A stretch of 64,000 nucleotides of DNA from Azospirillum brasilense (GTDB taxonomy: Bacteria > Pseudomonadota > Alphaproteobacteria > Azospirillales > Azospirillaceae), in assembly GCF_001315015.1 (NCBI RefSeq), contig NZ_CP012916.1, positions 450,001 through 514,000 on the forward strand. Direction: 5' to 3'. The translations under genes were made by a program, and so were the position numbers. The notes below the pieces were generated by a model. The model did not search any database and was not told the DNA's origin. It was given only the letters and a program-made list of their open reading frames with translations. Shown one piece after another: positions 1 through 64,000 of this stretch. Positions within the stretch are counted from its first letter, which is position 1; every line of letters starts with the position of its first letter.

Positions 1-1
1 G

Positions 2-847
2 GTGATCCGGTCAAGCCTGTTCGAGGCGGGGAACGCCGCCGGCGTGCCGGTCTCGGTGATGATGGCGCTGATCCGCGACTACTCCTACGACGTGGACTTC
101 CAGCGCGACCTTCAGCCGGGCGACCGCTTCGAGGTCCTGTATGAGCGGCTGGTCACCGCCGACGGCAAGAACGCCGGCGAAGGCGACGTGCTCTACGCCG
201 CGCTGGTGTTGAGCGGCAAGGAGTACCCGATCTACCGGCACAAGAGCCGGGACGGCCGCATTGACTATTACAACCGCGATGGGGAGAGCATCCGCCGTGC
301 CCTGCTGCGCACGCCGATCGACGGCGCACGCATCACCTCGGGCTTCGGGATGCGCCACCACCCGATCCTCGGCTTCAGCAAGATGCACAAGGGCATGGAT
401 TTCGGCGCGCCGACCGGCACACCGATCTACGCCGCGGGCGGCGGTGTGGTCGAGGAAGTCGGGCCGAACGGCGCCTACGGCAACTACATCCGCATCCGCC
501 ACAACACCCAGATCGCCACGGCCTACGCCCATCTGAGCCGCATCGCCAAGGGCACGCGCCGCGGCGCCCGCGTCGACCAGGGCGACGTCATCGGCTATGT
601 CGGGACCACTGGCCGATCCACCGGGCCGCACCTGCATTACGAGGTGCTGAAGGGCGGCCAGCAGATCAACCCGAAAAGCATCGACCTGCCAACCGGCGAC
701 AAGCTGGAAGGCCGTGAACTGCAAGCCTTCGAGCAGACGGTGCGATCGCTGGAGAAGAGCTTCGAGCAGGCGCGCAGCGGCCTCCAGCTCGCCCGCACCC
801 CAGGCCCTCATGAGGACAAGGGCTGCACCAAGGCAACCACCTGCTGA
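2..847 (+). CDS. M23 family metallopeptidase, 5' end outside window
   Basis: This is the C-terminal 281 residues of a zinc peptidase of the M23/LytM family, which cleave peptidoglycan cross-bridges in the periplasm. The frame is still open at the window edge, so the true start and any signal peptide or membrane anchor lie upstream. The visible N-terminal part (about residues 1-100) resembles the spacer domain that precedes M23 in OapA/MepM-like proteins. The catalytic domain follows at about 110-225, with the zinc ligands in HKGMD and HLHYE and the second His in AYAHL. The last 50 residues are a charged tail ending TTC. The gene converges on the small gene at 861-1034 with 13 nt between them. 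A divisome or envelope-remodelling role is inference from the family. Confidence 0.9.
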   Translation: MIRSSLFEAGNAAGVPVSVMMALIRDYSYDVDFQRDLQPGDRFEVLYERLVTADGKNAGEGDVLYAALVLSGKEYPIYRHKSRDGRIDYYNRDGESIRRALLRTPIDGARITSGFGMRHHPILGFSKMHKGMDFGAPTGTPIYAAGGGVVEEVGPNGAYGNYIRIRHNTQIATAYAHLSRIAKGTRRGARVDQGDVIGYVGTTGRSTGPHLHYEVLKGGQQINPKSIDLPTGDKLEGRELQAFEQTVRSLEKSFEQARSGLQLARTPGPHEDKGCTKATTC

Positions 848-860
848 GACGCCGCCTCTC

Positions 861-1034
861 CTACTCCTGGTGAAGAAAACGGCGAATGGCGTTGGCGAGG
901 ATCTGGACGCCCTTTTCCTCGTCATCCGCCATCTTACGGAGACGGTCGCGCATGGCCTGAACCTGCGGCTTCATCTGGGCCGCTTTGGCGATGGCCAGTT
1001 GCGCCTCTTCCGGTTTCATGTCGCCTTTGGCCAT
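861..1034 (-). CDS. Small conserved-looking protein, 57 aa, function unknown
   Basis: A 57-residue, highly charged protein starting MAKGDMKPEEAQ and ending RRFLHQE. The start is chosen because a strong ribosome binding site (GGAGGGAG) lies 6 nt before this ATG; the longer frame to 1334 only shadows the neighbouring gene. It has no signal peptide or membrane segment and is predicted by eye to be almost entirely helical. It lies 79 nt downstream of the FemAB-like gene in the same direction and may be the last gene of the motA unit. I do not recognise the family. Confidence 0.65.
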   Translation of the reverse strand: MAKGDMKPEEAQLAIAKAAQMKPQVQAMRDRLRKMADDEEKGVQILANAIRRFLHQE

Positions 1035-1113
1035 GGCGTGCTCCCTCCGCTTGCGATCAGGATGAGACAGTCGGCGCCGTGTTGCAACGGCACTCGATAA
1101 ATCGAAGCGGGCT

Positions 1114-2106
1114 TCAGCGAAACAGGCCGACGCTTTCCACCGCCTGACCGCCGGTCCCCAACTTGAACTCCGTGACGCCCGGCGCGCTGTCCGGATTGAT
1201 GCCGCCGAGGTCGAGCCAGCCCACGCCGCGCGCCTTGAGCGCCAGAGCCGCCCGCCACAGCACCAGCCGCATCGCCCCGCTCTTACGCCCCGACTCGCTG
1301 GACCAGCCGACTTGGTAGGTAGCCGAGCCGCCATGCATGTAGAAGAGGGCGCTCGCCGCTGGAGCCGCCCTGTTGGAACGGCTTTCCAGAGCGGCGACCA
1401 TCAGCACCCCATCGCCCTTCCCGCCACCTTTCAGCAGCCCGTTGCGGATGCGCACGGCCAGCGCGCCGGTCATCGGGCGGAACTGCTTGGTCTGGGCCTG
1501 CTCATGTTCCTGCTTCATCAGCCAGGGCAGGTTCTTGGCCTCCCAGTCGAGGTCGATGACCAGACCGGCCTTCTCCGCCCCCTTGAGACGCTGGCGCCAG
1601 TCGCGGGCCATCGCGGCCCGCAGATCCTCCTCGCCGAGTGACAGGTCGAGCCAGACCGTGCGGTAGCCGGGGCCGAAGCGGCGGAAACCGCAGCGGCGCA
1701 GCATCGCCTCGGCCTCCGGCCCAGCGGCCAGTTCGGGAAGCAGACTGGCCCGGCTGAGCGGGTTGTCGGGGCAGGCCCGGCGCAGCACGTGGAAGACCGC
1801 TTCCTGGGTCGCCAAGTCCGGCTCTATTCCGTCGAGCCACAACGGGCCGCGGTGGATCTGGCGCTGGTGGAACAGGCGAAGCGTGCGCCGCTCCAGAAGC
1901 TGGACGATCCCGATGGGCGTACCGTCGCGCCGGATCAGGCCGAGCCGAGGCACAAAGCCATGGGTGCGCCCCATGGCGCCGGCGTAGGCGAAGCACTGCG
2001 GCAGGGTGGAGCGGGGAACGCGGGCGAAGAGCGAAGCCCACTCCCCCACCGTCCCCTCGTTCCACAGGATGGTGACAGCGCCTTCGGAGGAGGTCGGGGA
2101 CGGCAT
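1114..2106 (-). CDS. FemAB/GNAT-like acyltransferase
   Basis: A 330-residue protein that looks like the FemAB-related GNAT fold (Acetyltransf_6 type), in which an acyl or aminoacyl group is moved to an amine. Supporting features are the early RLGLIRRDGTPIG segment, the central basic region RDWRQRLKGAEKAG and the C-terminal YMHGG...YQVGWSSE...LVLWRAALALKARG...LDLGGINPD block, which matches the arrangement of FemX/PEP-CTERM FemAB proteins. Its start lies 14 nt after the motA stop, so the two are probably co-transcribed. No substrate can be read from sequence. Cell-wall or exopolysaccharide modification is the usual family role and is only inference here. Confidence 0.75.
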   Translation of the reverse strand: MPSPTSSEGAVTILWNEGTVGEWASLFARVPRSTLPQCFAYAGAMGRTHGFVPRLGLIRRDGTPIGIVQLLERRTLRLFHQRQIHRGPLWLDGIEPDLATQEAVFHVLRRACPDNPLSRASLLPELAAGPEAEAMLRRCGFRRFGPGYRTVWLDLSLGEEDLRAAMARDWRQRLKGAEKAGLVIDLDWEAKNLPWLMKQEHEQAQTKQFRPMTGALAVRIRNGLLKGGGKGDGVLMVAALESRSNRAAPAASALFYMHGGSATYQVGWSSESGRKSGAMRLVLWRAALALKARGVGWLDLGGINPDSAPGVTEFKLGTGGQAVESVGLFR

Positions 2107-2120
2107 GGGCTGGTCCGGCG

Positions 2121-2981
2121 TCAGGCGGGCGGCAGGGCCGATGTGGCCTCTTCCAACTGGGCGAAGCTTGGTCGGTATTCGGGCTCCAGCACGTTTCGAG
2201 AGTATTCGACCGAAATGGCCGGAGCGTAGCCGGACAAATGCGCGATCAGCCCGATTTTCATCGCCTGATAGTATTTCCCTTCGGCGTGGTAGATGTTCTT
2301 CAAGCCGCTGGCGATCGGCGCCAGGAAGCCGTAGGCGACGAGAATGCCGGTGAAGGTGCCGACCAGCGCGCCGCCGATCAGCTTGCCCAGGACCTCCGGC
2401 GGCTCGGTGATCGACCCCATGGTGTGAATCACGCCCAGCACCGCCGCGACGATGCCCAGCGCCGGAACGGCGTCGGCGACCGCCTGGATGGCGTCGGCGA
2501 TCCTCTGATGCTCGTGGTGCATGGTCTCGATGTCCTCGTCCATCAGGTCGACCAGCTCGTGCGGGTTGTCGGCCCCCAGCGACATCAGACGCAGATAGGT
2601 GCAGAGGAAGGATATGGCGTGGTGGTCGCCGTAGAATTTTGGAAACTGCTGGAAGAGTGGTGAATCCTCGGGTTTCTCGATGTGCTGTTCGAGGGCGAGC
2701 AGCCCCTTGGTCTTCGCGATCTTGAAGACCTGATACATCATGGTGAGAAGTTCGAGGAAATCATCCTTTTTGTATTTTGGCCCTTTGAAGAGGTGGCCGA
2801 GTTCCTTGCCTGTGTGTGTGACCACCGCTTTTGGATTGCCGATCAGGAACGCGCCGGCGGCGGAGCCCAGGATGATCATGAACTCGAAGGGCATCCACAG
2901 CACGCCCAGGTGACCGCCACCCAGGACGTAGCCCCCGAAGACGCTGAACACTACGACGCCGAAGCCGATCATCACGAACAT
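2121..2981 (-). CDS. motA: Flagellar motor stator protein MotA
   Basis: MotA is the proton-channel stator subunit that couples ion flow to flagellar rotation in the inner membrane. The 286-residue length fits the family. Four membrane segments are visible, two at the N-terminus (about residues 1-50) and two around 165-230. The cytoplasmic loop carries the charged residues that contact the rotor (TYLRLMSLGADNPHELVDLMDED), and the proline-containing channel helix is VPALGIVAAVLGVIHTMG. A good Shine-Dalgarno (GGAGG) precedes the ATG. No motB is in the window, so the partner is encoded elsewhere or beyond another gene. The downstream neighbour on the same strand is the FemAB-like gene. Confidence 0.95.
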   Translation of the reverse strand: MFVMIGFGVVVFSVFGGYVLGGGHLGVLWMPFEFMIILGSAAGAFLIGNPKAVVTHTGKELGHLFKGPKYKKDDFLELLTMMYQVFKIAKTKGLLALEQHIEKPEDSPLFQQFPKFYGDHHAISFLCTYLRLMSLGADNPHELVDLMDEDIETMHHEHQRIADAIQAVADAVPALGIVAAVLGVIHTMGSITEPPEVLGKLIGGALVGTFTGILVAYGFLAPIASGLKNIYHAEGKYYQAMKIGLIAHLSGYAPAISVEYSRNVLEPEYRPSFAQLEEATSALPPA

Positions 2982-3199
2982 GTCTTCCGTCCTCCAGCGT
3001 CATTTTCCGTGCCTTGGCCGGCCCGCTCCGCGGAAAGCCGGTCAGGCGGGGATGCTTGCGTTCTGCCGGCCCAGTGACGCAGCAATCCCTTGAGTTTTTG
3101 TAAATCACCCGGCGTCGGACGCGATCCTAGCCGTGACAAAGGATCGTGTCACGAAAGGAGTACCCGAAAAGCACCCCGCCGCAGCCGCATGCGCAAAAG

Positions 3200-3229
3200 A
3201 AAAGGGACCGCCCGTGGGCGGTCCCTTTT
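3200..3229 (-). terminator. Rho-independent terminator of pckG
   Basis: A perfect 10-bp stem (GGGACCGCCC / GGGCGGTCCC) with a 2-nt loop lies 32 nt after the PEP carboxykinase stop. Read on the minus strand it is followed by TTTTCTTTTG. The plus strand also has a short T run, so it may act in both directions. Confidence 0.9.
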
Positions 3230-3260
3230 CACACGCTCGGACGATCCGGCGCCGGCCCGA

Positions 3261-5084
3261 TCAGCCGATCCGCCAAGTGTCCGGAGCCTCCTCCAGACGC
3301 TTGAGGAGCGCCACGCGCTGCTGCTCGATTTCGTCCGGCAGGTGGCTGCCGAAGCGGTTGAACAGCTCCTCCTGGTCCCTGGCCTCGGCCTCGGCTTCCT
3401 TCCGGTCGATGTCCATGATCTTCCGGAACTTGTCCTCGGCGAAATCCAGACCGGCCCAATTCAGGTCCTGGTAGCGCGGCATGTAGCCGAACGGGCTCTC
3501 CGCCGCATCGACCGCACGGCCGCGGACGCGGTCGACGATCCAGCGCAGGACGCGCATGTTGTCGCCAAAGCCCGGCCAGACGAACTTGCCGTTCTCGTCC
3601 TTGCGGAACCAGTTGACGCGGTAGATGCGCGGCAGGTTCTCCACCTTGCCTTCCATCGCCAGCCAATGGTTCCAGTAGTCGGCCATGTTGTAGCCGCAGA
3701 AGGGCAGCATGGCGAAGGGGTCGCGGCGGATGGCGGCCTGGCCCACGGCGGCGGCGGTCGCCTCCGAGCCCATGGTCGCCGCCCAGTAGACGCCCTCGCG
3801 CCAGTTGTAGGCCTCGAACACCAGCGGGAAGGTCTTGGACAGGCGGCCGCCGAAGATGAAGGCGGAGATCGGAACGCCCGCCGGGTCTTCCCAGGCCGGA
3901 TCGATCGACGGGCACTGCGCCGCCGGGGCGGTGAAGCGCGAGTTCGGGTGCGCCGCGGGGCGGCCCGACGCCGGGGTCCAGTCGTTGCCCTGCCAGTCGA
4001 TGAGGTGGGCCGGCGTCTCGTCGGTCAGGCCTTCCCACCACACGTCGCCGTCGTCGGTCAGCGCGACGTTGGTGAAGATGACGTTGGCGTTCAGCGTCTT
4101 CAGCGCGTTCGGGTTCGACTTGATGCTGGTGCCCGGCGCCACGCCGAAAAAGCCGGCCTCCGGGTTGATGGCGCGCAGCGTGCCGTCCGGCTGCGGCTTC
4201 ACCCAGGCGATGTCGTCACCGATGGTGCGGACCTTCCAGCCTTCGAACTCGGCCGGGGGGACCAGCATGGCGAAGTTGGTCTTGCCGCAGGCCGACGGGA
4301 AGGCGGCGGCGACGTAGGTCTTCTCGCCCTCCGGGCTTTCCACGCCGAGGATCAGCATGTGCTCGGCCAGCCAGCCCTGCTCACGGCCCATCGAGGAGGC
4401 GATGCGCAGCGCGAAGCACTTCTTGCCGAGCAGGGCGTTGCCGCCGTAGCCCGAGCCGAAGGAGACGATCGAGTGATCGGCCGGGAAATGGACGATGTAC
4501 TTGTGATCGGCGTTGCACGGCCACGCCACGTCCGGCTGGCCGGGCTCCAGCGGCGCGCCGATGGAGTGCAGGCAGGGCACGAAGTCGCCGTCGCCCAGGA
4601 TGTCCAGCACCTTCTGACCCATGCGGGTCATCATGCGCATGTTCACCGCGACGTACGGGCTGTCGGAGATCTGCACGCCGATGTGCGCGATGTCCGAGCC
4701 CAGCGGCCCCATGCTGAAGGGCACCACATACATGGTGCGGCCCCGCATGCAGCCCTCGAACAGGCCGTCCAGCTTTGCCCTCATCTCGGCCGGGGCGACC
4801 CAGTTGTTGGTCGGGCCGGCATCCTCCTTGCGCTCGGAGCAGATGAAGGTCCGGTCCTCGACGCGGGCGACGTCGCCCGGATCGGAACGGCAGAGGTAGG
4901 AGTTCGGGCGCTTGGCCTCGTTCAGCTTGATGAAGGTACCCGATTCCACCATCTCGGCGCACAGGCGGTCGTATTCCTCCTGCGATCCGTCACACCAGTG
5001 CACCCGTTCGGGCTTGCACTTGTTTGCGATCTCCTCGACCCAGGCCAGGAGCTTCTTGTTCCGCGTGCGCGTTGTTCCGGTCAT
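3261..5084 (-). CDS. pckG: Phosphoenolpyruvate carboxykinase (GTP)
   Basis: This enzyme converts oxaloacetate and GTP to phosphoenolpyruvate, CO2 and GDP, the first committed step of gluconeogenesis from organic acids. The 607-residue length and motifs are those of the GTP-type family, not the ATP-type. They include the kinase-1a loop [12 protein letters not shown] near residue 275, the metal/nucleotide motif around GDDIAWV, and the [12 protein letters not shown] and [10 protein letters not shown] region. The ATG is preceded by a purine-rich AGAGGCAAAGG. The gene stands alone with its own terminator and a hairpin-rich upstream region. In many Alphaproteobacteria an ATP-type pckA sits beside chvI/chvG; here the GTP type occupies that neighbourhood. 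Confidence 0.96.
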
Positions 5085-5419
5085 CCTTTGCCTCTCAACT
5101 CGTCTCCGGGTTCGCCGCCCCCATGGAATGCGGGGGCCGGTGCCCGGAGGTCTGGACGGCTGGCCTTTTCGACCCTTATCGAAGCCGTCCTTGTTCGGTG
5201 GCGGTGTCGTTCCGCCGGCTCAAACCACCGCAGCCCGGCCCGCAGGCCGGACAGCGGTCATCCCGACGCGCCCCCCGGGCGCGCCCGATGTCCTGATTGG
5301 CAAGAGAGGGGTGGCCCCAAGGCCACAAACCCAAAACGGCAACGGGTCGGTCCGTTATGGTCCACTGACGTTTTCTCCTGGTTGCTCTTTTTCGCGCGCC
5401 GCTTGCCGCGGCGTCGTGG
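5085..5419. other. Hairpin-rich 335-nt region between hugZ-like gene and pckG
   Basis: This gap holds no convincing gene but has four clear inverted repeats: GCCCCC/GGGGGC at 5117-5137, CCGGCC/GGCCGG at 5235-5250, GCGCCC/GGGCGC at 5268-5282 and GTGGCC/GGCCAC at 5311-5326. The last could help end transcription of the HugZ-like gene, and the others would lie in the pckG promoter or leader. None is followed by a T run on the minus strand. The longer frames here are shadows. Confidence 0.5.
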
Positions 5420-6313
5420 TTAGCCGTCACGATCATTCGATTCCACCGGCGAATCCACCGGGTCGCCCGCCGCGCCGGGCGCGCTGCCGGGCGCGCTCTG
5501 GCGGGCCTGGCGAGCGAGCCCGGCGAGAGTGACCCTAGCGTCCCCGGGGTTTTCCACGCTGTGATCGAAATCAACCCGCGCCATTTCGCCGCTGCGGCGC
5601 AGGTCGCAGCCGTCGGGGTCGATTCCGGTCATCGCCCACGGCTCGGCGCCATCGGCGGACCGTCCGGCCAGAACCGTTGCGTACAGCCGCAAGGCGTCGG
5701 CGTGGTCGGCGTTCATGTGGCTCAGGATGGCGCCCTCGGCCTCGGCCAGTGCCGCGGGGATGCTGGGCAGCAGCAGGTCCGCGCGGTCGAGCCACCGCAC
5801 CCGGCCGAAGCCGGCCACCAGATGGGCGCGCTCCACCGACACGGCGTAGACGCTGAAATCGGCGAAACCGGCGTAGAGCGCGGCACCGGGATGGCGCGCC
5901 AGGAAGCGGGCACGATGGCGCGGCTCCTCCGAGCGCTCGGCCCGCCCGAGAACGGACAGCCGCGGCCCGGAGAGCGGCTCCGCCAGCCCCGCCGTTCCGT
6001 CGAACAGCAGGCCGACGCGCGGATCCCGCACGATGTTCTTCGTGTGGTCCGCGAGCGTGGAGAGCAGGAGAAGGGGCGTGCCGTCGAGGTCGAAGGCCAC
6101 CTGGACCAGAGAGGGATAAGGCCAGCCGCCCCGGCCATTGTGCTGGTCGCCAGCTTGGCCGTCGTCCCCGCGCAGAGCGGTGGACAGCGCCGCCAGGCCG
6201 GCACCCCGCATCAGGCGCCTTGCGGCACCTTCCGTTCGGCCGCCGACGTCTGATGACGCCGCGGCGCCCGGCCCCGATGGGGTCGGACGGATGGGGGACT
6301 CGTCGGAACTCAT
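5420..6313 (-). CDS. HugZ-like heme-utilisation / pyridoxamine oxidase-fold protein
   Basis: A 297-residue protein with a split-barrel flavin/heme-binding fold (about residues 35-185; motifs HTKNIVRDPRVGLLFDG and RFLARHPGAALYAGFADF). It is followed by a DUF2470-type C-terminal domain with the histidine-rich AILSHMNADHADALRLYA. This two-domain layout is that of HugZ/HutZ heme-degrading or heme-storage proteins. I place the start at MSSDESP, because the upstream residues of the longer frame look non-coding. The N-terminal 35 residues and the last 30 are low-complexity and Pro/Ala/Ser-rich. No heme uptake genes are adjacent, so an iron role is inference from the family. Confidence 0.82.
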   Translation of the reverse strand: MSSDESPIRPTPSGPGAAASSDVGGRTEGAARRLMRGAGLAALSTALRGDDGQAGDQHNGRGGWPYPSLVQVAFDLDGTPLLLLSTLADHTKNIVRDPRVGLLFDGTAGLAEPLSGPRLSVLGRAERSEEPRHRARFLARHPGAALYAGFADFSVYAVSVERAHLVAGFGRVRWLDRADLLLPSIPAALAEAEGAILSHMNADHADALRLYATVLAGRSADGAEPWAMTGIDPDGCDLRRSGEMARVDFDHSVENPGDARVTLAGLARQARQSAPGSAPGAAGDPVDSPVESNDRDG

Positions 6314-6540
6314 GCCCTGAAACGAATGCGTTCTCCCGCGCAGCACCGTTTCCCCGGCGCCGCATTGGTGCCATATTGGCCCAGACAAATAGGTTGGGAA
6401 AAGCGAAAAGTTGGCTTTTCATGCCTTTGCGCCGCCCGTAGGTCGTCGTGGAGCATTCGGAAAGCCCGCATTTCGAAATAAGACGAAACCATTCTTCCGT
6501 AGTAAGCGACATCAACGGGCCGGCTATCCGCTTCAGTTGG

Positions 6541-6556
6541 CCGCCGGCACCGGCGG
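6541..6556. repeat. Perfect 7-bp inverted repeat upstream of chvI
   Basis: CCGCCGG-CA-CCGGCGG lies 39 bp before the chvI ATG. It could be an operator, for example for ChvI autoregulation, or a leader hairpin. A second small hairpin, GAAAAG-TTGG-CTTTTC, lies at about 6404-6419 in the same divergent intergenic region. Confidence 0.45.
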
Positions 6557-6595
6557 TTGCCGAAAACGGGGTGTGTGATTGGGAACGCGAACGAC

Positions 6596-7291
6596 ATGTC
6601 TCACACCGTAGCGTTGGTGGACGACGACCGGAACATCCTGACCTCCATTGCCATGGCGCTGGAAGCGGAGGGGTTCGAGGTCCGCACCTACACCGACGGC
6701 GCCGAAGCGCTGCGCGGCCTGACCCAGCGCCCGCCGGACCTTGCCGTGCTGGACATCAAGATGCCGCGCATGGATGGGATGGAACTGCTGCAGCGCCTGC
6801 GCCAGACCAGCCATCTGCCGGTCATCTTCCTGACCAGCAAGGACGACGAGGTCGACGAGCTGATGGGTCTGCGCATGGGCGCGGACGACTACATCAAGAA
6901 GCCCTTCTCGCAACGCCTGCTGGTTGAGCGCATCCGCACCCTGCTGCGGCGCGAGGCGGCGACTCGCGACAAGACCGCGCCGGAACCCGGCGTGCTGCTG
7001 ACCCGCGGCCCGCTGGTCATGGACGGCGCCCGCCATTCCTGCACCTGGAAGGGCCAGCCCATCGACCTGACGGTGACGGAATTCCTTCTGGTGAAGGCGC
7101 TGGCCCAGCGCCCCGGCCATGTGAAGAGCCGCGATCAACTCATGGACGCCGCCTACGGCGAGAACGTCTATGTCGACGACCGCACCATCGACAGCCACAT
7201 CAAGCGGCTCCGCAAGAAGTTCAAGGCCATTGATTCCGACTTTGCGCAGATCGAAACGCTCTATGGCGTCGGTTACCGATACAGGGAGTGA
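6596..7291 (+). CDS. chvI: Two-component response regulator ChvI
   Basis: A 231-residue OmpR-family DNA-binding regulator. The receiver domain (about 1-120) has the acidic pair at residues 10-11, the phospho-acceptor Asp53 in [10 protein letters not shown] and the conserved Lys in YIKKPF. The winged helix follows at about 140-230, with [11 protein letters not shown] and the recognition segment [16 protein letters not shown] ending VGYRYRE. The ATG at 6596 is chosen because the receiver begins immediately ([11 protein letters not shown]). The chvG start overlaps its end by 29 nt. ChvI/ChvG pairs in Alphaproteobacteria govern envelope stress, acid response, exopolysaccharide and motility. Assignment to ChvI rests on both sequence and the conserved hprK/PTS neighbourhood. 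Confidence 0.93.
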
Positions 7292-9020
7292 GGTCCGCGC
7301 GCCGGACCACGCCCCTTCCCCACCCGTCAAGCCCGGCGCCGCGCCGCGCGCCGCGTCCCGACGCCGGGTGCGCGGCGTGCCGTCGCCGCTGACTCTGCGG
7401 ATTCTCGCCGTCAACGTGCTGGCGCTGCTGCTGCTGGTCGGCGCCCTGCTCTATCTCGGCCGCTACCAGGACCGGCTGGTCCAGGCGGAGCTGGACGCGC
7501 TGGAGACGGAGGCGCGCATCTTCGCCTCCGCGCTCGGCGAGGGCGCCGTGCAGCGGGCCGCCGACGAGCCGGAGCCTGGCCAGGAAAGCTACGAGCTGTC
7601 GCCGGAATTGGGACGCCAGATGATCCGCCGGCTGGCGCTGGCGACGGAGACGCACACCCGGCTCTACGGCCCGGACGGGCGGCTGCTCTCGGACAGCCGC
7701 GTGCTGACCGGCTCCCCCGGCAAGATCGAGATCCAGGAGCTGCCGCTGCCGCCCTCCGGCGACCCGGTCTCGCGCGCGGTCAACGAGTTCTACGCCCGCT
7801 TCATCGACGTGGTGCCGAGCCGGGAAAATCTGCCGCTCTACCGCGAGCCGCCGGGCCATGCCGCCGAATCGGCCGCCCCGCCGCCCAACGTGGAGCGCGC
7901 GCTGGCCGGCGAGAACAGCGCGACGGTGTGGCGCCTGGCCTCCCCGGTCGCCCGCTCCAACATGCTGCTGACGGTCGCCGTTCCGGTCCAGCGCTACAAG
8001 GAGGTGTTGGGGGCGGTCCTGCTGTCGCGCAGCGGCACGGTGATCGACGAGGCCATCCGGTCGGTGCGCAGCGACATCCTGCGCGTCTTCGCGGTGGCGC
8101 TTCTCGTCACGGTCCTGATGTCGCTCTATCTGGCCGGCACCATCGCCCGGCCCATCCGCAAACTGGCCCAAGCGGCCGATCGGCTGCGCACCGGCCATGG
8201 GCGCCACACCGAGATCCCCGACTTCACCCGCCGCGGCGACGAGATCGGGGAGCTGTCCGGCGTGCTGCGTGACATGACGGCGGCGCTGTGGGCACGCATG
8301 GACGCCATCGAGCGCTTCGCCGCCGACGTCGCCCACGAGATCAAGAACCCGCTGACCTCGCTGCGCAGCGCGGTGGAAACGGTCAGCCGCATCCAGGACC
8401 CGGCCCGCCGCGACAAGCTGATGGCGATCATCGCCGACGACGTGCAACGGCTGGACCGGCTGATCAGCGACATCTCCAACGCCTCGCGCCTGGACGCCGA
8501 GCTGTCGCGTGCCGCGCTGGAGCCGGTGGATGTCGGCGCCATGCTCCGCATGCTCGCCGACATCCACCGCACCACCGCGGAGGAGGAGGATGAGGGCGAT
8601 GGGACGGAAGCCCCGCCGAGCGTCGTCATCGAACCGCCGCGCGGCGGATCGCTGACCGTGAAGGGGTTGGAGGGTCGGCTGACCCAGGTCTTCCAGAATC
8701 TGATCGCCAACGCCTTGTCCTTCTCGCCGCCCGGCGGGCAGGTCCGGCTGACCGCCCGGCGCACCCCGGACGGCGCGGTCGAGGTGACGGTCAGCGACGA
8801 CGGTCCCGGCATTCCGGACGGCAAAGAAGAGGCAATCTTCGAGCGCTTCTACACCGAGCGGCCGGCCGGCGAGAAGTTCGGAACCCATTCCGGCCTCGGC
8901 CTGTCGATCTCCAAACAGATCGTGGAGGCCCACGGCGGCACCATCCGGGCCGACAACCGCCTCGGCCCCGGCGGGGAAACGACAGGCGCCGTCTTCACCG
9001 TGCGCCTGCCCCGACCCTGA
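7263..9020 (+). CDS. chvG: Sensor histidine kinase ChvG
   Basis: A 585-residue membrane kinase partner of ChvI. After a Pro/Arg-rich cytoplasmic N-terminus there is a membrane helix at about 45-67 ([19 protein letters not shown]). A periplasmic sensor domain follows, then a second helix ([18 protein letters not shown]), HAMP, and the H-box [14 protein letters not shown] with His358 as phospho-acceptor. The ATPase domain has the N-box and the DDGPGIPD and [10 protein letters not shown] motifs. The start at 7263 overlaps chvI, indicating translational coupling. The linker before the ATPase domain contains an acidic [10 protein letters not shown] stretch. In related bacteria the periplasmic repressor ExoR controls ChvG; no exoR is in view. 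Confidence 0.93.
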
Positions 9021-9172
9021 CACTATTCCACAGGGTGGATGCGGCATAGTTGCAATTTGAGAAAAGACGTATGGACAAAGTCGTGGGTGCGGCGGATGCT
9101 CGATTTTGGTCATTCCCGCGCCTGCGACGGCTGGCCTTTCGACAACCGGACGTCACCAACCGGAAGAGGGCC

Positions 9173-9592
9173 ATGTCCGACATCAAGCCCGACCTCACGC
9201 CGTTCGCACCGTACCAGACCGACGAAGCCGCCCCGGCTTCGGCCGCTCCGGCTTCGGCCAGGGTCATCGACTTCCGCCGCTATCGGCTGGCCCGCCTCAT
9301 CAACGACGCCAGCGTCCAGCAGGGCGAATTGGCCCGGATGATGCGGGCATCGGCCAACGAACGGACGCAACTGGCGGAGGCTCTCCAGGGCGCCCAACGT
9401 CATCTGGCGACCATCGCCGACAGCTACACCCATCTGTTGACCCGGCTGGCCCGTGAGAAGGATTTCCGCACCGCCTGCCAGGAGGCGGCCGAACTGGAGG
9501 ACCTGGACGAGATGATCCGGCGGCGCGATGCGCTGGCCAGTGAACTGGCGGACATACGCCGCGCCGTCCGCCCCAATCAGCGCATGGGCTAG
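9173..9592 (+). CDS. Hypothetical helical protein, 139 aa
   Basis: I do not recognise this protein. The ATG at 9173 has a purine-rich GGAAGAGGG just upstream and gives 139 residues. A Pro/Ala-rich N-terminus (about 1-30) precedes a basic segment VIDFRRYRLARLI and then a long, probably coiled-coil stretch of heptad-like leucines and alanines to the end (LAEALQGAQRHL, LEDLDEMIRRRDALASEL). It has no membrane segment or signal peptide. It lies between chvG and hprK in the same direction, 152 nt after chvG. Confidence 0.7.
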   Translation: MSDIKPDLTPFAPYQTDEAAPASAAPASARVIDFRRYRLARLINDASVQQGELARMMRASANERTQLAEALQGAQRHLATIADSYTHLLTRLAREKDFRTACQEAAELEDLDEMIRRRDALASELADIRRAVRPNQRMG

Positions 9593-9752
9593 ACCGCCGG
9601 TTTCGGCCAGTCGCGCTGAAGCCGGGATTTCCACAGCGTTGCGCCGGACATCGCGGTCGCTCCGGCGCATTCGAGGCGTATCGGGCGGGAAAAGGATGCA
9701 TTTTCGGCATCCCATTGACAGAACCGGCGGTACGCCTCACCTTCGCGGGATC

Positions 9753-10268
9753 ATGGTAACGATTCACGGCACCTGCGTCCTGGTCGGCACATGGAACGAC
9801 GGCCAAGGAAACGGCGGCAGCGGCGTCATATCGGGCAGCGGCGACCGCAGCGAAACGCCCGTCGGCGTGCTGCTGCGGGGACCTTCGGGCAGCGGCAAGT
9901 CCGATCTGGCCTTGCGGATGATCGACGCTGGTGCGCTGTTGGTTGCCGACGACCGGGTGGAGCTGCGCGTTGACCGGGGCAGACTGATGGCAAGGGCGCC
10001 GGCGGCGCTGGCCGGTCTGCTGGAGGTACGGGGCGTCGGCATCATGCCCATGCCCACCGTCACGGAGGTCGAAATCAGGCTGGTCGTCGATCTGGTGCCG
10101 CGCGACGCCGTCGAACGTCTTCCTGAGGAGGAGGCCGCGGAACTTCTCGACCGGCCTGTCCCGCGCCTCGCCCTTTGTCCCTTCGACGCCTCGACTCCGG
10201 CCAAGCTCAAGCTGGCGGCTACGGCCGCGCGGGCTGGCTCTTTGGGAAAGGTTCCGGACCTGCCATGA
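9753..10268 (+). CDS. hprK: HPr kinase/phosphorylase, short alphaproteobacterial form
   Basis: A 171-residue HPr kinase that phosphorylates a serine of HPr and so tunes the phosphorelay encoded downstream. The P-loop is GPSGSGKSDLALR (about residue 47), followed by ALLVADDRVEL and the HprK signature LEVRGVGIM. It lacks the N-terminal domain of the roughly 310-residue Firmicutes enzymes, as is usual in Alphaproteobacteria. The ATG at 9753 is preferred because homologues begin close to IHGTCVLV. The stop overlaps the rapZ start (ATGA). The Ser target is conserved in the HPr at 11707. Confidence 0.92.
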   Translation: MVTIHGTCVLVGTWNDGQGNGGSGVISGSGDRSETPVGVLLRGPSGSGKSDLALRMIDAGALLVADDRVELRVDRGRLMARAPAALAGLLEVRGVGIMPMPTVTEVEIRLVVDLVPRDAVERLPEEEAAELLDRPVPRLALCPFDASTPAKLKLAATAARAGSLGKVPDLP

Positions 10269-11188
10269 CCGACCGCCCCCCCTTGGAAAACCATCCGACG
10301 GAACGGCCCTTGGGCACGGACGGTCAACTCGTGCTGGTCACCGGCATGTCCGGAGCCGGAATGTCCATCGCCCTGAAGGCCCTGGAGGACCTCGGTTACG
10401 AGGCGGTGGACAACCTGCGCCTCTCGCTCGTTCCGGCGCTGCTGGAGCAGGCCGACCCGCGCAAACGCCCATTGGCCCTGGTGATCGACAGCCGTACCCG
10501 CGACTTCTCCGCCCACGCCATGCTGGAAGAGGTCGAGGCGCTGAAGGCCCACACCGGGTTGGACGTGCGGCTGGTGTTCCTCGATTGCGGGGACGAGACA
10601 CTGCAGCGCCGCTTCACCGAAACGCGCCGCCGCCACCCGCTGGCCATCGACCGCCCGGTGCCGGACGGCATCCAATTGGAACGCGCCCTGCTGTTGCCGC
10701 TCAAGCAGCAGGCGGACGTGACCATCGACACCACGCAACTGTCGATCCACGACCTGCGCCGCATCCTGGCCGGAAACTTCCAGATCGGCGCCCAAGCGGC
10801 GCTTCAGGTCTTCGTCACCTCCTTCTCGTTCCGGATGGGGTTGCCTCGCGAGGCGGACCTCGTGTTCGACGTACGCTTCTTGACGAATCCCCATTATGAT
10901 CCGGAATTGCGACCGCTGACCGGACTGGACCCCCATGTGGCGGCGCGGGTGGAGGAAGACCCGGATTTCGCCGATTTCTTCCGTCATCTGACGGATCTGT
11001 TGCAGCCGCTTCTGCCGCGCTACAACCAGGAGGGCAAAAGCTACCTGACCATTGCGGTCGGCTGCACGGGCGGCAAGCACCGCTCGGTGTTCGTCGCCGA
11101 GCGGCTGGCCGCGTGGCTCACCGGGCTGGGGCTGAAGGTCGGCATCAGCCATCGGGAGCTGGACCGGCAGGCCCAGCGGACCGGCTGA
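10265..11188 (+). CDS. rapZ: RapZ-family nucleotide-binding protein with altered P-loop
   Basis: A 307-residue RapZ/YvcJ protein. In enterobacteria RapZ is an RNase E adapter that destabilises the small RNA GlmZ; in other bacteria its role is less clear. The N-terminal P-loop region reads VTGMSGAGMSIALKALEDLGY, in which Met replaces the Lys of a standard Walker A (GxxGxGKS). The next conserved motif is VDNLRL instead of VDNLPL. The C-terminal domain is intact, with FSFRMGLPREADLVFDVRFL, NPHYDPELR and the signature AVGCTGGKHRSVFVAERLA. ATGA overlap with hprK shows coupling. Loss of the P-loop Lys would be expected to weaken nucleotide binding, whereas the RNA-binding C-terminal half looks functional. 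Confidence 0.92.
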   Translation: MTDRPPLENHPTERPLGTDGQLVLVTGMSGAGMSIALKALEDLGYEAVDNLRLSLVPALLEQADPRKRPLALVIDSRTRDFSAHAMLEEVEALKAHTGLDVRLVFLDCGDETLQRRFTETRRRHPLAIDRPVPDGIQLERALLLPLKQQADVTIDTTQLSIHDLRRILAGNFQIGAQAALQVFVTSFSFRMGLPREADLVFDVRFLTNPHYDPELRPLTGLDPHVAARVEEDPDFADFFRHLTDLLQPLLPRYNQEGKSYLTIAVGCTGGKHRSVFVAERLAAWLTGLGLKVGISHRELDRQAQRTG

Positions 11189-11192
11189 CAGC

Positions 11193-11239
11193 CGATGGCC
11201 GGCCATCGAGTTGGTTGGAGCGATCCGGATAAGGGATCG
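11193..11239 (+). terminator. Two tandem hairpins between rapZ and the EIIA gene
   Basis: A perfect 16-bp palindrome (CGATGGCC/GGCCATCG, 11193-11208) is followed by CGATCC-ggataag-GGATCG (11221-11239). There is no long T run, only GTTC afterwards. They could attenuate or process the transcript between rapZ and the PTS genes. Confidence 0.4.
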
Positions 11240-11300
11240 TTCATAAGTGCCGCAATAAGAATGTGGCTTCGGGGGAGGCTCCAGAATTGAAGGATGTCCC

Positions 11301-11702
11301 ATGATCGGTATGGTTCTGGTAACCCACGGGCGCCTCGCGGAAGAGTTCATCGCCGCGCTGGAGCATGTGGTGGGTGAGCAGCAGCAGGTGCGGGCCGTGT
11401 GCATCGGCCCAGACGACGACATGGAGCAGCGCCGTCAGGACATTCTGAACTCCGTTGCCGACGTGGACGACGGGTCCGGCGTCGTCGTGCTGACCGATAT
11501 GTTCGGCGGCACCCCGTCCAACCTCGCCATCTCCATCATGGACAAGGCGAAGGTCGAGGTGATTGCCGGCGTGAACCTGCCGATGCTGATCAAGCTGGCC
11601 AGCGTACGCCGCCAGGAAACGCTGACCCATGCCGTGACCGCCGCGCGGGAAGCTGGACAGAAATACATCAACGTCGCTTCCTCGCTGCTGTCGGACGGGT
11701 GA
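11301..11702 (+). CDS. PTS EIIA component, mannose family (regulatory)
   Basis: A 133-residue single-domain EIIA of the mannose/fructose family. It accepts a phosphate on His9 (MVLVTHG) from HPr. The second hallmark is LTDMFGGTPSNLA. No EIIB, EIIC or EIID is present, so the protein is probably a regulatory phospho-acceptor and not part of sugar uptake, as is known for the alphaproteobacterial EIIA-Man homologues. It sits between rapZ (112 nt upstream) and ptsH (4 nt downstream), giving the conserved order hprK-rapZ-EIIA-ptsH-EI. Confidence 0.92.
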   Translation: MIGMVLVTHGRLAEEFIAALEHVVGEQQQVRAVCIGPDDDMEQRRQDILNSVADVDDGSGVVVLTDMFGGTPSNLAISIMDKAKVEVIAGVNLPMLIKLASVRRQETLTHAVTAAREAGQKYINVASSLLSDG

Positions 11703-11706
11703 CCCG

Positions 11707-12048
11707 ATGAACGTTCCAGACGACAAGACGCCCGCCCAGGGCGCTTCCGGAACCGGTGGGCAGCCTCCGGAGAGAAATCCCGAAATCTGCCAAACCGTCA
11801 CCATCTGCAACCAGCGCGGCCTGCACGCCCGCGCGGCGGCAAAATTCGTGAAGCTGGTCGCCACCTTCGACTGTGAGATCGAGGTGCGGCGCGGCGAGAC
11901 GCAGGTGTCAGGCGAATCCATCATGGGCCTGATGATGCTTGCTGCCGGCCCCGGCACCTCGGTGGAGCTTTACGCCTATGGCCGCGAGGCCGAGGAGGCC
12001 ATGGCGGCTCTCGTGGATCTGATCACCCGCAAGTTCGATGAAGACTGA
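11707..12048 (+). CDS. ptsH: HPr family phosphocarrier protein
   Basis: A 113-residue HPr with about 28 extra N-terminal residues. It relays phosphate from Enzyme I to EIIA. The active His40 is in NQRGLHARAAAKF, and the regulatory serine targeted by HprK is Ser71 in GESIMGLMML. Both sites being present fits dual control by PEP and by HprK. The 3' end overlaps the Enzyme I gene by 11 nt. With no sugar permease near, it may act as the nitrogen-type NPr. Confidence 0.94.
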   Translation: MNVPDDKTPAQGASGTGGQPPERNPEICQTVTICNQRGLHARAAAKFVKLVATFDCEIEVRRGETQVSGESIMGLMMLAAGPGTSVELYAYGREAEEAMAALVDLITRKFDED

Positions 12049-13810
12049 CGTTCCGGCCGCCGGCCAGGGGCGGTCGTTGCGCGGGTTGGGCGTTTCGCCC
12101 GGCATTGCCATCGGCCCGGCCCATGTGGTGGAGAGCGGCGCCATCCGCGTTCCCGAATACACGCTTGCCGCCGATCAGGTGGAGGCCGAGGCTGCGCGCT
12201 TCGCCGACGCCTGCGGCAAGGCGCGCCGCCAGATCCGCAAGCTGAAGGCCAAGGCGCTGGTGCTGCCCGGCTCGGCGTCGGAGGAGATCGGCTTCCTTCT
12301 CGACGCCCATCTGGCGATGGTCACCAACTCGCGCCTGACGCGCGGCGTCGAGCGCCGCATCCAGCAGGAGCTGATCAACGCCGAGGCCGCGGTCCAGGCG
12401 GAGATCGCCACCATCGCCCAGACCTTCGCGAGCATGGAGGACAGCTACCTCGCCGGGCGAATCGCCGACGTGCGCGAGGTGGGTCGGCGGCTGATCCGCA
12501 ACCTGATGCGGCACGAGTATCAGGCCTTCTCCATGCTGAACCCCGGCTCGGTGATCCTGGCGGAGGAACTGACCCCGGCGGACACCGCCCTGCTCGACCC
12601 CCGCCGCGTCGCCGGCTTCGCCACCGTACTCGGCGGCGCCGAGGGACACACGGCGATCATGGCGCGCTCGCTGGGCATTCCGGCGGTGCTGGGTGTCGGC
12701 GGGTTGCTGTCCGGGCTGAAGAACGGGATCACGGTCGTCGTCGACGGGGTCCAGGGACGCGTCATCATCGACCCCACCCCCGAGGTGCTGGAGGACTACC
12801 GGCAGCGCCGCGCCGAGCGCGAGCGCGAGCGCGAGCAGCTGAAGGGCCTGCGCAAGCTGCCGGCGGTCACCCGCGACAACACCGCGGTAGCGCTTCAGGC
12901 CAACCTGGAGCTGCCGCGCGACCTCGACCACGCGCTGGAGAACGGGGCGCAGGGGATCGGGCTGCTGCGCACTGAGTTCCTGTTCATGAACCGCGACCAG
13001 CTCCCGGACGAGGACGAGCAGTACACCGTCCTGCGCTCCATCGTGGAAGGCATGGGCGGCCGCACCGTCACCGCCCGCACCATGGATGTCGGCGGGGAGA
13101 AGCTGGCCGGCTGGATGGCGGGCCGCTACGGCGAGCCGGCGAACCCGGCGCTCGGCCTGCGCGCGGTCCGGCTCGGCCTGCGCGAGCCCAAGCTGCTGGA
13201 GACGCAGCTCGCCGCCATGCTGCGGGCCGGCGTCCATGGGCCGCTGCGCATCCTGCTGCCGATGATCTGCTCGGTCGCCGAGGTGCAGCGCGTGCGCGAG
13301 ATGATGGGTCAGGTGGCCCGCCGGTTGCGCCGCCGCGGCGTTCCCATCGCCGATCCGCTGCCGCCGGTCGGGGTGATGGTGGAGGTTCCGGGGGCGGCCC
13401 TGTCCGCCGATGCGCTGGCCTACGCCGCCGACTTCTTCTCCATCGGCACCAACGACCTGACGCAGTACACGCTGGCCATCGACCGCGGAGACGAGCAGGT
13501 CGCCTCGCTCTACGACCCGCTGCACCCTGCCGTGCTACGCCTGATCCAGTTCACCATAGAGGCGGCGCTGCGCGCCCGCATCCCGGTGTCGGTCTGCGGC
13601 GAGATCGCCGGCGATTCGCGTTACACGGCGTTGTTGCTGGGACTGGGCGTGCGCGACCTGTCGATGGTGCCCCCGGCCATCCCCCTGGTGAAGCGGCGCA
13701 TCCGCAAGTTGGACCTTCAGGAGGCCACCCGCCGCGCCCGTGTGATTATGGACCAGAGCGACAGCGGGCGCATCGCAGCCTTGCTGGACGACTTCAACAC
13801 CGTCGACTGA
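12038..13810 (+). CDS. ptsP: PTS Enzyme I (PEP-protein phosphotransferase)
   Basis: A 590-residue Enzyme I that autophosphorylates with PEP and passes phosphate to HPr. The phospho-His is His204 in GGAEGHTAIMARS. The PEP-binding barrel follows, with GIGLLRTEFLFM, LGLRAVRLGL, the catalytic FFSIGTNDLTQYTLAIDR and the Cys of SVCGEIAGD. It lacks the N-terminal GAF domain of the long nitrogen-PTS PtsP, so by domain content it is PtsI-like; the symbol follows the broad family name. A linker contains a run of Glu-Arg repeats (EREREREQ). It is the last gene of the PTS cluster, followed by a long stem-loop. Confidence 0.93.
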   Translation: MKTDVPAAGQGRSLRGLGVSPGIAIGPAHVVESGAIRVPEYTLAADQVEAEAARFADACGKARRQIRKLKAKALVLPGSASEEIGFLLDAHLAMVTNSRLTRGVERRIQQELINAEAAVQAEIATIAQTFASMEDSYLAGRIADVREVGRRLIRNLMRHEYQAFSMLNPGSVILAEELTPADTALLDPRRVAGFATVLGGAEGHTAIMARSLGIPAVLGVGGLLSGLKNGITVVVDGVQGRVIIDPTPEVLEDYRQRRAEREREREQLKGLRKLPAVTRDNTAVALQANLELPRDLDHALENGAQGIGLLRTEFLFMNRDQLPDEDEQYTVLRSIVEGMGGRTVTARTMDVGGEKLAGWMAGRYGEPANPALGLRAVRLGLREPKLLETQLAAMLRAGVHGPLRILLPMICSVAEVQRVREMMGQVARRLRRRGVPIADPLPPVGVMVEVPGAALSADALAYAADFFSIGTNDLTQYTLAIDRGDEQVASLYDPLHPAVLRLIQFTIEAALRARIPVSVCGEIAGDSRYTALLLGLGVRDLSMVPPAIPLVKRRIRKLDLQEATRRARVIMDQSDSGRIAALLDDFNTVD

Positions 13811-13831
13811 CGATCTGCTTTCGGGATCCGG

Positions 13832-13878
13832 GAGAACGGCGTCCGCGCAACGCCACCGTTGTCGCGGCGGCCGTTCTC
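13832..13878. terminator. Long imperfect stem-loop between convergent ptsP and LysR genes
   Basis: GAGAACGGC (13832-13840) pairs with GCCGTTCTC (13870-13878), and an inner stem CAACG-CCAC-CGTTG extends it. It lies exactly between two convergent genes and covers the start of the LysR stop codon. No T run follows, so Rho-independence is uncertain. Confidence 0.5.
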
Positions 13879-14902
13879 ATCGCCCGATCATAGGCTTCAG
13901 CCAGGGCGACGAGATGAACAGTTCGGTGAAATAGCCCTGGGTGAGGATGGCCCGGCCGACCTTGTGGATGCGGGTCGGAAGGGACCCGAGTTCCCCCTTG
14001 CGGGCGATCACGAAGATGGACCGGCGGAAGCTCGCGGCCGGAAAGGGCAGAACCCGCAGACGTCCCAGATGCTGGCGGCTTTTCACCAGCGCGGTCGGGG
14101 GAAGCAGGCTCCACCCCATCTCCTCCGCCACCATGGCCATCATCGTGTCGACGGCGTCGAACGCGAAGCTGCGTGGGATTTCCAATCCCAGGCGCCGCAG
14201 ATGCTGGTCCACCATCCGGCCGAGGCTGCTGTCCACCGTGTTCCGGATCAGCGGCAACGCCTGGGAAAGCGCGCGCAGCCCGGCCTCGTCGGCGACCTCC
14301 GGCGCGTTGCGCGGCACCAGCAGCACGAAGGGCTCAGTGACCAGGCGGGCGCTGTCCACCTGATCCATGTCGTCGAAGGACTCGTTGGTGAAGATGACGT
14401 CCAGGCGCCGGGCCATGAACTGCTCCCGCAACTGCCGGCTGAGACCCGCCGCGATGCTGAAGGAGGGCACACTGTCGCGCAATTGCTGGAGGAGCCGCGG
14501 CATGAACGGAGCGGCCAGCGTGTCGATGCAACCAAGCCGCAATTCCGGCACGAAGGGCGCGTCCTTGCCGCCGATCACCGCCGGCAGTTGGCGGGCGTCG
14601 TTCAGGATGCGCTTGCTCCAGTGCCAGAGCCGGTGACCGGCGGCGGTCAGCGCCATCGGGCGGATGCTCCGGTCGAACAGCTGGGTGGCGAAGGCGGTTT
14701 CCAGTTGACGCACCACGTGCGATACGGCCGATTGGGTCAAACCCAGTTGGCCCGCCGCTCGGGTCATGTTGCCCAGCTCCGCCACGGTCACGAACACTTC
14801 GAGGGCGTCGAGGTCAAAGTCGCGATGGCGCATGAGGCGAGCGGGCTTCGTCGTCTGGCGGTCGTCGGACAGGTCCCGATGGAGACCCGGGCGGAGGCCC
14901 AT
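13877..14902 (-). CDS. LysR family transcriptional regulator
   Basis: A LysR regulator of up to 341 residues. The helix-turn-helix is near the N-terminus (NMTRAAGQLGLTQSAVSHVVRQLE), followed by the effector-binding domain in two lobes. An alternative start at 14833 (MRHRDFDLDALEVF) gives 318 residues, closer to typical LysR length; neither start has a strong ribosome binding site. It is divergent from the MmgE/PrpD gene, the usual arrangement for a LysR protein and its target. The target may include the ABC/RidA/ureohydrolase genes downstream, but that is inference. Confidence 0.9.
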   Translation of the reverse strand: MGLRPGLHRDLSDDRQTTKPARLMRHRDFDLDALEVFVTVAELGNMTRAAGQLGLTQSAVSHVVRQLETAFATQLFDRSIRPMALTAAGHRLWHWSKRILNDARQLPAVIGGKDAPFVPELRLGCIDTLAAPFMPRLLQQLRDSVPSFSIAAGLSRQLREQFMARRLDVIFTNESFDDMDQVDSARLVTEPFVLLVPRNAPEVADEAGLRALSQALPLIRNTVDSSLGRMVDQHLRRLGLEIPRSFAFDAVDTMMAMVAEEMGWSLLPPTALVKSRQHLGRLRVLPFPAASFRRSIFVIARKGELGSLPTRIHKVGRAILTQGYFTELFISSPWLKPMIGR

Positions 14903-15007
14903 TATGAACGCAGTTCATCCCCACCATGAAAGTCATTTCTTGACGTGACGGGGCGGAACGGTCGTGGGCAGCCTCGCGGGGTCGTTATCCATTGCGAGCC
15001 TCTCATC

Positions 15008-16432
15008 ATGACCATCCCTTCCCTCCCCTCCTTCACCGCCGGCCAGCCCACGACCCAGCCCACGACCCAGCCAGCCGCCCGACTCATCGGCCATTGGCTG
15101 GCCGGTCTGGAGCGGGCCGGCATTCCCGACGACGTGGCCTCGGCGGCCCGCGCCTGCATCATCGACACGCTGGGCGTGGCTCTGGCCGGAGTCGGCACCG
15201 ACACCGCCCGCCTGGCGCGGGGGGAAGCGCTGGACATCCATGCCGCCGGCCCGTCCACCCTGCTGGGCGGCGGACGCCTATGCGCCGAAGGGGCCGCCTT
15301 CGCGAACACCGCGGCTGCCCACGCGCTGGATTTCGACGACAACTCCTATGCCGGATTCGTCCATGGGTCGGCCGTGGTGGTGCCGACCGCCCTGGCCGCA
15401 GTGGAAGCGGCCGGAGGAACCGGAGCCGATCTGCTGACCGCCGTAGTTGCCGGTGCGGAGGCGGAATACGCGCTGGCCGTCGCCCTCGGCAATGGGGTGT
15501 ATGAGGCCGGCTGGTGGACCACCGCGCTGTTCGGCGTGGTCGGTGCCGCCGCCACCGCCGCCAAGGCCTTCCGGCTGGACGGCGACCGGGCCGCCGATGC
15601 CGTCGCTTTTGCGCTCTGCGGGGCCGGCGGCATGCGGGCCTGCTTCGGCACGGGCGCCAAGCCGCTGCTGGCCGCACAAGCCGCCGCCAACGGGCTGCGC
15701 GCGGCGCGTCTAGCCAAGCGTGGCGGGGCCGTGCCGCACGTCGTGGTGGAGGACCCGCGGGGCTTTGCCCGGCTGGTGGCGCAGGGCCGCTTCGATCCCA
15801 CGGCGCTGACGGCCTTGGGCCGGCGGTGGCACCTGCTGGACCCGGGCATCGACACCAAGGCCTATCCGGTCTGCCTCTCCTCGCACGCGGCGGCCGACGC
15901 GGTGCGCGACCTGATGACGGAGCACCGGCTGCCTCCGTCGGACATCACGGCGGTGCGCTGCGTCGTACCGCCCCTGGTGGCCGCCAACCTCACCTACGAC
16001 CGCCCAACCACTCCCGGCGAAGCCCGCTTCAGCCTGCCCTTTGCGGTGGCCTGCGTGATGCTGCACGGCGACCTGACTCTGGATCACCTGACCACGGCGA
16101 CGCTGGCCGACCCGCATCTGCACGCGGCCATGGAGCGTGTGAGCATGCGGCCGGATCCCGGCTGGAACGCCGATCCCGATCGGGCGCGGCTGGCCCCGGA
16201 AGGCGCCGATGTAACGGTGGAAACCGCGACCGGACGTACGTTCCGCCGCTTCTGCGCCTCGGCGCGCGGCACCGTCGCCCGGCCCCTGTCGGCGCAGGAG
16301 CATGCCGGGAAGTTCCATGACTGTGCCGGACGCGCCATGGGGCCAGAGGCAGCGGCGCGGCTCCATCGCAAGTTGCTGGATATCGATGCTCTGCCTCGGC
16401 TGGACGGGCTTCTGGACGGCTCGATCGGTTGA
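15008..16432 (+). CDS. MmgE/PrpD family protein
   Basis: A 474-residue member of the MmgE/PrpD family, which includes 2-methylcitrate dehydratase and related lyases or isomerases acting on carboxylic acids. Visible family features are ACIIDTLGVALAG near the N-terminus, AAFANTAAAHALDFDDN, HGSAVVVPTALAA and KAYPVCLSSHAAADAV. The ATG at 15008 is chosen over upstream codons because homology starts soon after it; residues 10-18 contain a small TTQP tandem repeat from a 12-bp DNA duplication. No other propionate genes are near, so methylcitrate is not a secure substrate. It stands between the LysR gene and the transporter operon. Confidence 0.85.
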   Translation: MTIPSLPSFTAGQPTTQPTTQPAARLIGHWLAGLERAGIPDDVASAARACIIDTLGVALAGVGTDTARLARGEALDIHAAGPSTLLGGGRLCAEGAAFANTAAAHALDFDDNSYAGFVHGSAVVVPTALAAVEAAGGTGADLLTAVVAGAEAEYALAVALGNGVYEAGWWTTALFGVVGAAATAAKAFRLDGDRAADAVAFALCGAGGMRACFGTGAKPLLAAQAAANGLRAARLAKRGGAVPHVVVEDPRGFARLVAQGRFDPTALTALGRRWHLLDPGIDTKAYPVCLSSHAAADAVRDLMTEHRLPPSDITAVRCVVPPLVAANLTYDRPTTPGEARFSLPFAVACVMLHGDLTLDHLTTATLADPHLHAAMERVSMRPDPGWNADPDRARLAPEGADVTVETATGRTFRRFCASARGTVARPLSAQEHAGKFHDCAGRAMGPEAAARLHRKLLDIDALPRLDGLLDGSIG

Positions 16433-16753
16433 CAGCGGGTCGACAGCATACGCCTGCATTCATGGTGCCTGCAAAATTCATTCATGGTGCTGGCGAAGCG
16501 TCCACAATCCAGCCTAATTTTTGAGCATGATTGTCAGTCCAACGGACGAAATTTTACGAGCAAATTCCGGGCTTCACCGGTGATCGAAAATCAGGCACGC
16601 AGTCCACAACGCCATGCTTGCCTAATTTACGGGCATATTTTGCTCCGCCGGGCGGCACGGCCTTGGCCTTTCCGCCCATGACGGGTCTGTGAGAGCGTCA
16701 GGGCAACAGGAACCAAGGTCCACAACGGACCCCGCAAGCAGAGAGGCTTCATC
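16433..16753. promoter_or_regulatory. AT-richer 321-nt control region upstream of the peptide ABC operon
   Basis: No gene is seen. The region holds two perfect copies of CATTCATGGTGC (16457-16468 and 16479-16490), 22 bp apart. A second pair of related boxes is GCCTAATTTTTGAGCAT (16512-16528) and GCCTAATTTACGGGCAT (16620-16636), each preceded by TCCACAA. A GGTCC-acaac-GGACC hairpin (16717-16731) lies before the likely ribosome binding site GAGAGG at 16741. These are candidate regulator sites and a leader hairpin. Confidence 0.5.
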
Positions 16754-18256
16754 ATGGTGAAACGGTTGGTGGCACGGGCTGTGCTCTCGGCTTTCCTCCT
16801 CTCCGGCACGGCGCTGTCCGCGCAGGCCGCCGGCACGCTCAAGGTGGCGGTGGATTCGAACCTGAACACCCTCGACCCCGCCAAGATGAAGGGCGGCCAG
16901 GAGTATGTGGCCGCTTACCTCCTCTTCAACGGCCTGACGGCGATCGCCGCCGACATGACGCTGAAGCCGGACCTCGCCGAGCGCTGGGAGCACAGCGCCG
17001 ACCTCAAGACCTGGACCTTCTTCCTGAAGAAGGGCGTGAAGTTCCACAGCGGCCGCGAGATGGACGCCGAGGACGTTCTCGCCACCATCACCCGCATCCA
17101 GGACAAGGCGACCGGCTCCACAGCCCGCGTGAACTTCGAGATCGTGGAGTCGATGAAGGCGGTGGACTCCCACACCGTGGAATTCACGCTGAAGTCCCCC
17201 TACTCCGGCTTCGCCGAGCTGTTCGGCGAGCGTCAGGCCCGCATCGTGCCGCGCGACGCCCTCGACACGCTGGCCTCCAACCCGGTCGGCACCGGCCCCT
17301 TCCAGTTCGTCTCCTTCGCGCCCGGCGACCGCATGGTGGTGAAGCGCAACCCGACCTATTTCGAGGCCGGCCTGCCCAAGCTGGACGAGGTGGTGATCCG
17401 CATCCTGCCCGAGACGGCCAGCCAAGTGGCGGCGCTGACAACGGGTGAGCTGGACCTCGCCTGGAACCTGCCGCCGGAGGCGGTGGACAAGGTCAAGGCG
17501 ACGTCGAACCTGAAGGCCGAAGCCGTGCCGACCTCCACCTGGGACGGCGTGATCATGAACGGCACGACCAAGCCGTTCGACGACGTGCGCGTCCGCCGCG
17601 CCGTGGCGACCGCACTGGACAAGCAGGCGATCACCCAGATTGCCCTGTTCGGCTACGGCACGCCGACCCATTCGCCGATCCCGCCGAGCCACCCCTACTT
17701 CAACAAGGATCTGCCGATCGCCAAGGGCGACCCGGCGGCCGCCAAGAAGATGCTGGCCGAGGCAGGCTATCCCAACGGCTTCGAGGTCACGCTTTACACC
17801 CCGGCCGGCCGCGCCACCCGCGAGCGTCTGGGGCTGGCAGTCCGCGAGTTGCTGAAGCCGGCGGGCATCACCGTCAACGTGCAGCGCGTGCCCTTCGACG
17901 TCTTCCTGAAGGACATCGAGGGCAAGGCAGGCTTCTACATCGACGGCTTCTTCAGTCGCCCGACGATCGATACCTCGGTCTACCCCTGGTACCATTCGCG
18001 CGGGTCGTGGAACGCCGCGCTGTGGAACTACACCAACCCGGCGATGGACAAGCTGCTCGACGGCGCCCGTCAGGCGTCCAGCGAGGAGGAGGCCAAGAAG
18101 CTCTATGGCGAGGTGCAGGCGCTGGCCGTCCAGGACGCCCCCGGCGTCATCCCCTACGTCATCAACCACGTCAACGGCGTGAGCGCGCGGGTGCAGGGCT
18201 TCACCTCCCACCCGATGATGTTCCTCGACCTGCGCAACGTTTCGGTCGGCCAGTAG
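16754..18256 (+). CDS. Peptide/opine-type ABC transporter substrate-binding protein
   Basis: A 500-residue periplasmic binding protein of the SBP_bac_5 family (DppA/OppA/NikA type). A cleavable signal peptide ends near residue 26 (SAQAA). The mature protein has the family motifs LDPAKMKGG, LAERWEHSADLKTWTFFL and VKFHSGREMDAEDV. It is the first gene of a seven-gene run on the plus strand and is separated from the first permease by a strong hairpin, which typically keeps binding-protein mRNA more abundant. The ligand is unknown; downstream RidA, ureohydrolase and ArgE-like genes suggest a nitrogen-rich, possibly acylated compound. Confidence 0.93.
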   Translation: MVKRLVARAVLSAFLLSGTALSAQAAGTLKVAVDSNLNTLDPAKMKGGQEYVAAYLLFNGLTAIAADMTLKPDLAERWEHSADLKTWTFFLKKGVKFHSGREMDAEDVLATITRIQDKATGSTARVNFEIVESMKAVDSHTVEFTLKSPYSGFAELFGERQARIVPRDALDTLASNPVGTGPFQFVSFAPGDRMVVKRNPTYFEAGLPKLDEVVIRILPETASQVAALTTGELDLAWNLPPEAVDKVKATSNLKAEAVPTSTWDGVIMNGTTKPFDDVRVRRAVATALDKQAITQIALFGYGTPTHSPIPPSHPYFNKDLPIAKGDPAAAKKMLAEAGYPNGFEVTLYTPAGRATRERLGLAVRELLKPAGITVNVQRVPFDVFLKDIEGKAGFYIDGFFSRPTIDTSVYPWYHSRGSWNAALWNYTNPAMDKLLDGARQASSEEEAKKLYGEVQALAVQDAPGVIPYVINHVNGVSARVQGFTSHPMMFLDLRNVSVGQ

Positions 18257-18271
18257 AGCCGTCGACGGCGT

Positions 18272-18294
18272 CGGGAGCGCCCACCGCGCTCCCG
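18272..18294 (+). terminator. Intercistronic hairpin after the binding-protein gene
   Basis: CGGGAGCGC-ccacc-GCGCTCCCG is a perfect 9-bp stem, 16 nt after the stop and 30 nt before the permease ATG. It has no T run and is probably an mRNA-stabilising or attenuating element. Confidence 0.55.
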
Positions 18295-18323
18295 GCGGCC
18301 CCGGGCCAAGGGAAGCTCTCTCC

Positions 18324-19280
18324 ATGCTCCTCTACACACTCACCCGGCTGGCCTATCTGGCGATGGTGCTGGTCGTCATGTCGATCCTCGTCTTCCTGGT
18401 GACGCAGGCGATGCCGGGCGACGTCGCGTCGATGATCGCCGGACAGTTCGCCTCGAAGGAGGTGATCGACGCCATCACGGTCAAGCTCGGTCTCGACCAG
18501 CCCCTGATCGTGCAGTACGGCCGCTGGGCCGCCGGCATCCTGCAGGGCGATCTCGGCCGCTCGCTGGTTCTGGAGCAGCCGGTCGCGCCGATCCTGATGG
18601 AGGCGCTCAGCCGGTCCCTGGTCCTGGCGGTGGTGGCCCTGGCGGTGGTGACGGTGATCGGCATCGGCGCCGGCGTCCTGGCCGCGGTGCGCCGCGGGCG
18701 CATGGCCGACCAGATGGTCTCGGGCGTGTCCTATCTCGGCATCGCCGTTCCCGACTTCTTCTGGGCCATCGTCCTGGTTCTGATCTTCGGCAGCTACCTG
18801 AAATGGCTGCCGACCGGCGGCTACGCGCCGCTCGCCGACGGCTTCGTGCCCTGGGCCTCGCATCTGGTCCTGCCGGTCATCACGCTGGTGCTGATGCTGA
18901 TCGCCCGCATCGCGCGGCTGACCCGCTCCAGCATGATCGACGTCCTGCAGACCAACTACGTGAAGTACGCCCGCGCCAAGGGCCTGCCGGAGAAGGTGGT
19001 GATCGTCCGCCACGCCCTGCGCAACGCGCTGCTGCCGACCATCACCGTGCTCGCCATCGACTTCGGCCTGATCCTCGGCGGCGTCGTGGTCATCGAGACG
19101 GTTTTCTCCTTCCCCGGCATGGGCCGGCTGCTGCTGTTCGCCATCCAGCGCCACGACCTGCCGCTGATCCAGGCGACCATCCTGATCATCTCGACGGCCT
19201 ACTGCCTGGCGAACCTGGCGGCCGACCTGCTCTACGCGTTCGTCAACCCGAAGATCCGCCATGGCATGGGGAACGCCTGA
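18324..19280 (+). CDS. ABC transporter permease, DppB type
   Basis: A 318-residue inner-membrane permease of the dipeptide/oligopeptide family. The N-terminal helix (LYTLTRLAYLAMVLVVMS) and several further membrane segments are visible. The ATPase-contact (EAA) region is near residues 205-235 (YVKYARAKGLPEKVVIVRHALRNALLP), followed by the conserved VVVIETVFSFPGMG. The partner permease starts 1 nt after its stop. Confidence 0.94.
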   Translation: MLLYTLTRLAYLAMVLVVMSILVFLVTQAMPGDVASMIAGQFASKEVIDAITVKLGLDQPLIVQYGRWAAGILQGDLGRSLVLEQPVAPILMEALSRSLVLAVVALAVVTVIGIGAGVLAAVRRGRMADQMVSGVSYLGIAVPDFFWAIVLVLIFGSYLKWLPTGGYAPLADGFVPWASHLVLPVITLVLMLIARIARLTRSSMIDVLQTNYVKYARAKGLPEKVVIVRHALRNALLPTITVLAIDFGLILGGVVVIETVFSFPGMGRLLLFAIQRHDLPLIQATILIISTAYCLANLAADLLYAFVNPKIRHGMGNA

Positions 19281-19281
19281 C

Positions 19282-20160
19282 ATGACCGCCGCGAGCCAAA
19301 CCCCCGCCGCCCCGCCCCGCGCAGCGCCTCCCCGCTCCGCGCCGAAGCGCTGGCCCACCTCGCTCGTCCTCGGGATCGCGCTGCTGGCGCCGCTGCTGGT
19401 GGTCGCCGTGGCCGGCCCCTGGCTGGCCCCCTACCCCTACGACGAGATGAACATCATGAGCCGGCTCCAGCCGCCGGGGCCGGACTTCTGGTTCGGCACC
19501 GACGAGTACGGCCGCGACGTGTTCAGCCGCACCCTCGTCGGCACGACCAACTCGCTGGTCATGGGCGTCGCCGCCACCGCCATCAGCCTGCTCGTCGGCG
19601 TGCCGCTGGGGCTGGTCGCCGGATACGGCCGCGGCCGGACCGACGAGATCATCATGCGCTGCATGGACGTGCTGATGTCCTTCCCGCCCATCCTGCTGGG
19701 CATCCTCGTCCTGGCCGTCACGCCGCCGGCCCTGTGGAAGGCGGTCGTCGCCATCGGCATCGTCTACGTGCCGCAGGTGGTCCGCCTGACCCGCGCCATC
19801 ACCCTGGAGCTGATGCAGGAGGAGTTCATCACCGCCGCCCGGCTGCGCGGCGAGAGCACCGCCTACATCCTGTTCCACGAGATCCTGCCGAACATCTGGC
19901 CGCCGCTGGCGGTCGAGTCCAGCCTGCGCGTCGTCTTCGCCATCCTGCTGGGCGCCGCCCTCAGCTTCATCGGCATGGGCGCCCAGCCGCCCTCCTCCGA
20001 CTGGGGCCTGATGATCAGCGAGGCCCGGCCCTTCGTCGAGCAGGCGCCGTGGATCGCGCTGTGCCCCGGCATTGCCATGGGCATCACCGTGATCGGCATC
20101 AACCTGCTGGGCGATGGACTGCGCGCCGTGCTGGACCCCCGCAACACGGGAGGACACTGA
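19282..20160 (+). CDS. ABC transporter permease, DppC type
   Basis: A 292-residue permease, second of the pair. The N-terminus is Pro/Ala-rich, then come LVLGIALLAPLLVVAVAGPWLA and the DppC hallmark WFGTDEYGRDVFSRTLVGT. The EAA loop is FITAARLRGESTAYILFHEILPN. The ATG at 19282 sits right after the dppB-like stop; the upstream in-frame ATG would overlap that gene. The ATPase gene starts 4 nt downstream. Confidence 0.94.
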   Translation: MTAASQTPAAPPRAAPPRSAPKRWPTSLVLGIALLAPLLVVAVAGPWLAPYPYDEMNIMSRLQPPGPDFWFGTDEYGRDVFSRTLVGTTNSLVMGVAATAISLLVGVPLGLVAGYGRGRTDEIIMRCMDVLMSFPPILLGILVLAVTPPALWKAVVAIGIVYVPQVVRLTRAITLELMQEEFITAARLRGESTAYILFHEILPNIWPPLAVESSLRVVFAILLGAALSFIGMGAQPPSSDWGLMISEARPFVEQAPWIALCPGIAMGITVIGINLLGDGLRAVLDPRNTGGH

Positions 20161-20164
20161 CCCC

Positions 20165-22288
20165 ATGACCGCTCTCGTGCCCCTTTCCGCCGCCGCGTCC
20201 CCCGATCCGACCCCGGCCTCCGCGACCGCCATGTCCGCCCTGCTGGAGGTGCGCAACCTCACCATCAACTACGCCAGCCCGCGCGGCACGCTGCGCGCCG
20301 CCAGCGACGTCAGCTTCGCGATCCGGCCGGGCGAGGTCATGGGGCTGGTCGGCGAGTCCGGCTCGGGCAAGAGCACCGTCGCCATGGCCATCCTCGACCT
20401 GCTGGGCGAGGCCGGGCGCATCGACGGCGGCGAGATCCTGTTCGAAGGGACCGACCTGCGCCGCCTGTCCGCCGGGCAGCGCCGGAGCTTGCGCGGTGAC
20501 CGCATCGCCGCGGTCTTCCAGGACCCCTTCACCTCGCTGAACCCGGCGCTGACCGTCGGGCGGCAGATCGCCGAGCCGCTGGTCCAGCACAAGGGCCTCA
20601 CCCCCCGCCAGGCAGCACCACGGGTGGAGGAGCTGCTGGCCGAGGTGGGCATCCGCGAGCCGCGACGCATCGCGCAGTCCTACCCGCACCAGCTGTCGGG
20701 CGGCATGCAGCAGCGCGTGCTGATCGCCACCGCGCTCGGCTGCGACCCCAAGCTGCTGATCCTCGACGAGCCGACGACGGCGCTCGACGTCACGGTGGAG
20801 GCGCGGATCATCGAGCTGCTCGCCGGCCTGTGCGAGAGCCACCATCTGAGCGCCCTGTTCGTCTCGCACAACCTCGGCATCGTCAACCGCATCTGCAATT
20901 CGGTCTGCGTGCTCTACGGCAGCGAGGTCGTGGAGACCGGGCGCACCCGCGAGGTGCTGGCCCGGCCGGTCCATCCCTACACCAAGGGGTTGGTGGCGGC
21001 GCTGCCCCGCATCACCACGGACCGCCGGCATCGCCTGTCCTCGATCCCCGGCACGGTCAGCAAGCTGTCGGGAGCCTCCGAATCCTGCGTCTTCGCGCCC
21101 CGCTGTCCGTTCGCCGAGGAGACCTGCCGCCGCCTGCCCCAGGCGCTGCGCGTGGACGCCGCCGGCAACAGCGTGCGCTGCTGGAAGGCCGAGGCCCTGG
21201 CCGGCACCCCGTGGCCGGAGGAGTCGACCGCGTCCCGGCAGCCTGCGACGCCGCCGGCCCGCACCGCCCCGCTGGTGCAGGTCGAGGCGCTGCGCAAGGT
21301 CTTCGGCGAGCGCCGGTCGATCCTGCCGTGGCTCCGCCGCGAGGGCACGGTGGCGGTCGACGACGTCTCCTTCACCATCCAGCGCGGCGAGGTGCTGGGC
21401 GTGGTCGGCGAGAGCGGCAGCGGCAAGAGCACGATCGGCCGCTCGCTGCTGGCCCTGATCGAGCCGACCGCCGGAACGGTGCTGTTCGACGGCGCCGACT
21501 TCGTCAAGCAGGCCAAGGAGGGCGACCGCGACCTGCGCCGCCGCGCCCAGCTGGTCTTCCAGAATTCCGCCGCCTCGCTCAACCCGCGCAAGACGGTGGG
21601 GGCGGCCATGGAGCGCCCGCTCGTCCTCGCCGGCCGCCAGGGCGAGGCGGAGCGCCGGGAGATGATCGCGGCGCTGCTGACCCGCGTCGGCCTGCCCGCC
21701 GCCTACGCCGACCGCTACCCGCACGAGCTGAGCGGCGGCGAGCGTCAGCGGGTGAACATCGCCCGCGCCCTGGCCACCGATCCGGAGTTCGTCGTCTGCG
21801 ACGAGGCGGTGTCGGCGCTCGACGTCTCGGTGCAGGCGAACATCCTCAATCTTCTGGCCGACCTGCGCGACGAGCTGGGACTGTCCTACCTGTTCATCAC
21901 CCACGACATCGCCGTGGTGTCGCACATCGCCGACCGCGTGCTGGTCGTCTATGGCGGCACGATTTGCGAGGAGGGTCCGATCGGACGGGTCCTGCGCCCG
22001 CCCTACCATCCCTACACCGAGGCGCTGCTGTCGGCCGTGCCGCGGCTGAGCGGGGCGGAGGACGGGCCGGAGCCTGAGCGCATCCTGCTGGAGGACTCCA
22101 CCGCACCGCCCGGCGGCGGGGGCTGCGCCTTCCGCGGCCGCTGCCCGCGCAAGCTCGGCACCATCTGCGACGAGCGCGCGCCGCCGGTGCAGACGGCGAC
22201 CGACGGCCACCGCATCGCCTGCCACATCCCGCTGGCCGAGCTGGCGGAACGGGCGTCGGTCTTCCCCGAGCTGGCGGCCCTACACTGA
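20165..22288 (+). CDS. Fused DppD-DppF ABC transporter ATPase
   Basis: A single 707-residue protein carrying both ATPases of a peptide transporter. The first domain (about 20-330) has Walker [10 protein letters not shown], signature LSGGMQQRV and Walker B LLILDEP. The second (about 365-690) repeats [18 protein letters not shown] and [10 protein letters not shown]. Each ends in the Cys-containing tail typical of oligopeptide ATPases ([14 protein letters not shown] and [15 protein letters not shown]). The second Walker B reads FVVCDEAVS instead of LLLLDEP, which is common in DppF-like proteins. It is part of the operon with the two permeases. Confidence 0.95.
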
Positions 22289-22343
22289 TCGCCCCGCACT
22301 GACCGCCTAACCCGCAGCCAACCCTTTCCGGGCGGCGTAACGG

Positions 22344-22367
22344 CCGGGGGCCCTTTCGGCTCCCCGG
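22344..22367 (+). terminator. Hairpin between ATPase and RidA genes
   Basis: A GC-rich stem (CCGGGG-GCC / GGC-t-CCCCGG, one bulged base, loop CTTTC) lies 55 nt after the ATPase stop and 51 nt before the RidA ATG. No T run follows, so partial attenuation is more likely than full termination. Confidence 0.4.
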
Positions 22368-22418
22368 ACATGCCCTCCCTATGCCCGGCGCACCCTTCAC
22401 CCAAGAGAGAACCGACCC

Positions 22419-22841
22419 ATGACCAGCCACACCCGCATCCGCAAGTTCAACACCAAGAAGACCTATCCCGAGCAGGCGCTGGACAACGACCTCTGCCAGA
22501 CCGTCGTGGCCCGCGGTGCGATGGTCTTCGTGCGCGGCCAGATCGGCCAGAACCTCGACACCAGCGAGAGCGTGGCCATCGGCGACGCCGCCGGCCAGAC
22601 CGAGCAGGCCATGAGCAACATCAAGATGCTGCTGGATGAGGCCGGCGCGAAGATGGAGCACATCTGCAAGATCACCGTCTACATCACCGACCCGCGCTAC
22701 CGCGAGCCGGTCTACCGCACCATCGGCAAGTGGCTGAAGGGCGTCCATCCCGTCTCCACCGGCATCGTCGTCAGCGCCCTGGCGCGGCCGGAATGGGTGG
22801 TCGAGGTCGACGCCATCGCCGTGATCCCCGACGCCGCCTGA
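22419..22841 (+). CDS. RidA family protein (Rid/YjgF)
   Basis: A 140-residue small enamine/imine deaminase-fold protein. RidA hydrolyses reactive 2-aminoacrylate and similar imines made by PLP enzymes; many paralogues are specific to catabolic operons. Visible features are FVRGQIGQNLDT, DAAGQTEQAMSNIKMLLDEAGA, the KITVYITDPRYREPVY strand and VEVDAIAVIP. The Arg equivalent to the catalytic Arg105 of RidA is not in the usual GARVEVE context, where RPEWVVEVDA stands. This suggests a Rid subgroup with a dedicated substrate tied to the neighbouring transporter and hydrolases. Confidence 0.9.
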   Translation: MTSHTRIRKFNTKKTYPEQALDNDLCQTVVARGAMVFVRGQIGQNLDTSESVAIGDAAGQTEQAMSNIKMLLDEAGAKMEHICKITVYITDPRYREPVYRTIGKWLKGVHPVSTGIVVSALARPEWVVEVDAIAVIPDAA

Positions 22842-22879
22842 TTTCCCGCATCACACAAAAGAAACCTGGAACGCCCGCC

Positions 22880-23839
22880 ATGAGCAGCACCCTGACCAAC
22901 CCGCCGCGCCGTGAACTGCAGAGCTTCCTCGACTTCCCCATCTGCACGGATATCGACCAGCTCGACGGCCACATCGGCATCCTCGGCATCCCCTACGGCG
23001 ATCCCTACTCGATCGACGAGGTGACCAACGACCAGACCAACGCCCCGACCTGGGTCCGCCGCTACACCGAGCGGGCGCTGCGCCAGCTGGAGCGCTGGGA
23101 CTTCGACATCGGCGGTCCGCTGCTCGGCGGGAAGGACATCAAGGTCGTGGACTGCGGCGACGTGAAGGCGAACCCGCGCGACCTCGACCTGCATTACCGC
23201 AACGCCGAGGCGGTGGTGCGCGCGATGCTCGCCAAGGGCATGCTGCCGATCATCATCGGCGGCGACCACGGCATCCCGATCCCGGTGCTGCGCGCTTACG
23301 ACGACCAGGGCCCGATCACGCTCGTGCACATCGACGCGCACCTCGACTGGCGCGACCATGTGAACGGCGCCCGCGGCGGCTATTCCAGCCCGATCCGCCG
23401 CGCGGCGGAGATGGACCATGTCGGCCAGATCTTCCAGATCGGCCTGCGCTCCGCCGGCAGCGCCCGGCCGGAGGAGGTCGAGGCGGCGCAGGCCTACGGC
23501 GCCGTGCTGATCCCCGATGTTGAGCTGCAGGACGTCGGCATGAAGGCGGTGCTCGACCGCATTCCCGACGGCGGGCGCTATTACCTGACCATCGACGCCG
23601 ATGGTATGGACCCGACCATCATGCCGGCCGTCAACGGCCCGGCGCCGGGCGGCGTGACCTATCCCCAGATCCGCACGCTGATCCACGGTCTGGTGAAGAA
23701 GGGCCGCGTCGTCGGCATGGACATCGTGGAGATCACGCCCAAGAAGGACGTGAACGGCATCACCGCGATCACCGCCGGCCGCATCATCTGCAACCTGATC
23801 GGCAAGACCATCCAGGCCGGCTACTTCGACGCCAAGTGA
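22880..23839 (+). CDS. Agmatinase/ureohydrolase family enzyme
   Basis: A 319-residue binuclear manganese hydrolase of the arginase-agmatinase superfamily, which releases urea from a guanidino compound. Metal ligands are seen in GGDHGIPIP, HIDAHLDW and TIDADGMDPTIMP. It is closer in length and N-terminal pattern (LGIPYGDPY) to agmatinase, guanidinobutyrase and guanidinopropionase than to arginase. Sequence alone does not fix the substrate. It lies 38 nt after RidA and 117 nt before the ArgE-like gene, so it probably belongs to one catabolic unit fed by the ABC transporter. Confidence 0.92.
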   Translation: MSSTLTNPPRRELQSFLDFPICTDIDQLDGHIGILGIPYGDPYSIDEVTNDQTNAPTWVRRYTERALRQLERWDFDIGGPLLGGKDIKVVDCGDVKANPRDLDLHYRNAEAVVRAMLAKGMLPIIIGGDHGIPIPVLRAYDDQGPITLVHIDAHLDWRDHVNGARGGYSSPIRRAAEMDHVGQIFQIGLRSAGSARPEEVEAAQAYGAVLIPDVELQDVGMKAVLDRIPDGGRYYLTIDADGMDPTIMPAVNGPAPGGVTYPQIRTLIHGLVKKGRVVGMDIVEITPKKDVNGITAITAGRIICNLIGKTIQAGYFDAK

Positions 23840-23859
23840 GAGGAGCGGCCTGACGAGGA

Positions 23860-23890
23860 ACGGAGGAGGCCGGCCGATGGCCGCCTCCGT
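23860..23890 (+). terminator. Hairpin between ureohydrolase and ArgE-like genes
   Basis: ACGGAGG (23860-23866) pairs with CCTCCGT (23884-23890), with an inner GGCC/GGCC stem. There is no T tract. It lies 20 nt after the ureohydrolase stop, so it could be an attenuator or stabiliser. Confidence 0.4.
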
Positions 23891-23956
23891 CCCGACGGCA
23901 GCGCCGGCTTGTGAAAGCCAGGGCTGAAAGACCAAGGAAGAAGGACCATACCCGCC

Positions 23957-25105
23957 ATGGGTGCGACGCTGGACATTCTGGAACGGCTGGTGGCCTTTCC
24001 CACGGTCAGCCGCGACAGCAACCTGGACCTCATCCTCTGGGCGAAGGAGCGGCTGGAGGCGGCCGGCGCCGCCACGCGGCTGGTGCCGAGCGAGGACGGG
24101 CGCAAGGCCAACCTCTTCGCCAGCATCGGCCCGGCCGACCGTCCGGGCATCCTGCTGTCCGGCCACACCGACGTGGTGCCGGTGGACGGGCAGGCCTGGA
24201 CCAGCGACCCCTTCCGCCTGACCCGCCGGGCCGGCAATCTCTACGGCCGCGGCACCGCCGACATGAAGGGCTTCGTCGCCGCGGCGATGGCCCTGGCCGA
24301 GCGGGCCTCCGGGCGGACGCTCAGCCAGCCGCTTCATCTCGCGCTGTCTTACGACGAGGAGGTTGGCTGCCTGGGCGTGCGGCGCCTGATCGACATGATG
24401 GCGGCCCTGCCGGTCCGCCCGCGCTTCTGCATCGTCGGTGAACCCACCCTGATGCAGGTGGTCACGGCCCACAAGGGCAAGACGGCGCTGCGCATCGACT
24501 GCCGCGGGGTCGAATGCCATTCCAGCCTGGCGCCGCAGGGGATGAACGCCATCCATATGGCCTGCGACATGCTTACGGGACTGCGCCGTCTGCAGGAGCG
24601 GGTGCAGACCGAAGGCGCGCGCGACGCCGATTACGACGTGCCGTGGACCACCATCCACGCCGGTGTCATTCAGGGCGGCAGCGCGCTGAACATCGTGCCC
24701 AACCATTGCCGCCTCGACATGGAAATCCGCCACCTGCCGCAAGACCCGGTGGAGCCCCTGCTCGACGCGGTGAGGGCGGAGGCGGAGGCCATCGAAACGC
24801 GGGCGCGAAGCGCCTTTCCCGCCGTCGCCGTCGAGGTCGCCGAACTGTCCAGCTATCCGTCGCTCGACACCGACGGGGACTCGGAGGTGGTGTCCTTCGT
24901 CAAGGCGCTCACCGGAGGAAACAGCCTGGGCAAGATTTCCTTCGGCACCGAAGGCGGCCTGTTCCAGCAGCGCTTGTCGCTTCCCACCGTCGTCTGCGGC
25001 CCCGGCAGCATCGGCGAGGCCCACAAGCCGGACGAGTTCATCGCGGAGGAGCAGTTGGCGGCTTGCGACCGCATGCTGGACCTTCTGTTGACCCGTCTGG
25101 CCTGA
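23957..25105 (+). CDS. ArgE/DapE-family M20 deacylase (acetylornithine deacetylase-like)
   Basis: A 382-residue zinc amidohydrolase of the M20 family. Metal and catalytic residues are visible in HTDVVPVDG, YGRGTADMKGF, SYDEEVGCLG and EPTLMQVVTAHKGK, and in the C-terminal EAHKPDEF. ArgE removes acetyl from N-acetylornithine in arginine biosynthesis. Placement at the end of a transporter/RidA/ureohydrolase run points to a catabolic deacylase. A paralogue with the same motif spacing is at 45156-46307, and either copy could be the biosynthetic one. Confidence 0.9.
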   Translation: MGATLDILERLVAFPTVSRDSNLDLILWAKERLEAAGAATRLVPSEDGRKANLFASIGPADRPGILLSGHTDVVPVDGQAWTSDPFRLTRRAGNLYGRGTADMKGFVAAAMALAERASGRTLSQPLHLALSYDEEVGCLGVRRLIDMMAALPVRPRFCIVGEPTLMQVVTAHKGKTALRIDCRGVECHSSLAPQGMNAIHMACDMLTGLRRLQERVQTEGARDADYDVPWTTIHAGVIQGGSALNIVPNHCRLDMEIRHLPQDPVEPLLDAVRAEAEAIETRARSAFPAVAVEVAELSSYPSLDTDGDSEVVSFVKALTGGNSLGKISFGTEGGLFQQRLSLPTVVCGPGSIGEAHKPDEFIAEEQLAACDRMLDLLLTRLA

Positions 25106-25134
25106 CGAGCCGACGTTTTCCGCGCGGCCTCCGG

Positions 25135-25650
25135 TCAGGGGCCGCGCGTCAGCATGACGGGGGTCGCGTTGGGCGGCCAGAGCGTGTCCGGGTCGACGCC
25201 CATCCAGCGGCACAAGGCGTGCCAAGTGCCGGCGTGCGCCACGATCAAGGGGGGCCGCCCGTCCGCCGGAATCGGCAACCCGCTCAGCGCCGCGGTGACA
25301 CGGGCCTGGAAGGCGGTAAGGCTTTCACCCCCCGGCACCTCCTCGCGCAGGAGATCCCCCGGCACGGCGCCCCCTTCCAGGTCACCCCAGCGCCGCTCCT
25401 CCAGACCGGGGACGACGGCCACCGGCAGGCCCAGCGCCGCGCCGATAACGTTGGCGGTTTCCCGCGCGCGCCGCTGCGGGCTGGAATAAATGGCCACGAC
25501 CGGGCTGCCTTGGGCGGCCAGCGCCGCCGCCGCCGCGCGGGCCTGCGCCCGCCCGCGCTCCGTCAGCGACACGTCGCGCGATCCGGCCAGCCAGCCGCCG
25601 ACGTTGCTCTCCGTCTCGCCATGTCGGCAGAAGACGAGACGGTTCAGCAT
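25135..25650 (-). CDS. Histidine phosphatase (phosphoglycerate mutase-like)
   Basis: A 171-residue member of the histidine phosphatase superfamily. The catalytic His is in LVFCRHGETESN, the second active-site His in VAHAGTWHALC, and the conserved SLTERGRAQA and SSPQRRARETA segments are present. The length is that of small phosphatases of the CobC/GpmB type, shorter than glycolytic phosphoglycerate mutase. Its ATG overlaps the end of the HAD phosphatase gene by 7 nt, so it is the last gene of the transporter operon. This supports a phosphorylated substrate for the transporter (inference). Confidence 0.9.
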   Translation of the reverse strand: MLNRLVFCRHGETESNVGGWLAGSRDVSLTERGRAQARAAAAALAAQGSPVVAIYSSPQRRARETANVIGAALGLPVAVVPGLEERRWGDLEGGAVPGDLLREEVPGGESLTAFQARVTAALSGLPIPADGRPPLIVAHAGTWHALCRWMGVDPDTLWPPNATPVMLTRGP

Positions 25651-26351
25651 GCCGAGGCCGCGGACAGCGCCCCCGTCAGGGCGCCGAAGCGCTCCAGGAT
25701 GCCGTCGTGCGGGAGGCTTTCGAGCGGCACCCGCGCGTAGCCGTAGCGCAGCACCAGCACCCGCGCCACCCCGGCAGCGCGGGCGGCGGCCACGTCATGC
25801 TCGTTGTCGCCGACGAACACCGTCTCCTCCGGCCGGATATCCATCAGGGCGAGCAGGCCGAGCACCGGCTCCGGCGAGGGCTTGCGGGTGGGGAAGCTGT
25901 CGCCGCCGACCACCGCCGTGAAGCGGTCCGCGATGCCCAGGTCGGCGAGCAGCCGCCGGGTCGCCGCCATCGGCTTGTTGGTGCACACCCCCAGCTTCAG
26001 CCCGGCCGCGGACAGCGCCGTCAGCGTCTCCGCCACGCCGGGATAGAGCGCGCTGTGGGCGCTGGGGTCGGCCTCGTAGATGGCCAGGAAGCGGCGGGTG
26101 TGGGCCGCCGTCTCCTCCGCTCCGGGCAGGCCGCCGGTGGCGGCCAGGACCCGCTCCACCAGCTTGGCCACCCCGTCGCCGATGAAGGAGCGCACCGCCG
26201 GCAGATCGACCGGCGGGCGGCCCAGCTCGGCCAGCAGGGCGTTGGAGGCGTGCATCAGGTCGGCGGCGCTGTCCACCAGCGTGCCGTCGAGATCGAAGGC
26301 AATCGCACGAACGGGGGCACGCAAAGACGTGCGGTTGGGAAGGCTGGTCAC
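25644..26351 (-). CDS. gph: Phosphoglycolate phosphatase-like HAD hydrolase
   Basis: A 235-residue HAD-superfamily phosphatase. Motif I is AFDLDGTLVDS, the Lys motif is GVCTNKPMA and the last acidic motif is VGDNEHDVAAARAAG, all as in phosphoglycolate phosphatase, which yields glycolate and phosphate. I choose a GTG start at 26351, with AGGAG 10 nt upstream and only 13 nt after the ATPase stop; the longer frame runs back through the ATPase gene. It is translationally linked to the ATPase in front and the histidine phosphatase behind. In this context it may act on the imported organophosphate and not on phosphoglycolate from metabolism. Confidence 0.88.
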   Translation of the reverse strand: MTSLPNRTSLRAPVRAIAFDLDGTLVDSAADLMHASNALLAELGRPPVDLPAVRSFIGDGVAKLVERVLAATGGLPGAEETAAHTRRFLAIYEADPSAHSALYPGVAETLTALSAAGLKLGVCTNKPMAATRRLLADLGIADRFTAVVGGDSFPTRKPSPEPVLGLLALMDIRPEETVFVGDNEHDVAAARAAGVARVLVLRYGYARVPLESLPHDGILERFGALTGALSAASAC

Positions 26352-26364
26352 CGGAATGCGACTC

Positions 26365-27510
26365 CTATCGGCGCAGGAAGCGGGCCTTGTCGGCCGCGAG
26401 GTCGAGGGTGATCGGGGTGTCGGTCGGCAGCAGCGCGTCGCCGGCCTGGTGCGGGGCGTCAACCTGCACCTGCTGCCCCCCGATGTCCACCGCGTAGCGG
26501 ATCGAGGCGCCGAGGAACTCGCGGTGCCGCACCATGCCCACCAGCCGGACATGGCCGGCGCGCGGCGCCCCGCCGTCCTGGCGCCCGTCCTCCTGGTGAA
26601 TGAACAGGTTCTGCGGCCGGAACATCAGCTTGCCCTCGGCCCCCGGCTCCACGCCGCGCGGCAGCGGGATCGCCACGCCGCCACCCGTGACGAAGACCGT
26701 CCCGCCGTCCACGGCGCGCACCTGCCCCTCCAGCACGTTGGCGGTGCCGAGGAAGCCGGCGACGAACAGGTTGGCCGGGTGGTCGTACAGCTCCTGCGGG
26801 GTGCCGACCTGCTGGACGATGCCATCCTCCATCACCGCGATGCGGTCGCAGATGGTGTTGGCCTCCTCCTGGTCGTGGGTGACGAAGATGGTGGTCAGCC
26901 CCAGCTTGCGCTGAAGGCTCAGCAGCTCCTGGCGCATCTGCACGCGCAGCTTGGCGTCCAGGTTCGACAGCGGCTCGTCCAGCAGCAGCACCTTCGGCTC
27001 GATCACGATGGTGCGGGCGAGTGCGACGCGCTGCTGCTGGCCGCCCGACAGCTGCGACGGCCGGCGGTCGGCCAGATGCTTCAGCCCGACGAGGTCGAGC
27101 GCGGCGTCCACCCGCCGCTCGATCTCCGCGCGCGGCACGCGCCGCTCCTCCAGCCCGAAGGCGACGTTGCGGCGCACCGTCATGTGCGGCCACAGCGCGT
27201 AGCTCTGGAACACCATGCCGACGTCGCGCTTGTGCGCCGGCAGGCCCGAGATGTCGCGACCGCCGATCGTCACCGCCCCGCGCTGCGCCGTGTTGAAGCC
27301 GGCGATCAGCCGCAGCAGCGTGGTCTTGCCGCAGCCCGACGGGCCGAGGAAGGCGAAGAACTCGCCCGGCTTGATGTCGAGATGGATGTCCTTCAGCACG
27401 CGGTGGCTGCCGTAGGACAAGTCCACGCCGTCAATGCGGACGCCGACGCTCTCCATCCCGGCGGACAGGGCAGCGGGGGAAAACTGAGTGGGGGAGAATT
27501 GATGGTTCAT
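26365..27510 (-). CDS. ABC transporter ATPase (Fbp/Pot-like)
   Basis: A 381-residue ATPase energising the permease encoded just upstream. Walker A is GPSGCGKTT, the signature is LSGGQQQRV, Walker B is VLLLDEP and the switch His is in FVTHDQEEA. A C-terminal TOBE-like regulatory domain covers about residues 260-381. The ATG at 27510 follows the permease stop by 14 nt; the frame staying open into the permease gene is a shadow, not a fusion. The transporter class includes iron, 2-aminoethylphosphonate and polyamine systems. Confidence 0.92.
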   Translation of the reverse strand: MNHQFSPTQFSPAALSAGMESVGVRIDGVDLSYGSHRVLKDIHLDIKPGEFFAFLGPSGCGKTTLLRLIAGFNTAQRGAVTIGGRDISGLPAHKRDVGMVFQSYALWPHMTVRRNVAFGLEERRVPRAEIERRVDAALDLVGLKHLADRRPSQLSGGQQQRVALARTIVIEPKVLLLDEPLSNLDAKLRVQMRQELLSLQRKLGLTTIFVTHDQEEANTICDRIAVMEDGIVQQVGTPQELYDHPANLFVAGFLGTANVLEGQVRAVDGGTVFVTGGGVAIPLPRGVEPGAEGKLMFRPQNLFIHQEDGRQDGGAPRAGHVRLVGMVRHREFLGASIRYAVDIGGQQVQVDAPHQAGDALLPTDTPITLDLAADKARFLRR

Positions 27511-27524
27511 GGTGGTGGTTCCCC

Positions 27525-29237
27525 TCAATGGTCCTGGCCGCGTTCGCGCCGGCCCCGCTCGATGATGACGTGCGACAGGTAGGTGCCCAGCCCGACGATG
27601 ACGACGGCGAAGACGCCCAGCGCCGCCCCGGGACCGCGCCCGGCCGCCGACTGCATATAGACGTAGAGGCCGTAGGCCAGCGGCGCGTCGCTCTGCGAAT
27701 GGACCAGCATGATGGTCGCCGACAGCTCGACCGCCGCGGTGGCGAAGCTGGTGACGAAGCCGGCCAGGATGCCGCCGGACATCAGCGGCACGACCACCCG
27801 GCTGATGGTGCGCAGTTTGGTGGCGCCCAGATTCTCGGCCGCCTCCTCCAGCGAGTTGCTGACCTGCTGCAGGGCCGCGGTGCAGGCGCGCAGCGCGTAG
27901 GGCAGGCGCCGGATCGCCAGCGCGAAGACCAGGATCAGCCAGAAGCCGGACAGCGGCTGCCCGGTGAAGGGCATGGGCACGTCGTAGAAGCTGCGCAGAT
28001 AGCCGATGCCCAGCACCACGCCCGGCACCGCCAGCGCCGCCATGGCGATGTAATCCAGCCATTGCCGGCCCGGCAGCTTGCTGCGCAGCACCAGATAGGC
28101 GATGGCCGTGCCGATCACCACGTCGAGCAGTGCCGCCAGCGAGGCGTAGAGCAGCGTGTTGGTGATGTACTGGCCGCTCTCCAGGAAGACCGTCCCGTAA
28201 TGCTTCATCGTGAAGGCGTCGGGGAACGGGCTGAAGGACCAGATCGTCGCGAAGGACAGCAGCGTCAGGCCGATGTGCGGCGCCAGCACCAGCACCAGGA
28301 TCAGCAGAACGACCGCGTAGGCCGCCACCAGCTCCAGCGGCTTCATGCGCCGCCGCGCCAGACCGCCGCCACCGCGCTGGACGGTCGCGTAGTCCTTGCC
28401 CTTCATCGCCAGCGCCGACACCCAGAGGGCGAGCAGCGAGCAGACGATCAGCACCACCGAGATCACGTAGCCCATCGGGTCGGCGATGCCGATGGAGGAG
28501 ATGCGCAGGTAGGCCTGCGGCGCCAGCATGTCGTTGACGTTGAGCAGCAGCGGCGTGCCGAGGTCGTCGAACACCTTGATGAAGACCAGCGACGCGCCGG
28601 CGACGTAGCCCGGCATGGCCAGCGGGAAGACGATGCGGCGGAACAGCCGGAAGCCGTGGCAACCCAGGTTCTGCGCCGATTCCTCCATCGCCCGGTCGAT
28701 GTTCTTCAGGCTGGCCGACAGGTTGATGAGGATGAACGGGAAATAGTGGATGCTCTGCACGAAGATGACGCCGTTCAGCCCCTCCATGAAGGGAATGGAG
28801 ATGCCGAAATGGTCGCGCAGCAGCAGGTTGACCGTGCCGTTGCGCCCGAACAGCAGCTGCATCGCCACGGCGCCGATGAAGGGCGGCATGATCAGCGGGA
28901 TGATGCCCAGGCTCTGGATCAGCACGGCGCCGCGGAACTCGAAGCGCGTCGTCAGATAGGCCAGCGGCAGGGCCAGCGCGCTCGCCACCACCACCGACAT
29001 GGCGGAGACGTAGAAGGAGTTCCAGAACGACCGCATGAACAGGTCGTTGCGGAAGAAGTCGGCGAAGTTGATCAGGGTGAAGGACCCGGTCGTCTTGTCC
29101 TGGAAGGCGACGAAGATGACCTGGACGACCGGCACGACGAGGAACAGCAGCAGGAACAGCGCGATCAGCACAGCCGCCACCGCCGGCCCCGGCCGCACGC
29201 GCGCGATGCTTTCGCGCGTGAGCGCAAGAGACGTCAT
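27525..29237 (-). CDS. ABC transporter permease, double FbpB-type
   Basis: A 570-residue membrane protein made of two fused permease domains (about 1-285 and 300-570), with roughly twelve membrane helices. Each half has an EAA loop: EESAQNLGCHGFRLFRRIVFP in the first and LEEAAENLGATKLRTISRV in the second. This layout is typical of FbpB and of the phosphonate/phosphoglycerate-type importers. It follows the binding-protein gene after a GC-rich hairpin and precedes the ATPase by 14 nt. Confidence 0.93.
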   Translation of the reverse strand: MTSLALTRESIARVRPGPAVAAVLIALFLLLFLVVPVVQVIFVAFQDKTTGSFTLINFADFFRNDLFMRSFWNSFYVSAMSVVVASALALPLAYLTTRFEFRGAVLIQSLGIIPLIMPPFIGAVAMQLLFGRNGTVNLLLRDHFGISIPFMEGLNGVIFVQSIHYFPFILINLSASLKNIDRAMEESAQNLGCHGFRLFRRIVFPLAMPGYVAGASLVFIKVFDDLGTPLLLNVNDMLAPQAYLRISSIGIADPMGYVISVVLIVCSLLALWVSALAMKGKDYATVQRGGGGLARRRMKPLELVAAYAVVLLILVLVLAPHIGLTLLSFATIWSFSPFPDAFTMKHYGTVFLESGQYITNTLLYASLAALLDVVIGTAIAYLVLRSKLPGRQWLDYIAMAALAVPGVVLGIGYLRSFYDVPMPFTGQPLSGFWLILVFALAIRRLPYALRACTAALQQVSNSLEEAAENLGATKLRTISRVVVPLMSGGILAGFVTSFATAAVELSATIMLVHSQSDAPLAYGLYVYMQSAAGRGPGAALGVFAVVIVGLGTYLSHVIIERGRRERGQDH

Positions 29238-29273
29238 GGTTCAGCCCAATGGTATCGGGGGAGAAGGCGAGGC

Positions 29274-29296
29274 GGGGCGCCCGCGCGGGGCGCCCC
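29274..29296 (-). terminator. Intercistronic hairpin after the second binding-protein gene
   Basis: GGGGCGCC and GGCGCCCC form a perfect 8-bp stem with a 7-nt loop, 16 nt after the binding-protein stop (29313) and 36 nt before the permease ATG on the minus strand. There is no T run. It matches the placement of the hairpin at 18272-18294. Confidence 0.5.
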
Positions 29297-29312
29297 TCCC
29301 ATCACGCTCGGG

Positions 29313-30659
29313 TCAGCGGGCCAGCGCCAGGGCCTCTTCGGCCTTCTTGCGGGCGGCGGCGTAGTTGTCCTTGGCGAAGGCGGCCCACTTCTGCTCGACC
29401 TGGGCCTGACGCTCCGGCACGGCGTCGGTGGCGGTCTTGCGCTCCACCGTGAAGGCGCCGGCGAGCTGCGGGTCGGCGGCCTCCTGGGCGGTCACCGGCA
29501 TGGCGGCGACGAGGTCGCGCGCCTCGGCCAGCAGCGCCTTGGCCTTGTCGTTGGGCTTCTTGGCCAGCGCGGCGTCGGCCTGATGGATGGCGCGGGTCGC
29601 CGCCTTCAGACCGTCGAGCTGGAAGGTGATGAGCTGGTCGAACAGCGCGTCCACCACGTTGTAGCGGGCCTGCGACACCTCGACGTCGAAGTTCACCTGC
29701 GAGCCGAGCGAGGTGTCCTTGAACGGGTTCGGGTAGTCGGCCGGCGCCTTGGCGTAGGTGGCCGGGTTGACCGGCAGGCGGCGGATGGCCGGCTGCAGCA
29801 GCACCTCCTGGCCCTGCGGCGACAGGATGAAGTCGACGAAGGTCTCGGCGGCGGCCTTGTTGGGGGCGTTCTTCACGATGCCGATGTTGGCCGGCACGAT
29901 GGTGGTGACCGTCGGATAGACGAACTCCACCGGGAAGCCCGAGGCCTGGGACGACAGCGCGAAGAAGTCGATCACGATGCCGATGCCGAAGCTGCCGGAG
30001 TTCACGCCGTCCGGCACGCCGAAGCTGCGCTCGGTGATGGTGCGGTAGTTGCCGGCGATCTCCTTGTTGGTCCGCCAGCCCTTCTCCCAGCCCTCGCCCT
30101 GGAGGATGGTCTCGATGGTCAGGTGCGTGGTGCCGGAGCGCGACGGGGCGGAGATGGCGACATGGTCGTAATAGACCGGCTTGGCGAGGTCCGACCACTC
30201 CTTGGGGGCCGGCAGCTCGTTGGCCTTCATGTAGCGGCTGTTCCACATGATGCCGTAGCCCGAGGCGGCGAAGCCGGCGTACATGCCTTCCGGGTCGTTG
30301 ATCGGGTAGGCGCCGACCTTCTCCGGGATGCCCTCGACCTTCGGCTTGTAGGCCTGCAGCAGGTTGGCGCCCTTCAGAACCTCGAAGGCGTCGGGGGCGG
30401 AGGCCCAGAACAGGTCGGTGCCGTTGTTCGACGCCGTCTCCTGAAGATACTTCACGCCCGCGTTGGTGTTGCGGTTCAGGACCTCCAGCGTGACCTTCGG
30501 ATAGGCCTTCTGGAAGGCCTGCTGGAACGCGCTGGTCAGGTCCTTCGGGAAGGAGGTGACGACGACCAGCTTGCCCGACGGGTCCTGGGCGAAGGCGGCG
30601 GTGCTGGAAGCGAGCAGGACGGCCAGGGCGGCCGCGACGCCGTGCAGCGTGCGAGACAT
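29313..30659 (-). CDS. ABC transporter substrate-binding protein (AfuA/PgtC-like)
   Basis: A 448-residue periplasmic binding protein with a signal peptide ending near residue 24 (SSTAAFA). The mature domain begins with LVVVTSFPKDL and has FWASAPDAFEVLK, INDPEGMYAGFAASGYG and ISAPSRSGTTHLTIETIL. About 120 further residues form a helical C-terminal extension. It shares these blocks, at low divergence, with the sensory binding protein at 38346-39737, so the two probably bind the same ligand. A sigma-54 promoter lies 40 nt upstream. The ligand is likely a phosphorylated organic acid by context, but iron or aminoethylphosphonate cannot be excluded. Confidence 0.92.
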   Translation of the reverse strand: MSRTLHGVAAALAVLLASSTAAFAQDPSGKLVVVTSFPKDLTSAFQQAFQKAYPKVTLEVLNRNTNAGVKYLQETASNNGTDLFWASAPDAFEVLKGANLLQAYKPKVEGIPEKVGAYPINDPEGMYAGFAASGYGIMWNSRYMKANELPAPKEWSDLAKPVYYDHVAISAPSRSGTTHLTIETILQGEGWEKGWRTNKEIAGNYRTITERSFGVPDGVNSGSFGIGIVIDFFALSSQASGFPVEFVYPTVTTIVPANIGIVKNAPNKAAAETFVDFILSPQGQEVLLQPAIRRLPVNPATYAKAPADYPNPFKDTSLGSQVNFDVEVSQARYNVVDALFDQLITFQLDGLKAATRAIHQADAALAKKPNDKAKALLAEARDLVAAMPVTAQEAADPQLAGAFTVERKTATDAVPERQAQVEQKWAAFAKDNYAAARKKAEEALALAR

Positions 30660-30698
30660 AGGTATGGTTCCTCCCAGTGTTTTTCTGCGCGCTCTTTC

Positions 30699-30714
30699 AG
30701 CAATCCGCGTGCCA
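30699..30714 (-). promoter_or_regulatory. Sigma-54 promoter of the binding-protein/ABC operon
   Basis: On the minus strand this reads TGGCACG-CGGA-TTGCT, an exact match to the sigma-54 consensus (-24 GG and -12 GC with correct spacing). The -12 GC lies about 40 nt before the ATG at 30659, giving a leader of about 30 nt. A sigma-54-dependent activator is encoded at 34581-35942. Confidence 0.88.
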
Positions 30715-30753
30715 GACCGTTCGCAGGCGAATTCACTGGGGTCGCGCCGGGAA

Positions 30754-30794
30754 GATGGGTAAAGCCGGTAACATTGGGTGCGTGCGATGGGTAA
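30754..30794 (-). promoter_or_regulatory. Candidate upstream activator sites for the sigma-54 promoter
   Basis: GATGGGTAA occurs twice (30754-30762 and 30786-30794), 32 bp apart or about three helical turns. The flanks are also similar (AAGCCGG and ACGGCGG). They lie about 40-80 bp upstream of the -24 element, where enhancer-binding activators usually bind. A partial third copy (CCGGTAAC) lies between them. Confidence 0.5.
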
Positions 30795-31208
30795 CGGCGG
30801 GAACAGGAAGATCCGGCCTCAGGGCGTCGCCGGTCTCAACCCGGGATCGGAGGTTTTCCCACCCGGAAGCGAAGCCCGATGGCGAGGCCCCGCGACGAAG
30901 AAGGCGACGCCCCGACCAAAAGCGTTACCGCCTTTCAAAGTATCCAGCCTCTCCTTGAATGGGTTTGCACGGCGCATCGGTGATTGAATAAAACATTAAA
31001 AGCAAAAACAAATCGCGAAAACCCTGCAAGCCACTGATTGAGAACAAAACAACACGTTCCTACATTTAAAACACAATCGTATTCCCAGAAACATTGTCAT
31101 TTATGAAGCCGATTCGAGCGCCTTGACCGCCGATCACGATTGCTATTTCACTTGGCGGCCCTCCCGACAATCGATGCGCACACAAAATGAACTTTTGAAG
31201 GAATTGCC

Positions 31209-32886
31209 ATGTCATGGCTCCATTCGATCGTCAATCAAGCCCCGGAAATCGCGTTATTTCTTTCCCTGGCAGGCGGCTATTGGATCGGCAAATTTCAATT
31301 CGGTAAATTTCAGCTTGGCGGTGTCGCCGGATCCTTGCTGGTCGCCGTGGTGATCAGCCAGATCGGCGTGTCGGTCGACAACGGCGTCAAAGCGGTTCTC
31401 TTCGCTTTGTTCATTTACGCGGTCGGCTTCGAAAGCGGACCGAAGTTTTTTCAATCGCTCGGCCGGCAGTCGATCCGCGAAATCATCCTGGCGGCGGTCC
31501 TGGCGGTCAGCGGTCTGATCACCGTCGTGGTCATGGCCCGCCTGACCGGGCTCGACAAGGGGCTGGCGGCGGGCATCGCGTCCGGCGGGCTGACCCAGTC
31601 GGCCATCATCGGCACGGCCGGCTCGGCCATCGGCAAGCTCGGGCTGCCGGCGGAGGAGGTGCAGCGCCTCCAGGGCAACGTCGCGGTCGGCTACGCCGTC
31701 ACCTACATCTTCGGGTCGTTCGGCGCCATCCTGGTCTGCGTCAACCTACTGCCCTGGATCATGAAGCGCAGCATCCGCGACGACGCCATCAAGGCGGAAA
31801 CCGCGATGCTGGCCGGCGCCCATTTCCTGGCGCGCGGCGAGGAATACGCCATGCCGCCCCTGGTCGGGCGCCTCTACCGGATCGAGCGGGCGGCCGGGCG
31901 GACGGTGGCGCAGATCGAGGCGGACTCCGCCGACGGTCCGGTCAGCGTGGAGCGGGTGAAGCGCAACAACGCGCTGATCGGGATGCAGCCGGACCTGCGA
32001 CTGGAGGCCGGGGACGTCGTGCTGCTGGTCGGAAGGCGGTCCGGGGTCGTCGGCCTTGCCGACACGCTCGGCCCGGAGCTTCAGTCCTCGCAGGGCATGG
32101 ACCTCATCATGCTGGTGCGCGACGTCGCCATCACCAACCCCGCCTTCGTGCACCGCACCGTCGCCGAGATCCGCAAAGTGTCCTCGGCCAACCTGTACCA
32201 CGGCGTCTATGTGACCGGCCTCAAGCGGAGCGACCGGCCGCTGCCGATCGCCCCCGACACGGTGATCGAGGCCGGCGACGTCGTCACGCTCTACGGCACC
32301 GCCGAGGACGTGCAGCGCGTCGCCGCGTCGGTGGGGACGGAGGTCATCGCGAGCGACAAGACCGACTTTATCTACCACGGGCTGGGCTTGGCGCTGGGCC
32401 TGCTCGTCGGCCTCGCCGTCATCCGCATCGGCGACATTCCGCTGACGCTGGGCGCCGGCGGCGGCGCCCTGCTGGCCGGTCTGCTGTTCGGCTGGTACCG
32501 CACCCGCAACCTCGCCATCGGCAACATGCCGACGCCGGCCTCCACGCTGCTGCGCGACCTGGGCCTGGCCGGCTTCGTCGCCGTGGTCGGCCTGCAATCG
32601 GGCCGGCAGGCGGTCAGCACCGTGATCGAGAGCGGGCTGAGCATCTTCCTGGTCGGCGTGGTCGTGACGCTGGTGCCGATGATCATCACCCTGTTCGTCG
32701 GGCGCACCCTGCTGCGCTACGACAACGCGGCCATCTTCGCCGGCGCGCTCGCCGGGTCGCGGAGCGCCAACCCCGCCTTCGGCGAGGTGCTCGACAAGGC
32801 CGGCAATTCCATCCCGACCGTTCCCTTCGCCATCACCTACGCGCTGGCGAACGTCTTCCTGACCCTGCTGGGGCCGCTGGTGGTGG

Positions 32887-32897
<11 letters not shown>
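31209..32897 (+). CDS. aspT: Aspartate:alanine antiporter AspT
   Basis: A 562-residue membrane exchanger that takes in aspartate and expels alanine. About ten or eleven membrane helices in two blocks (1-190 and 390-562) flank a cytoplasmic region. That region has two RCK/TrkA_C-like domains, ending GDVVLLVGRRSGV and GDVVTLYGTAEDV. The C-terminal signature GALAGSRSANPAFGEVLDKAG matches the AspT family. The next gene encodes the matching decarboxylase, which strongly supports the substrate. A strong ribosome binding site (AAGGAATTGCC) precedes the ATG. An 18-bp tandem duplication covers its stop codon. Confidence 0.93.
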
Positions 32898-34568
<1,671 letters not shown>

Positions 34569-34580
34569 CGCTCTCCGCTC

Positions 34581-35934
<1,354 letters not shown>

Positions 35935-35942
<8 letters not shown>

Positions 35943-38349
35943 GGGTCAGGGTCAGCAGGAAGGCGGTTCCGCCGGGGCCGCTCTCGGCCACCGACAGGGC
36001 ACCGCCGAAGTCCCGCACGATGTTGTAGGAGATCGAGAGGCCGAGGCCCAGCCCGGCGCCCACCGGCTTGGTCGTGAAGAAGGGGTCGAACACCTGCCCG
36101 GCCACCGCGTCGGGAATGCCGGGGCCGCTGTCGCGCACCGTGATGCGGACGGTGTCGTCCGCCGCCTCCGCGGCGATGGCGACCCGGCGCCGGGGCGCGT
36201 GGGCCACGGCGTCCAGCGCGTTGCTCAGCAGGTTGACCAGCACCTGCTCCAGCCGCACCTCCTCGGCGCGGACGCGCAGCGGCGCGCTGTCCTCCGGCAG
36301 CTCCACCGCCAACTCCACGGACTCCTCGCGCAGCCGGTCGCCGAACAGGGAAAGCGCGCCCTGCACCACCGGCGCCAGTTCCACCGCGCCCAGACGGGTG
36401 TCGGGGCGGCGGGCGAAGCGCTTCAGATGGTTGGTGATGTTGGCCATGCGGGCGGTCAGGTCGGCGATCTTGCCGAGGTTGCCCTCCGCCTCCGCGACCC
36501 GGCCGAGCGCGATCAGCTTGCGCCCGTTGTGGGCGTAGGAGCGGATGGCCGACAGCGGCTGGTTCAGCTCGTGCCCCACCCCGGCGGCGAGCTGGCCGAG
36601 CGCCGCCAGCTTGCCGGCCTGCACCAGCTCCGCCTGGGTGTCGCGCAGGTCGCGCTCGGCGCGCTGGTGCTCGGCGATGGACCGCTCCAGCCGCGCGTTG
36701 GTGGTGCGCAGATCAGCGGTGCGCTCCGCCACCGTGCGCTCCAGAAGCTGTTGCGCCTCCACCCGCTCCGTCATGTCCGTCAGGGTGACGATGAAGCGCT
36801 GCTGCTGGCGCCGCCGGAAGGGGCGGATGCCCACCTGGACCGGCACCGGACGGCCGTTCGGCCGTTGCCCGGCGGTCAGGATGGAGAGGGACGGCGCCGC
36901 CTCCTCCGGCGCAGCGCGAGCCTCGCGGAAGAAGTCCTCCACGCGCCGTGCGCCGGCGGGCTCCAGCCGGTCCGCCAGACGCCCGTCCGCCCCACCCTCC
37001 GGCGCGGCGATCAGGGCGGCGGCCAGCGGGTTGACGAACTCGATCACCCCGTCGGCGTCGGTGGTCGCCAGCCCGGCCTGGGCGTTGTCGATGATGGCCT
37101 GGGCGTTGGCCTCCTCCACCGCGATGGCGGTGTCGCGGAAGACCAGCAGGGCCGCGGCCATCTGCGACAGCTCGTCGTTGCCGCCGAGTGGAATGTCGGC
37201 CTGCAGGTTCCCGGCGGCGATCTCGTGCGCCGCGCTGCCCAGCCGCGTCAGGCGGGAGATGATGCTGCGGTTGACGTACAGCCAGGCCACCAACACCGCC
37301 ACCAGCAGGCTGACCAGCGCGCTCGCCAGCAGGGCCGACCGTCCTTCGGCGATGGCCTGGGCCGACCGCGCCGCGGCAGCGCGCGAGGTGGTTTCCACCG
37401 ACTGCACCTGCTGGGCGATCAGGCCGTTCAGCCGGGCCACCAGTTTCCGGTTCTCGGTCAGCAGGCCCTGCCCCTGGTCGGCCGCGGCCAATTCCGCGCG
37501 GCGCAGCTCCGGGATGCTGCCCTCGCCGCGGGCCAGTTCCAACAGGCGGGCGACCACCTGCCCCAGCGACACGCCATCCGCCCAGTCCTTCAGCGTGGCG
37601 AGGTCATGCTGAAGGCGGTCCGCAGTCTCCTCCAGGAAACCCGCGTTGTCGTCCAACGCCTCGGTGGTGGCCAGCGTCGCAGCCCGCGCGATCAGCCCGA
37701 CCGCGAGGTTGCCGTTCGCGCCGATCTGAAGCACCGCCTCGCTGCGCCGGCTCTCCTCGCGCAGCACGCGGACCGCCCCGGCGGAGCGGGTGCCGGTTTC
37801 CACGGAGCCCAGCGCGCTCTGGATGTTGAAACGGGCGTCGGCGACCAGCGGCTCGATCTCATCGAGGAAGTCGGCATGCAGCCAGCGCAACCGCTCGATG
37901 CTTTCCTGGTTGCGGCGGGCCAGCGCCAGCCGGTGCCGCACGGTCGCGTCGATGTCGGCCAGGTTGTGGCCGAGCGCGTCCACCATCGGGCGCAATCCCG
38001 GGACGCCGCGCTCCCCCTCCGCCGCGAGCAGGCGCAGCGCGGCGAGCCGGCGGCCCAGCGCGTCGCGGATGGCGCCCAGCTCCTGCTCCGTCCGGGCGTT
38101 GGCGAGGATCGGCGCGGTGGCGATGATGCTGCCGCCCTCCTCCGCCAAGCGCGCGGCAAGGCCCAAAGCGGGCAAATGGCTCTCCGCGAACTCGTCCAGT
38201 GTGCCGCCCAGCCGGTCGTAGGACAGCCAGCCCAGCCCGCAGGCGACCACCGACAGCGCCGCGACCGCGACGAAGGCCAGCAGCAGCCGTGCCCGGATGC
38301 CGAACCGCACGGGACCGGGAGCCTGCCCGGCGACGGCTTCCGCGCTCAT
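35935..38349 (-). CDS. Sensor histidine kinase, PgtB/TorS-like
   Basis: An 804-residue kinase. A first membrane helix near residues 22-42 is followed by a long helical periplasmic domain (about 45-340), probably a four-helix bundle as in TorS. A second helix (ALVSLLVAVLVAWLYV), HAMP, a PAS domain (AGLATTDADGVIEFVNP) and a coiled coil follow. The H-box is GVGHELNQPLSAIRSY with His593, and the ATPase domain has ARDSGPGIPD-type and GLGLSISYNIV motifs. The start at 38349 overlaps the stop of the binding-protein gene (ATGA). Such kinases often read a periplasmic binding protein, here the product of the overlapping gene. Confidence 0.93.
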
Positions 38350-39737
38350 GGCCAAACCCCTTCGCCGCTGGCCACGCGCAGGATGATCAGCGCGCGCTCC
38401 GCCAGGGCCAGCGCCTCGTCCAGCCGTTGCTGGGAGAAGGCCCGCCACGCGGCCTCCAGCTCCGCCTGCCGGCTGGACACGGGAAGCCCCCGCGCCGGTC
38501 GGCGCAGCGCCATGGAGAAGGCGGGGTCGGCGGCCTCCGTGGTGGAAACCGGGACGGCGGTGGCCGCCACCCGCGCGGCGCGCAGCAGGTCGGCCGCAAC
38601 CGGCTCGTGGGCGGCGGCGCCGTAGAGGGCGGACAGACGCGCCTCCCCCTCGTGGATCAGCTGCCAGACCCGGTTCAGCGTCTTGACCCGGAAGGTCACC
38701 AGCTCGTCGAACAGCAGGTTCACCAGCTCGTAGCGGGCGCCGGACAGGGCGCGGTCGAACAGAAACAGGTCGTCCCCCGTTTCCGTCCGGTAGGGATCGG
38801 GATAGCCGGCGGGGGCCGCCGTGTAGGCGTCGGGCCGCACCGGCAGCCGCTGGATATCCGGGCGGACGAGCAGCGCCTGACCGGCCGGCGACAGCAGGAA
38901 ATCGATGAAGGCCCGCGCCCCATCCGGGTTCGGCGCGCCGCGCAGCAACGCCACGCTGGCGGGAAAAAACAGGCTGTCGGCGGGATAGGCGAAGCGCAGA
39001 TCGTCCTCGTCCGAACCGGCGGACTGCCCAAGAAAGTCGATGCTCAGCCCGACGCCGAAGCGTCCTTTGGCGATGCCGTCCACCACACCGTAGCTGCGTG
39101 CCGTCACGGTGGCGAGATTCCCGGCGATCTCCAGCCAGGTCGCCCAGCCGCGCTCCCATCCCTGCATCTGCAGCACGGTTTCGACCATCAGATGCATGGT
39201 GCCGGAGCGCGACGGGGCCGTGATGCCGAGATGCCGGGCATAGGCGGGGTGGCGAAGGTCCTCCCACCGCTTCGGCGTCGGCAGACCATGACGGTCGAGG
39301 TAGCGCTGGTTCCACAACAACCCGTAGCCCGACAGCGCGAAGCCGAGATAGGCGCCGTCCGGATCGTTGATCGGCTGGTTCCCGACCGTCGGCGGCGCTC
39401 CCGTCGGGGGCGGTGCGACCGGCTCCAGGCGCCTGGCCGTCTTCAACACTTCGAAGGCGTCGGGCGCGGACGCCCAGAAGACGTCCACCCCGCCGTCACT
39501 CCGTTCCTGCAATTGGCTGATCGCGGCGGTGGTCTTCGTGTTGACGATGCGCAGACGCCAGTCAGGGTGCGCCGCCTCGAACGCTTCCCGCACGGGTTCG
39601 TAAAAGCCCGCGGGAAAGGATGTCAGGATGGTGACCGCGCCATCCGTATCCTGCCCAGCCGCAATTCCCGGCGGCAGGAACGGGACCAGCAAGAGAGCGG
39701 CGACGAGGCGCCCGGCAAAAGCACGCAATCCAATCAT
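38346..39737 (-). CDS. Sensory periplasmic binding protein, PgtC-like
   Basis: A 463-residue periplasmic binding protein with a signal peptide (FAGRLVAALLLVPFLPPGIAAG). It repeats the blocks of the transporter binding protein at 29313-30659: VFWASAPDAFEVLK, INDPDGAYLGFALSGYG and ITAPSRSGTMHLMVETVL. I place the start at the ATG at 39737 because it begins the signal peptide. ATGA overlap with the kinase gene shows coupling. PgtC of Salmonella, which tells the PgtB kinase about phosphoglycerate, is the nearest characterised arrangement I know. The ligand here is inferred. Confidence 0.9.
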   Translation of the reverse strand: MIGLRAFAGRLVAALLLVPFLPPGIAAGQDTDGAVTILTSFPAGFYEPVREAFEAAHPDWRLRIVNTKTTAAISQLQERSDGGVDVFWASAPDAFEVLKTARRLEPVAPPPTGAPPTVGNQPINDPDGAYLGFALSGYGLLWNQRYLDRHGLPTPKRWEDLRHPAYARHLGITAPSRSGTMHLMVETVLQMQGWERGWATWLEIAGNLATVTARSYGVVDGIAKGRFGVGLSIDFLGQSAGSDEDDLRFAYPADSLFFPASVALLRGAPNPDGARAFIDFLLSPAGQALLVRPDIQRLPVRPDAYTAAPAGYPDPYRTETGDDLFLFDRALSGARYELVNLLFDELVTFRVKTLNRVWQLIHEGEARLSALYGAAAHEPVAADLLRAARVAATAVPVSTTEAADPAFSMALRRPARGLPVSSRQAELEAAWRAFSQQRLDEALALAERALIILRVASGEGVWP

Positions 39738-39885
39738 GACGGAGAACACTGTGCGGGCGCCTCCATCCCTTTGTCCAACGGTTTGATCCGCTTCGGGATC
39801 GTCTGCATCCGCCGCCGCGTCCGATTTGATCCGCATGCTCACGCTGCGCAACGCGCGGACAATCCGGCGACGAGAAAGCCGCAAT

Positions 39886-40629
39886 CTACCTGATTGCGGG
39901 GCCTATCGTAATCTCTGTCTTCCCTTCTTCAGACACGTATTTCTGGGCAAATCCCTTGGCAAGCGTCGAGAGCACTTTGTCGAAGGAACCGGACTGGAAC
40001 CCCAGATCCGCAAATTTCTGCCCGGCCGCCTGCTCTTTCGACGTTGCGAAGAAACGTTCATCGCCCCCTTTGAGCGTGTAGGCTTTCATCGGCATGCCGA
40101 TACCAGCCAACTGGTCCCAGGAATCCTGCATATCCTTCAGGTCTGCGCTCAGCTTACTCAGCGCAGCCAAGCGGTCTTGGGGACTCATCCCAGGCGCATA
40201 CATGGCAGCGCGCCGGCTTTCCAACTCTGACTCCATACGATCCGAGATGGCCTTCATGCTTTGCTGCCGCGCCGCTCCGTCAGGCGAGCGACCCGCCTCG
40301 GCGTCCTCCTTCGCGGTCTGCCAGAACGCTTTCTTGCGCCCCGATTTCAGGGCGGACGACAGCGCATCGTTGAGTTCGTCCGCCGACAGCGCGCCACTGG
40401 AAACGAACTTGCCCAGCGACATCCGATCATCGGCCGGAAGATTCGTGAACAGGTCGAGCGCATCGCCCTTGAGCGCCGATGCCAGATTGCTGAGGTCGAC
40501 CTTGTGGGTCGTGGAGGGAGTTGGTCCGCTCCCGTCCGTGGCGCCAGTTTTCGCCATGGCGGGTTTCGCTTGGACGGAGGCTGCTGCGGTGGCCTGGAAC
40601 AAGGATGCCGAAACCCCGGAAATTCCCAT
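39886..40629 (-). CDS. Orphan hypothetical protein, 247 aa
   Basis: I do not recognise this protein. It starts MGISGVSASLFQATAAASVQ and is rich in Ser, Ala and Lys, with no signal peptide or membrane helix. The middle (about 45-160) looks helical (LSNLASALKGDALDLF, SMKAISDRMESELESRRAAM), and residues 160-247 are mixed. Codons use A and T at third positions more than the neighbours do, and the upstream 100 nt are AT-rich, so recent acquisition is possible. The N-terminal MGISGVSAS resembles secreted flagellar-type or effector N-termini, but that is only an impression. Confidence 0.7.
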   Translation of the reverse strand: MGISGVSASLFQATAAASVQAKPAMAKTGATDGSGPTPSTTHKVDLSNLASALKGDALDLFTNLPADDRMSLGKFVSSGALSADELNDALSSALKSGRKKAFWQTAKEDAEAGRSPDGAARQQSMKAISDRMESELESRRAAMYAPGMSPQDRLAALSKLSADLKDMQDSWDQLAGIGMPMKAYTLKGGDERFFATSKEQAAGQKFADLGFQSGSFDKVLSTLAKGFAQKYVSEEGKTEITIGPAIR

Positions 40630-40773
40630 CGCCCTCTCCGCTTATCACGAACTCATGGCGTCTAACGACAAACATCTGCAATCAAAATATCTAATAATTT
40701 GTTAATTTTAAATACTTACGATTCTAATGATTACCTCTCTAACTGTCGATATTTTCAAATATTCGCCCGCGAC
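40630..40773. other. AT-rich region upstream of the orphan gene
   Basis: A 144-nt stretch much richer in A and T than its surroundings (for example TAATAATTTGTTAATTTTAAA at 40690-40710). It probably carries the promoter of the gene at 39886-40629. No clear -35/-10 pair can be fixed by eye. Confidence 0.5.
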
Positions 40774-40801
40774 AAAAAGGCGAACGGGCGGAACACCGCC
40801 C
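40774..40801 (-). terminator. Terminator of the GH1 glycosidase gene
   Basis: On the minus strand GGGCGG-TGTT-CCGCCC is followed, after GTTCGCC, by TTTTTG. It lies 24 nt past the GH1 stop. The 7-nt gap before the T run makes it slightly imperfect. Confidence 0.7.
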
Positions 40802-40824
40802 CGCACGACCTGCTCCCTTGTACG

Positions 40825-42159
40825 TCAATCGAGATGAAGCTGCCCACTCTTCGCCACTTCGCTTAGGAAGCGGTAGCTGTCCTTGGGCGTGCGGACCAGC
40901 GTGTCGTAATCGACGCGGACGATGCCGAACCGCTTCGACAGGCCGAAAGCCCATTCGAAATTGTCCAGCAGGCTCCAGCACAGATAACCCTTCACGTTGC
41001 AGCCGTCGGCCAGAGCGCGACCGACCGACGCCACGTGGTCGCGCAGAAAAGCCACGCGTTCCGCGTCGTGCACCTGCCCGTCCGGCGTCACAACGTCGTC
41101 ATAGGCGGCGCCATTCTCCGCGACGAAGACGGCGGGGTTGCCGTAGTCGCGCTTGAATTCCATCAGCAGGTCGTAAAGCCCGTCAGGCTGGACCGGCCAG
41201 GCCATTGCGGTCCAGCGGTCGCAATGGGCATCGCCCCACCACACGTCGAACGGATGCCCCGTCTCGTGCTTCATGGTCATGCGCGAATAGTAGTTGATGC
41301 CCAACAGATCGAGGGGGAAGCGGATCGCCTCCTCGTCACCGGGCAGGACGAAATCCTTCATCCGATCGGCCATCAGGTCAGGAATCTTGCCGCGCACCAC
41401 ACCGTCCAGGGCGACACGGTTCCACACCGCGTCCCAGCGGGCCGCCGCCGCGACGTCCTCCGGCCGGTCGCTCTCGGCCCGGCAGGGCTGGAGGTTGATG
41501 ACGGTGCCGAGAGTCAGGCCCGCATGCTCCGCCGAAATGGCGCGCAGCGCGGCCCCCTGCGCCAGATTCTGGTGATGCAACGCGCGCAGGATACCGGTCT
41601 CGCCCAGCTTGTGACCGGGGGCATGCTCCCCGGTGCCATAACCGTGGGTGGCGACCACGTTCGGCTCGTTCAGCATCATCCAGTCCTTCACCCGGTCGGC
41701 CAGTCGGGCGGCGGCGATGCGGGCGTAGTCGGCGAAGGGGCCGACGATCTCCCTGCCCTGCCAGCCCCCGCGGTCTTCCAAGGGTTGCGGCAGGTCCCAA
41801 TGGTACAGGCAGGCCACCGGCCGGATGCCCGCAGCCAGCAGCCCGTCCACCAGCCGGTCGTAGTGGTCGAGCCCCGCCGCATTCACCGCCCCCGTCCCGC
41901 TCGGCAGGATACGCGGCCAAGCGATGGAGAAGCGGTAGGCATTGAATCCCGCGTCCTTCATCAGGGCGATGTCCTCCGCCCAGCGGTGGTAATGGTCGCA
42001 GGCGACGGCGGCGCTGCTGCCGTCCTGGATGCGCCCGGCCGCGGTGAAGCTGTCCCACACACAGGGGCCGCGCCCGTCCTGGTGGATCGCCCCCTCAATC
42101 TGATAGGCCGCGGTGGAGGCCCCCCACAGGAAGTCCTTGGGGAAGGTGAAGAGTGCCAT
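40825..42159 (-). CDS. Beta-glucosidase (glycoside hydrolase family 1)
   Basis: A 444-residue GH1 enzyme of normal length. It begins with FPKDFLWGASTAAYQIEGA, the general acid/base Glu is in MMLNEPNV and the nucleophile Glu in VFVAENGAAYDD. It has no signal peptide, so it acts in the cytoplasm on imported beta-glucosides or related disaccharides. It is divergent from a GH4 enzyme with a 196-nt shared control region. No sugar transporter is adjacent. Confidence 0.95.
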   Translation of the reverse strand: MALFTFPKDFLWGASTAAYQIEGAIHQDGRGPCVWDSFTAAGRIQDGSSAAVACDHYHRWAEDIALMKDAGFNAYRFSIAWPRILPSGTGAVNAAGLDHYDRLVDGLLAAGIRPVACLYHWDLPQPLEDRGGWQGREIVGPFADYARIAAARLADRVKDWMMLNEPNVVATHGYGTGEHAPGHKLGETGILRALHHQNLAQGAALRAISAEHAGLTLGTVINLQPCRAESDRPEDVAAAARWDAVWNRVALDGVVRGKIPDLMADRMKDFVLPGDEEAIRFPLDLLGINYYSRMTMKHETGHPFDVWWGDAHCDRWTAMAWPVQPDGLYDLLMEFKRDYGNPAVFVAENGAAYDDVVTPDGQVHDAERVAFLRDHVASVGRALADGCNVKGYLCWSLLDNFEWAFGLSKRFGIVRVDYDTLVRTPKDSYRFLSEVAKSGQLHLD

Positions 42160-42198
42160 GCGGGCCTCCCTTGAAGTGATTATGCTGCGGGCGCACTG

Positions 42199-42235
42199 TT
42201 GCGAGCGCGAAGGACATATTGCGCAAGCGAAGAGA
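42199..42235. promoter_or_regulatory. Candidate operator repeats between the GH1 and GH4 genes
   Basis: Two similar boxes, TTGCGAGCGCGAAGGA (42199) and TTGCGCAAGCGAAGAGA (42219), start 20 bp apart. The second contains the palindrome TTGCGCAA. They lie in the divergent spacer and could bind one regulator of both glycosidases; no regulator gene is adjacent. Confidence 0.35.
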
Positions 42236-42355
42236 TCACCACACTTATTCCGACCATCAGGTATAGTCTCTTCGTCTTAACAAGTGTATGCTTCACCCAA
42301 GGCGGCTGCCCTGACAAATCAGCACAGCAGCATTCCCGCCGGCGGGAGGCGTTCC

Positions 42356-43651
42356 ATGGTCATTACCACTCCCAAAACCACCAAGATCGTCTTTCTGGGT
42401 GCCGGCAGCGCGGCCTTCGGGCTGAGCATGTACCGCGACCTCTTCACCACGAGAGAACTGGCGGGCAGCACCCTGACGCTGGTCGACACGAATCCGGCGG
42501 CGCTCGACCGCATGACCGCCCTCGCCCGTCTGCTGAACGCCAAGGGCGACGCCGGCCTGCTCATCGAACAGACCACCGACCGCCGCGCCGCCCTGCAAGG
42601 CGCGGAATTCGTGGTCAACTCCGTCGCCATCGACCGCAACCGCCTGTGGAAGCTCGATTTCGAGGTGCCGAAGAAGCACGGCATCCGCCACACGCTGGGC
42701 GAGAACGGTGGACCCGGCGGCCTGTTCTTCACGCTCCGCACCCTGCCCCTGATCTTCGACTTCGCCCGCGACATTGAGGAGCTGTGCCCGGACGCCCAAT
42801 TCATCAACCTGTCAAATCCGGAAAGCCGCGTCGTCCTCGGCCTCGGCAAATACACCAAGGTCAAGACGCTGGGGCTGTGCCACGGCATCTTCCTGGCGCG
42901 CTGGTTCATCTGCCAGATCCTCGGCATGGCCGAAAAGGACGTGGAGGTCTGGGGCGCCGGGTTGAACCACTTCCAATGGCTGATGCACATCCGCGACAAG
43001 GCGAGCGGACGCGACCTCTATCCGCTGCTGCGCGAGCGGGAAAGGACCCACGACCCGGCCTTCACACCACTGACCCGCCGCCTGTTCAACAGCTTCGGCC
43101 TGTGGCCGACCTGCAGCGACGATCATATGGGCGAATACCTCCCCTACGGCTGGGAAGGCGGGGAGCATGGATTCGACTTCGCGGAGGACGAGCGCGGGCG
43201 CGGCATCCTCAACGCGCTGATGGACGGAACGATCGCCGGAACGACGCCGGTGCCCGACGACTGGACGCAGCCATCCTGGGGCGAGCGGGCGGTGCAGGTC
43301 ATCGCCGGGGTTCTGCACAACCAAAAGCGGTTCATCGAGTCAGGGATCATCCACAACCAGGGCGCCATCCCCAACCTGCCGCCCGATCTGGCGGTGGAGG
43401 TGCCGCTGCTGGCCGACGCGGCGGGCGTCCACCCGGTTTCGCTCGGCCCCCTGCCCGATCCGATCGCCAAACTGCTGCACGTGCAGGCGAGCGTGCAGCA
43501 ACTGTCCGTCGAGGCGGCGGTCCACGCCTCGAAGGAACTGGCGCTTCAGGCCCTGCTGATCGACCCGGTGGTGAACTCCACCGACGCCGCCGTGAAGATC
43601 CTGGACGAGTTGTGGGAGGCGAACCGGCCCTACATCCGCCCTTGTGTGTAA
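42356..43651 (+). CDS. Glycoside hydrolase family 4 enzyme
   Basis: A 431-residue NAD- and metal-dependent GH4 enzyme, which cleaves glycosides by an oxidation-elimination route. The Rossmann loop is [12 protein letters not shown], the substrate/metal Asn is in NLSNPESR and the metal-binding Cys/His in GLCHGIF. The ATG at 42356 is chosen over 42284 because GGGAGG lies 6 nt upstream and the dinucleotide fold starts soon after. From what I recall of GH4 subgrouping, CHG-type enzymes act on alpha-linked sugars or uronides, not on phospho-sugars; the exact sugar is uncertain. It is divergent from the GH1 gene. Confidence 0.9.
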
Positions 43652-43674
43652 GGCGCACGCAGGGCCGGTGCGGG

Positions 43675-44187
43675 TCAGTGGGCCGGTTCGGTATCCGACG
43701 CGGCCGGCTTGCGGCGGCCGCGCGGAGCGACCGGCTTCACCGCTTCCGCCTTCACCGCTTCCGCCTTCACGGCCTTGGCGCGAGGCGGCTTTGCCGTCTT
43801 CGCGACTGCCGGAACCGGCTCGGCGGTCGAGGTTTCGGCCGGGGATTCGTTTGCAGCCGCAGGGCCGCCCTTGGCCTTGCGAGCGCGCGGCTTCTTGGGC
43901 GCAACGGCCTCCTCGACCACATCGACCACGGCGTTCAAGCCAACGCCCAGCAGTTCGGTCGCCGCCGTTTTGGTCCGGCGGACCGCCTTCTTCACCGCGC
44001 CCGCGGCGGCGTCCTTGACGGCCGCGACCATGGCCACCGGCTCTGCCATGCCAGCCGCGCGGTCTTCGGCTTCGATCTCGGCGCAGGCCTGCGCCCAATG
44101 GTCCTCTCCCCGTCCTTCCGGTCGCCCGTCACGCTCCCAGATCTCATAGGCGCGGTGGCGGATGCGGTCCTCACGATCGCCTTGCAT
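43675..44187 (-). CDS. DUF2934 domain protein with Lys/Ala/Pro-rich tail
   Basis: A 170-residue protein. The N-terminal 40 residues match the DUF2934 pattern (RIRHRAYEIWERDGRPEGRGEDHWAQA). The rest is a basic, disordered-looking tail with a KAEAV repeat and two KPRARKAK/GRRKP clusters resembling histone H1-like or DNA-binding tails. The ATG at 44187 is chosen because the domain begins there; the longer frame crosses a tandem repeat. Nothing is known of the domain's role that I can state. It converges on the GH4 gene, whose stop is 23 nt from its own stop. Confidence 0.78.
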   Translation of the reverse strand: MQGDREDRIRHRAYEIWERDGRPEGRGEDHWAQACAEIEAEDRAAGMAEPVAMVAAVKDAAAGAVKKAVRRTKTAATELLGVGLNAVVDVVEEAVAPKKPRARKAKGGPAAANESPAETSTAEPVPAVAKTAKPPRAKAVKAEAVKAEAVKPVAPRGRRKPAASDTEPAH

Positions 44188-44569
44188 TCTTCCGTCTCCA
44201 AGTGGGCTTTGGTCCAAGTGGGCTATGGCCGCAGAAACATCGACGCTCGAGGAAAACGGCGTCCTGCGCCCGTGGGTTCCCGTTTTAGTGCCCGGTTTAT
44301 GTGACGATAAACGCACACAAAGAAAGCGTGCCTTAGTTCATAGGAAATTCATAGGCCCATTGCTTGTCCAGCCTCGACAGGCAGCGGACGGTGATAGACC
44401 ATGCGTCGGTTGCGCACCATCGGCATCAGCGCTGGTCCGGCTTGCGGTCCGCATAGAACCCTTCGCCGGGTTGAAGCGGGCCGGCCAGCCCAATTAACTT
44501 CGGGTGAAACGTCTTGGCAGGGGGCCCTTTGCGGCCCAGAGCCGTCACGGAAGGCAAAGAGTTCAACGC
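44188..44569. other. 382-nt intergenic region with a 16-bp tandem repeat
   Basis: No gene is seen between the divergent DUF2934 and helical-protein genes. TCCAAGTGGGCTTTGG (44197-44212) is directly followed by TCCAAGTGGGCTATGG (44213-44228), 15 of 16 bases the same, just upstream of the DUF2934 start. This may be an operator pair. CTTTGC and GCAAAG near 44529-44560 form a loose inverted repeat before the next gene. Confidence 0.5.
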
Positions 44570-44917
44570 ATGTCCCTTGATCCCTTGCTTCAAGCCAACC
44601 GTATCCTGACCGAAGCCATCAGCAATTACCTCCAATCCTCCAACGAGCTTGCCGCGGCCGCGGAGCGGGCGACGGCAGCCAGCGCCGGGCGCGACGCGAC
44701 CACCCGGCGGCTGGCCTTCCAGGAGTTGTCGGAGCGAGGGAACCAGGCGCGCTTCGCCAAGAAGCACCTGACCGACACGGTGCGCCGCCTGCGGGCCACC
44801 CTGCCGCCGGCCCAGATCGAGGCGGTGGCGGCGAAGCTGGATGGGCGCGAGAGCGCCGAGAGCGCGCTGACGCTGGTGCGCACGATCCTGACGGAGAAGG
44901 TCTGGTCGGCGGCCTGA
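44570..44917 (+). CDS. Small helical hypothetical protein, 115 aa
   Basis: I do not recognise it. The ATG at 44570 gives 115 residues, starting MSLDPLLQANRILTEAISNY. Nearly all of it looks alpha-helical with coiled-coil character (LAAAAERATAAS, AFQELSERGNQARFAKKHL). It has no signal peptide or membrane segment. It stands alone between the DUF2934 gene and the second ArgE-like gene. Codon use is typical of the genome, which supports it being real. Confidence 0.65.
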   Translation: MSLDPLLQANRILTEAISNYLQSSNELAAAAERATAASAGRDATTRRLAFQELSERGNQARFAKKHLTDTVRRLRATLPPAQIEAVAAKLDGRESAESALTLVRTILTEKVWSAA

Positions 44918-45155
44918 CCGCCCCGCCTTCCTTCGCCCGGCGGCGCTCCGGTCCAAGCGATCCCGCTCTACGACCGGTTGGACGGCAACCCCGAATGCGG
45001 GAGGCCTGTTCAACCGGCGTTTACCGTTGGCCCCTATGCCCACGTAATCCGGACGACTCATTTGACATCGTAGGATGCAGGGGCCAGTGTCTAACTGCTA
45101 AAGATTATCACAAGCGTGGGACCGGCGCCGCCGTCTCGCAGAATGGATTGTAAGG

Positions 45156-46307
45156 GTGGAAGACGGTTCCAAGGCGATGATCGCCCGCCTGGTCGGTTTC
45201 GACACGGTTTCGCGCCGCTCCAACATGGCGCTGATCGACTGGGTTCGGGACTATCTCGCCGGGTATGGCGTCGAGAGCCGGCTGGTGCCCAGCCCGGACG
45301 GCGCCAAGGCGAACCTGTTCGCGACCATCGGCCCGATGACCGAAGGCGGCGTGGTGCTGTCGGCCCACACCGACGTGGTGCCGGTGGACGGGCAGCCTTG
45401 GGACACCGATCCCTTCACCCTGGTCGAGCGCGACGGGCGCCTCTATGGGCGCGGCACCGCCGACATGAAGAGCTTTCCCGCGGTGGCGCTGGCCCTGCTG
45501 CCGGACATTCTGGCGGCCGGGCTCAAACGGCCGCTGCATCTGGCGCTGTCCTACGACGAGGAGGTCGGCTGCATCGGTGCGCCGGCCATGATCGCCCGCA
45601 TCGCCGATGAGTTGCCGCGTCCCAGCGCCGTCATCGTCGGCGAGCCGACCTCGATGGGGGTCGTTCTGGCCCACAAGGGCTGCTACGTGCTGCGCACCAC
45701 GGTGACCGGGCACGAGGTCCATTCGTCCCAGATCGACCGCGGGGTCAGCGCCGTGATGACCGCGGCGCGGCTCGTCACCCTCGTGGGTGATATGGCGGCA
45801 GAGAATGCCGCCGCGTCGGACCCCGCCTGCGGCTTCGACCCGCCCTTCACCACGCTGCAGGTCGGCACCATCGAAGGCGGCACGGCGGCCAACATCACCG
45901 CCCGCCACTGTTCCTTCGTCTGGGACATCCGTCCGCTGCCCGGCGACGATTGGACGCGATACCGCGACCGCTTCGAGGCGGAATGCGAGCGGTTGCGCGC
46001 CGCCATGCGGCGGATCAGCCCGGATTGCGATATCCGCACCGAACAGCTCGCCGGCGTGCCCGGTCTGGCGCCGGAACCGGAAGGGGCGGCCGCCCAGCTC
46101 TGCCACGCCCTCACCGGGCGCAACGATAGCGGCATGGTTTCCTTCGCGGCGGAGGCCGGACAGTTCCAGGAAGCTGGTTTGTCCACGGTGCTCTGCGGTC
46201 CCGGCTCCATCGATCAGGCGCATCAACCCAACGAGTACATCGACGTCGCCCAGGTCACAGCCTGCGAAGGGTTCCTCCGGGATCTCGTCCGCCGACTGGC
46301 CGCCTGA
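45156..46307 (+). CDS. argE: ArgE-family M20 deacylase (second copy)
   Basis: A 383-residue M20 zinc amidohydrolase with motifs HTDVVPVDG, YGRGTADMK, SYDEEVGCIG, EPTSMGVVLAHKGC and AHQPNEY. It is the second ArgE-type gene here and is clearly paralogous to the one at 23957-25105. The GTG start at 45156 aligns the N-terminus with that copy; ATG at 45177 is an alternative. It is not in an evident operon, which fits a housekeeping acetylornithine deacetylase better than the transporter-linked copy, but the assignment of roles is inference. The upstream gap (44918-45155) holds no gene I can support. Confidence 0.88.
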   Translation: MEDGSKAMIARLVGFDTVSRRSNMALIDWVRDYLAGYGVESRLVPSPDGAKANLFATIGPMTEGGVVLSAHTDVVPVDGQPWDTDPFTLVERDGRLYGRGTADMKSFPAVALALLPDILAAGLKRPLHLALSYDEEVGCIGAPAMIARIADELPRPSAVIVGEPTSMGVVLAHKGCYVLRTTVTGHEVHSSQIDRGVSAVMTAARLVTLVGDMAAENAAASDPACGFDPPFTTLQVGTIEGGTAANITARHCSFVWDIRPLPGDDWTRYRDRFEAECERLRAAMRRISPDCDIRTEQLAGVPGLAPEPEGAAAQLCHALTGRNDSGMVSFAAEAGQFQEAGLSTVLCGPGSIDQAHQPNEYIDVAQVTACEGFLRDLVRRLAA

Positions 46308-46549
46308 ATTCCCTGACGGGTGCGGCAGAGCGTCACGCCGGTCCCACAGTAAAGAGAGCCCATTTCTCCGAAGCACGATCAATGGAAGGGACCAATTGTT
46401 GGATCAACAGCACCTTGTTGCTGAATTGCCTAGATCACTCCCAATTTGGCCTATGCCGTTGACGGGGGAGACTTTGACGGCGTTCCTGTCGCACTGTGCC
46501 CGGGGGCGCCGATGCCACGGCGCGCCCATGGAAACGGGAGCGCCGGTGC
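46308..46549. promoter_or_regulatory. Gap upstream of cheC, probable promoter region
   Basis: A 242-nt region without a gene. Its middle (about 46380-46450) is AT-richer, with a small hairpin CAGCA-CCTTGT-TGCTG. It presumably holds the promoter for the cheC-kinase-regulator unit, but I cannot assign boxes. Confidence 0.35.
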
Positions 46550-47191
46550 ATGGTTGATCTGAGCGACCTCGAGCGCGACGCGCTGACCGAACTGGTGAAC
46601 ATGGGCGTGGGCCGTGCTGCGACCCATCTCAGCCGCATGGTCGCCGACCAGGTCCTGCTGTCGGTTCCCTCCATCGAGATCGTCAGCCGCAACGATGCCG
46701 CCAGCCTTCTGGCCGCGCGTGAGAAAATGAGCCTCGTCGCCGTCGAGCAGCGTTTCGACGGCTCCTTTTCCGGCCGCGCCCTGTTGATCTTTCCCGAGAC
46801 CAACAGCCTGGAGCTGGCCCGCGCCGTCCTAGGCAGCGATCTGAGCCTGGAGGAGATCGTCGATCTGGAGCAGGATGCGCTCGCGGAGATCGGCAACATC
46901 ATCCTCAACGGCTGCTTGGTCGTGATGGCCAACACGCTGAAGGACAACCTGGACATCTCGCTGCCCAGCGTGCTGCGCGGCGACAGCGATCGCATCTTCC
47001 AAAGCAACGGACCAAACCCCGATGAGCTGGTGATGTTCCTCTACATCGACTTCCTGATCCGCAGCCGGAGCATTCGCGGCTACATTGCGTTGCTCATGGG
47101 TCTGTCGTCTCTGGAGTCGCTGAAGGGACTGATCCATGGATTCATCGACCGCATCGCCTCCGGGACGCCCGATGGAACCGACCGAGTTTAA
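46550..47191 (+). CDS. cheC: CheC-family chemotaxis phosphatase
   Basis: A 213-residue CheC/FliY-type protein. CheC removes phosphate from CheY-P. Both active-site repeats are visible and complete: ERDALTELVNMGVG near residue 10 and EQDALAEIGNIILN near 105, each with the D-x3-E-x2-N pattern. It is a paralogue of the CheC at 58515-59153. Its end overlaps the histidine kinase gene by 20 nt, so it is likely to act on the response regulator of the same unit or on the nearby che operon. No CheD partner is in view. Confidence 0.9.
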   Translation: MVDLSDLERDALTELVNMGVGRAATHLSRMVADQVLLSVPSIEIVSRNDAASLLAAREKMSLVAVEQRFDGSFSGRALLIFPETNSLELARAVLGSDLSLEEIVDLEQDALAEIGNIILNGCLVVMANTLKDNLDISLPSVLRGDSDRIFQSNGPNPDELVMFLYIDFLIRSRSIRGYIALLMGLSSLESLKGLIHGFIDRIASGTPDGTDRV

Positions 47192-49025
47192 GCGCATGCC
47201 TTGGCTGGACGGCCTTCTCGACGCAATGGACGCCGGCATCGTCGTGCTGGACCGCCATGGCCGCGTCCAGTTCTGGAACCGTTGGATGGAAAGAGCGTCG
47301 GGCACCTCCGAACCCGACATCCACGGGCAGGAACTGGTGGAAGCCCTGCCTTCCCTGCGCGACACGCGGCTGCACAACGCCGTGCGCGACGTGCTGGAAA
47401 CCGGGGCACCCAGCGTCCTTTCGCACACGCTGAACCCGGTGCTGTTCCCACTGCGCTGCACCGACGGGCGACGGATGGTCCACAACGTGCTCATCCGGCC
47501 CTTCATCGTCAGCAACGCGTCCTATTGCCTGATCCAGGTGACCGACGTCACCGCGGTGGTCAATCGGGAACGGGTTCTGCGCGAACAGCGCGACGCGCGC
47601 TACCGCGCCATCGTTGACACCGCCCCTGACGCCATCGTCACAACCGACACGCGCGGCGTCGTGCAATGGGCCAACGGGGCCGCCGCCCGGCAGTTCGGCT
47701 TTCCGTCCAATGAGCTGATCGGCCAGCATGTCAGCCTTTTCCTCGCCGAAGGCTCCCCCGACTGGTCCGGGCTTCTGGAGCGCGACCCTGCCGGGCGTCC
47801 CGCCCCGGTGGAGCTGATCGGGCGCAAGCGCGACGGCACCCGCATCGATCTTGAGGTCTCGCTGGCCCGTTGGGAGTCGGAAGGGCGGAGCTTCATCACC
47901 GGCGTCCTGCGCGACATCACCGAACGCCGCCGCACCCGCGAGGAGTTGAAGGCGAACGCACTCGCCATGCGCCAGCTGGCCGAGCAGACCAAGGCCACTC
48001 TGGACGCGCTGCCTGCGCACATCGCCGTGCTCGATCACGGCGGGCACATTATTTTCGTCAACAAGGCCTGGGTCGAAAGCGGGGCCCACGCCGGCTTCCT
48101 CGGCGACGGGTCGGCCATCGGCGACGATTATCTGGAGGCCTGCGCCGCCACCCGCAGCGGAGCGGAGCATGCCGACGCGCTGATCGAGGGGCTGCGCGGC
48201 CTGCTGCGTGGGGGGGCGCCGGTGTCCATCGAGTATCCGGGCCTGTCCGACACCGGGCCGCGCTGGTACCGCTGCCTCGCCGCACCGATGGCCGCCGGCC
48301 CCTTCGGCGGGGCGGTGCTGATGCACATCGACGTCACCGAGATCAAGTCGATGGAAGCGACGCTGCGCAAGCTGGTCGGGCAGAAGTCCACGCTGCTGCG
48401 CGAAGTGAACCACCGGGTGAAGAACAGCCTGCAACTCGTCTCCAGCCTGCTGACGCTACAGACCATGAGCCTTCCGGGTGCCGCCGAGCGGGTTCATTTC
48501 CAGGACGCCCGCAGCCGCATCGACGCCATCGCGCGGGTGCACAGCCGGCTGTACCAGACCGAGCAGTTCCAGACCATCGAGTTCGGCAGCTACCTGAACG
48601 AGCTGTGCGCCGACCTGTCCCGGGCGTCGGGAGGCGACACGCTGGGCTCCATCGAGGTGCGGGCGGAGCGCGTCGACCTGCCCATCGATCAGGCGGCACC
48701 GCTGGGGTTGATCGCCAACGAACTGATCACCAACGCCATCAAGCACCGCGGGTCCACACCCGCCAACGTCTTGGTGTCGCTCGACCGGACCGACGACTTG
48801 CTGGCGCTGACGGTGACTGACCAAGGCCCCGGCCTTCCCGCCGGGTTCGACATGCGACGGTCACGCAGCCTCGGCATGCGCTTGATCACCAGCCTGACCG
48901 GTCAGGTCGGGGCGACGGTCACGCTGATGCCGGTGGAGCGGGGCACCTCCTTCCGCATCGCGCTGACCATGCCGGAAACGCGCGGCCCCATCCTGGAAGA
49001 CAGCGCGGCGGAGTGGAACGGATGA
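47172..49025 (+). CDS. PAS-containing HisKA_2-type sensor kinase
   Basis: A 617-residue soluble kinase with no membrane segment. Three PAS-like domains are seen: about 10-115 (DAGIVVLDRHGRVQFWNR), 145-260 (APDAIVTTDTRGVVQWANG) and 275-395 (IAVLDHGGHIIFVNKAW). The phospho-acceptor is His414 in LREVNHRVKNSLQLVSSLL, the HisKA_2 signature. The ATPase domain has LIANELITNAIKHR and DQGPGLPAGFD. Kinases of this class often pair with a single-domain regulator, and one follows with ATGA overlap. The cheC gene in front suggests cross-talk with chemosensing. Confidence 0.92.
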   Translation: MEPTEFKRMPWLDGLLDAMDAGIVVLDRHGRVQFWNRWMERASGTSEPDIHGQELVEALPSLRDTRLHNAVRDVLETGAPSVLSHTLNPVLFPLRCTDGRRMVHNVLIRPFIVSNASYCLIQVTDVTAVVNRERVLREQRDARYRAIVDTAPDAIVTTDTRGVVQWANGAAARQFGFPSNELIGQHVSLFLAEGSPDWSGLLERDPAGRPAPVELIGRKRDGTRIDLEVSLARWESEGRSFITGVLRDITERRRTREELKANALAMRQLAEQTKATLDALPAHIAVLDHGGHIIFVNKAWVESGAHAGFLGDGSAIGDDYLEACAATRSGAEHADALIEGLRGLLRGGAPVSIEYPGLSDTGPRWYRCLAAPMAAGPFGGAVLMHIDVTEIKSMEATLRKLVGQKSTLLREVNHRVKNSLQLVSSLLTLQTMSLPGAAERVHFQDARSRIDAIARVHSRLYQTEQFQTIEFGSYLNELCADLSRASGGDTLGSIEVRAERVDLPIDQAAPLGLIANELITNAIKHRGSTPANVLVSLDRTDDLLALTVTDQGPGLPAGFDMRRSRSLGMRLITSLTGQVGATVTLMPVERGTSFRIALTMPETRGPILEDSAAEWNG

Positions 49026-49420
49026 AGATCCTTCTCGTCGAGGACGAGGTCCTCATCGCCATGGAGCAGAGCTTCTACCTGGAAGCCGCAGGGCACGAGG
49101 TGCACGGGCCGGCCTCCACCAGCGAAAAGGCGCTGCTCCTGGCGCAGGAGGTCAAGCCGGATCTGGCCTTGGTGGACATCCATCTCGCCCAGGGCTCCAG
49201 CGGCATCGACGCGGCCCGCCGGATGACCGCGCTCGGCATCCCCTGCCTGTTCGTCACCTCCTACCGCGAGGAGGTGGAGCCGACGCGCGAATACGGGGTG
49301 GGCTGCCTGCCCAAGCCCTTCTCGCAAACCTCGCTGGTCTCCGCGGTCGAGGCGGTCAGCGCCATCCTGGCCGGGCGGACGCCGACCAAGGTCCCCGACA
49401 CGATGGAGCTGTTTTCCTAG
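49022..49420 (+). CDS. Single-domain response regulator
   Basis: A 132-residue receiver. The acidic pair is in LLVEDEV, the phospho-acceptor Asp52 in ALVDIHL, and the Lys in CLPKPFSQ. The stretch after Asp52 (HLAQGSSGIDAARRM) is the pattern of regulators paired with HisKA_2/HWE kinases. It is translationally coupled to the kinase by ATGA overlap and is the last gene of the unit. It converges on the STAS gene, 42 nt away. Confidence 0.92.
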   Translation: MKILLVEDEVLIAMEQSFYLEAAGHEVHGPASTSEKALLLAQEVKPDLALVDIHLAQGSSGIDAARRMTALGIPCLFVTSYREEVEPTREYGVGCLPKPFSQTSLVSAVEAVSAILAGRTPTKVPDTMELFS

Positions 49421-49462
49421 GCGCCGTTCGCCCTCGGCGCGGAAGGCGAAACGGTTCACGCA

Positions 49463-49702
49463 CTATCGCTTGCCCAGCGCCGGCATGACCCAGCCCTTGA
49501 GGAAGGCGTCCTCCGGAGGCACCGCAACCGGTTTCCCTGCCGCCAGCAGCACCTGAAGCAGCGCGGTGTGCAGGGCGGTGCAGCCGCCGAGGTCCAGCCG
49601 GGGCTCCTCCACAGCGCATAGCCATTCGGCCAGCGGGATAGCCTCATCCACCGTGCAGGCACCTTCGAAACGGGCGGTGCGGTCCTCGAAACGGATGGGC
49701 AT
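49463..49702 (-). CDS. STAS-domain protein
   Basis: A 79-residue single STAS domain, the fold of anti-sigma-factor antagonists. The pattern VDEAIPLAEWL...RLDLGGCTALHTALLQVLLAAGKPVAVP is typical, with the conserved Ser/Thr position occupied by Thr in GCTALHT. The ATG overlaps the cheA stop by one base (TGATG); a GTG one codon earlier is possible. It is the last gene of the che operon. STAS proteins occur at the ends of several alternative che clusters, possibly as CheA substrates; that role is inference. Confidence 0.82.
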   Translation of the reverse strand: MPIRFEDRTARFEGACTVDEAIPLAEWLCAVEEPRLDLGGCTALHTALLQVLLAAGKPVAVPPEDAFLKGWVMPALGKR

Positions 49703-51867
49703 CACATCAGCTCCCGCAGATTGAGGGCGAGCAGAAGGCTCCCGTCGCCGAGCACCGCCGTGCCGGCGTAGCCGCGCAGCCGGGCGAGCAGCCCGGTCAT
49801 CGGCTTCAGAACCACCTCGGCGCGCTCCCGGAAGGCGTCCACCACCAGCCCCACTGGCTGCCCGCCGAGGTCCACCAGAAGCACCGCCTCCCCGCTGCGC
49901 TCCCGCTCGTCCTCCGGCAGATTGAGCAGGCGGCGCAGCCGCAGGAGCGGCACCACTGTATCCTGCACGACGACACTCTCCGCGTGCTTCATCCGGCGGA
50001 TCGCACCGTGGGGAACGCGCTGCATGCCGGTGACCAGCGTGACCGGAAAGCCGTAGAGAGCGCCCGCCGTCTCCACCATCACCAGCCGGGTGACCATCAT
50101 GGTCAGCGGCAGGACGAGGCGGAAGCGCGTCCCGGCGCCAGGGGTCGAGGCGACCTCAACCCGTCCGCCCGCCTGTTCCACCGCGCCGCGCACGGCGTCC
50201 ATCCCCACCCCCCGGCCCGACAGGTCCGACACCATGGCCGAGGTGCTGAGCCCCGGGAGGAAGATCAGGCGCAATGCCTCAGCTTCGTTCAGGGCCGCCG
50301 CCTGCTCCGCCGTCAGGGCGCCCGCCGCCACCGCCTTGCGGCGCACCGCCTCCGCGTCGATGCCCGCCCCGTCGTCGGAGACCTCCACCACCACGCCGCC
50401 GCTGTCCTGGAAGGCCTGGACGCGGATGGCGGCCACCTCCGGTTTGCCGGCGGCGCGGCGGCGCTCCGGCGCCTCGATGCCGTGGTCCAGCCCATTGCGG
50501 ACAAGGTGCAGCAACGGCTCGCCCAGGATGTCGAGAATGTCCTTGTCCGCCTCCGTCTCGCCGCCGGAGAGGTGCAGCTCGACCGGCTTGCCGAGCCGCC
50601 GCGCGGTGTCGCGGACCAGCCGGGGCAGCGGGTCGAAGACGCGCGACAGGGGCAGCAGCCGCAACCGCAGCACCGCGTCCTGCAGATCTCCCACGATGGA
50701 ATCGATGCGGCCGTGGGCTTCCTTGATGCCCTGTGCCAAAGCATCGGCACTCCGCCCGTGCTGCGCCTCGCGCGCGAGGTAGGGCAGGCTTCCCTTGGCG
50801 ACGACCAGTTCCCCGACCAGGGCCATCAGCCGGTCCATGCGCTCCGCATCCACCCGCAGCGTCCGCCGGGCCTGGAGCGGTGAAGCGGCGGGCGCTGCCG
50901 GAGCAGCCTCAGCCAGGCCTTCGATGCAGCGGATGAGCGCGTCCGCCGGGCCGTCGGCGGCACGGTCCAGAGGCGGCGCTTCGGCATTCCGTCCCTCGGC
51001 GGCCAGGATGTTGCGCACCGCCCGCAGCACCGCTGGCCGGCGCGCCGCCGTTTCCGCGTCGCTGCCGGGAAGGCCGAGGATGCGCGCCTGTTCCCGCAGC
51101 ATGGCCGTGGCGAGGCTGGCCGGCGCGGCCTGGGCGGGGATCGCGACCGTGGCGAGGGACAGTTGATCGGGAACGCCGCGGAACAGGCGGGCCAGCTCAT
51201 CCTTCGAGGCGCCGCTGAGCGCGCGGAAGCGCAGGGCGCAACGGTAGGGGTCGAGATCCGTCAGCGGCGGCCACGCCCCGGCGGCCTCGACACGCAGCAG
51301 CAGCAGGTCCGGGATGCGGCGGCACAGGTCGAGTGGATCGTCCCCGGCGAAGAAGCAGTCTTCCGCGGGGTCATAGGCGATGGCGGTGACCGTGCGCCCG
51401 GCGGCCTTGGCCCGCTCGGCCTCCGGCAACTCGTCCACCCAGGCGAATCCAGCGGGCGCGCCACCGTCGGCGGTTTCGGCCGAGTCGCCGAGGGCAGCAC
51501 GCAACCCTGCCTCCTGCGCCCGCGCGCGGGTGTCGGCGTCGTCGGGAAGGGACTGGCTGAACTCCAGCCCATCGACCCACGCCGCACCGGTGTCGAGCAA
51601 CTCCAGCAGACGGTCGGCCAGATCCCCGCTCATGGCGGCGCGCCCATCGCGCACGGCCATCAGAGCGTCCTCGCCGGCATGGACCATGCGGGTGAAAGGC
51701 GCCATGTCGAACAGGGCGGTGGCGCCCTTCAGCGTGTGCAGCGCACGGAACAGGTCGTTGACCGCGGCCGTTTCGGTCGGATCGCGCTCCAGCCGCAGCA
51801 GGGCGGCGCCCGCCGCCTCCAGCAACTCCCGCGATTCCAAGACGAACTGCTCGAACAGCGCACTCAT
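49702..51867 (-). CDS. cheA: Chemotaxis histidine kinase CheA
   Basis: A 721-residue CheA. The Hpt domain is at 1-110 with phospho-acceptor His44 in ALHTLKGATALF. An unusual central domain follows at about 150-260 (YDPAEDCFFAGDDPLDLC, FRGVPDQLSL). Then come the dimerisation/kinase core (VGELVVAKGSLP, LLHLVRNGLDHGIE, VSDDGAGID, SGRGVGMDAV) and a C-terminal CheW-like domain ending with LALNLRELM. The middle domain is not the usual CheY-binding P2. It overlaps cheY and the STAS gene. It should phosphorylate the CheY and CheB of this operon. Confidence 0.95.
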   Translation of the reverse strand: MSALFEQFVLESRELLEAAGAALLRLERDPTETAAVNDLFRALHTLKGATALFDMAPFTRMVHAGEDALMAVRDGRAAMSGDLADRLLELLDTGAAWVDGLEFSQSLPDDADTRARAQEAGLRAALGDSAETADGGAPAGFAWVDELPEAERAKAAGRTVTAIAYDPAEDCFFAGDDPLDLCRRIPDLLLLRVEAAGAWPPLTDLDPYRCALRFRALSGASKDELARLFRGVPDQLSLATVAIPAQAAPASLATAMLREQARILGLPGSDAETAARRPAVLRAVRNILAAEGRNAEAPPLDRAADGPADALIRCIEGLAEAAPAAPAASPLQARRTLRVDAERMDRLMALVGELVVAKGSLPYLAREAQHGRSADALAQGIKEAHGRIDSIVGDLQDAVLRLRLLPLSRVFDPLPRLVRDTARRLGKPVELHLSGGETEADKDILDILGEPLLHLVRNGLDHGIEAPERRRAAGKPEVAAIRVQAFQDSGGVVVEVSDDGAGIDAEAVRRKAVAAGALTAEQAAALNEAEALRLIFLPGLSTSAMVSDLSGRGVGMDAVRGAVEQAGGRVEVASTPGAGTRFRLVLPLTMMVTRLVMVETAGALYGFPVTLVTGMQRVPHGAIRRMKHAESVVVQDTVVPLLRLRRLLNLPEDERERSGEAVLLVDLGGQPVGLVVDAFRERAEVVLKPMTGLLARLRGYAGTAVLGDGSLLLALNLRELM

Positions 51868-52262
51868 GACCGTCCCTCACGTCCGGTCAGCAGGCGGGCG
51901 GCGGCGGTGAGGTCGGCGGGACGCACCGGCTTGACGAAATACCAGTTGGCCCCGGCGAGCAGCGCCTTCTCACGGTCGCTGTCCTTGGATTCGGTGCTGA
52001 TCATGATCGCCGGCACGTCCCGCAGGGTCTGCTCCTGCCGGAGGCGACGCAGCATGGTGTAGCCGTCCATCTTCTGCATGTTGATGTCGACGATCAGCAG
52101 ATCCGGCGTGGACGCCAGCGCGTGCTCCAGCCCGTCGAGCCCGTTCACCGCCTCGTCGACCCGAAAGCCGTCGGCCTCCAGAACCTGCCGGGTATAGGCC
52201 CGGACGGTCACGGCGTCGTCCACCACGAGAACGCGGGGTTGCGGGTCTGGTCGATCGGTCAC
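51864..52262 (-). CDS. cheY: CheY-like response regulator
   Basis: A 132-residue receiver with acidic pair VVDDAVTVRAY, phospho-acceptor Asp59 in LIVDINMQKMDG, a Ser in MISTESKD and the Lys in YFVKPV. The layout is that of CheY. The start is 12 nt after the cheR stop and the stop overlaps the cheA ATG, so it is coupled to its kinase. The output target, flagellum or other, cannot be told from sequence. Confidence 0.93.
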   Translation of the reverse strand: MTDRPDPQPRVLVVDDAVTVRAYTRQVLEADGFRVDEAVNGLDGLEHALASTPDLLIVDINMQKMDGYTMLRRLRQEQTLRDVPAIMISTESKDSDREKALLAGANWYFVKPVRPADLTAAARLLTGREGRS

Positions 52263-52274
52263 CGGGCGGCCTCC

Positions 52275-53135
52275 TTAACTCTGGGGCTTCTGATAAAGGA
52301 TGGCGTCGGGGAACCGGCGCGGCACGAAAAGGGAAGACATCCGACTCATGCTCTCCGAATGGCCGAGGCAGATGAACCCGCAAGGCGACAGCGCGTCGTA
52401 GAACATCGACGCCGCCTCACGCCGCCCCAAATCGTCGAAATAGATCAGCAGATTGCGGCAGAAGATGACATCGATGCCACGGAAATTCGCCATCTGCTGC
52501 GGATCGGCGATGTTCACCAGCGAAAAATCGATGGAGTCCCGCAACTCCTCCATGATCTGCCAGCTCTGGTCGTCCAGCCGGGTGAAGTATTTGGCGACGA
52601 GATCCCGCGGCATGGCTTGGAGCGACCGTTCCTCGTAAATGCCCTCGCGTGCGCGGGCCAGCACATGGCTGTCGATGTCGGAGGCGTAGAGTTCGATCTC
52701 GAAATCATCCACCCGGCTCCACCGCTCCAGCAGTGTGATGGCGATGGAGTAGGGCTCCTCTCCAGTGGCGCAGCCGGCCGACCAGATGCGCACACGGCTG
52801 CCCGGCGCGCGCCCGCGCACCACCTCGTCCAGCGCAGCGTTCACCAAGCAGTCGAGCTGGTACATCTCGCGGAAGAAATAGGTCTCGTTCACCGTCATGC
52901 GGTTGACGAGAAGCTGCAACTCTTCCCCCGACGCTTGGAATCGCAGCAGATTCAGGTATTGGCGGACATGCTCGATGCCGACCGCCGCCATCCTCTCCGA
53001 CACGCGGCGGTCGACGAAGTAGCGTTTGGCCTCGGTGAAGGACAGGCCGGTGCGTTCCCGCAAGAACCGGCAGAAAGCGTCGTAATCCGCGGCGCTCAAG
53101 GCGCCGCCGGCGCTCTTGTCCAAAGGCGGCGTCAT
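52275..53135 (-). CDS. cheR: Chemotaxis methyltransferase CheR
   Basis: A 286-residue CheR, which methylates glutamates of the receptor using SAM. The N-terminal helical domain contains FCRFLRERTGLSF and the basic RVSERMAA patch. The SAM loop is IWSAGCATGEEPYSIAI and the later VIFCRNLLIYFDD motif is present. Its start directly abuts the HEAT gene stop. The receptor in the same operon is the likely substrate. Confidence 0.95.
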   Translation of the reverse strand: MTPPLDKSAGGALSAADYDAFCRFLRERTGLSFTEAKRYFVDRRVSERMAAVGIEHVRQYLNLLRFQASGEELQLLVNRMTVNETYFFREMYQLDCLVNAALDEVVRGRAPGSRVRIWSAGCATGEEPYSIAITLLERWSRVDDFEIELYASDIDSHVLARAREGIYEERSLQAMPRDLVAKYFTRLDDQSWQIMEELRDSIDFSLVNIADPQQMANFRGIDVIFCRNLLIYFDDLGRREAASMFYDALSPCGFICLGHSESMSRMSSLFVPRRFPDAILYQKPQS

Positions 53136-53753
53136 TCAGGCTCCGGAAAACAGGCGGCGCGCCGCATCGATGGAAAAGGCGACAAAAGGATCGTCCGGAA
53201 AACGCCCGCCGAGCCGTTCCACGACCGTCAGAGCCGCGGGATCACCGCTTTCCATCAACGCCTCCACCGCGGAGAGGCAGACGTTGACGTGCGGGTCATG
53301 GTCGATCACTCCGGCCAAGAGGTCCAGCCGGTCCGGATGGGGCAGCTTCCCGACGAGTTGGGCCGCGAAGATGCGCAGGTCCGAATCCGCGGCGGTCAGC
53401 AGCGGGGTAACCTCCGGCATCACCACGGCGGCGGGCATCTGCTGGAGGCTCTCGATCACGCCGTTGCGCAGCCCGACGTCTTCGCTCACCAGATGGGGAG
53501 CCAGCGCCGCGGCGGCCTCCGCGGTGCCGGTGCGGACCAGAGCGGTGAAGAGGGTTTCGCGGACGCTTGGGTCCTTCTCCCGCGCCAGCCTCGCGGACAG
53601 GGCGGGAACGGCGTCGGGACGCTCGCCGAGCGCGTGGGCAGCCCGGCGGCGCAGGGCCGGATCGGCGTCCTCCAGCAACGCCAGCGGATCGCCGTCCTCC
53701 ATGGCGGCCGCGGGCTTCGCTCCATCGATCTTCCGTGCCTTCACCAGGGCCAT
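53136..53753 (-). CDS. HEAT-repeat protein of the che operon
   Basis: A 205-residue protein built from about five HEAT-like helical repeats, seen as ADPALRRRAAHALGE, DPSVRETLFTALVR, DVGLRNGVIESLQQ, DSDLRIFAAQLVGK and DPHVNVCLSAVEALME. The N-terminus, MALVKARKID, is nearly the same as that of the chemoreceptor at 58440 ([10 protein letters not shown]). It sits between cheB and cheR. HEAT proteins in che clusters may act as scaffolds; the exact role is unknown. The shared N-terminal motif suggests that both proteins are brought to the same place. Confidence 0.82.
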   Translation of the reverse strand: MALVKARKIDGAKPAAAMEDGDPLALLEDADPALRRRAAHALGERPDAVPALSARLAREKDPSVRETLFTALVRTGTAEAAAALAPHLVSEDVGLRNGVIESLQQMPAAVVMPEVTPLLTAADSDLRIFAAQLVGKLPHPDRLDLLAGVIDHDPHVNVCLSAVEALMESGDPAALTVVERLGGRFPDDPFVAFSIDAARRLFSGA

Positions 53754-53781
53754 GCCGCCTCCACCACGCCTGTCACCACCG

Positions 53782-54867
53782 TTATCCCCTCACCCACCGC
53801 GTCACCTGCTGGGCCACCCGGTCGGACGGCAGCACCATGTCGGCGCCGCCGCGGCGGATCAGTTCCTGCGGCATGCCGAACACGACGGCACTGGCCTCCG
53901 CCTCCGCGATGGTGCGCCCGCCCTGGCGGCGCAACTCCGTCATCGAGGCCGCGCCATCCGACCCCATGCCTGTCAGGAGAACGCCGATCAACCGTGATGG
54001 TGCAATGGCGCGCAGAGCGCTCTCGACCAGCCGGTCCACATTGGGATGCCAGTTTCGCCGCTCGTCCGCTGGAACGGGCTGGGCGCAGAGCCGCCCACCG
54101 CGCCGGACGATCTGAAGATCGGCACCGCCGCGCGCAATGCAAGCCATCCCCGGCTGGAGCGCGGTGGCCGCCGCAGCCTCCACCACCGTCACCGCGGAAA
54201 TGATGTCAAGGCGGCGGGCCAGCGGTCCGGTGAAGCTGGCAGGCATGTGCTGGGCCACCACCACCGGCCAGGGAAAGTCCGTCGGAAGAAGCGGCAGGAT
54301 ATCCTCCAGGGTGCGCGGCCCGCCGGTGGACACGCCGATCAGCACCAGCCCTTCGCTCGGATCGCCGTCGCTGTCGGCCACGGTCTGCGGCTTGGAACGG
54401 GGAACATCGGCCAGGAAATCCTCTCCGACAATACGCTCCCGCGCCCGGCGCAGCCGTTCCCGCAACCCTTGGACCCGGCGAGGCCGGGACCCGGCGGCGG
54501 CGCGCACGGTGTCGACCAGCTCTTCGGCGATGCCGGCGATGGCGCCGACCCCGGTCGGCTTGCGCACCGCCTCCACCGCCCCCAGCCGCAGGGCCTCCAG
54601 CGTCACCTCCGCCCCGTCCGCGGTCAGGGCGGATACCATCACCACCGGTTTCGGATGCTCGATCATGATGCGCTTCAGGCAGGCGAGACCGTCCATGCCG
54701 GGCATCGTGACGTCCAGGGTCACCACATCCGGATCGAAGCCGGACAGCCGTTCCAACGCTTCCGCACCATCGGCGGCGGTTTCCACCTCGAAACCGGCGG
54801 ACGAGAGGATGTCGCCGATGCGCCGCCGCATCAGCGCCGAATCATCGACGACCAGAACCTTCAGCAT
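53782..54867 (-). CDS. cheB: Chemotaxis methylesterase CheB
   Basis: A 361-residue CheB with a receiver (about 1-120; Asp in VTLDVTMPGMDG) and a C-terminal methylesterase/deamidase. The catalytic Ser is in IGVSTGGPRTL, the His in VVAQHMPASFTGPLARRLD and the Asp in LLTGMGSDGA. It removes methyl groups placed by CheR on the receptor. It lies between the triple CheW gene (18 nt) and the HEAT gene (28 nt) in one operon. Confidence 0.95.
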   Translation of the reverse strand: MLKVLVVDDSALMRRRIGDILSSAGFEVETAADGAEALERLSGFDPDVVTLDVTMPGMDGLACLKRIMIEHPKPVVMVSALTADGAEVTLEALRLGAVEAVRKPTGVGAIAGIAEELVDTVRAAAGSRPRRVQGLRERLRRARERIVGEDFLADVPRSKPQTVADSDGDPSEGLVLIGVSTGGPRTLEDILPLLPTDFPWPVVVAQHMPASFTGPLARRLDIISAVTVVEAAAATALQPGMACIARGGADLQIVRRGGRLCAQPVPADERRNWHPNVDRLVESALRAIAPSRLIGVLLTGMGSDGAASMTELRRQGGRTIAEAEASAVVFGMPQELIRRGGADMVLPSDRVAQQVTRWVRG

Positions 54868-54885
54868 GACGGGACCACCTTCCGA

Positions 54886-56448
54886 TCAGACGGTGGCCAG
54901 CAGGTCGGCAAGCTGGTCCATGTCCAGCAGTTCCGCCGGGTCCATCAGCAGGATCATCCGCCGCTCCCCGGCGCTTTCCACCGCGCCGATGCGGCGGATC
55001 AGCCGGTGCTGGGCCTGCGACACGACGGGGGCCGGCCCGATCACGCCGTCCGGAATGCGGACGATCCCAGCCATGCCGTCCACCAGGAGCCCGGCGCGGG
55101 CCGCTCCCGCGGCGATCACCACCACGCGGCCCCGATCGCCTCCGTTCTCCCGCCCTTCCGGCAGACGCAGCAGGCGGCGCAGCGCGACCAGCGGCAGGAC
55201 GGCGCCGCGCAGCGTGGTCACGCCGCTGACGAAGTCCGGCGCGTTGGGCAGCGGAGTCACGGCGTCGGGCTGGCGCAGCACCTCCTGCACCGCCCCGACC
55301 GGCAGGCCGTATTCCGCCCCGGCCAGCCGGAACACCACGAAGGCCTCCGCCCGCTCCGCCTCCATTGCCACAGCCGTCTCTCCTTCGCGCCCTTGGGCAT
55401 GGATGCCCAACCCGGCGCCATTGCCCGCGCCATGACGGAACAGCCGTTCCGCCGACAGGACCGGGATCAGCCGCGCGCCGCCGTCCAGCCGCGCGATGCC
55501 GTCCATATCCTCGAACTCCGCCTCGCGCGCCATCAGCGGCGGCACCGGGTCGATCCGTTCACGGGGAACGCGCAGGATCTCCCGCACATCCTCCACCACC
55601 ACACCGACCTGCCCCTCCGCCGTGCGCAGAACCGCCACCTTTCCACGGCCCCGATCCGCCGTGGCATCGAGCGCGGCGTCGAGCCCGAACAGCATCCGCA
55701 GCCCGACCAGGGGAAGCAGCGCGTCGCGCAACGTCATCATGCCCAGAAGATGAGGGCGGGCGCGGGGGACGCGGGTCACCGTCTCGGGAACCGGAACGAC
55801 CTCCCGCACCGCCGCCACGGGCAACGCGAACTCCTGTTCCGCAACGGTGAGGACGACGAGTTGTTCCTCGTCCTGGCTCGCCGCGGCAACAGTCTTCGGC
55901 TGGGGCGCCGCGCTGAAATCGGCGCTTCCCGCCGTCACCCGCCCAAGGTCGGCGAACTGGCGCTCGATCAGCGGGCCGGGGTTGAGGATCAGGGCACCCT
56001 CCCCCGCGGCCCCGTCTCCGGCCAGGATGGCGCCGGCCAGAAGATCGGCGTCGATGGACGGATCCGGCGCCGTCGCGGAGTCGGCGATGCGGTCCTCGTC
56101 CACGGCGGACAGGCCCGACACGCGGTCCACCAGCAAGCCGACCGGCTGGCCGGTGTGACGGATGATCAGCAGCCGCGCCGCCTTCGTCTCCCCATCAACG
56201 GTTCCACCCTCCCCGCCCCTGGTCCCGGCTCCAGCAAGGCCCAGGACCCGGCGCAGCCCGATGACCGGCAGCACGGCGCCGCGCCGCCGTGCCAGCCCTT
56301 CCAGGCTGGGCGGCCCCAGCGGGATCGGCACCAGGGCGGGCGGACGCAGGATTTCCAGCACGCTGTCCAGCGGCAGGGCCAACCCCATGCCGCCGACCGT
56401 GAAGAGGACGAAGGAACGCACGCCGTCGCGGCGGATGATCGCGGCCAT
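54886..56448 (-). CDS. cheW: Triple-domain CheW coupling protein
   Basis: A 520-residue protein made of three consecutive CheW domains, about 13-150 (VLFTVGGMGLALPLDSVLEI), 190-310 (VLTVAEQEFALPVAAVREV) and 365-480 (VVFRLAGAEYGLPVGAVQEV). An ordinary CheW has one domain of about 150 residues and links CheA to receptors. Here it is the only CheW in the operon, so one chain may span several positions of the array. The domains differ clearly from one another, so they are not a recent triplication. It is encoded between the receptor and cheB. Confidence 0.92.
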   Translation of the reverse strand: MAAIIRRDGVRSFVLFTVGGMGLALPLDSVLEILRPPALVPIPLGPPSLEGLARRRGAVLPVIGLRRVLGLAGAGTRGGEGGTVDGETKAARLLIIRHTGQPVGLLVDRVSGLSAVDEDRIADSATAPDPSIDADLLAGAILAGDGAAGEGALILNPGPLIERQFADLGRVTAGSADFSAAPQPKTVAAASQDEEQLVVLTVAEQEFALPVAAVREVVPVPETVTRVPRARPHLLGMMTLRDALLPLVGLRMLFGLDAALDATADRGRGKVAVLRTAEGQVGVVVEDVREILRVPRERIDPVPPLMAREAEFEDMDGIARLDGGARLIPVLSAERLFRHGAGNGAGLGIHAQGREGETAVAMEAERAEAFVVFRLAGAEYGLPVGAVQEVLRQPDAVTPLPNAPDFVSGVTTLRGAVLPLVALRRLLRLPEGRENGGDRGRVVVIAAGAARAGLLVDGMAGIVRIPDGVIGPAPVVSQAQHRLIRRIGAVESAGERRMILLMDPAELLDMDQLADLLATV

Positions 56449-56469
56449 GGGTCGTCTCCCCGCCGGCCG

Positions 56470-58440
56470 TCAGCCGGCCCCTTGCAGTTCGTCGGCCATG
56501 GCGGCGATCTCCTCGATGGCGGCGGCCAGTTCCTCCGCACCCTTTGCCTGCTCCCGCGCGGCCTTGGCCGCTTCGTTGGCCGAGCGGTTGGCTTGGTTGG
56601 CCACGGCGGCGACTTGCTCCACGCCCTTCTGCGCCTCCGCCACGGCGCGCTGCACCTCGCCCGCGTTCTCGACGATCTCGCGGCTGCCGGAGATCACGGT
56701 GCGAAGGTCGGCGATGGCGGCGGCGAGGCTGCTGGCGAACTCCTGGTGGCGCAGGGACTGGCGCGCCGTCTCGCCCCCGATGTCCTCGATGTCGCGGCGG
56801 ACGCGCCCGATCTGGTCCTGGATGGCGTGAACGATGTCCTTGACCCGCTCCACATTCTCCGAGCTGTCGCGGGCGAGATTGCGAATGTCGTTGCTGACGA
56901 CGGTGAAGCCGCGTCCGAACTCCCCGGCCCGCGCCGCCTCGATGGAGCCGCTGACCGCCAGCATGCCGGTCTGGATGGCGATGATGGAGATGGCATCGAC
57001 CACCTTGTCGATGCGCCGTCCGATCTGCTCCATGGCGCCGATCCGCTCCACCGTGCGGCGGCTCGCGCCCACCGCCTCGCCCACCCCGGCGGTCAGCGCG
57101 CCCACCATATCCTGCGTCTCGGACAGCAGCGCCTCCAGGCCGACGCAGCGCTGAAGCGCCTCATCGGCACGGGTGTGGCTGAGCCGTGCGCTGGCCTCGA
57201 TCTCCGCGATGGCACTGCTGGACTGGTGGGTCGCCGCCCCCTGGGCCTGGGCGCCGCGGGAGATCTGGGTGATCGCCGCCATGATCTGGGCGGCGGCGCG
57301 GTTGATTTCCTCGATGGCGGCGGAGAGTTGCTCGGCGGCGGAAGCGAGATCCCCGGCGGCGCGGTGGACGTCGGTGTTGCCGGTCAGCTCGTCGGCGAGA
57401 TCGGAGAGCTGGCCGGCGGCCTGCTCGCTCTGGGCCAGCGCCTTGGCCTGTTCGCCGACCGTCTTCAGCGCCTCCTCGCTCGCCGCCGCCTGCTCCTCCG
57501 CGGCGGAGGCGACGCTTTCAGCACCGCGCTGCGCCTCCCGCCCGGCCGAATCGGCCTCCAACGCGGCCTTGATGGTCTCCTGGGCGCCGCGGGCGATGTC
57601 CCCCATGCCGTCGCGCACCCGGTCGAGCTGGGTGGCGATCTGGCGGCCCCGCTCCACCTCGGTCTTGGACGCGTCGGCGCCGGCCACGATGCTCTCCGCG
57701 ATAGCGCCCACCGCTTTCTGAATCTCCGCGACCATGCGGTTGATCTCGTTGGCGGAGCGTTCGGAGCGCTCGGCCAGGGCCTGCACCTCGTCGGCCACCA
57801 CGGCGAATCCACGCCCGGCATCGCCCGCGCGGGCTGCCTCGATGGCGGCGTTCAGCGCCAGGAGGTTGGTCTGATCGGCCATGACCGCCACACCCTCCAC
57901 GATGGTGCCGATCTCCGCCGCCTGCCGCTCCAGGTCGCGGACCAGGGCGACAGCAGCTTCCTGCCGCGTGGCGGCTCGGACCAGCCCATCGACGGAGGCG
58001 AGGATCTGCCCGCTGACCTCCTTCATCAGCGTTTGCAGCGCCTCGATCCGCGACAGCGAGGATTCGGCGTTGCCGCGCGCCCGGCCGATCAGGCTGGCGC
58101 TGCGGTCGATCATGCGCTGCGACTGCTGGGTGGCGCTGGCCGCCTCCTCCGCGCCGGCGGCCACCTGCTCCATCGCCTTGCGCAATTCCTCGGCGGCGGC
58201 GGCGGCCTGGGTCACGCCGCTGGCAAGCTCGTTCGACGCGGCGGCAATACCCTCCGCCGCCTTGCGCCGCCGGTTCCCGGCGCGGGCGCGCCGCCGCACC
58301 TCCGCCGCGCGGCGGGTCGACAGGGCGTTGTCGGGCTGGCTGGACAGTGCGGCCTCATCGGCAAGCGGAATCTCCTCGCCGAGGTCCGCACCGCGGGAGG
58401 CGCTTGCCGTGTCGATCCGCTTCTTCTTGACCAATGCCAT
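56470..58440 (-). CDS. Soluble chemoreceptor with two signalling hairpins
   Basis: A 656-residue receptor with no membrane segment and no recognisable sensor domain. The N-terminal 60 residues are charged. Two signalling tips are visible. The first, at about 187-220, is canonical ([20 protein letters not shown]). The second, at about 487-520, is altered ([20 protein letters not shown]). They are exactly 300 residues apart. Long heptad coiled coils lie before, between and after. This double-hairpin layout is known from DosM of Vibrio cholerae, which stabilises cytoplasmic arrays. The changed second tip suggests a structural role. The C-terminus has no obvious CheR-docking pentapeptide. Confidence 0.93.
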
Positions 58441-58514
58441 GATCCAAACCCCTTACCCCGTGAGCCCATGCTGCTCTTTCGGCGGCTCTTGTTGATTGCG
58501 CGCGGCGCCTGCCC

Positions 58515-59153
58515 TCAGGCCAGCACCCGGCCGATGTAGCGCCCGATGGCCGCCTTCAGCTCCGCCGCGGACCCGGCGTCGAGCGCCAGGACGACGGTCC
58601 CCTCGACATCGTGGGGCGGCGTCCGGAAAGTGACGTGGAACAGGATCGCCTGCGCCTCCGCCGTCAGACCGACGCCGCAGCGTTCCAGAAAGCCGTCCCC
58701 CACGCCGCGCACGACCTGCGGCAGGGTGGTGCCGATCGCGACACCCAGCAGATTACCCATGGAGGACAAGCAGCTGTTCAGCACAATATTGCCGACCTCG
58801 GCCAGCGCCTCCTCCACCAGCTCCGCCGCGTCCTCCTTGGGGACACCGGGCGGCAGCGCGGCGGCGGCCAGCGGCAGACCGCTCCGTTCCGGCATCAGCA
58901 GGATGGCCGAACCGAGGAAGGCGCCGGACAGACACTCGGTCACCGCGATCAGCGGCCCCGGCAACGCCGACCGAAGCAGGCCGGACACCCGATCGCCGGG
59001 GACAAGGCTGACCATCGGGACGGAAATCTCCACCGGCCCGCCGATCATCCGGCTGAAAGCCGTGGTCGCCCGGCCGACGCCGATGTTCCCCAGCTCCGTC
59101 AGCGCGTCGCGTTCCAACTCGTCCAGGTCAATGCCCATGGAGGTCGGGCCCAT
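58515..59153 (-). CDS. cheC: CheC-family phosphatase of the che operon
   Basis: A 212-residue CheC paralogue. The first active-site repeat is ERDALTELGNIGVG; the second is VEEALAEVGNIVLN, with Glu where Asp or Ser is usual, so this half may be weaker. Alternative start at 59138 (MGIDLDELE). It lies 74 nt upstream of the receptor gene and 27 nt after the response-regulator gene, in the operon direction. It shares the N-terminal pattern DLDELERDALTEL with the CheC at 46550. Confidence 0.9.
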   Translation of the reverse strand: MGPTSMGIDLDELERDALTELGNIGVGRATTAFSRMIGGPVEISVPMVSLVPGDRVSGLLRSALPGPLIAVTECLSGAFLGSAILLMPERSGLPLAAAALPPGVPKEDAAELVEEALAEVGNIVLNSCLSSMGNLLGVAIGTTLPQVVRGVGDGFLERCGVGLTAEAQAILFHVTFRTPPHDVEGTVVLALDAGSAAELKAAIGRYIGRVLA

Positions 59154-59180
59154 CGGCGCGCGCCGGCCACACCGCGCCGG

Positions 59181-59603
59181 TCAACCCGCGCTCCCGCCGG
59201 TTCCATTGTTGCCAGCCCCTTCATTGGACGACGGACGGCGCGGCAGACTGGCGGCGGCCAGGAAGCGGGCCATCTGCTCCTCCTCCAGAGGCTTGGGCAT
59301 GAAGGCGGCGCCCAGCGCGCGGATGCCGGACACCACCGAATCCTGGGCGTTGGCCGTGATGATGGCAACGCGGATGTCCGGCTTCACCTGCAGCAGGCGG
59401 GCGGCGGCCTCCAAGCCGTTGTCACCCGGCATGTTGAAGTCGATTATGGCGATATGGATATCACTTTCGTCGAGTTTTCCATAAAGCTCAGCGCTGTTCG
59501 CCGCCTCGATGACCGTCCAATCCGGCTTGTTCCGAAGTATTATGCCGCGGACATGCATGCGGGACAGCTTGCTGTCGTCCACGACGATTACGGTCTTGCT
59601 CAA
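59181..59603 (-). CDS. CheY-like response regulator, first gene of the che operon
   Basis: A 140-residue receiver with acidic pair IVVDDSK, phospho-acceptor Asp55 in AIIDFNMPGDNG, Thr in IITANAQD and the Lys in AFMPKPLE. It ends with a disordered tail (SSNEGAGNNGTGGSAG). No ATG fits; I choose a TTG at 59603 with CGGAG about 11 nt upstream, because the receiver begins right after it. It is the promoter-proximal gene of the che operon. Confidence 0.82.
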   Translation of the reverse strand: MSKTVIVVDDSKLSRMHVRGIILRNKPDWTVIEAANSAELYGKLDESDIHIAIIDFNMPGDNGLEAAARLLQVKPDIRVAIITANAQDSVVSGIRALGAAFMPKPLEEEQMARFLAAASLPRRPSSNEGAGNNGTGGSAG

Positions 59604-59766
59604 CGCTTGTGCTCCGGGAGGGGAGAAAATTTGAACTGTGGAACGATTATAACCACCGCCACGCCGCGCGCCAGCATGGATTGCGGTCCCCAATCAGCGT
59701 TTTTCGGCGCGCCTCCCCTTGGCCGCCCGTGGTGGCTTTGATAACAGAGAATCGGCCAACAGGGTC

Positions 59767-60414
59767 ATGCCATCCGGGGTTCCGTCCGTGGAAGATTTCG
59801 TCAGCGCGCTCGTGGTGTTTCTCGTCGTGGTCGATCCGATCGGGCTGGTTCCGATCTATCTCGGCCTCACCCGCGGTTTCGACAGCCGGCGCAAGCGCAC
59901 GATCGCCCTGCGCGGCCCGCTGATCAGTTTCGCCATCATCGTCTTCTTCGCCTATCTGGGCGAACTGGTGCTGAACGCCCTGTCCATCGGCATGCCGGCC
60001 TTCCGCATCGCCGGCGGCGCGCTGCTGTTCTGGATCGCCTTCGAAATGCTGTTCCAACGCCGGGCCGAGCGCAAGGAGCGCACCGCCGACGACGCCCGCA
60101 CGGAGGAGGAGGCCCACGACCTCGCCGTCTTCCCGCTGGCGATCCCGTTGATCGCCGGGCCGGGCGCCATCACTTCCACGCTGTTGCTGATGGACCGCTA
60201 CGGCGCGACGCTGGGCGGCCAGGGCATGGTGCTGGGCGCCGCCGCGGTCGCCGTGGGCAGCGTCATGGCGCTGCTGGTCGTCGCCGATCTGGTGAACAAG
60301 CTGCTCGGCCGCACGGTGATCCACACGGTCAGCCGCGTTCTGGGCATCGTCCTGGCGGCGCTGGCCGCCCAGACGATCATCGAAGGCATCACCGCGGTCT
60401 ATCCACCCCACTGA
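59767..60414 (+). CDS. MarC family integral membrane protein
   Basis: A 215-residue protein with six membrane helices, of the MarC/UPF0056 family. The hallmark VFLVVVDPIGLVPIYLGLT lies near the N-terminus and FPLAIPLIAGPGAI in the middle. Once linked to multiple antibiotic resistance, the family has no settled function; some members have been proposed to export amino acids. The ATG at 59767 follows an AGGGT. It is divergent from the che operon. Confidence 0.9.
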   Translation: MPSGVPSVEDFVSALVVFLVVVDPIGLVPIYLGLTRGFDSRRKRTIALRGPLISFAIIVFFAYLGELVLNALSIGMPAFRIAGGALLFWIAFEMLFQRRAERKERTADDARTEEEAHDLAVFPLAIPLIAGPGAITSTLLLMDRYGATLGGQGMVLGAAAVAVGSVMALLVVADLVNKLLGRTVIHTVSRVLGIVLAALAAQTIIEGITAVYPPH

Positions 60415-60436
60415 TCTCCACAAAGGACGTCGCCTC

Positions 60437-61300
60437 ATGGACCGGCACACGCTCAGCAACGGACGCCTCGGCGCCGCGATCAAGGCCGACGGGGCGGAGC
60501 TGTGCTCCCTGACCCTCGACGGGCGGGAACTGCTCTGGCAGGCCGGTCCGGAATGGCCGCGCCACGCGCCGGTGCTGTTCCCCATCGTGGGGCGGCTGAA
60601 GGACGACACGCTGAGGCACGGCGGCCGGACCTACCGCATGACGCAGCACGGCTTCGCCCGCGACCGCCGCTTCGCCTGGGAGGAGTACACGCCTACCCTC
60701 TGCCGCCTGTCGCTGTCCGACGACGCGCAGACTCGCGCAATCTATCCCTTCGCCTTCCGTTTGGAGCTGATCTTCGATCTGGACGCGGACGGGCTGACCA
60801 TCCGCCACCGCATCACCAATCCGGGCGATGAGGCGCTGCCCGCCTCGCTCGGCGTGCACCCGGCCTTCCTCTGGCCCTTGCGGGAGGGCGTGCCCAAGGA
60901 AACGCACGAGCTTCTGTTCGAAGCCGACGAGCCCGCGCCGATCCGCCGCGTCGAGGGCGGCCTGCTGGCGCCGCAGCCGGAGCCAACCCCCATCGAAGAC
61001 CGCCGCTTGCCGCTGGACGAGGCGTTGTTCACGCGGGACGCGGTGATCCTCGACCGGCCGGCCAGCCGCTCCGTCCGCTACGGCGCGCCCGGCACCCCGG
61101 CCGTCACCGTCTCCTGGGACGGCTTCCGCGAGTTGGGCATCTGGTCGAAGCCGACCGGCGCGCCCTTCCTGTGCATCGAGCCTTGGCGCGGCCACGCCTC
61201 CCCGGCGGAGTTCGACGGGGAGTTCGCCGCCAAGCCGGGGCTGCTGCACATCGCCCCCGGAGCGACGCGGGAGCTGAGCTACCGCATCGCCGTGGGGTAA
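60437..61300 (+). CDS. Aldose 1-epimerase family protein (LacX-like)
   Basis: A 287-residue galactose mutarotase-like protein. It shows GRLGAAIKADGAELCSLTLDGRELLWQ, FPIVGRL, MTQHGFARDRRFAWEE, the catalytic-region His in LGVHPAFLWPL, and the Glu in FLCIEPWRG. The short length and LacX-like pattern place it with the bacterial LacX/YeaD branch. It lies 22 nt after the marC-like gene and may be co-transcribed. The sugar is unknown. It converges on citrate synthase with a 15-nt gap. Confidence 0.9.
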   Translation: MDRHTLSNGRLGAAIKADGAELCSLTLDGRELLWQAGPEWPRHAPVLFPIVGRLKDDTLRHGGRTYRMTQHGFARDRRFAWEEYTPTLCRLSLSDDAQTRAIYPFAFRLELIFDLDADGLTIRHRITNPGDEALPASLGVHPAFLWPLREGVPKETHELLFEADEPAPIRRVEGGLLAPQPEPTPIEDRRLPLDEALFTRDAVILDRPASRSVRYGAPGTPAVTVSWDGFRELGIWSKPTGAPFLCIEPWRGHASPAEFDGEFAAKPGLLHIAPGATRELSYRIAVG

Positions 61301-61315
61301 AGAACCGGGGTTCCG

Positions 61316-62656
<1,341 letters not shown>

Positions 62657-62779
62657 CGGCCCCTCCTTATGCACGCGTCATCGGGCGTGACGCTGTTTCG
62701 TTGCACGTAGGAGACTGTATGAATGGGGGGTGTCGTCAATAGCACTCCCGATAGATGCCACCCCGCCGGGCATAGGCCG

Positions 62780-63247
62780 TCAGAAGATCCCCGCCTCCAG
62801 CCCGGCGGCCATCAGCAGCCCAAGCTCCTCGCAGGAGGGGGCGAAATCGTCGCGGTACGGGCCGCGGCAGACCAGCGGTTCCTGGACCGGACGCCAGCGC
62901 AGCCCCGTCGCGATGGATGCGACGGCGCGGCAGGTCCCCGTCCCGTCATGGCCCGCCCGGACGAACAGCGCGTAGGGCAGCCCCTGTGTGCGCTCCAGGC
63001 AGGGGTAGTAGCTGCGGTCGAAGAAATCCTTGAGCGCCCCGCTCATATAGCCCAGATTCTCGGTCGTCCCGAGGATCACGCCCTGCGACTCCAGCACATC
63101 CTCCGGCCCGGCCTCCAGCGGCGGTTTCGCCACCACCTCCACCCCCTGCACCTCCGGCGACCGCGCCCCGCGCAGCACGGCGTCCAGCAGCTCCCGCGTG
63201 TTGGGCGAGGGGCAGTGGGCGACGACGAGGAGGCGTTTGGGCGGCAT
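62780..63247 (-). CDS. Flavodoxin-fold NAD(P)H-dependent oxidoreductase
   Basis: A 155-residue flavodoxin-like protein. The FMN phosphate loop is VVAHCPSPNTREL near the N-terminus, followed by GVILGTTENLGYMSGALKDFFDR and FVRAGHDGTGTC. These are motifs of the NADPH-dependent FMN reductase/flavodoxin family. The ATG at 63247 has AAGGACG upstream. It is divergent from the AAA ATPase gene (49 nt apart). Confidence 0.85.
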   Translation of the reverse strand: MPPKRLLVVAHCPSPNTRELLDAVLRGARSPEVQGVEVVAKPPLEAGPEDVLESQGVILGTTENLGYMSGALKDFFDRSYYPCLERTQGLPYALFVRAGHDGTGTCRAVASIATGLRWRPVQEPLVCRGPYRDDFAPSCEELGLLMAAGLEAGIF

Positions 63248-63296
63248 GATTCGTCCTTTCCACGGCAATTGTACCAACAACACAGGAGGACGTCCC

Positions 63297-63878
63297 ATGA
63301 GCGACGATACGCGCCGCTTCATCGTCGTCACAGGCGGCCCAGGCTCCGGGAAAAGCACCCTGATCGACGCGCTGGCCCGCGAAGGCCACGCCCACAGCGT
63401 GGAGGCGGGCCGCGCGATCATCCAGGACCAGACGGCCATCGGCGGACCGGCGCTGCCTTGGATCGACCCGTCGGCCTTCGCGGAATTGATGCTGTGCTGG
63501 GAATTGCGCTCCCTCCGTCTCGCGCGGGAGCAGGCGGGGACGGTCTTCTTCGACCGCGGCATTCCGGACGTCATCGGCTACCTGCGCCTGATGAAGCGCC
63601 CGGTGCCGGCCCATCTGGAGCGGGCCGCCAGCCGCTTCCGCTATCACCGGACCGTCTTTATAGCGCCGCCCTGGCCGGAGATTTTCGCGCCGGACGCCGA
63701 GCGGCGGCAGACCCTGGCCGAAGCCGCGGCGACCTACGACGCCATGGTCGCGACCTACGGAGGGCTGGGTTACGAACTGGTCGAACTGCCGAAGGCGCCG
63801 GTGGCGGAGCGGCTGCGCTTCGTCCTGGACCGGCTTGCCGAGCCGGGGCCGCTCACGCCCGCCCCGCTCACGCCATAA
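63297..63878 (+). CDS. AAA-type ATPase/kinase-like P-loop protein
   Basis: A 193-residue P-loop protein of the small AAA_28 type. Walker A is [16 protein letters not shown], followed by GRAIIQDQ, a Walker B-like [10 protein letters not shown] and APPWPEIF. Such proteins resemble nucleoside or sugar kinases, but no substrate can be named. A perfect AGGAGGA lies 6 nt before the ATG at 63297. The 3' end overlaps the convergent SDR gene by 11 nt, and the last residues (PLTPAPLTP) come from a 12-bp repeat. Confidence 0.87.
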
Positions 63879-64000
63879 GCTGGCCGCCGTTCACCTCGAT
63901 CACCTGCCCGGTGATGTAGCCGCTGAGCGCCTCCGACGCCAGGAACAGATAGGCGCCGACGCAGTCCTCCGCCGTGCCCAGCCGGCCCAGCGGGATGCGC
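63868..64000 (-). CDS. Short-chain dehydrogenase/reductase, C-terminal fragment
   Basis: Only the last 43 residues are in the window: [20 protein letters not shown], then [19 protein letters not shown] and QLMA. This is the standard SDR ending (PLGR-G-x-ED and the ITGQ-x-x-VNGG motif). The start and catalytic Tyr-x3-Lys lie outside. It overlaps the convergent ATPase gene by 11 nt. Confidence 0.9.

Follow-up and report, generated by a model that had tools for sequence, protein, structure and literature searches.

A probable DosM-type chemoreceptor of Azospirillum brasilense with two fixed, unlike signalling tips 300 residues apart and possible heterotypic packing

The window, by which we mean the whole 64,000-nucleotide stretch of DNA analysed, carries on its minus strand (56470–58440) a gene with an ATG start that encodes a chemoreceptor of 656 amino acids. 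Within it, Pfam (E 0.001) recognised two MCPsignal stretches and no other family, and a six-frame search across the genome scored the two matches at 105.6 and 75.3 bits, as the original prediction had expected of an HMM search. A sensor domain was found neither by Pfam at this threshold nor with NCBIfam, which returned only sub-cut-off receptor and SMC-like coiled-coil models. The highest hydropathy over 19 residues is 1.66 and lies at the second tip, where we read it as coiled coil, and the receptor is predicted to be soluble.

Using ungapped self-comparison (BLOSUM62), residues 57–350 aligned to residues 357–650 at an offset of 300 with a score of 337 and 81 identities in 294 positions, compared with −125 ± 72 at the other offsets between 250 and 305. 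The same offset stayed on top when the tip regions were excluded (219 vs −95 ± 65). The two halves of the receptor are a 300-residue tandem repeat along their length, and the tandem signalling domains, a feature of DosM membership, are confirmed by Pfam, six-frame search and self-alignment alike. The predicted exact distance of 300 residues between the two tips is borne out as well, the 11-residue peptides quoted for them lying at residues 190–200 and 490–500. The first tip (residues 190–215; 57796–57873, minus strand) carries the canonical L-N-A-A core and the second (residues 490–515; 56896–56973, minus strand) a family-specific V-x-G core.

The receptor is the third gene of a ten-gene operon on the minus strand. 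In this lineage the operon opens with a response regulator (59181–59693), followed upstream of the receptor by a CheC/CheX-type phosphatase (58515–59153), both identified by Pfam and both given a later start in RefSeq. Downstream lie CheW3, a protein of 520 amino acids with three CheW domains (54886–56448; three PF01584 stretches), and, by Pfam, CheB with receiver and methylesterase (53782–54867), a HEAT-repeat protein (53136–53753), CheR (52275–53135), a CheY-like response regulator (51864–52262) and CheA with Hpt, dimerisation, ATPase and CheW domains (49702–51867). The last gene, which encodes 79 amino acids (49463–49702), starts where cheA ends and overlaps it; its product has a sub-cut-off likeness to STAS_2 (E 0.005), and it is present in 62 of the 63 relatives in which the cheA match reaches the 3′ part. 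Beside the operon, the opposite strand carries a second CheC-like gene (46496–47191), a PAS-domain protein (47136–49025) and a response regulator (49013–49420), as named in the plasmid record.

The operon is located on an 825-kb plasmid of A. brasilense, and its stretch of 10.4 kb is identical (100%, full length) to plasmid p2 of A. brasilense MTCC4038, whose gene table labels the receptor 'methyl-accepting chemotaxis protein'. Genome-wide, 13 places with a CheW domain were found, which we read as four CheA clusters, and the triple CheW occurs in this cluster only. The remark that the only CheW is triple-domain thus holds within the operon and fails for the genome, where three of the 13 places are those of the triple CheW itself. 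A concatenated triple CheW adjoining the receptor is a feature of the F9 class of chemosensory systems, and with CheA, CheY, CheR and CheB all in the cluster the F9 feature is present in full rather than in part.

Strong matches to the receptor (E 1e-150 or better) were obtained in 34 of 37 genomes of the genus, its own included, in one of them (G011) as two pieces. Six of those genus genomes carry another receptor type of 50–52% identity, which is the sole type in G010. All six second-type receptors (L061–L066) adjoin CheW3, CheB, HEAT, CheR, CheY and CheA, one contig ending inside cheA; in four of these six stretches CheC and a regulator lie a few kb off. One of ten matches (L079) proved to be an ordinary receptor and was excluded.

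Genome contigs scanned with the C-terminal half of the receptor gave at least 538 confirmed loci, of which we named the best 80, a set fetched partly by means of the second-tip pattern. These 80 loci come from alpha-, beta- and gammaproteobacteria, Desulfovibrio, Acidobacteriota, Actinoplanes and its kin, and Fervidicola. Searching around them with the window proteins (tblastn), we found CheW3 at 79, CheB at 78, CheY at 75, HEAT at 74, CheR at 73 and CheA at 72, the order of the operon being DosM-CheW3-CheB-HEAT-CheR-CheY-CheA. Missing matches were mostly those of short loci; in full-size stretches, L080 gave no HEAT match, and L116 none for HEAT or CheR. Seven of the 80 loci had no full open reading frame, start or strict second-tip motif and were dropped (L097, L100, L103, L105, L110, L112 and L153), of which L103 and L105 were later put back into the family set. 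One locus with its gene split in two (L067) was kept outside the family alignments and three exact duplicates were removed, and the final alignment holds 128 receptors, that of the window included, from Pseudomonadota, Actinomycetota, Acidobacteriota and Firmicutes.

Throughout this family the distance between the tips is fixed: the tip glutamates are exactly 300 residues apart in 127 of the 128 receptors, the sole exception being L059 with 304, and the homologues with equal spacing that the original prediction had proposed to look for do exist. Likewise, 300 was the best self-offset in 111 of the 112 members of the first family set and 304 in the last one, and the aligner placed no gap at all between residues 214 and 500 (48 sequences). 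The two tips are consistently unlike. In all 128 receptors the first tip has L, N and A at positions 196–198 and the second has V at 496 and G at 498, with N, S or T between them; position 189 is D in 127 receptors and E in one, the matching position 489 holds I, V or L, and position 507 is E or D throughout. The equivalents of the Tsr trimer contacts E385 and R388, and that of F396, are invariant in both tips, and that of V398 is kept in 128 first and 127 second tips (correspondences taken from the available parts of PMC8466855 and PMC8144572, the remaining numbering by counting). The equivalent of N381 in the second tips is N in 84, S in 39, the window protein among them, and T in five. By the title of a study, N381 is said to be a key trimer contact.

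The LAVxG motif was found in none of the 50 other receptor places in the genome; in the 49 with a readable tip the core reads L-A-L-N in 48 and L-A-M-N in one (L189). The idea of a second tip peculiar to this genome or genus is ruled out by the family-wide conservation. Judged by this conservation, the second tip is a stable type in its own right and a fixed feature of the family. The claim that it had lost its LNAA core is thus literally correct, L-N-A-A being replaced by V-S-G-S, and misleading as an oddity, V-x-G being the normal state.

Since the second-tip pattern had been used in fetching the named set, selection bias was possible and we therefore used the triple CheW as a tip-blind bait, in 398 genomes of Pseudomonadota and in 394 from the order to which G334 belongs, with some overlap between the samples. 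Full-length CheW3 was present in nine genomes besides that of the window, and in all nine the neighbouring receptor has two tips 300 residues apart with LAVxG in the second. Partial CheW matches were not counted as CheW3: a fragment in G243 on a 3.7-kb contig, on which no receptor tip was found, weaker matches in G429 and G352, and the other 34 of 38 in the second sample. In G225 a receptor lies on a 3.7-kb contig with no CheW3 match.

An AlphaFold2 monomer model, computed from 49 sequences (48 of 73 named proteins and the window protein), reached a mean pLDDT of 88.5 and a pTM of 0.65. It predicts a low-confidence, disordered N-terminus (residues 1–38, beginning MALVKK, pLDDT below 50), a helix from 39 to 354, a break at 355–357 and a second helix from 358 to 655, the tips causing no break in the helices. 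The break is mostly S-T-D in the family (102, 99 and 109 of 128 at its three positions) and N-T-D in the window. Foldseek matched the model to the receptor hairpins 2ch7_A (E 6e-4, 5.2 Å over 298 columns) and 3g67_B (E 0.03, TM 0.85 on the target, 2.5 Å over 205 columns), and at least one tip is therefore predicted to fold as a receptor hairpin; no sign appeared of a fold lacking the second hairpin, which, like a single signalling domain, was to have counted against the original prediction. Fragment 214–500 modelled alone (47 of these sequences) broke at the same point and matched, among others, antiparallel coiled coils such as the MukB elbow, SMC arms and receptor hairpins. As this is to be expected of an isolated helix pair and is biased towards a hairpin, we take it as weak support from a model.

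Covariation was scored along lines of residue pairs set beforehand, in which positions summing to about 414 and about 1014 were positive controls for contacts within each hairpin and those summing to about 714 would place the first hairpin against the second; a parallel line, at 300, joined them in the first run. In that run (112 sequences), pairs near 714 were sharply over-represented among the top pairs. Plain mutual information gave lines too broad for use alone. With 128 sequences and 60 simulations of unlinked sites on the family tree, the mean scores of the 714 line, the 300 line and both controls exceeded those of all simulations. Among the top 200 pairs, eight fell on the 714 line, against a null mean of 3.7 and a count reached by three of the 60 simulations, six on 1014 (reached by none), and four on 414 and five on 300 (reached by 23 each).

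The test was also run for each pair of helices (20 letters, 128 sequences, 85 simulations, pairs within 40 residues being left out for helices 2 and 3). Along the 714 line, helices 1 and 4 gave z 6.7 and helices 2 and 3 gave z 7.0, each ranking first of 21 lines; along the 300 line, helices 1 and 3 gave z 5.6 (first) and helices 2 and 4 gave z 3.7 (third). For comparison, the within-hairpin controls reached z 4.9 (first) and 7.8 (second) and the four negative central lines 0.8, 2.3, 1.2 and 2.6. With residues merged into nine groups (100 simulations), the heterotypic lines fell to z 4.2, 2.2, 2.4 and 1.8 (ranks 2, 4, 4 and 4 of 21), next to 3.8 and 6.3 for the controls and 0.9, 2.6, −0.4 and 4.0 for the negatives, the last of these, helices 2 and 3 at +150, ranking first.

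Set against 34 shifted lines with 20 letters, the heterotypic lines ranked 1, 1, 1 and 3 of 35, and measured against the real spread of these lines the signals were weaker (z 2.4, 5.5, 2.9 and 2.0; controls 2.6 and 3.3). They ranked first in all four cases when the 39 'g_' sequences (genus members and one from G050) were left out, where three of the four negative lines also ranked first with z of about 1.5 to 1.6, and likewise after redundancy was reduced to 80% identity; at 70% (42 sequences) the ranks were 3, 1, 1 and 6 of 35. In half-samples of 33 sequences the signal was unsteady, and the effective number of sequences in the family alignment is only 80. Overall, these results point to a covariation signal between hairpin 1 and hairpin 2 that appears real but moderate, and they make it somewhat likelier than not that pairing is heterotypic, each dimeric tip combining a canonical with a variant subunit.

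Contacts on the 714 and 300 lines together would correspond to a receptor four-helix bundle to which subunit A contributes hairpin 1 and subunit B hairpin 2. Two shapes would yield such contacts, namely an antiparallel dimer of extended rods and one chain folded back at residues 355–357. An antiparallel dimer rod spanning both baseplates, with both ends alike, is the shape we tentatively prefer, although we put it at somewhat under an even chance; we prefer it because of the published reading of DosM as an extended rod and because no length change occurs at the break. In Vibrio cholerae, DosM is described as an extended rod, carrying a signalling domain at either end and joining two CheA/CheW3 baseplates (PMC7534058, in excerpt), and these baseplates are 35 nm apart (PMC3964821, in excerpt). 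A single-chain pseudo-dimer with its turn at 355–357 would hold both tips at one end and bridge no layers, and it predicts the same contact lines. In its favour, the conserved S-T-D break resembles a helix cap and is the only place where AlphaFold2 interrupts the helices, three of the four helices extend about 147, 149 and 148 residues from the tips and would end level, and engineered single-chain Tsr~Tsr receptors function (PMC4692393, in excerpt). A surface turn should nevertheless tolerate changes in length, of which there are none between the tips in 127 of 128 receptors, and published tomography has been interpreted as a rod bearing a signalling domain at either end (PMC7534058, in excerpt), so that we hold the folded-back chain to be unlikely. 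Array height was set aside as a judge between the two, as both should measure about 45 nm from tip to tip before baseplate overlap, reasoning from the spacings in the available part of PMC3964821.

Ordinary receptors pair homotypically as a rule. A parallel homodimer rod that follows this rule would pair first tip with first and second with second, and would be polar, with differing baseplates or differing rods within them. The absolute distinctness of the two tip types and the weakness of the covariation with nine groups and in small samples would both fit such a rod. It predicts, on the other hand, no off-centre covariation between the hairpins, where with 20 letters the signal on lines 714 and 300 roughly equals that of the within-hairpin controls, and top views of V. 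cholerae arrays show an identical hexagonal arrangement near both baseplates (PMC3964821, in excerpt); we judge a parallel rod to be as improbable as the folded-back chain. What likelihood these three arrangements leave over belongs to mixtures and to error. That the second domain is a decaying relic no longer binding a baseplate could be argued from a core that departs from the usual L-N-A-A, and is contradicted by second tips in which V, G, E, R and F never vary (128 of 128) and the V398 equivalent is kept in 127, across several phyla, which leaves it a very slight chance.

The receptor and the HEAT protein share a near-identical start, MALVK (58402–58440 and 53715–53753, both minus strand), the HEAT protein beginning MALVKARKID. 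A motif written after this pattern was noticed (M, small, hydrophobic, an optional residue, basic) is found in 48 of 69 receptors and 53 of 72 HEAT proteins, compared with 1 of 78 CheW3, 6 of 76 CheB, none of 72 CheR, none of 76 CheY and none of 28 CheA. Each N-terminus was set at the first ATG following the preceding gene; rows whose start fell over 240 bases away from its expected place were left out. Such a start, conserved while the stretch behind it varies, suggests that both proteins carry a docking peptide, perhaps for the same partner. We did not count one further comparison, limited to loci classed on both sides: short-form receptor N-termini (LKK) go with short-form HEAT proteins in six of seven cases and long-form ones in nine of 37 (Fisher p 0.004), much of which is driven by related Alteromonas-type loci.

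Taken together, we consider it probable that the receptor is a DosM scaffold of an F9 system, with no recognisable sensor and with fixed unlike tips, perhaps packed heterotypically as an antiparallel rod. Under this proposal, the tips would insert into CheA/CheW3 baseplates and keep the two layers of a cytoplasmic sheet joined at a fixed height. Since CheA, CheY, CheR and CheB are encoded alongside, kinase output and methylation would be possible. Input to the array would come through methylation by CheR and CheB and presumably from other receptors with canonical tips, because published descriptions have DosM acting in concert with other receptors of the array (PMC7534058 and PMC9321776, both in excerpt). 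As a guess, one tip type may serve trimer contact and the other CheA/CheW3 binding. It is about an even question whether this is a natural hetero-tipped receptor, in which every dimer sets a canonical tip beside a V-x-G tip, by way of antiparallel 45-nm rods or of fold-back, and in which the 300-residue spacing is a ruler that keeps the ends in register.

What F9 systems do is little understood. Should the two tips be permanently unlike and paired, the inner and outer roles within a receptor dimer would become separable in a natural protein, a separation for which engineered fusions had been built in E. coli (PMC4692393, in excerpt), and if this is true there would be a division of labour between tips beyond the reach of ordinary homodimers. 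The 300-residue spacing, the V-x-G tip, CheW3 and the HEAT protein offer sharp, testable marks of a cytoplasmic two-layered array in a soil bacterium that is harmless and genetically tractable.

With regard to known systems, the double signalling domain, the lack of a detectable sensor, the adjoining triple CheW and the F9 gene order lead us to regard the receptor as very likely the DosM of an F9-class chemosensory system. A published study describes F9 systems as DosM with a triple CheW, finds 98% of the DosM homologues studied to be without sensors, and places a full F9 cluster in 64 of 2781 species, about 2% of the bacterial species examined (PMC9321776, in excerpt). The original prediction, which had pointed to the DosM layout of V. 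cholerae, was right in this respect and is partly supported as an interpretation: the altered second tip, missing sensor domain and triple-domain CheW, which it had listed as departures from DosM, are respectively invariant among the 128 aligned members, the usual state of DosM homologues and a published signature of the class. The kind of receptor is thus already known. As far as we have seen, the fixed tip asymmetry, heterotypic packing and N-terminal peptide common to the HEAT protein have no printed precedent; the fixed tip difference, the exact 300-residue spacing and heterotypic packing were not found in the partial texts searched, which did not include the primary 2016 DosM paper, so that the latter may contain some of them.

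In A. brasilense, four chemosensory systems have been described, of which Che2 comprises ten predicted proteins including CheC, with CheA2, CheW2, Cle2, Cle3, CheC and Tlp32 detected (PMC8561660, in excerpt). The window operon likewise has ten genes, and the triple CheW lies in this cluster alone among the CheW-domain places of the genome; equated by composition, it is most likely Che2. Tlp32 was not found named as DosM in the literature searched, and the available part of a cryo-EM study of A. brasilense assigns no array to Che2 (PMC6759762). The V. cholerae DosM (VC1403, F9 or cluster I) is cytoplasmic, with two signalling domains and an adjoining concatenated triple CheW (PMC7534058, in excerpt), as here; it was compared by its published description, and its second tip is expected to be V-x-G at the same 300-residue spacing. 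Unlike the V. cholerae type, the Azospirillum operon has CheC and a regulator ahead of the receptor, which tblastn found at just two of the 80 named loci, and it ends after cheA and its small neighbour without a second receptor, whereas 33 of the 80 show a further receptor-like match on the same strand there. The nearest engineered counterpart, the single-chain Tsr~Tsr of E. coli, resembles DosM in having two receptor subunits per chain and differs in sitting in the membrane, in joining two subunits of the same kind and in having an added linker, whereas DosM is natural and soluble and has two kinds of tip (PMC4692393, in excerpt).
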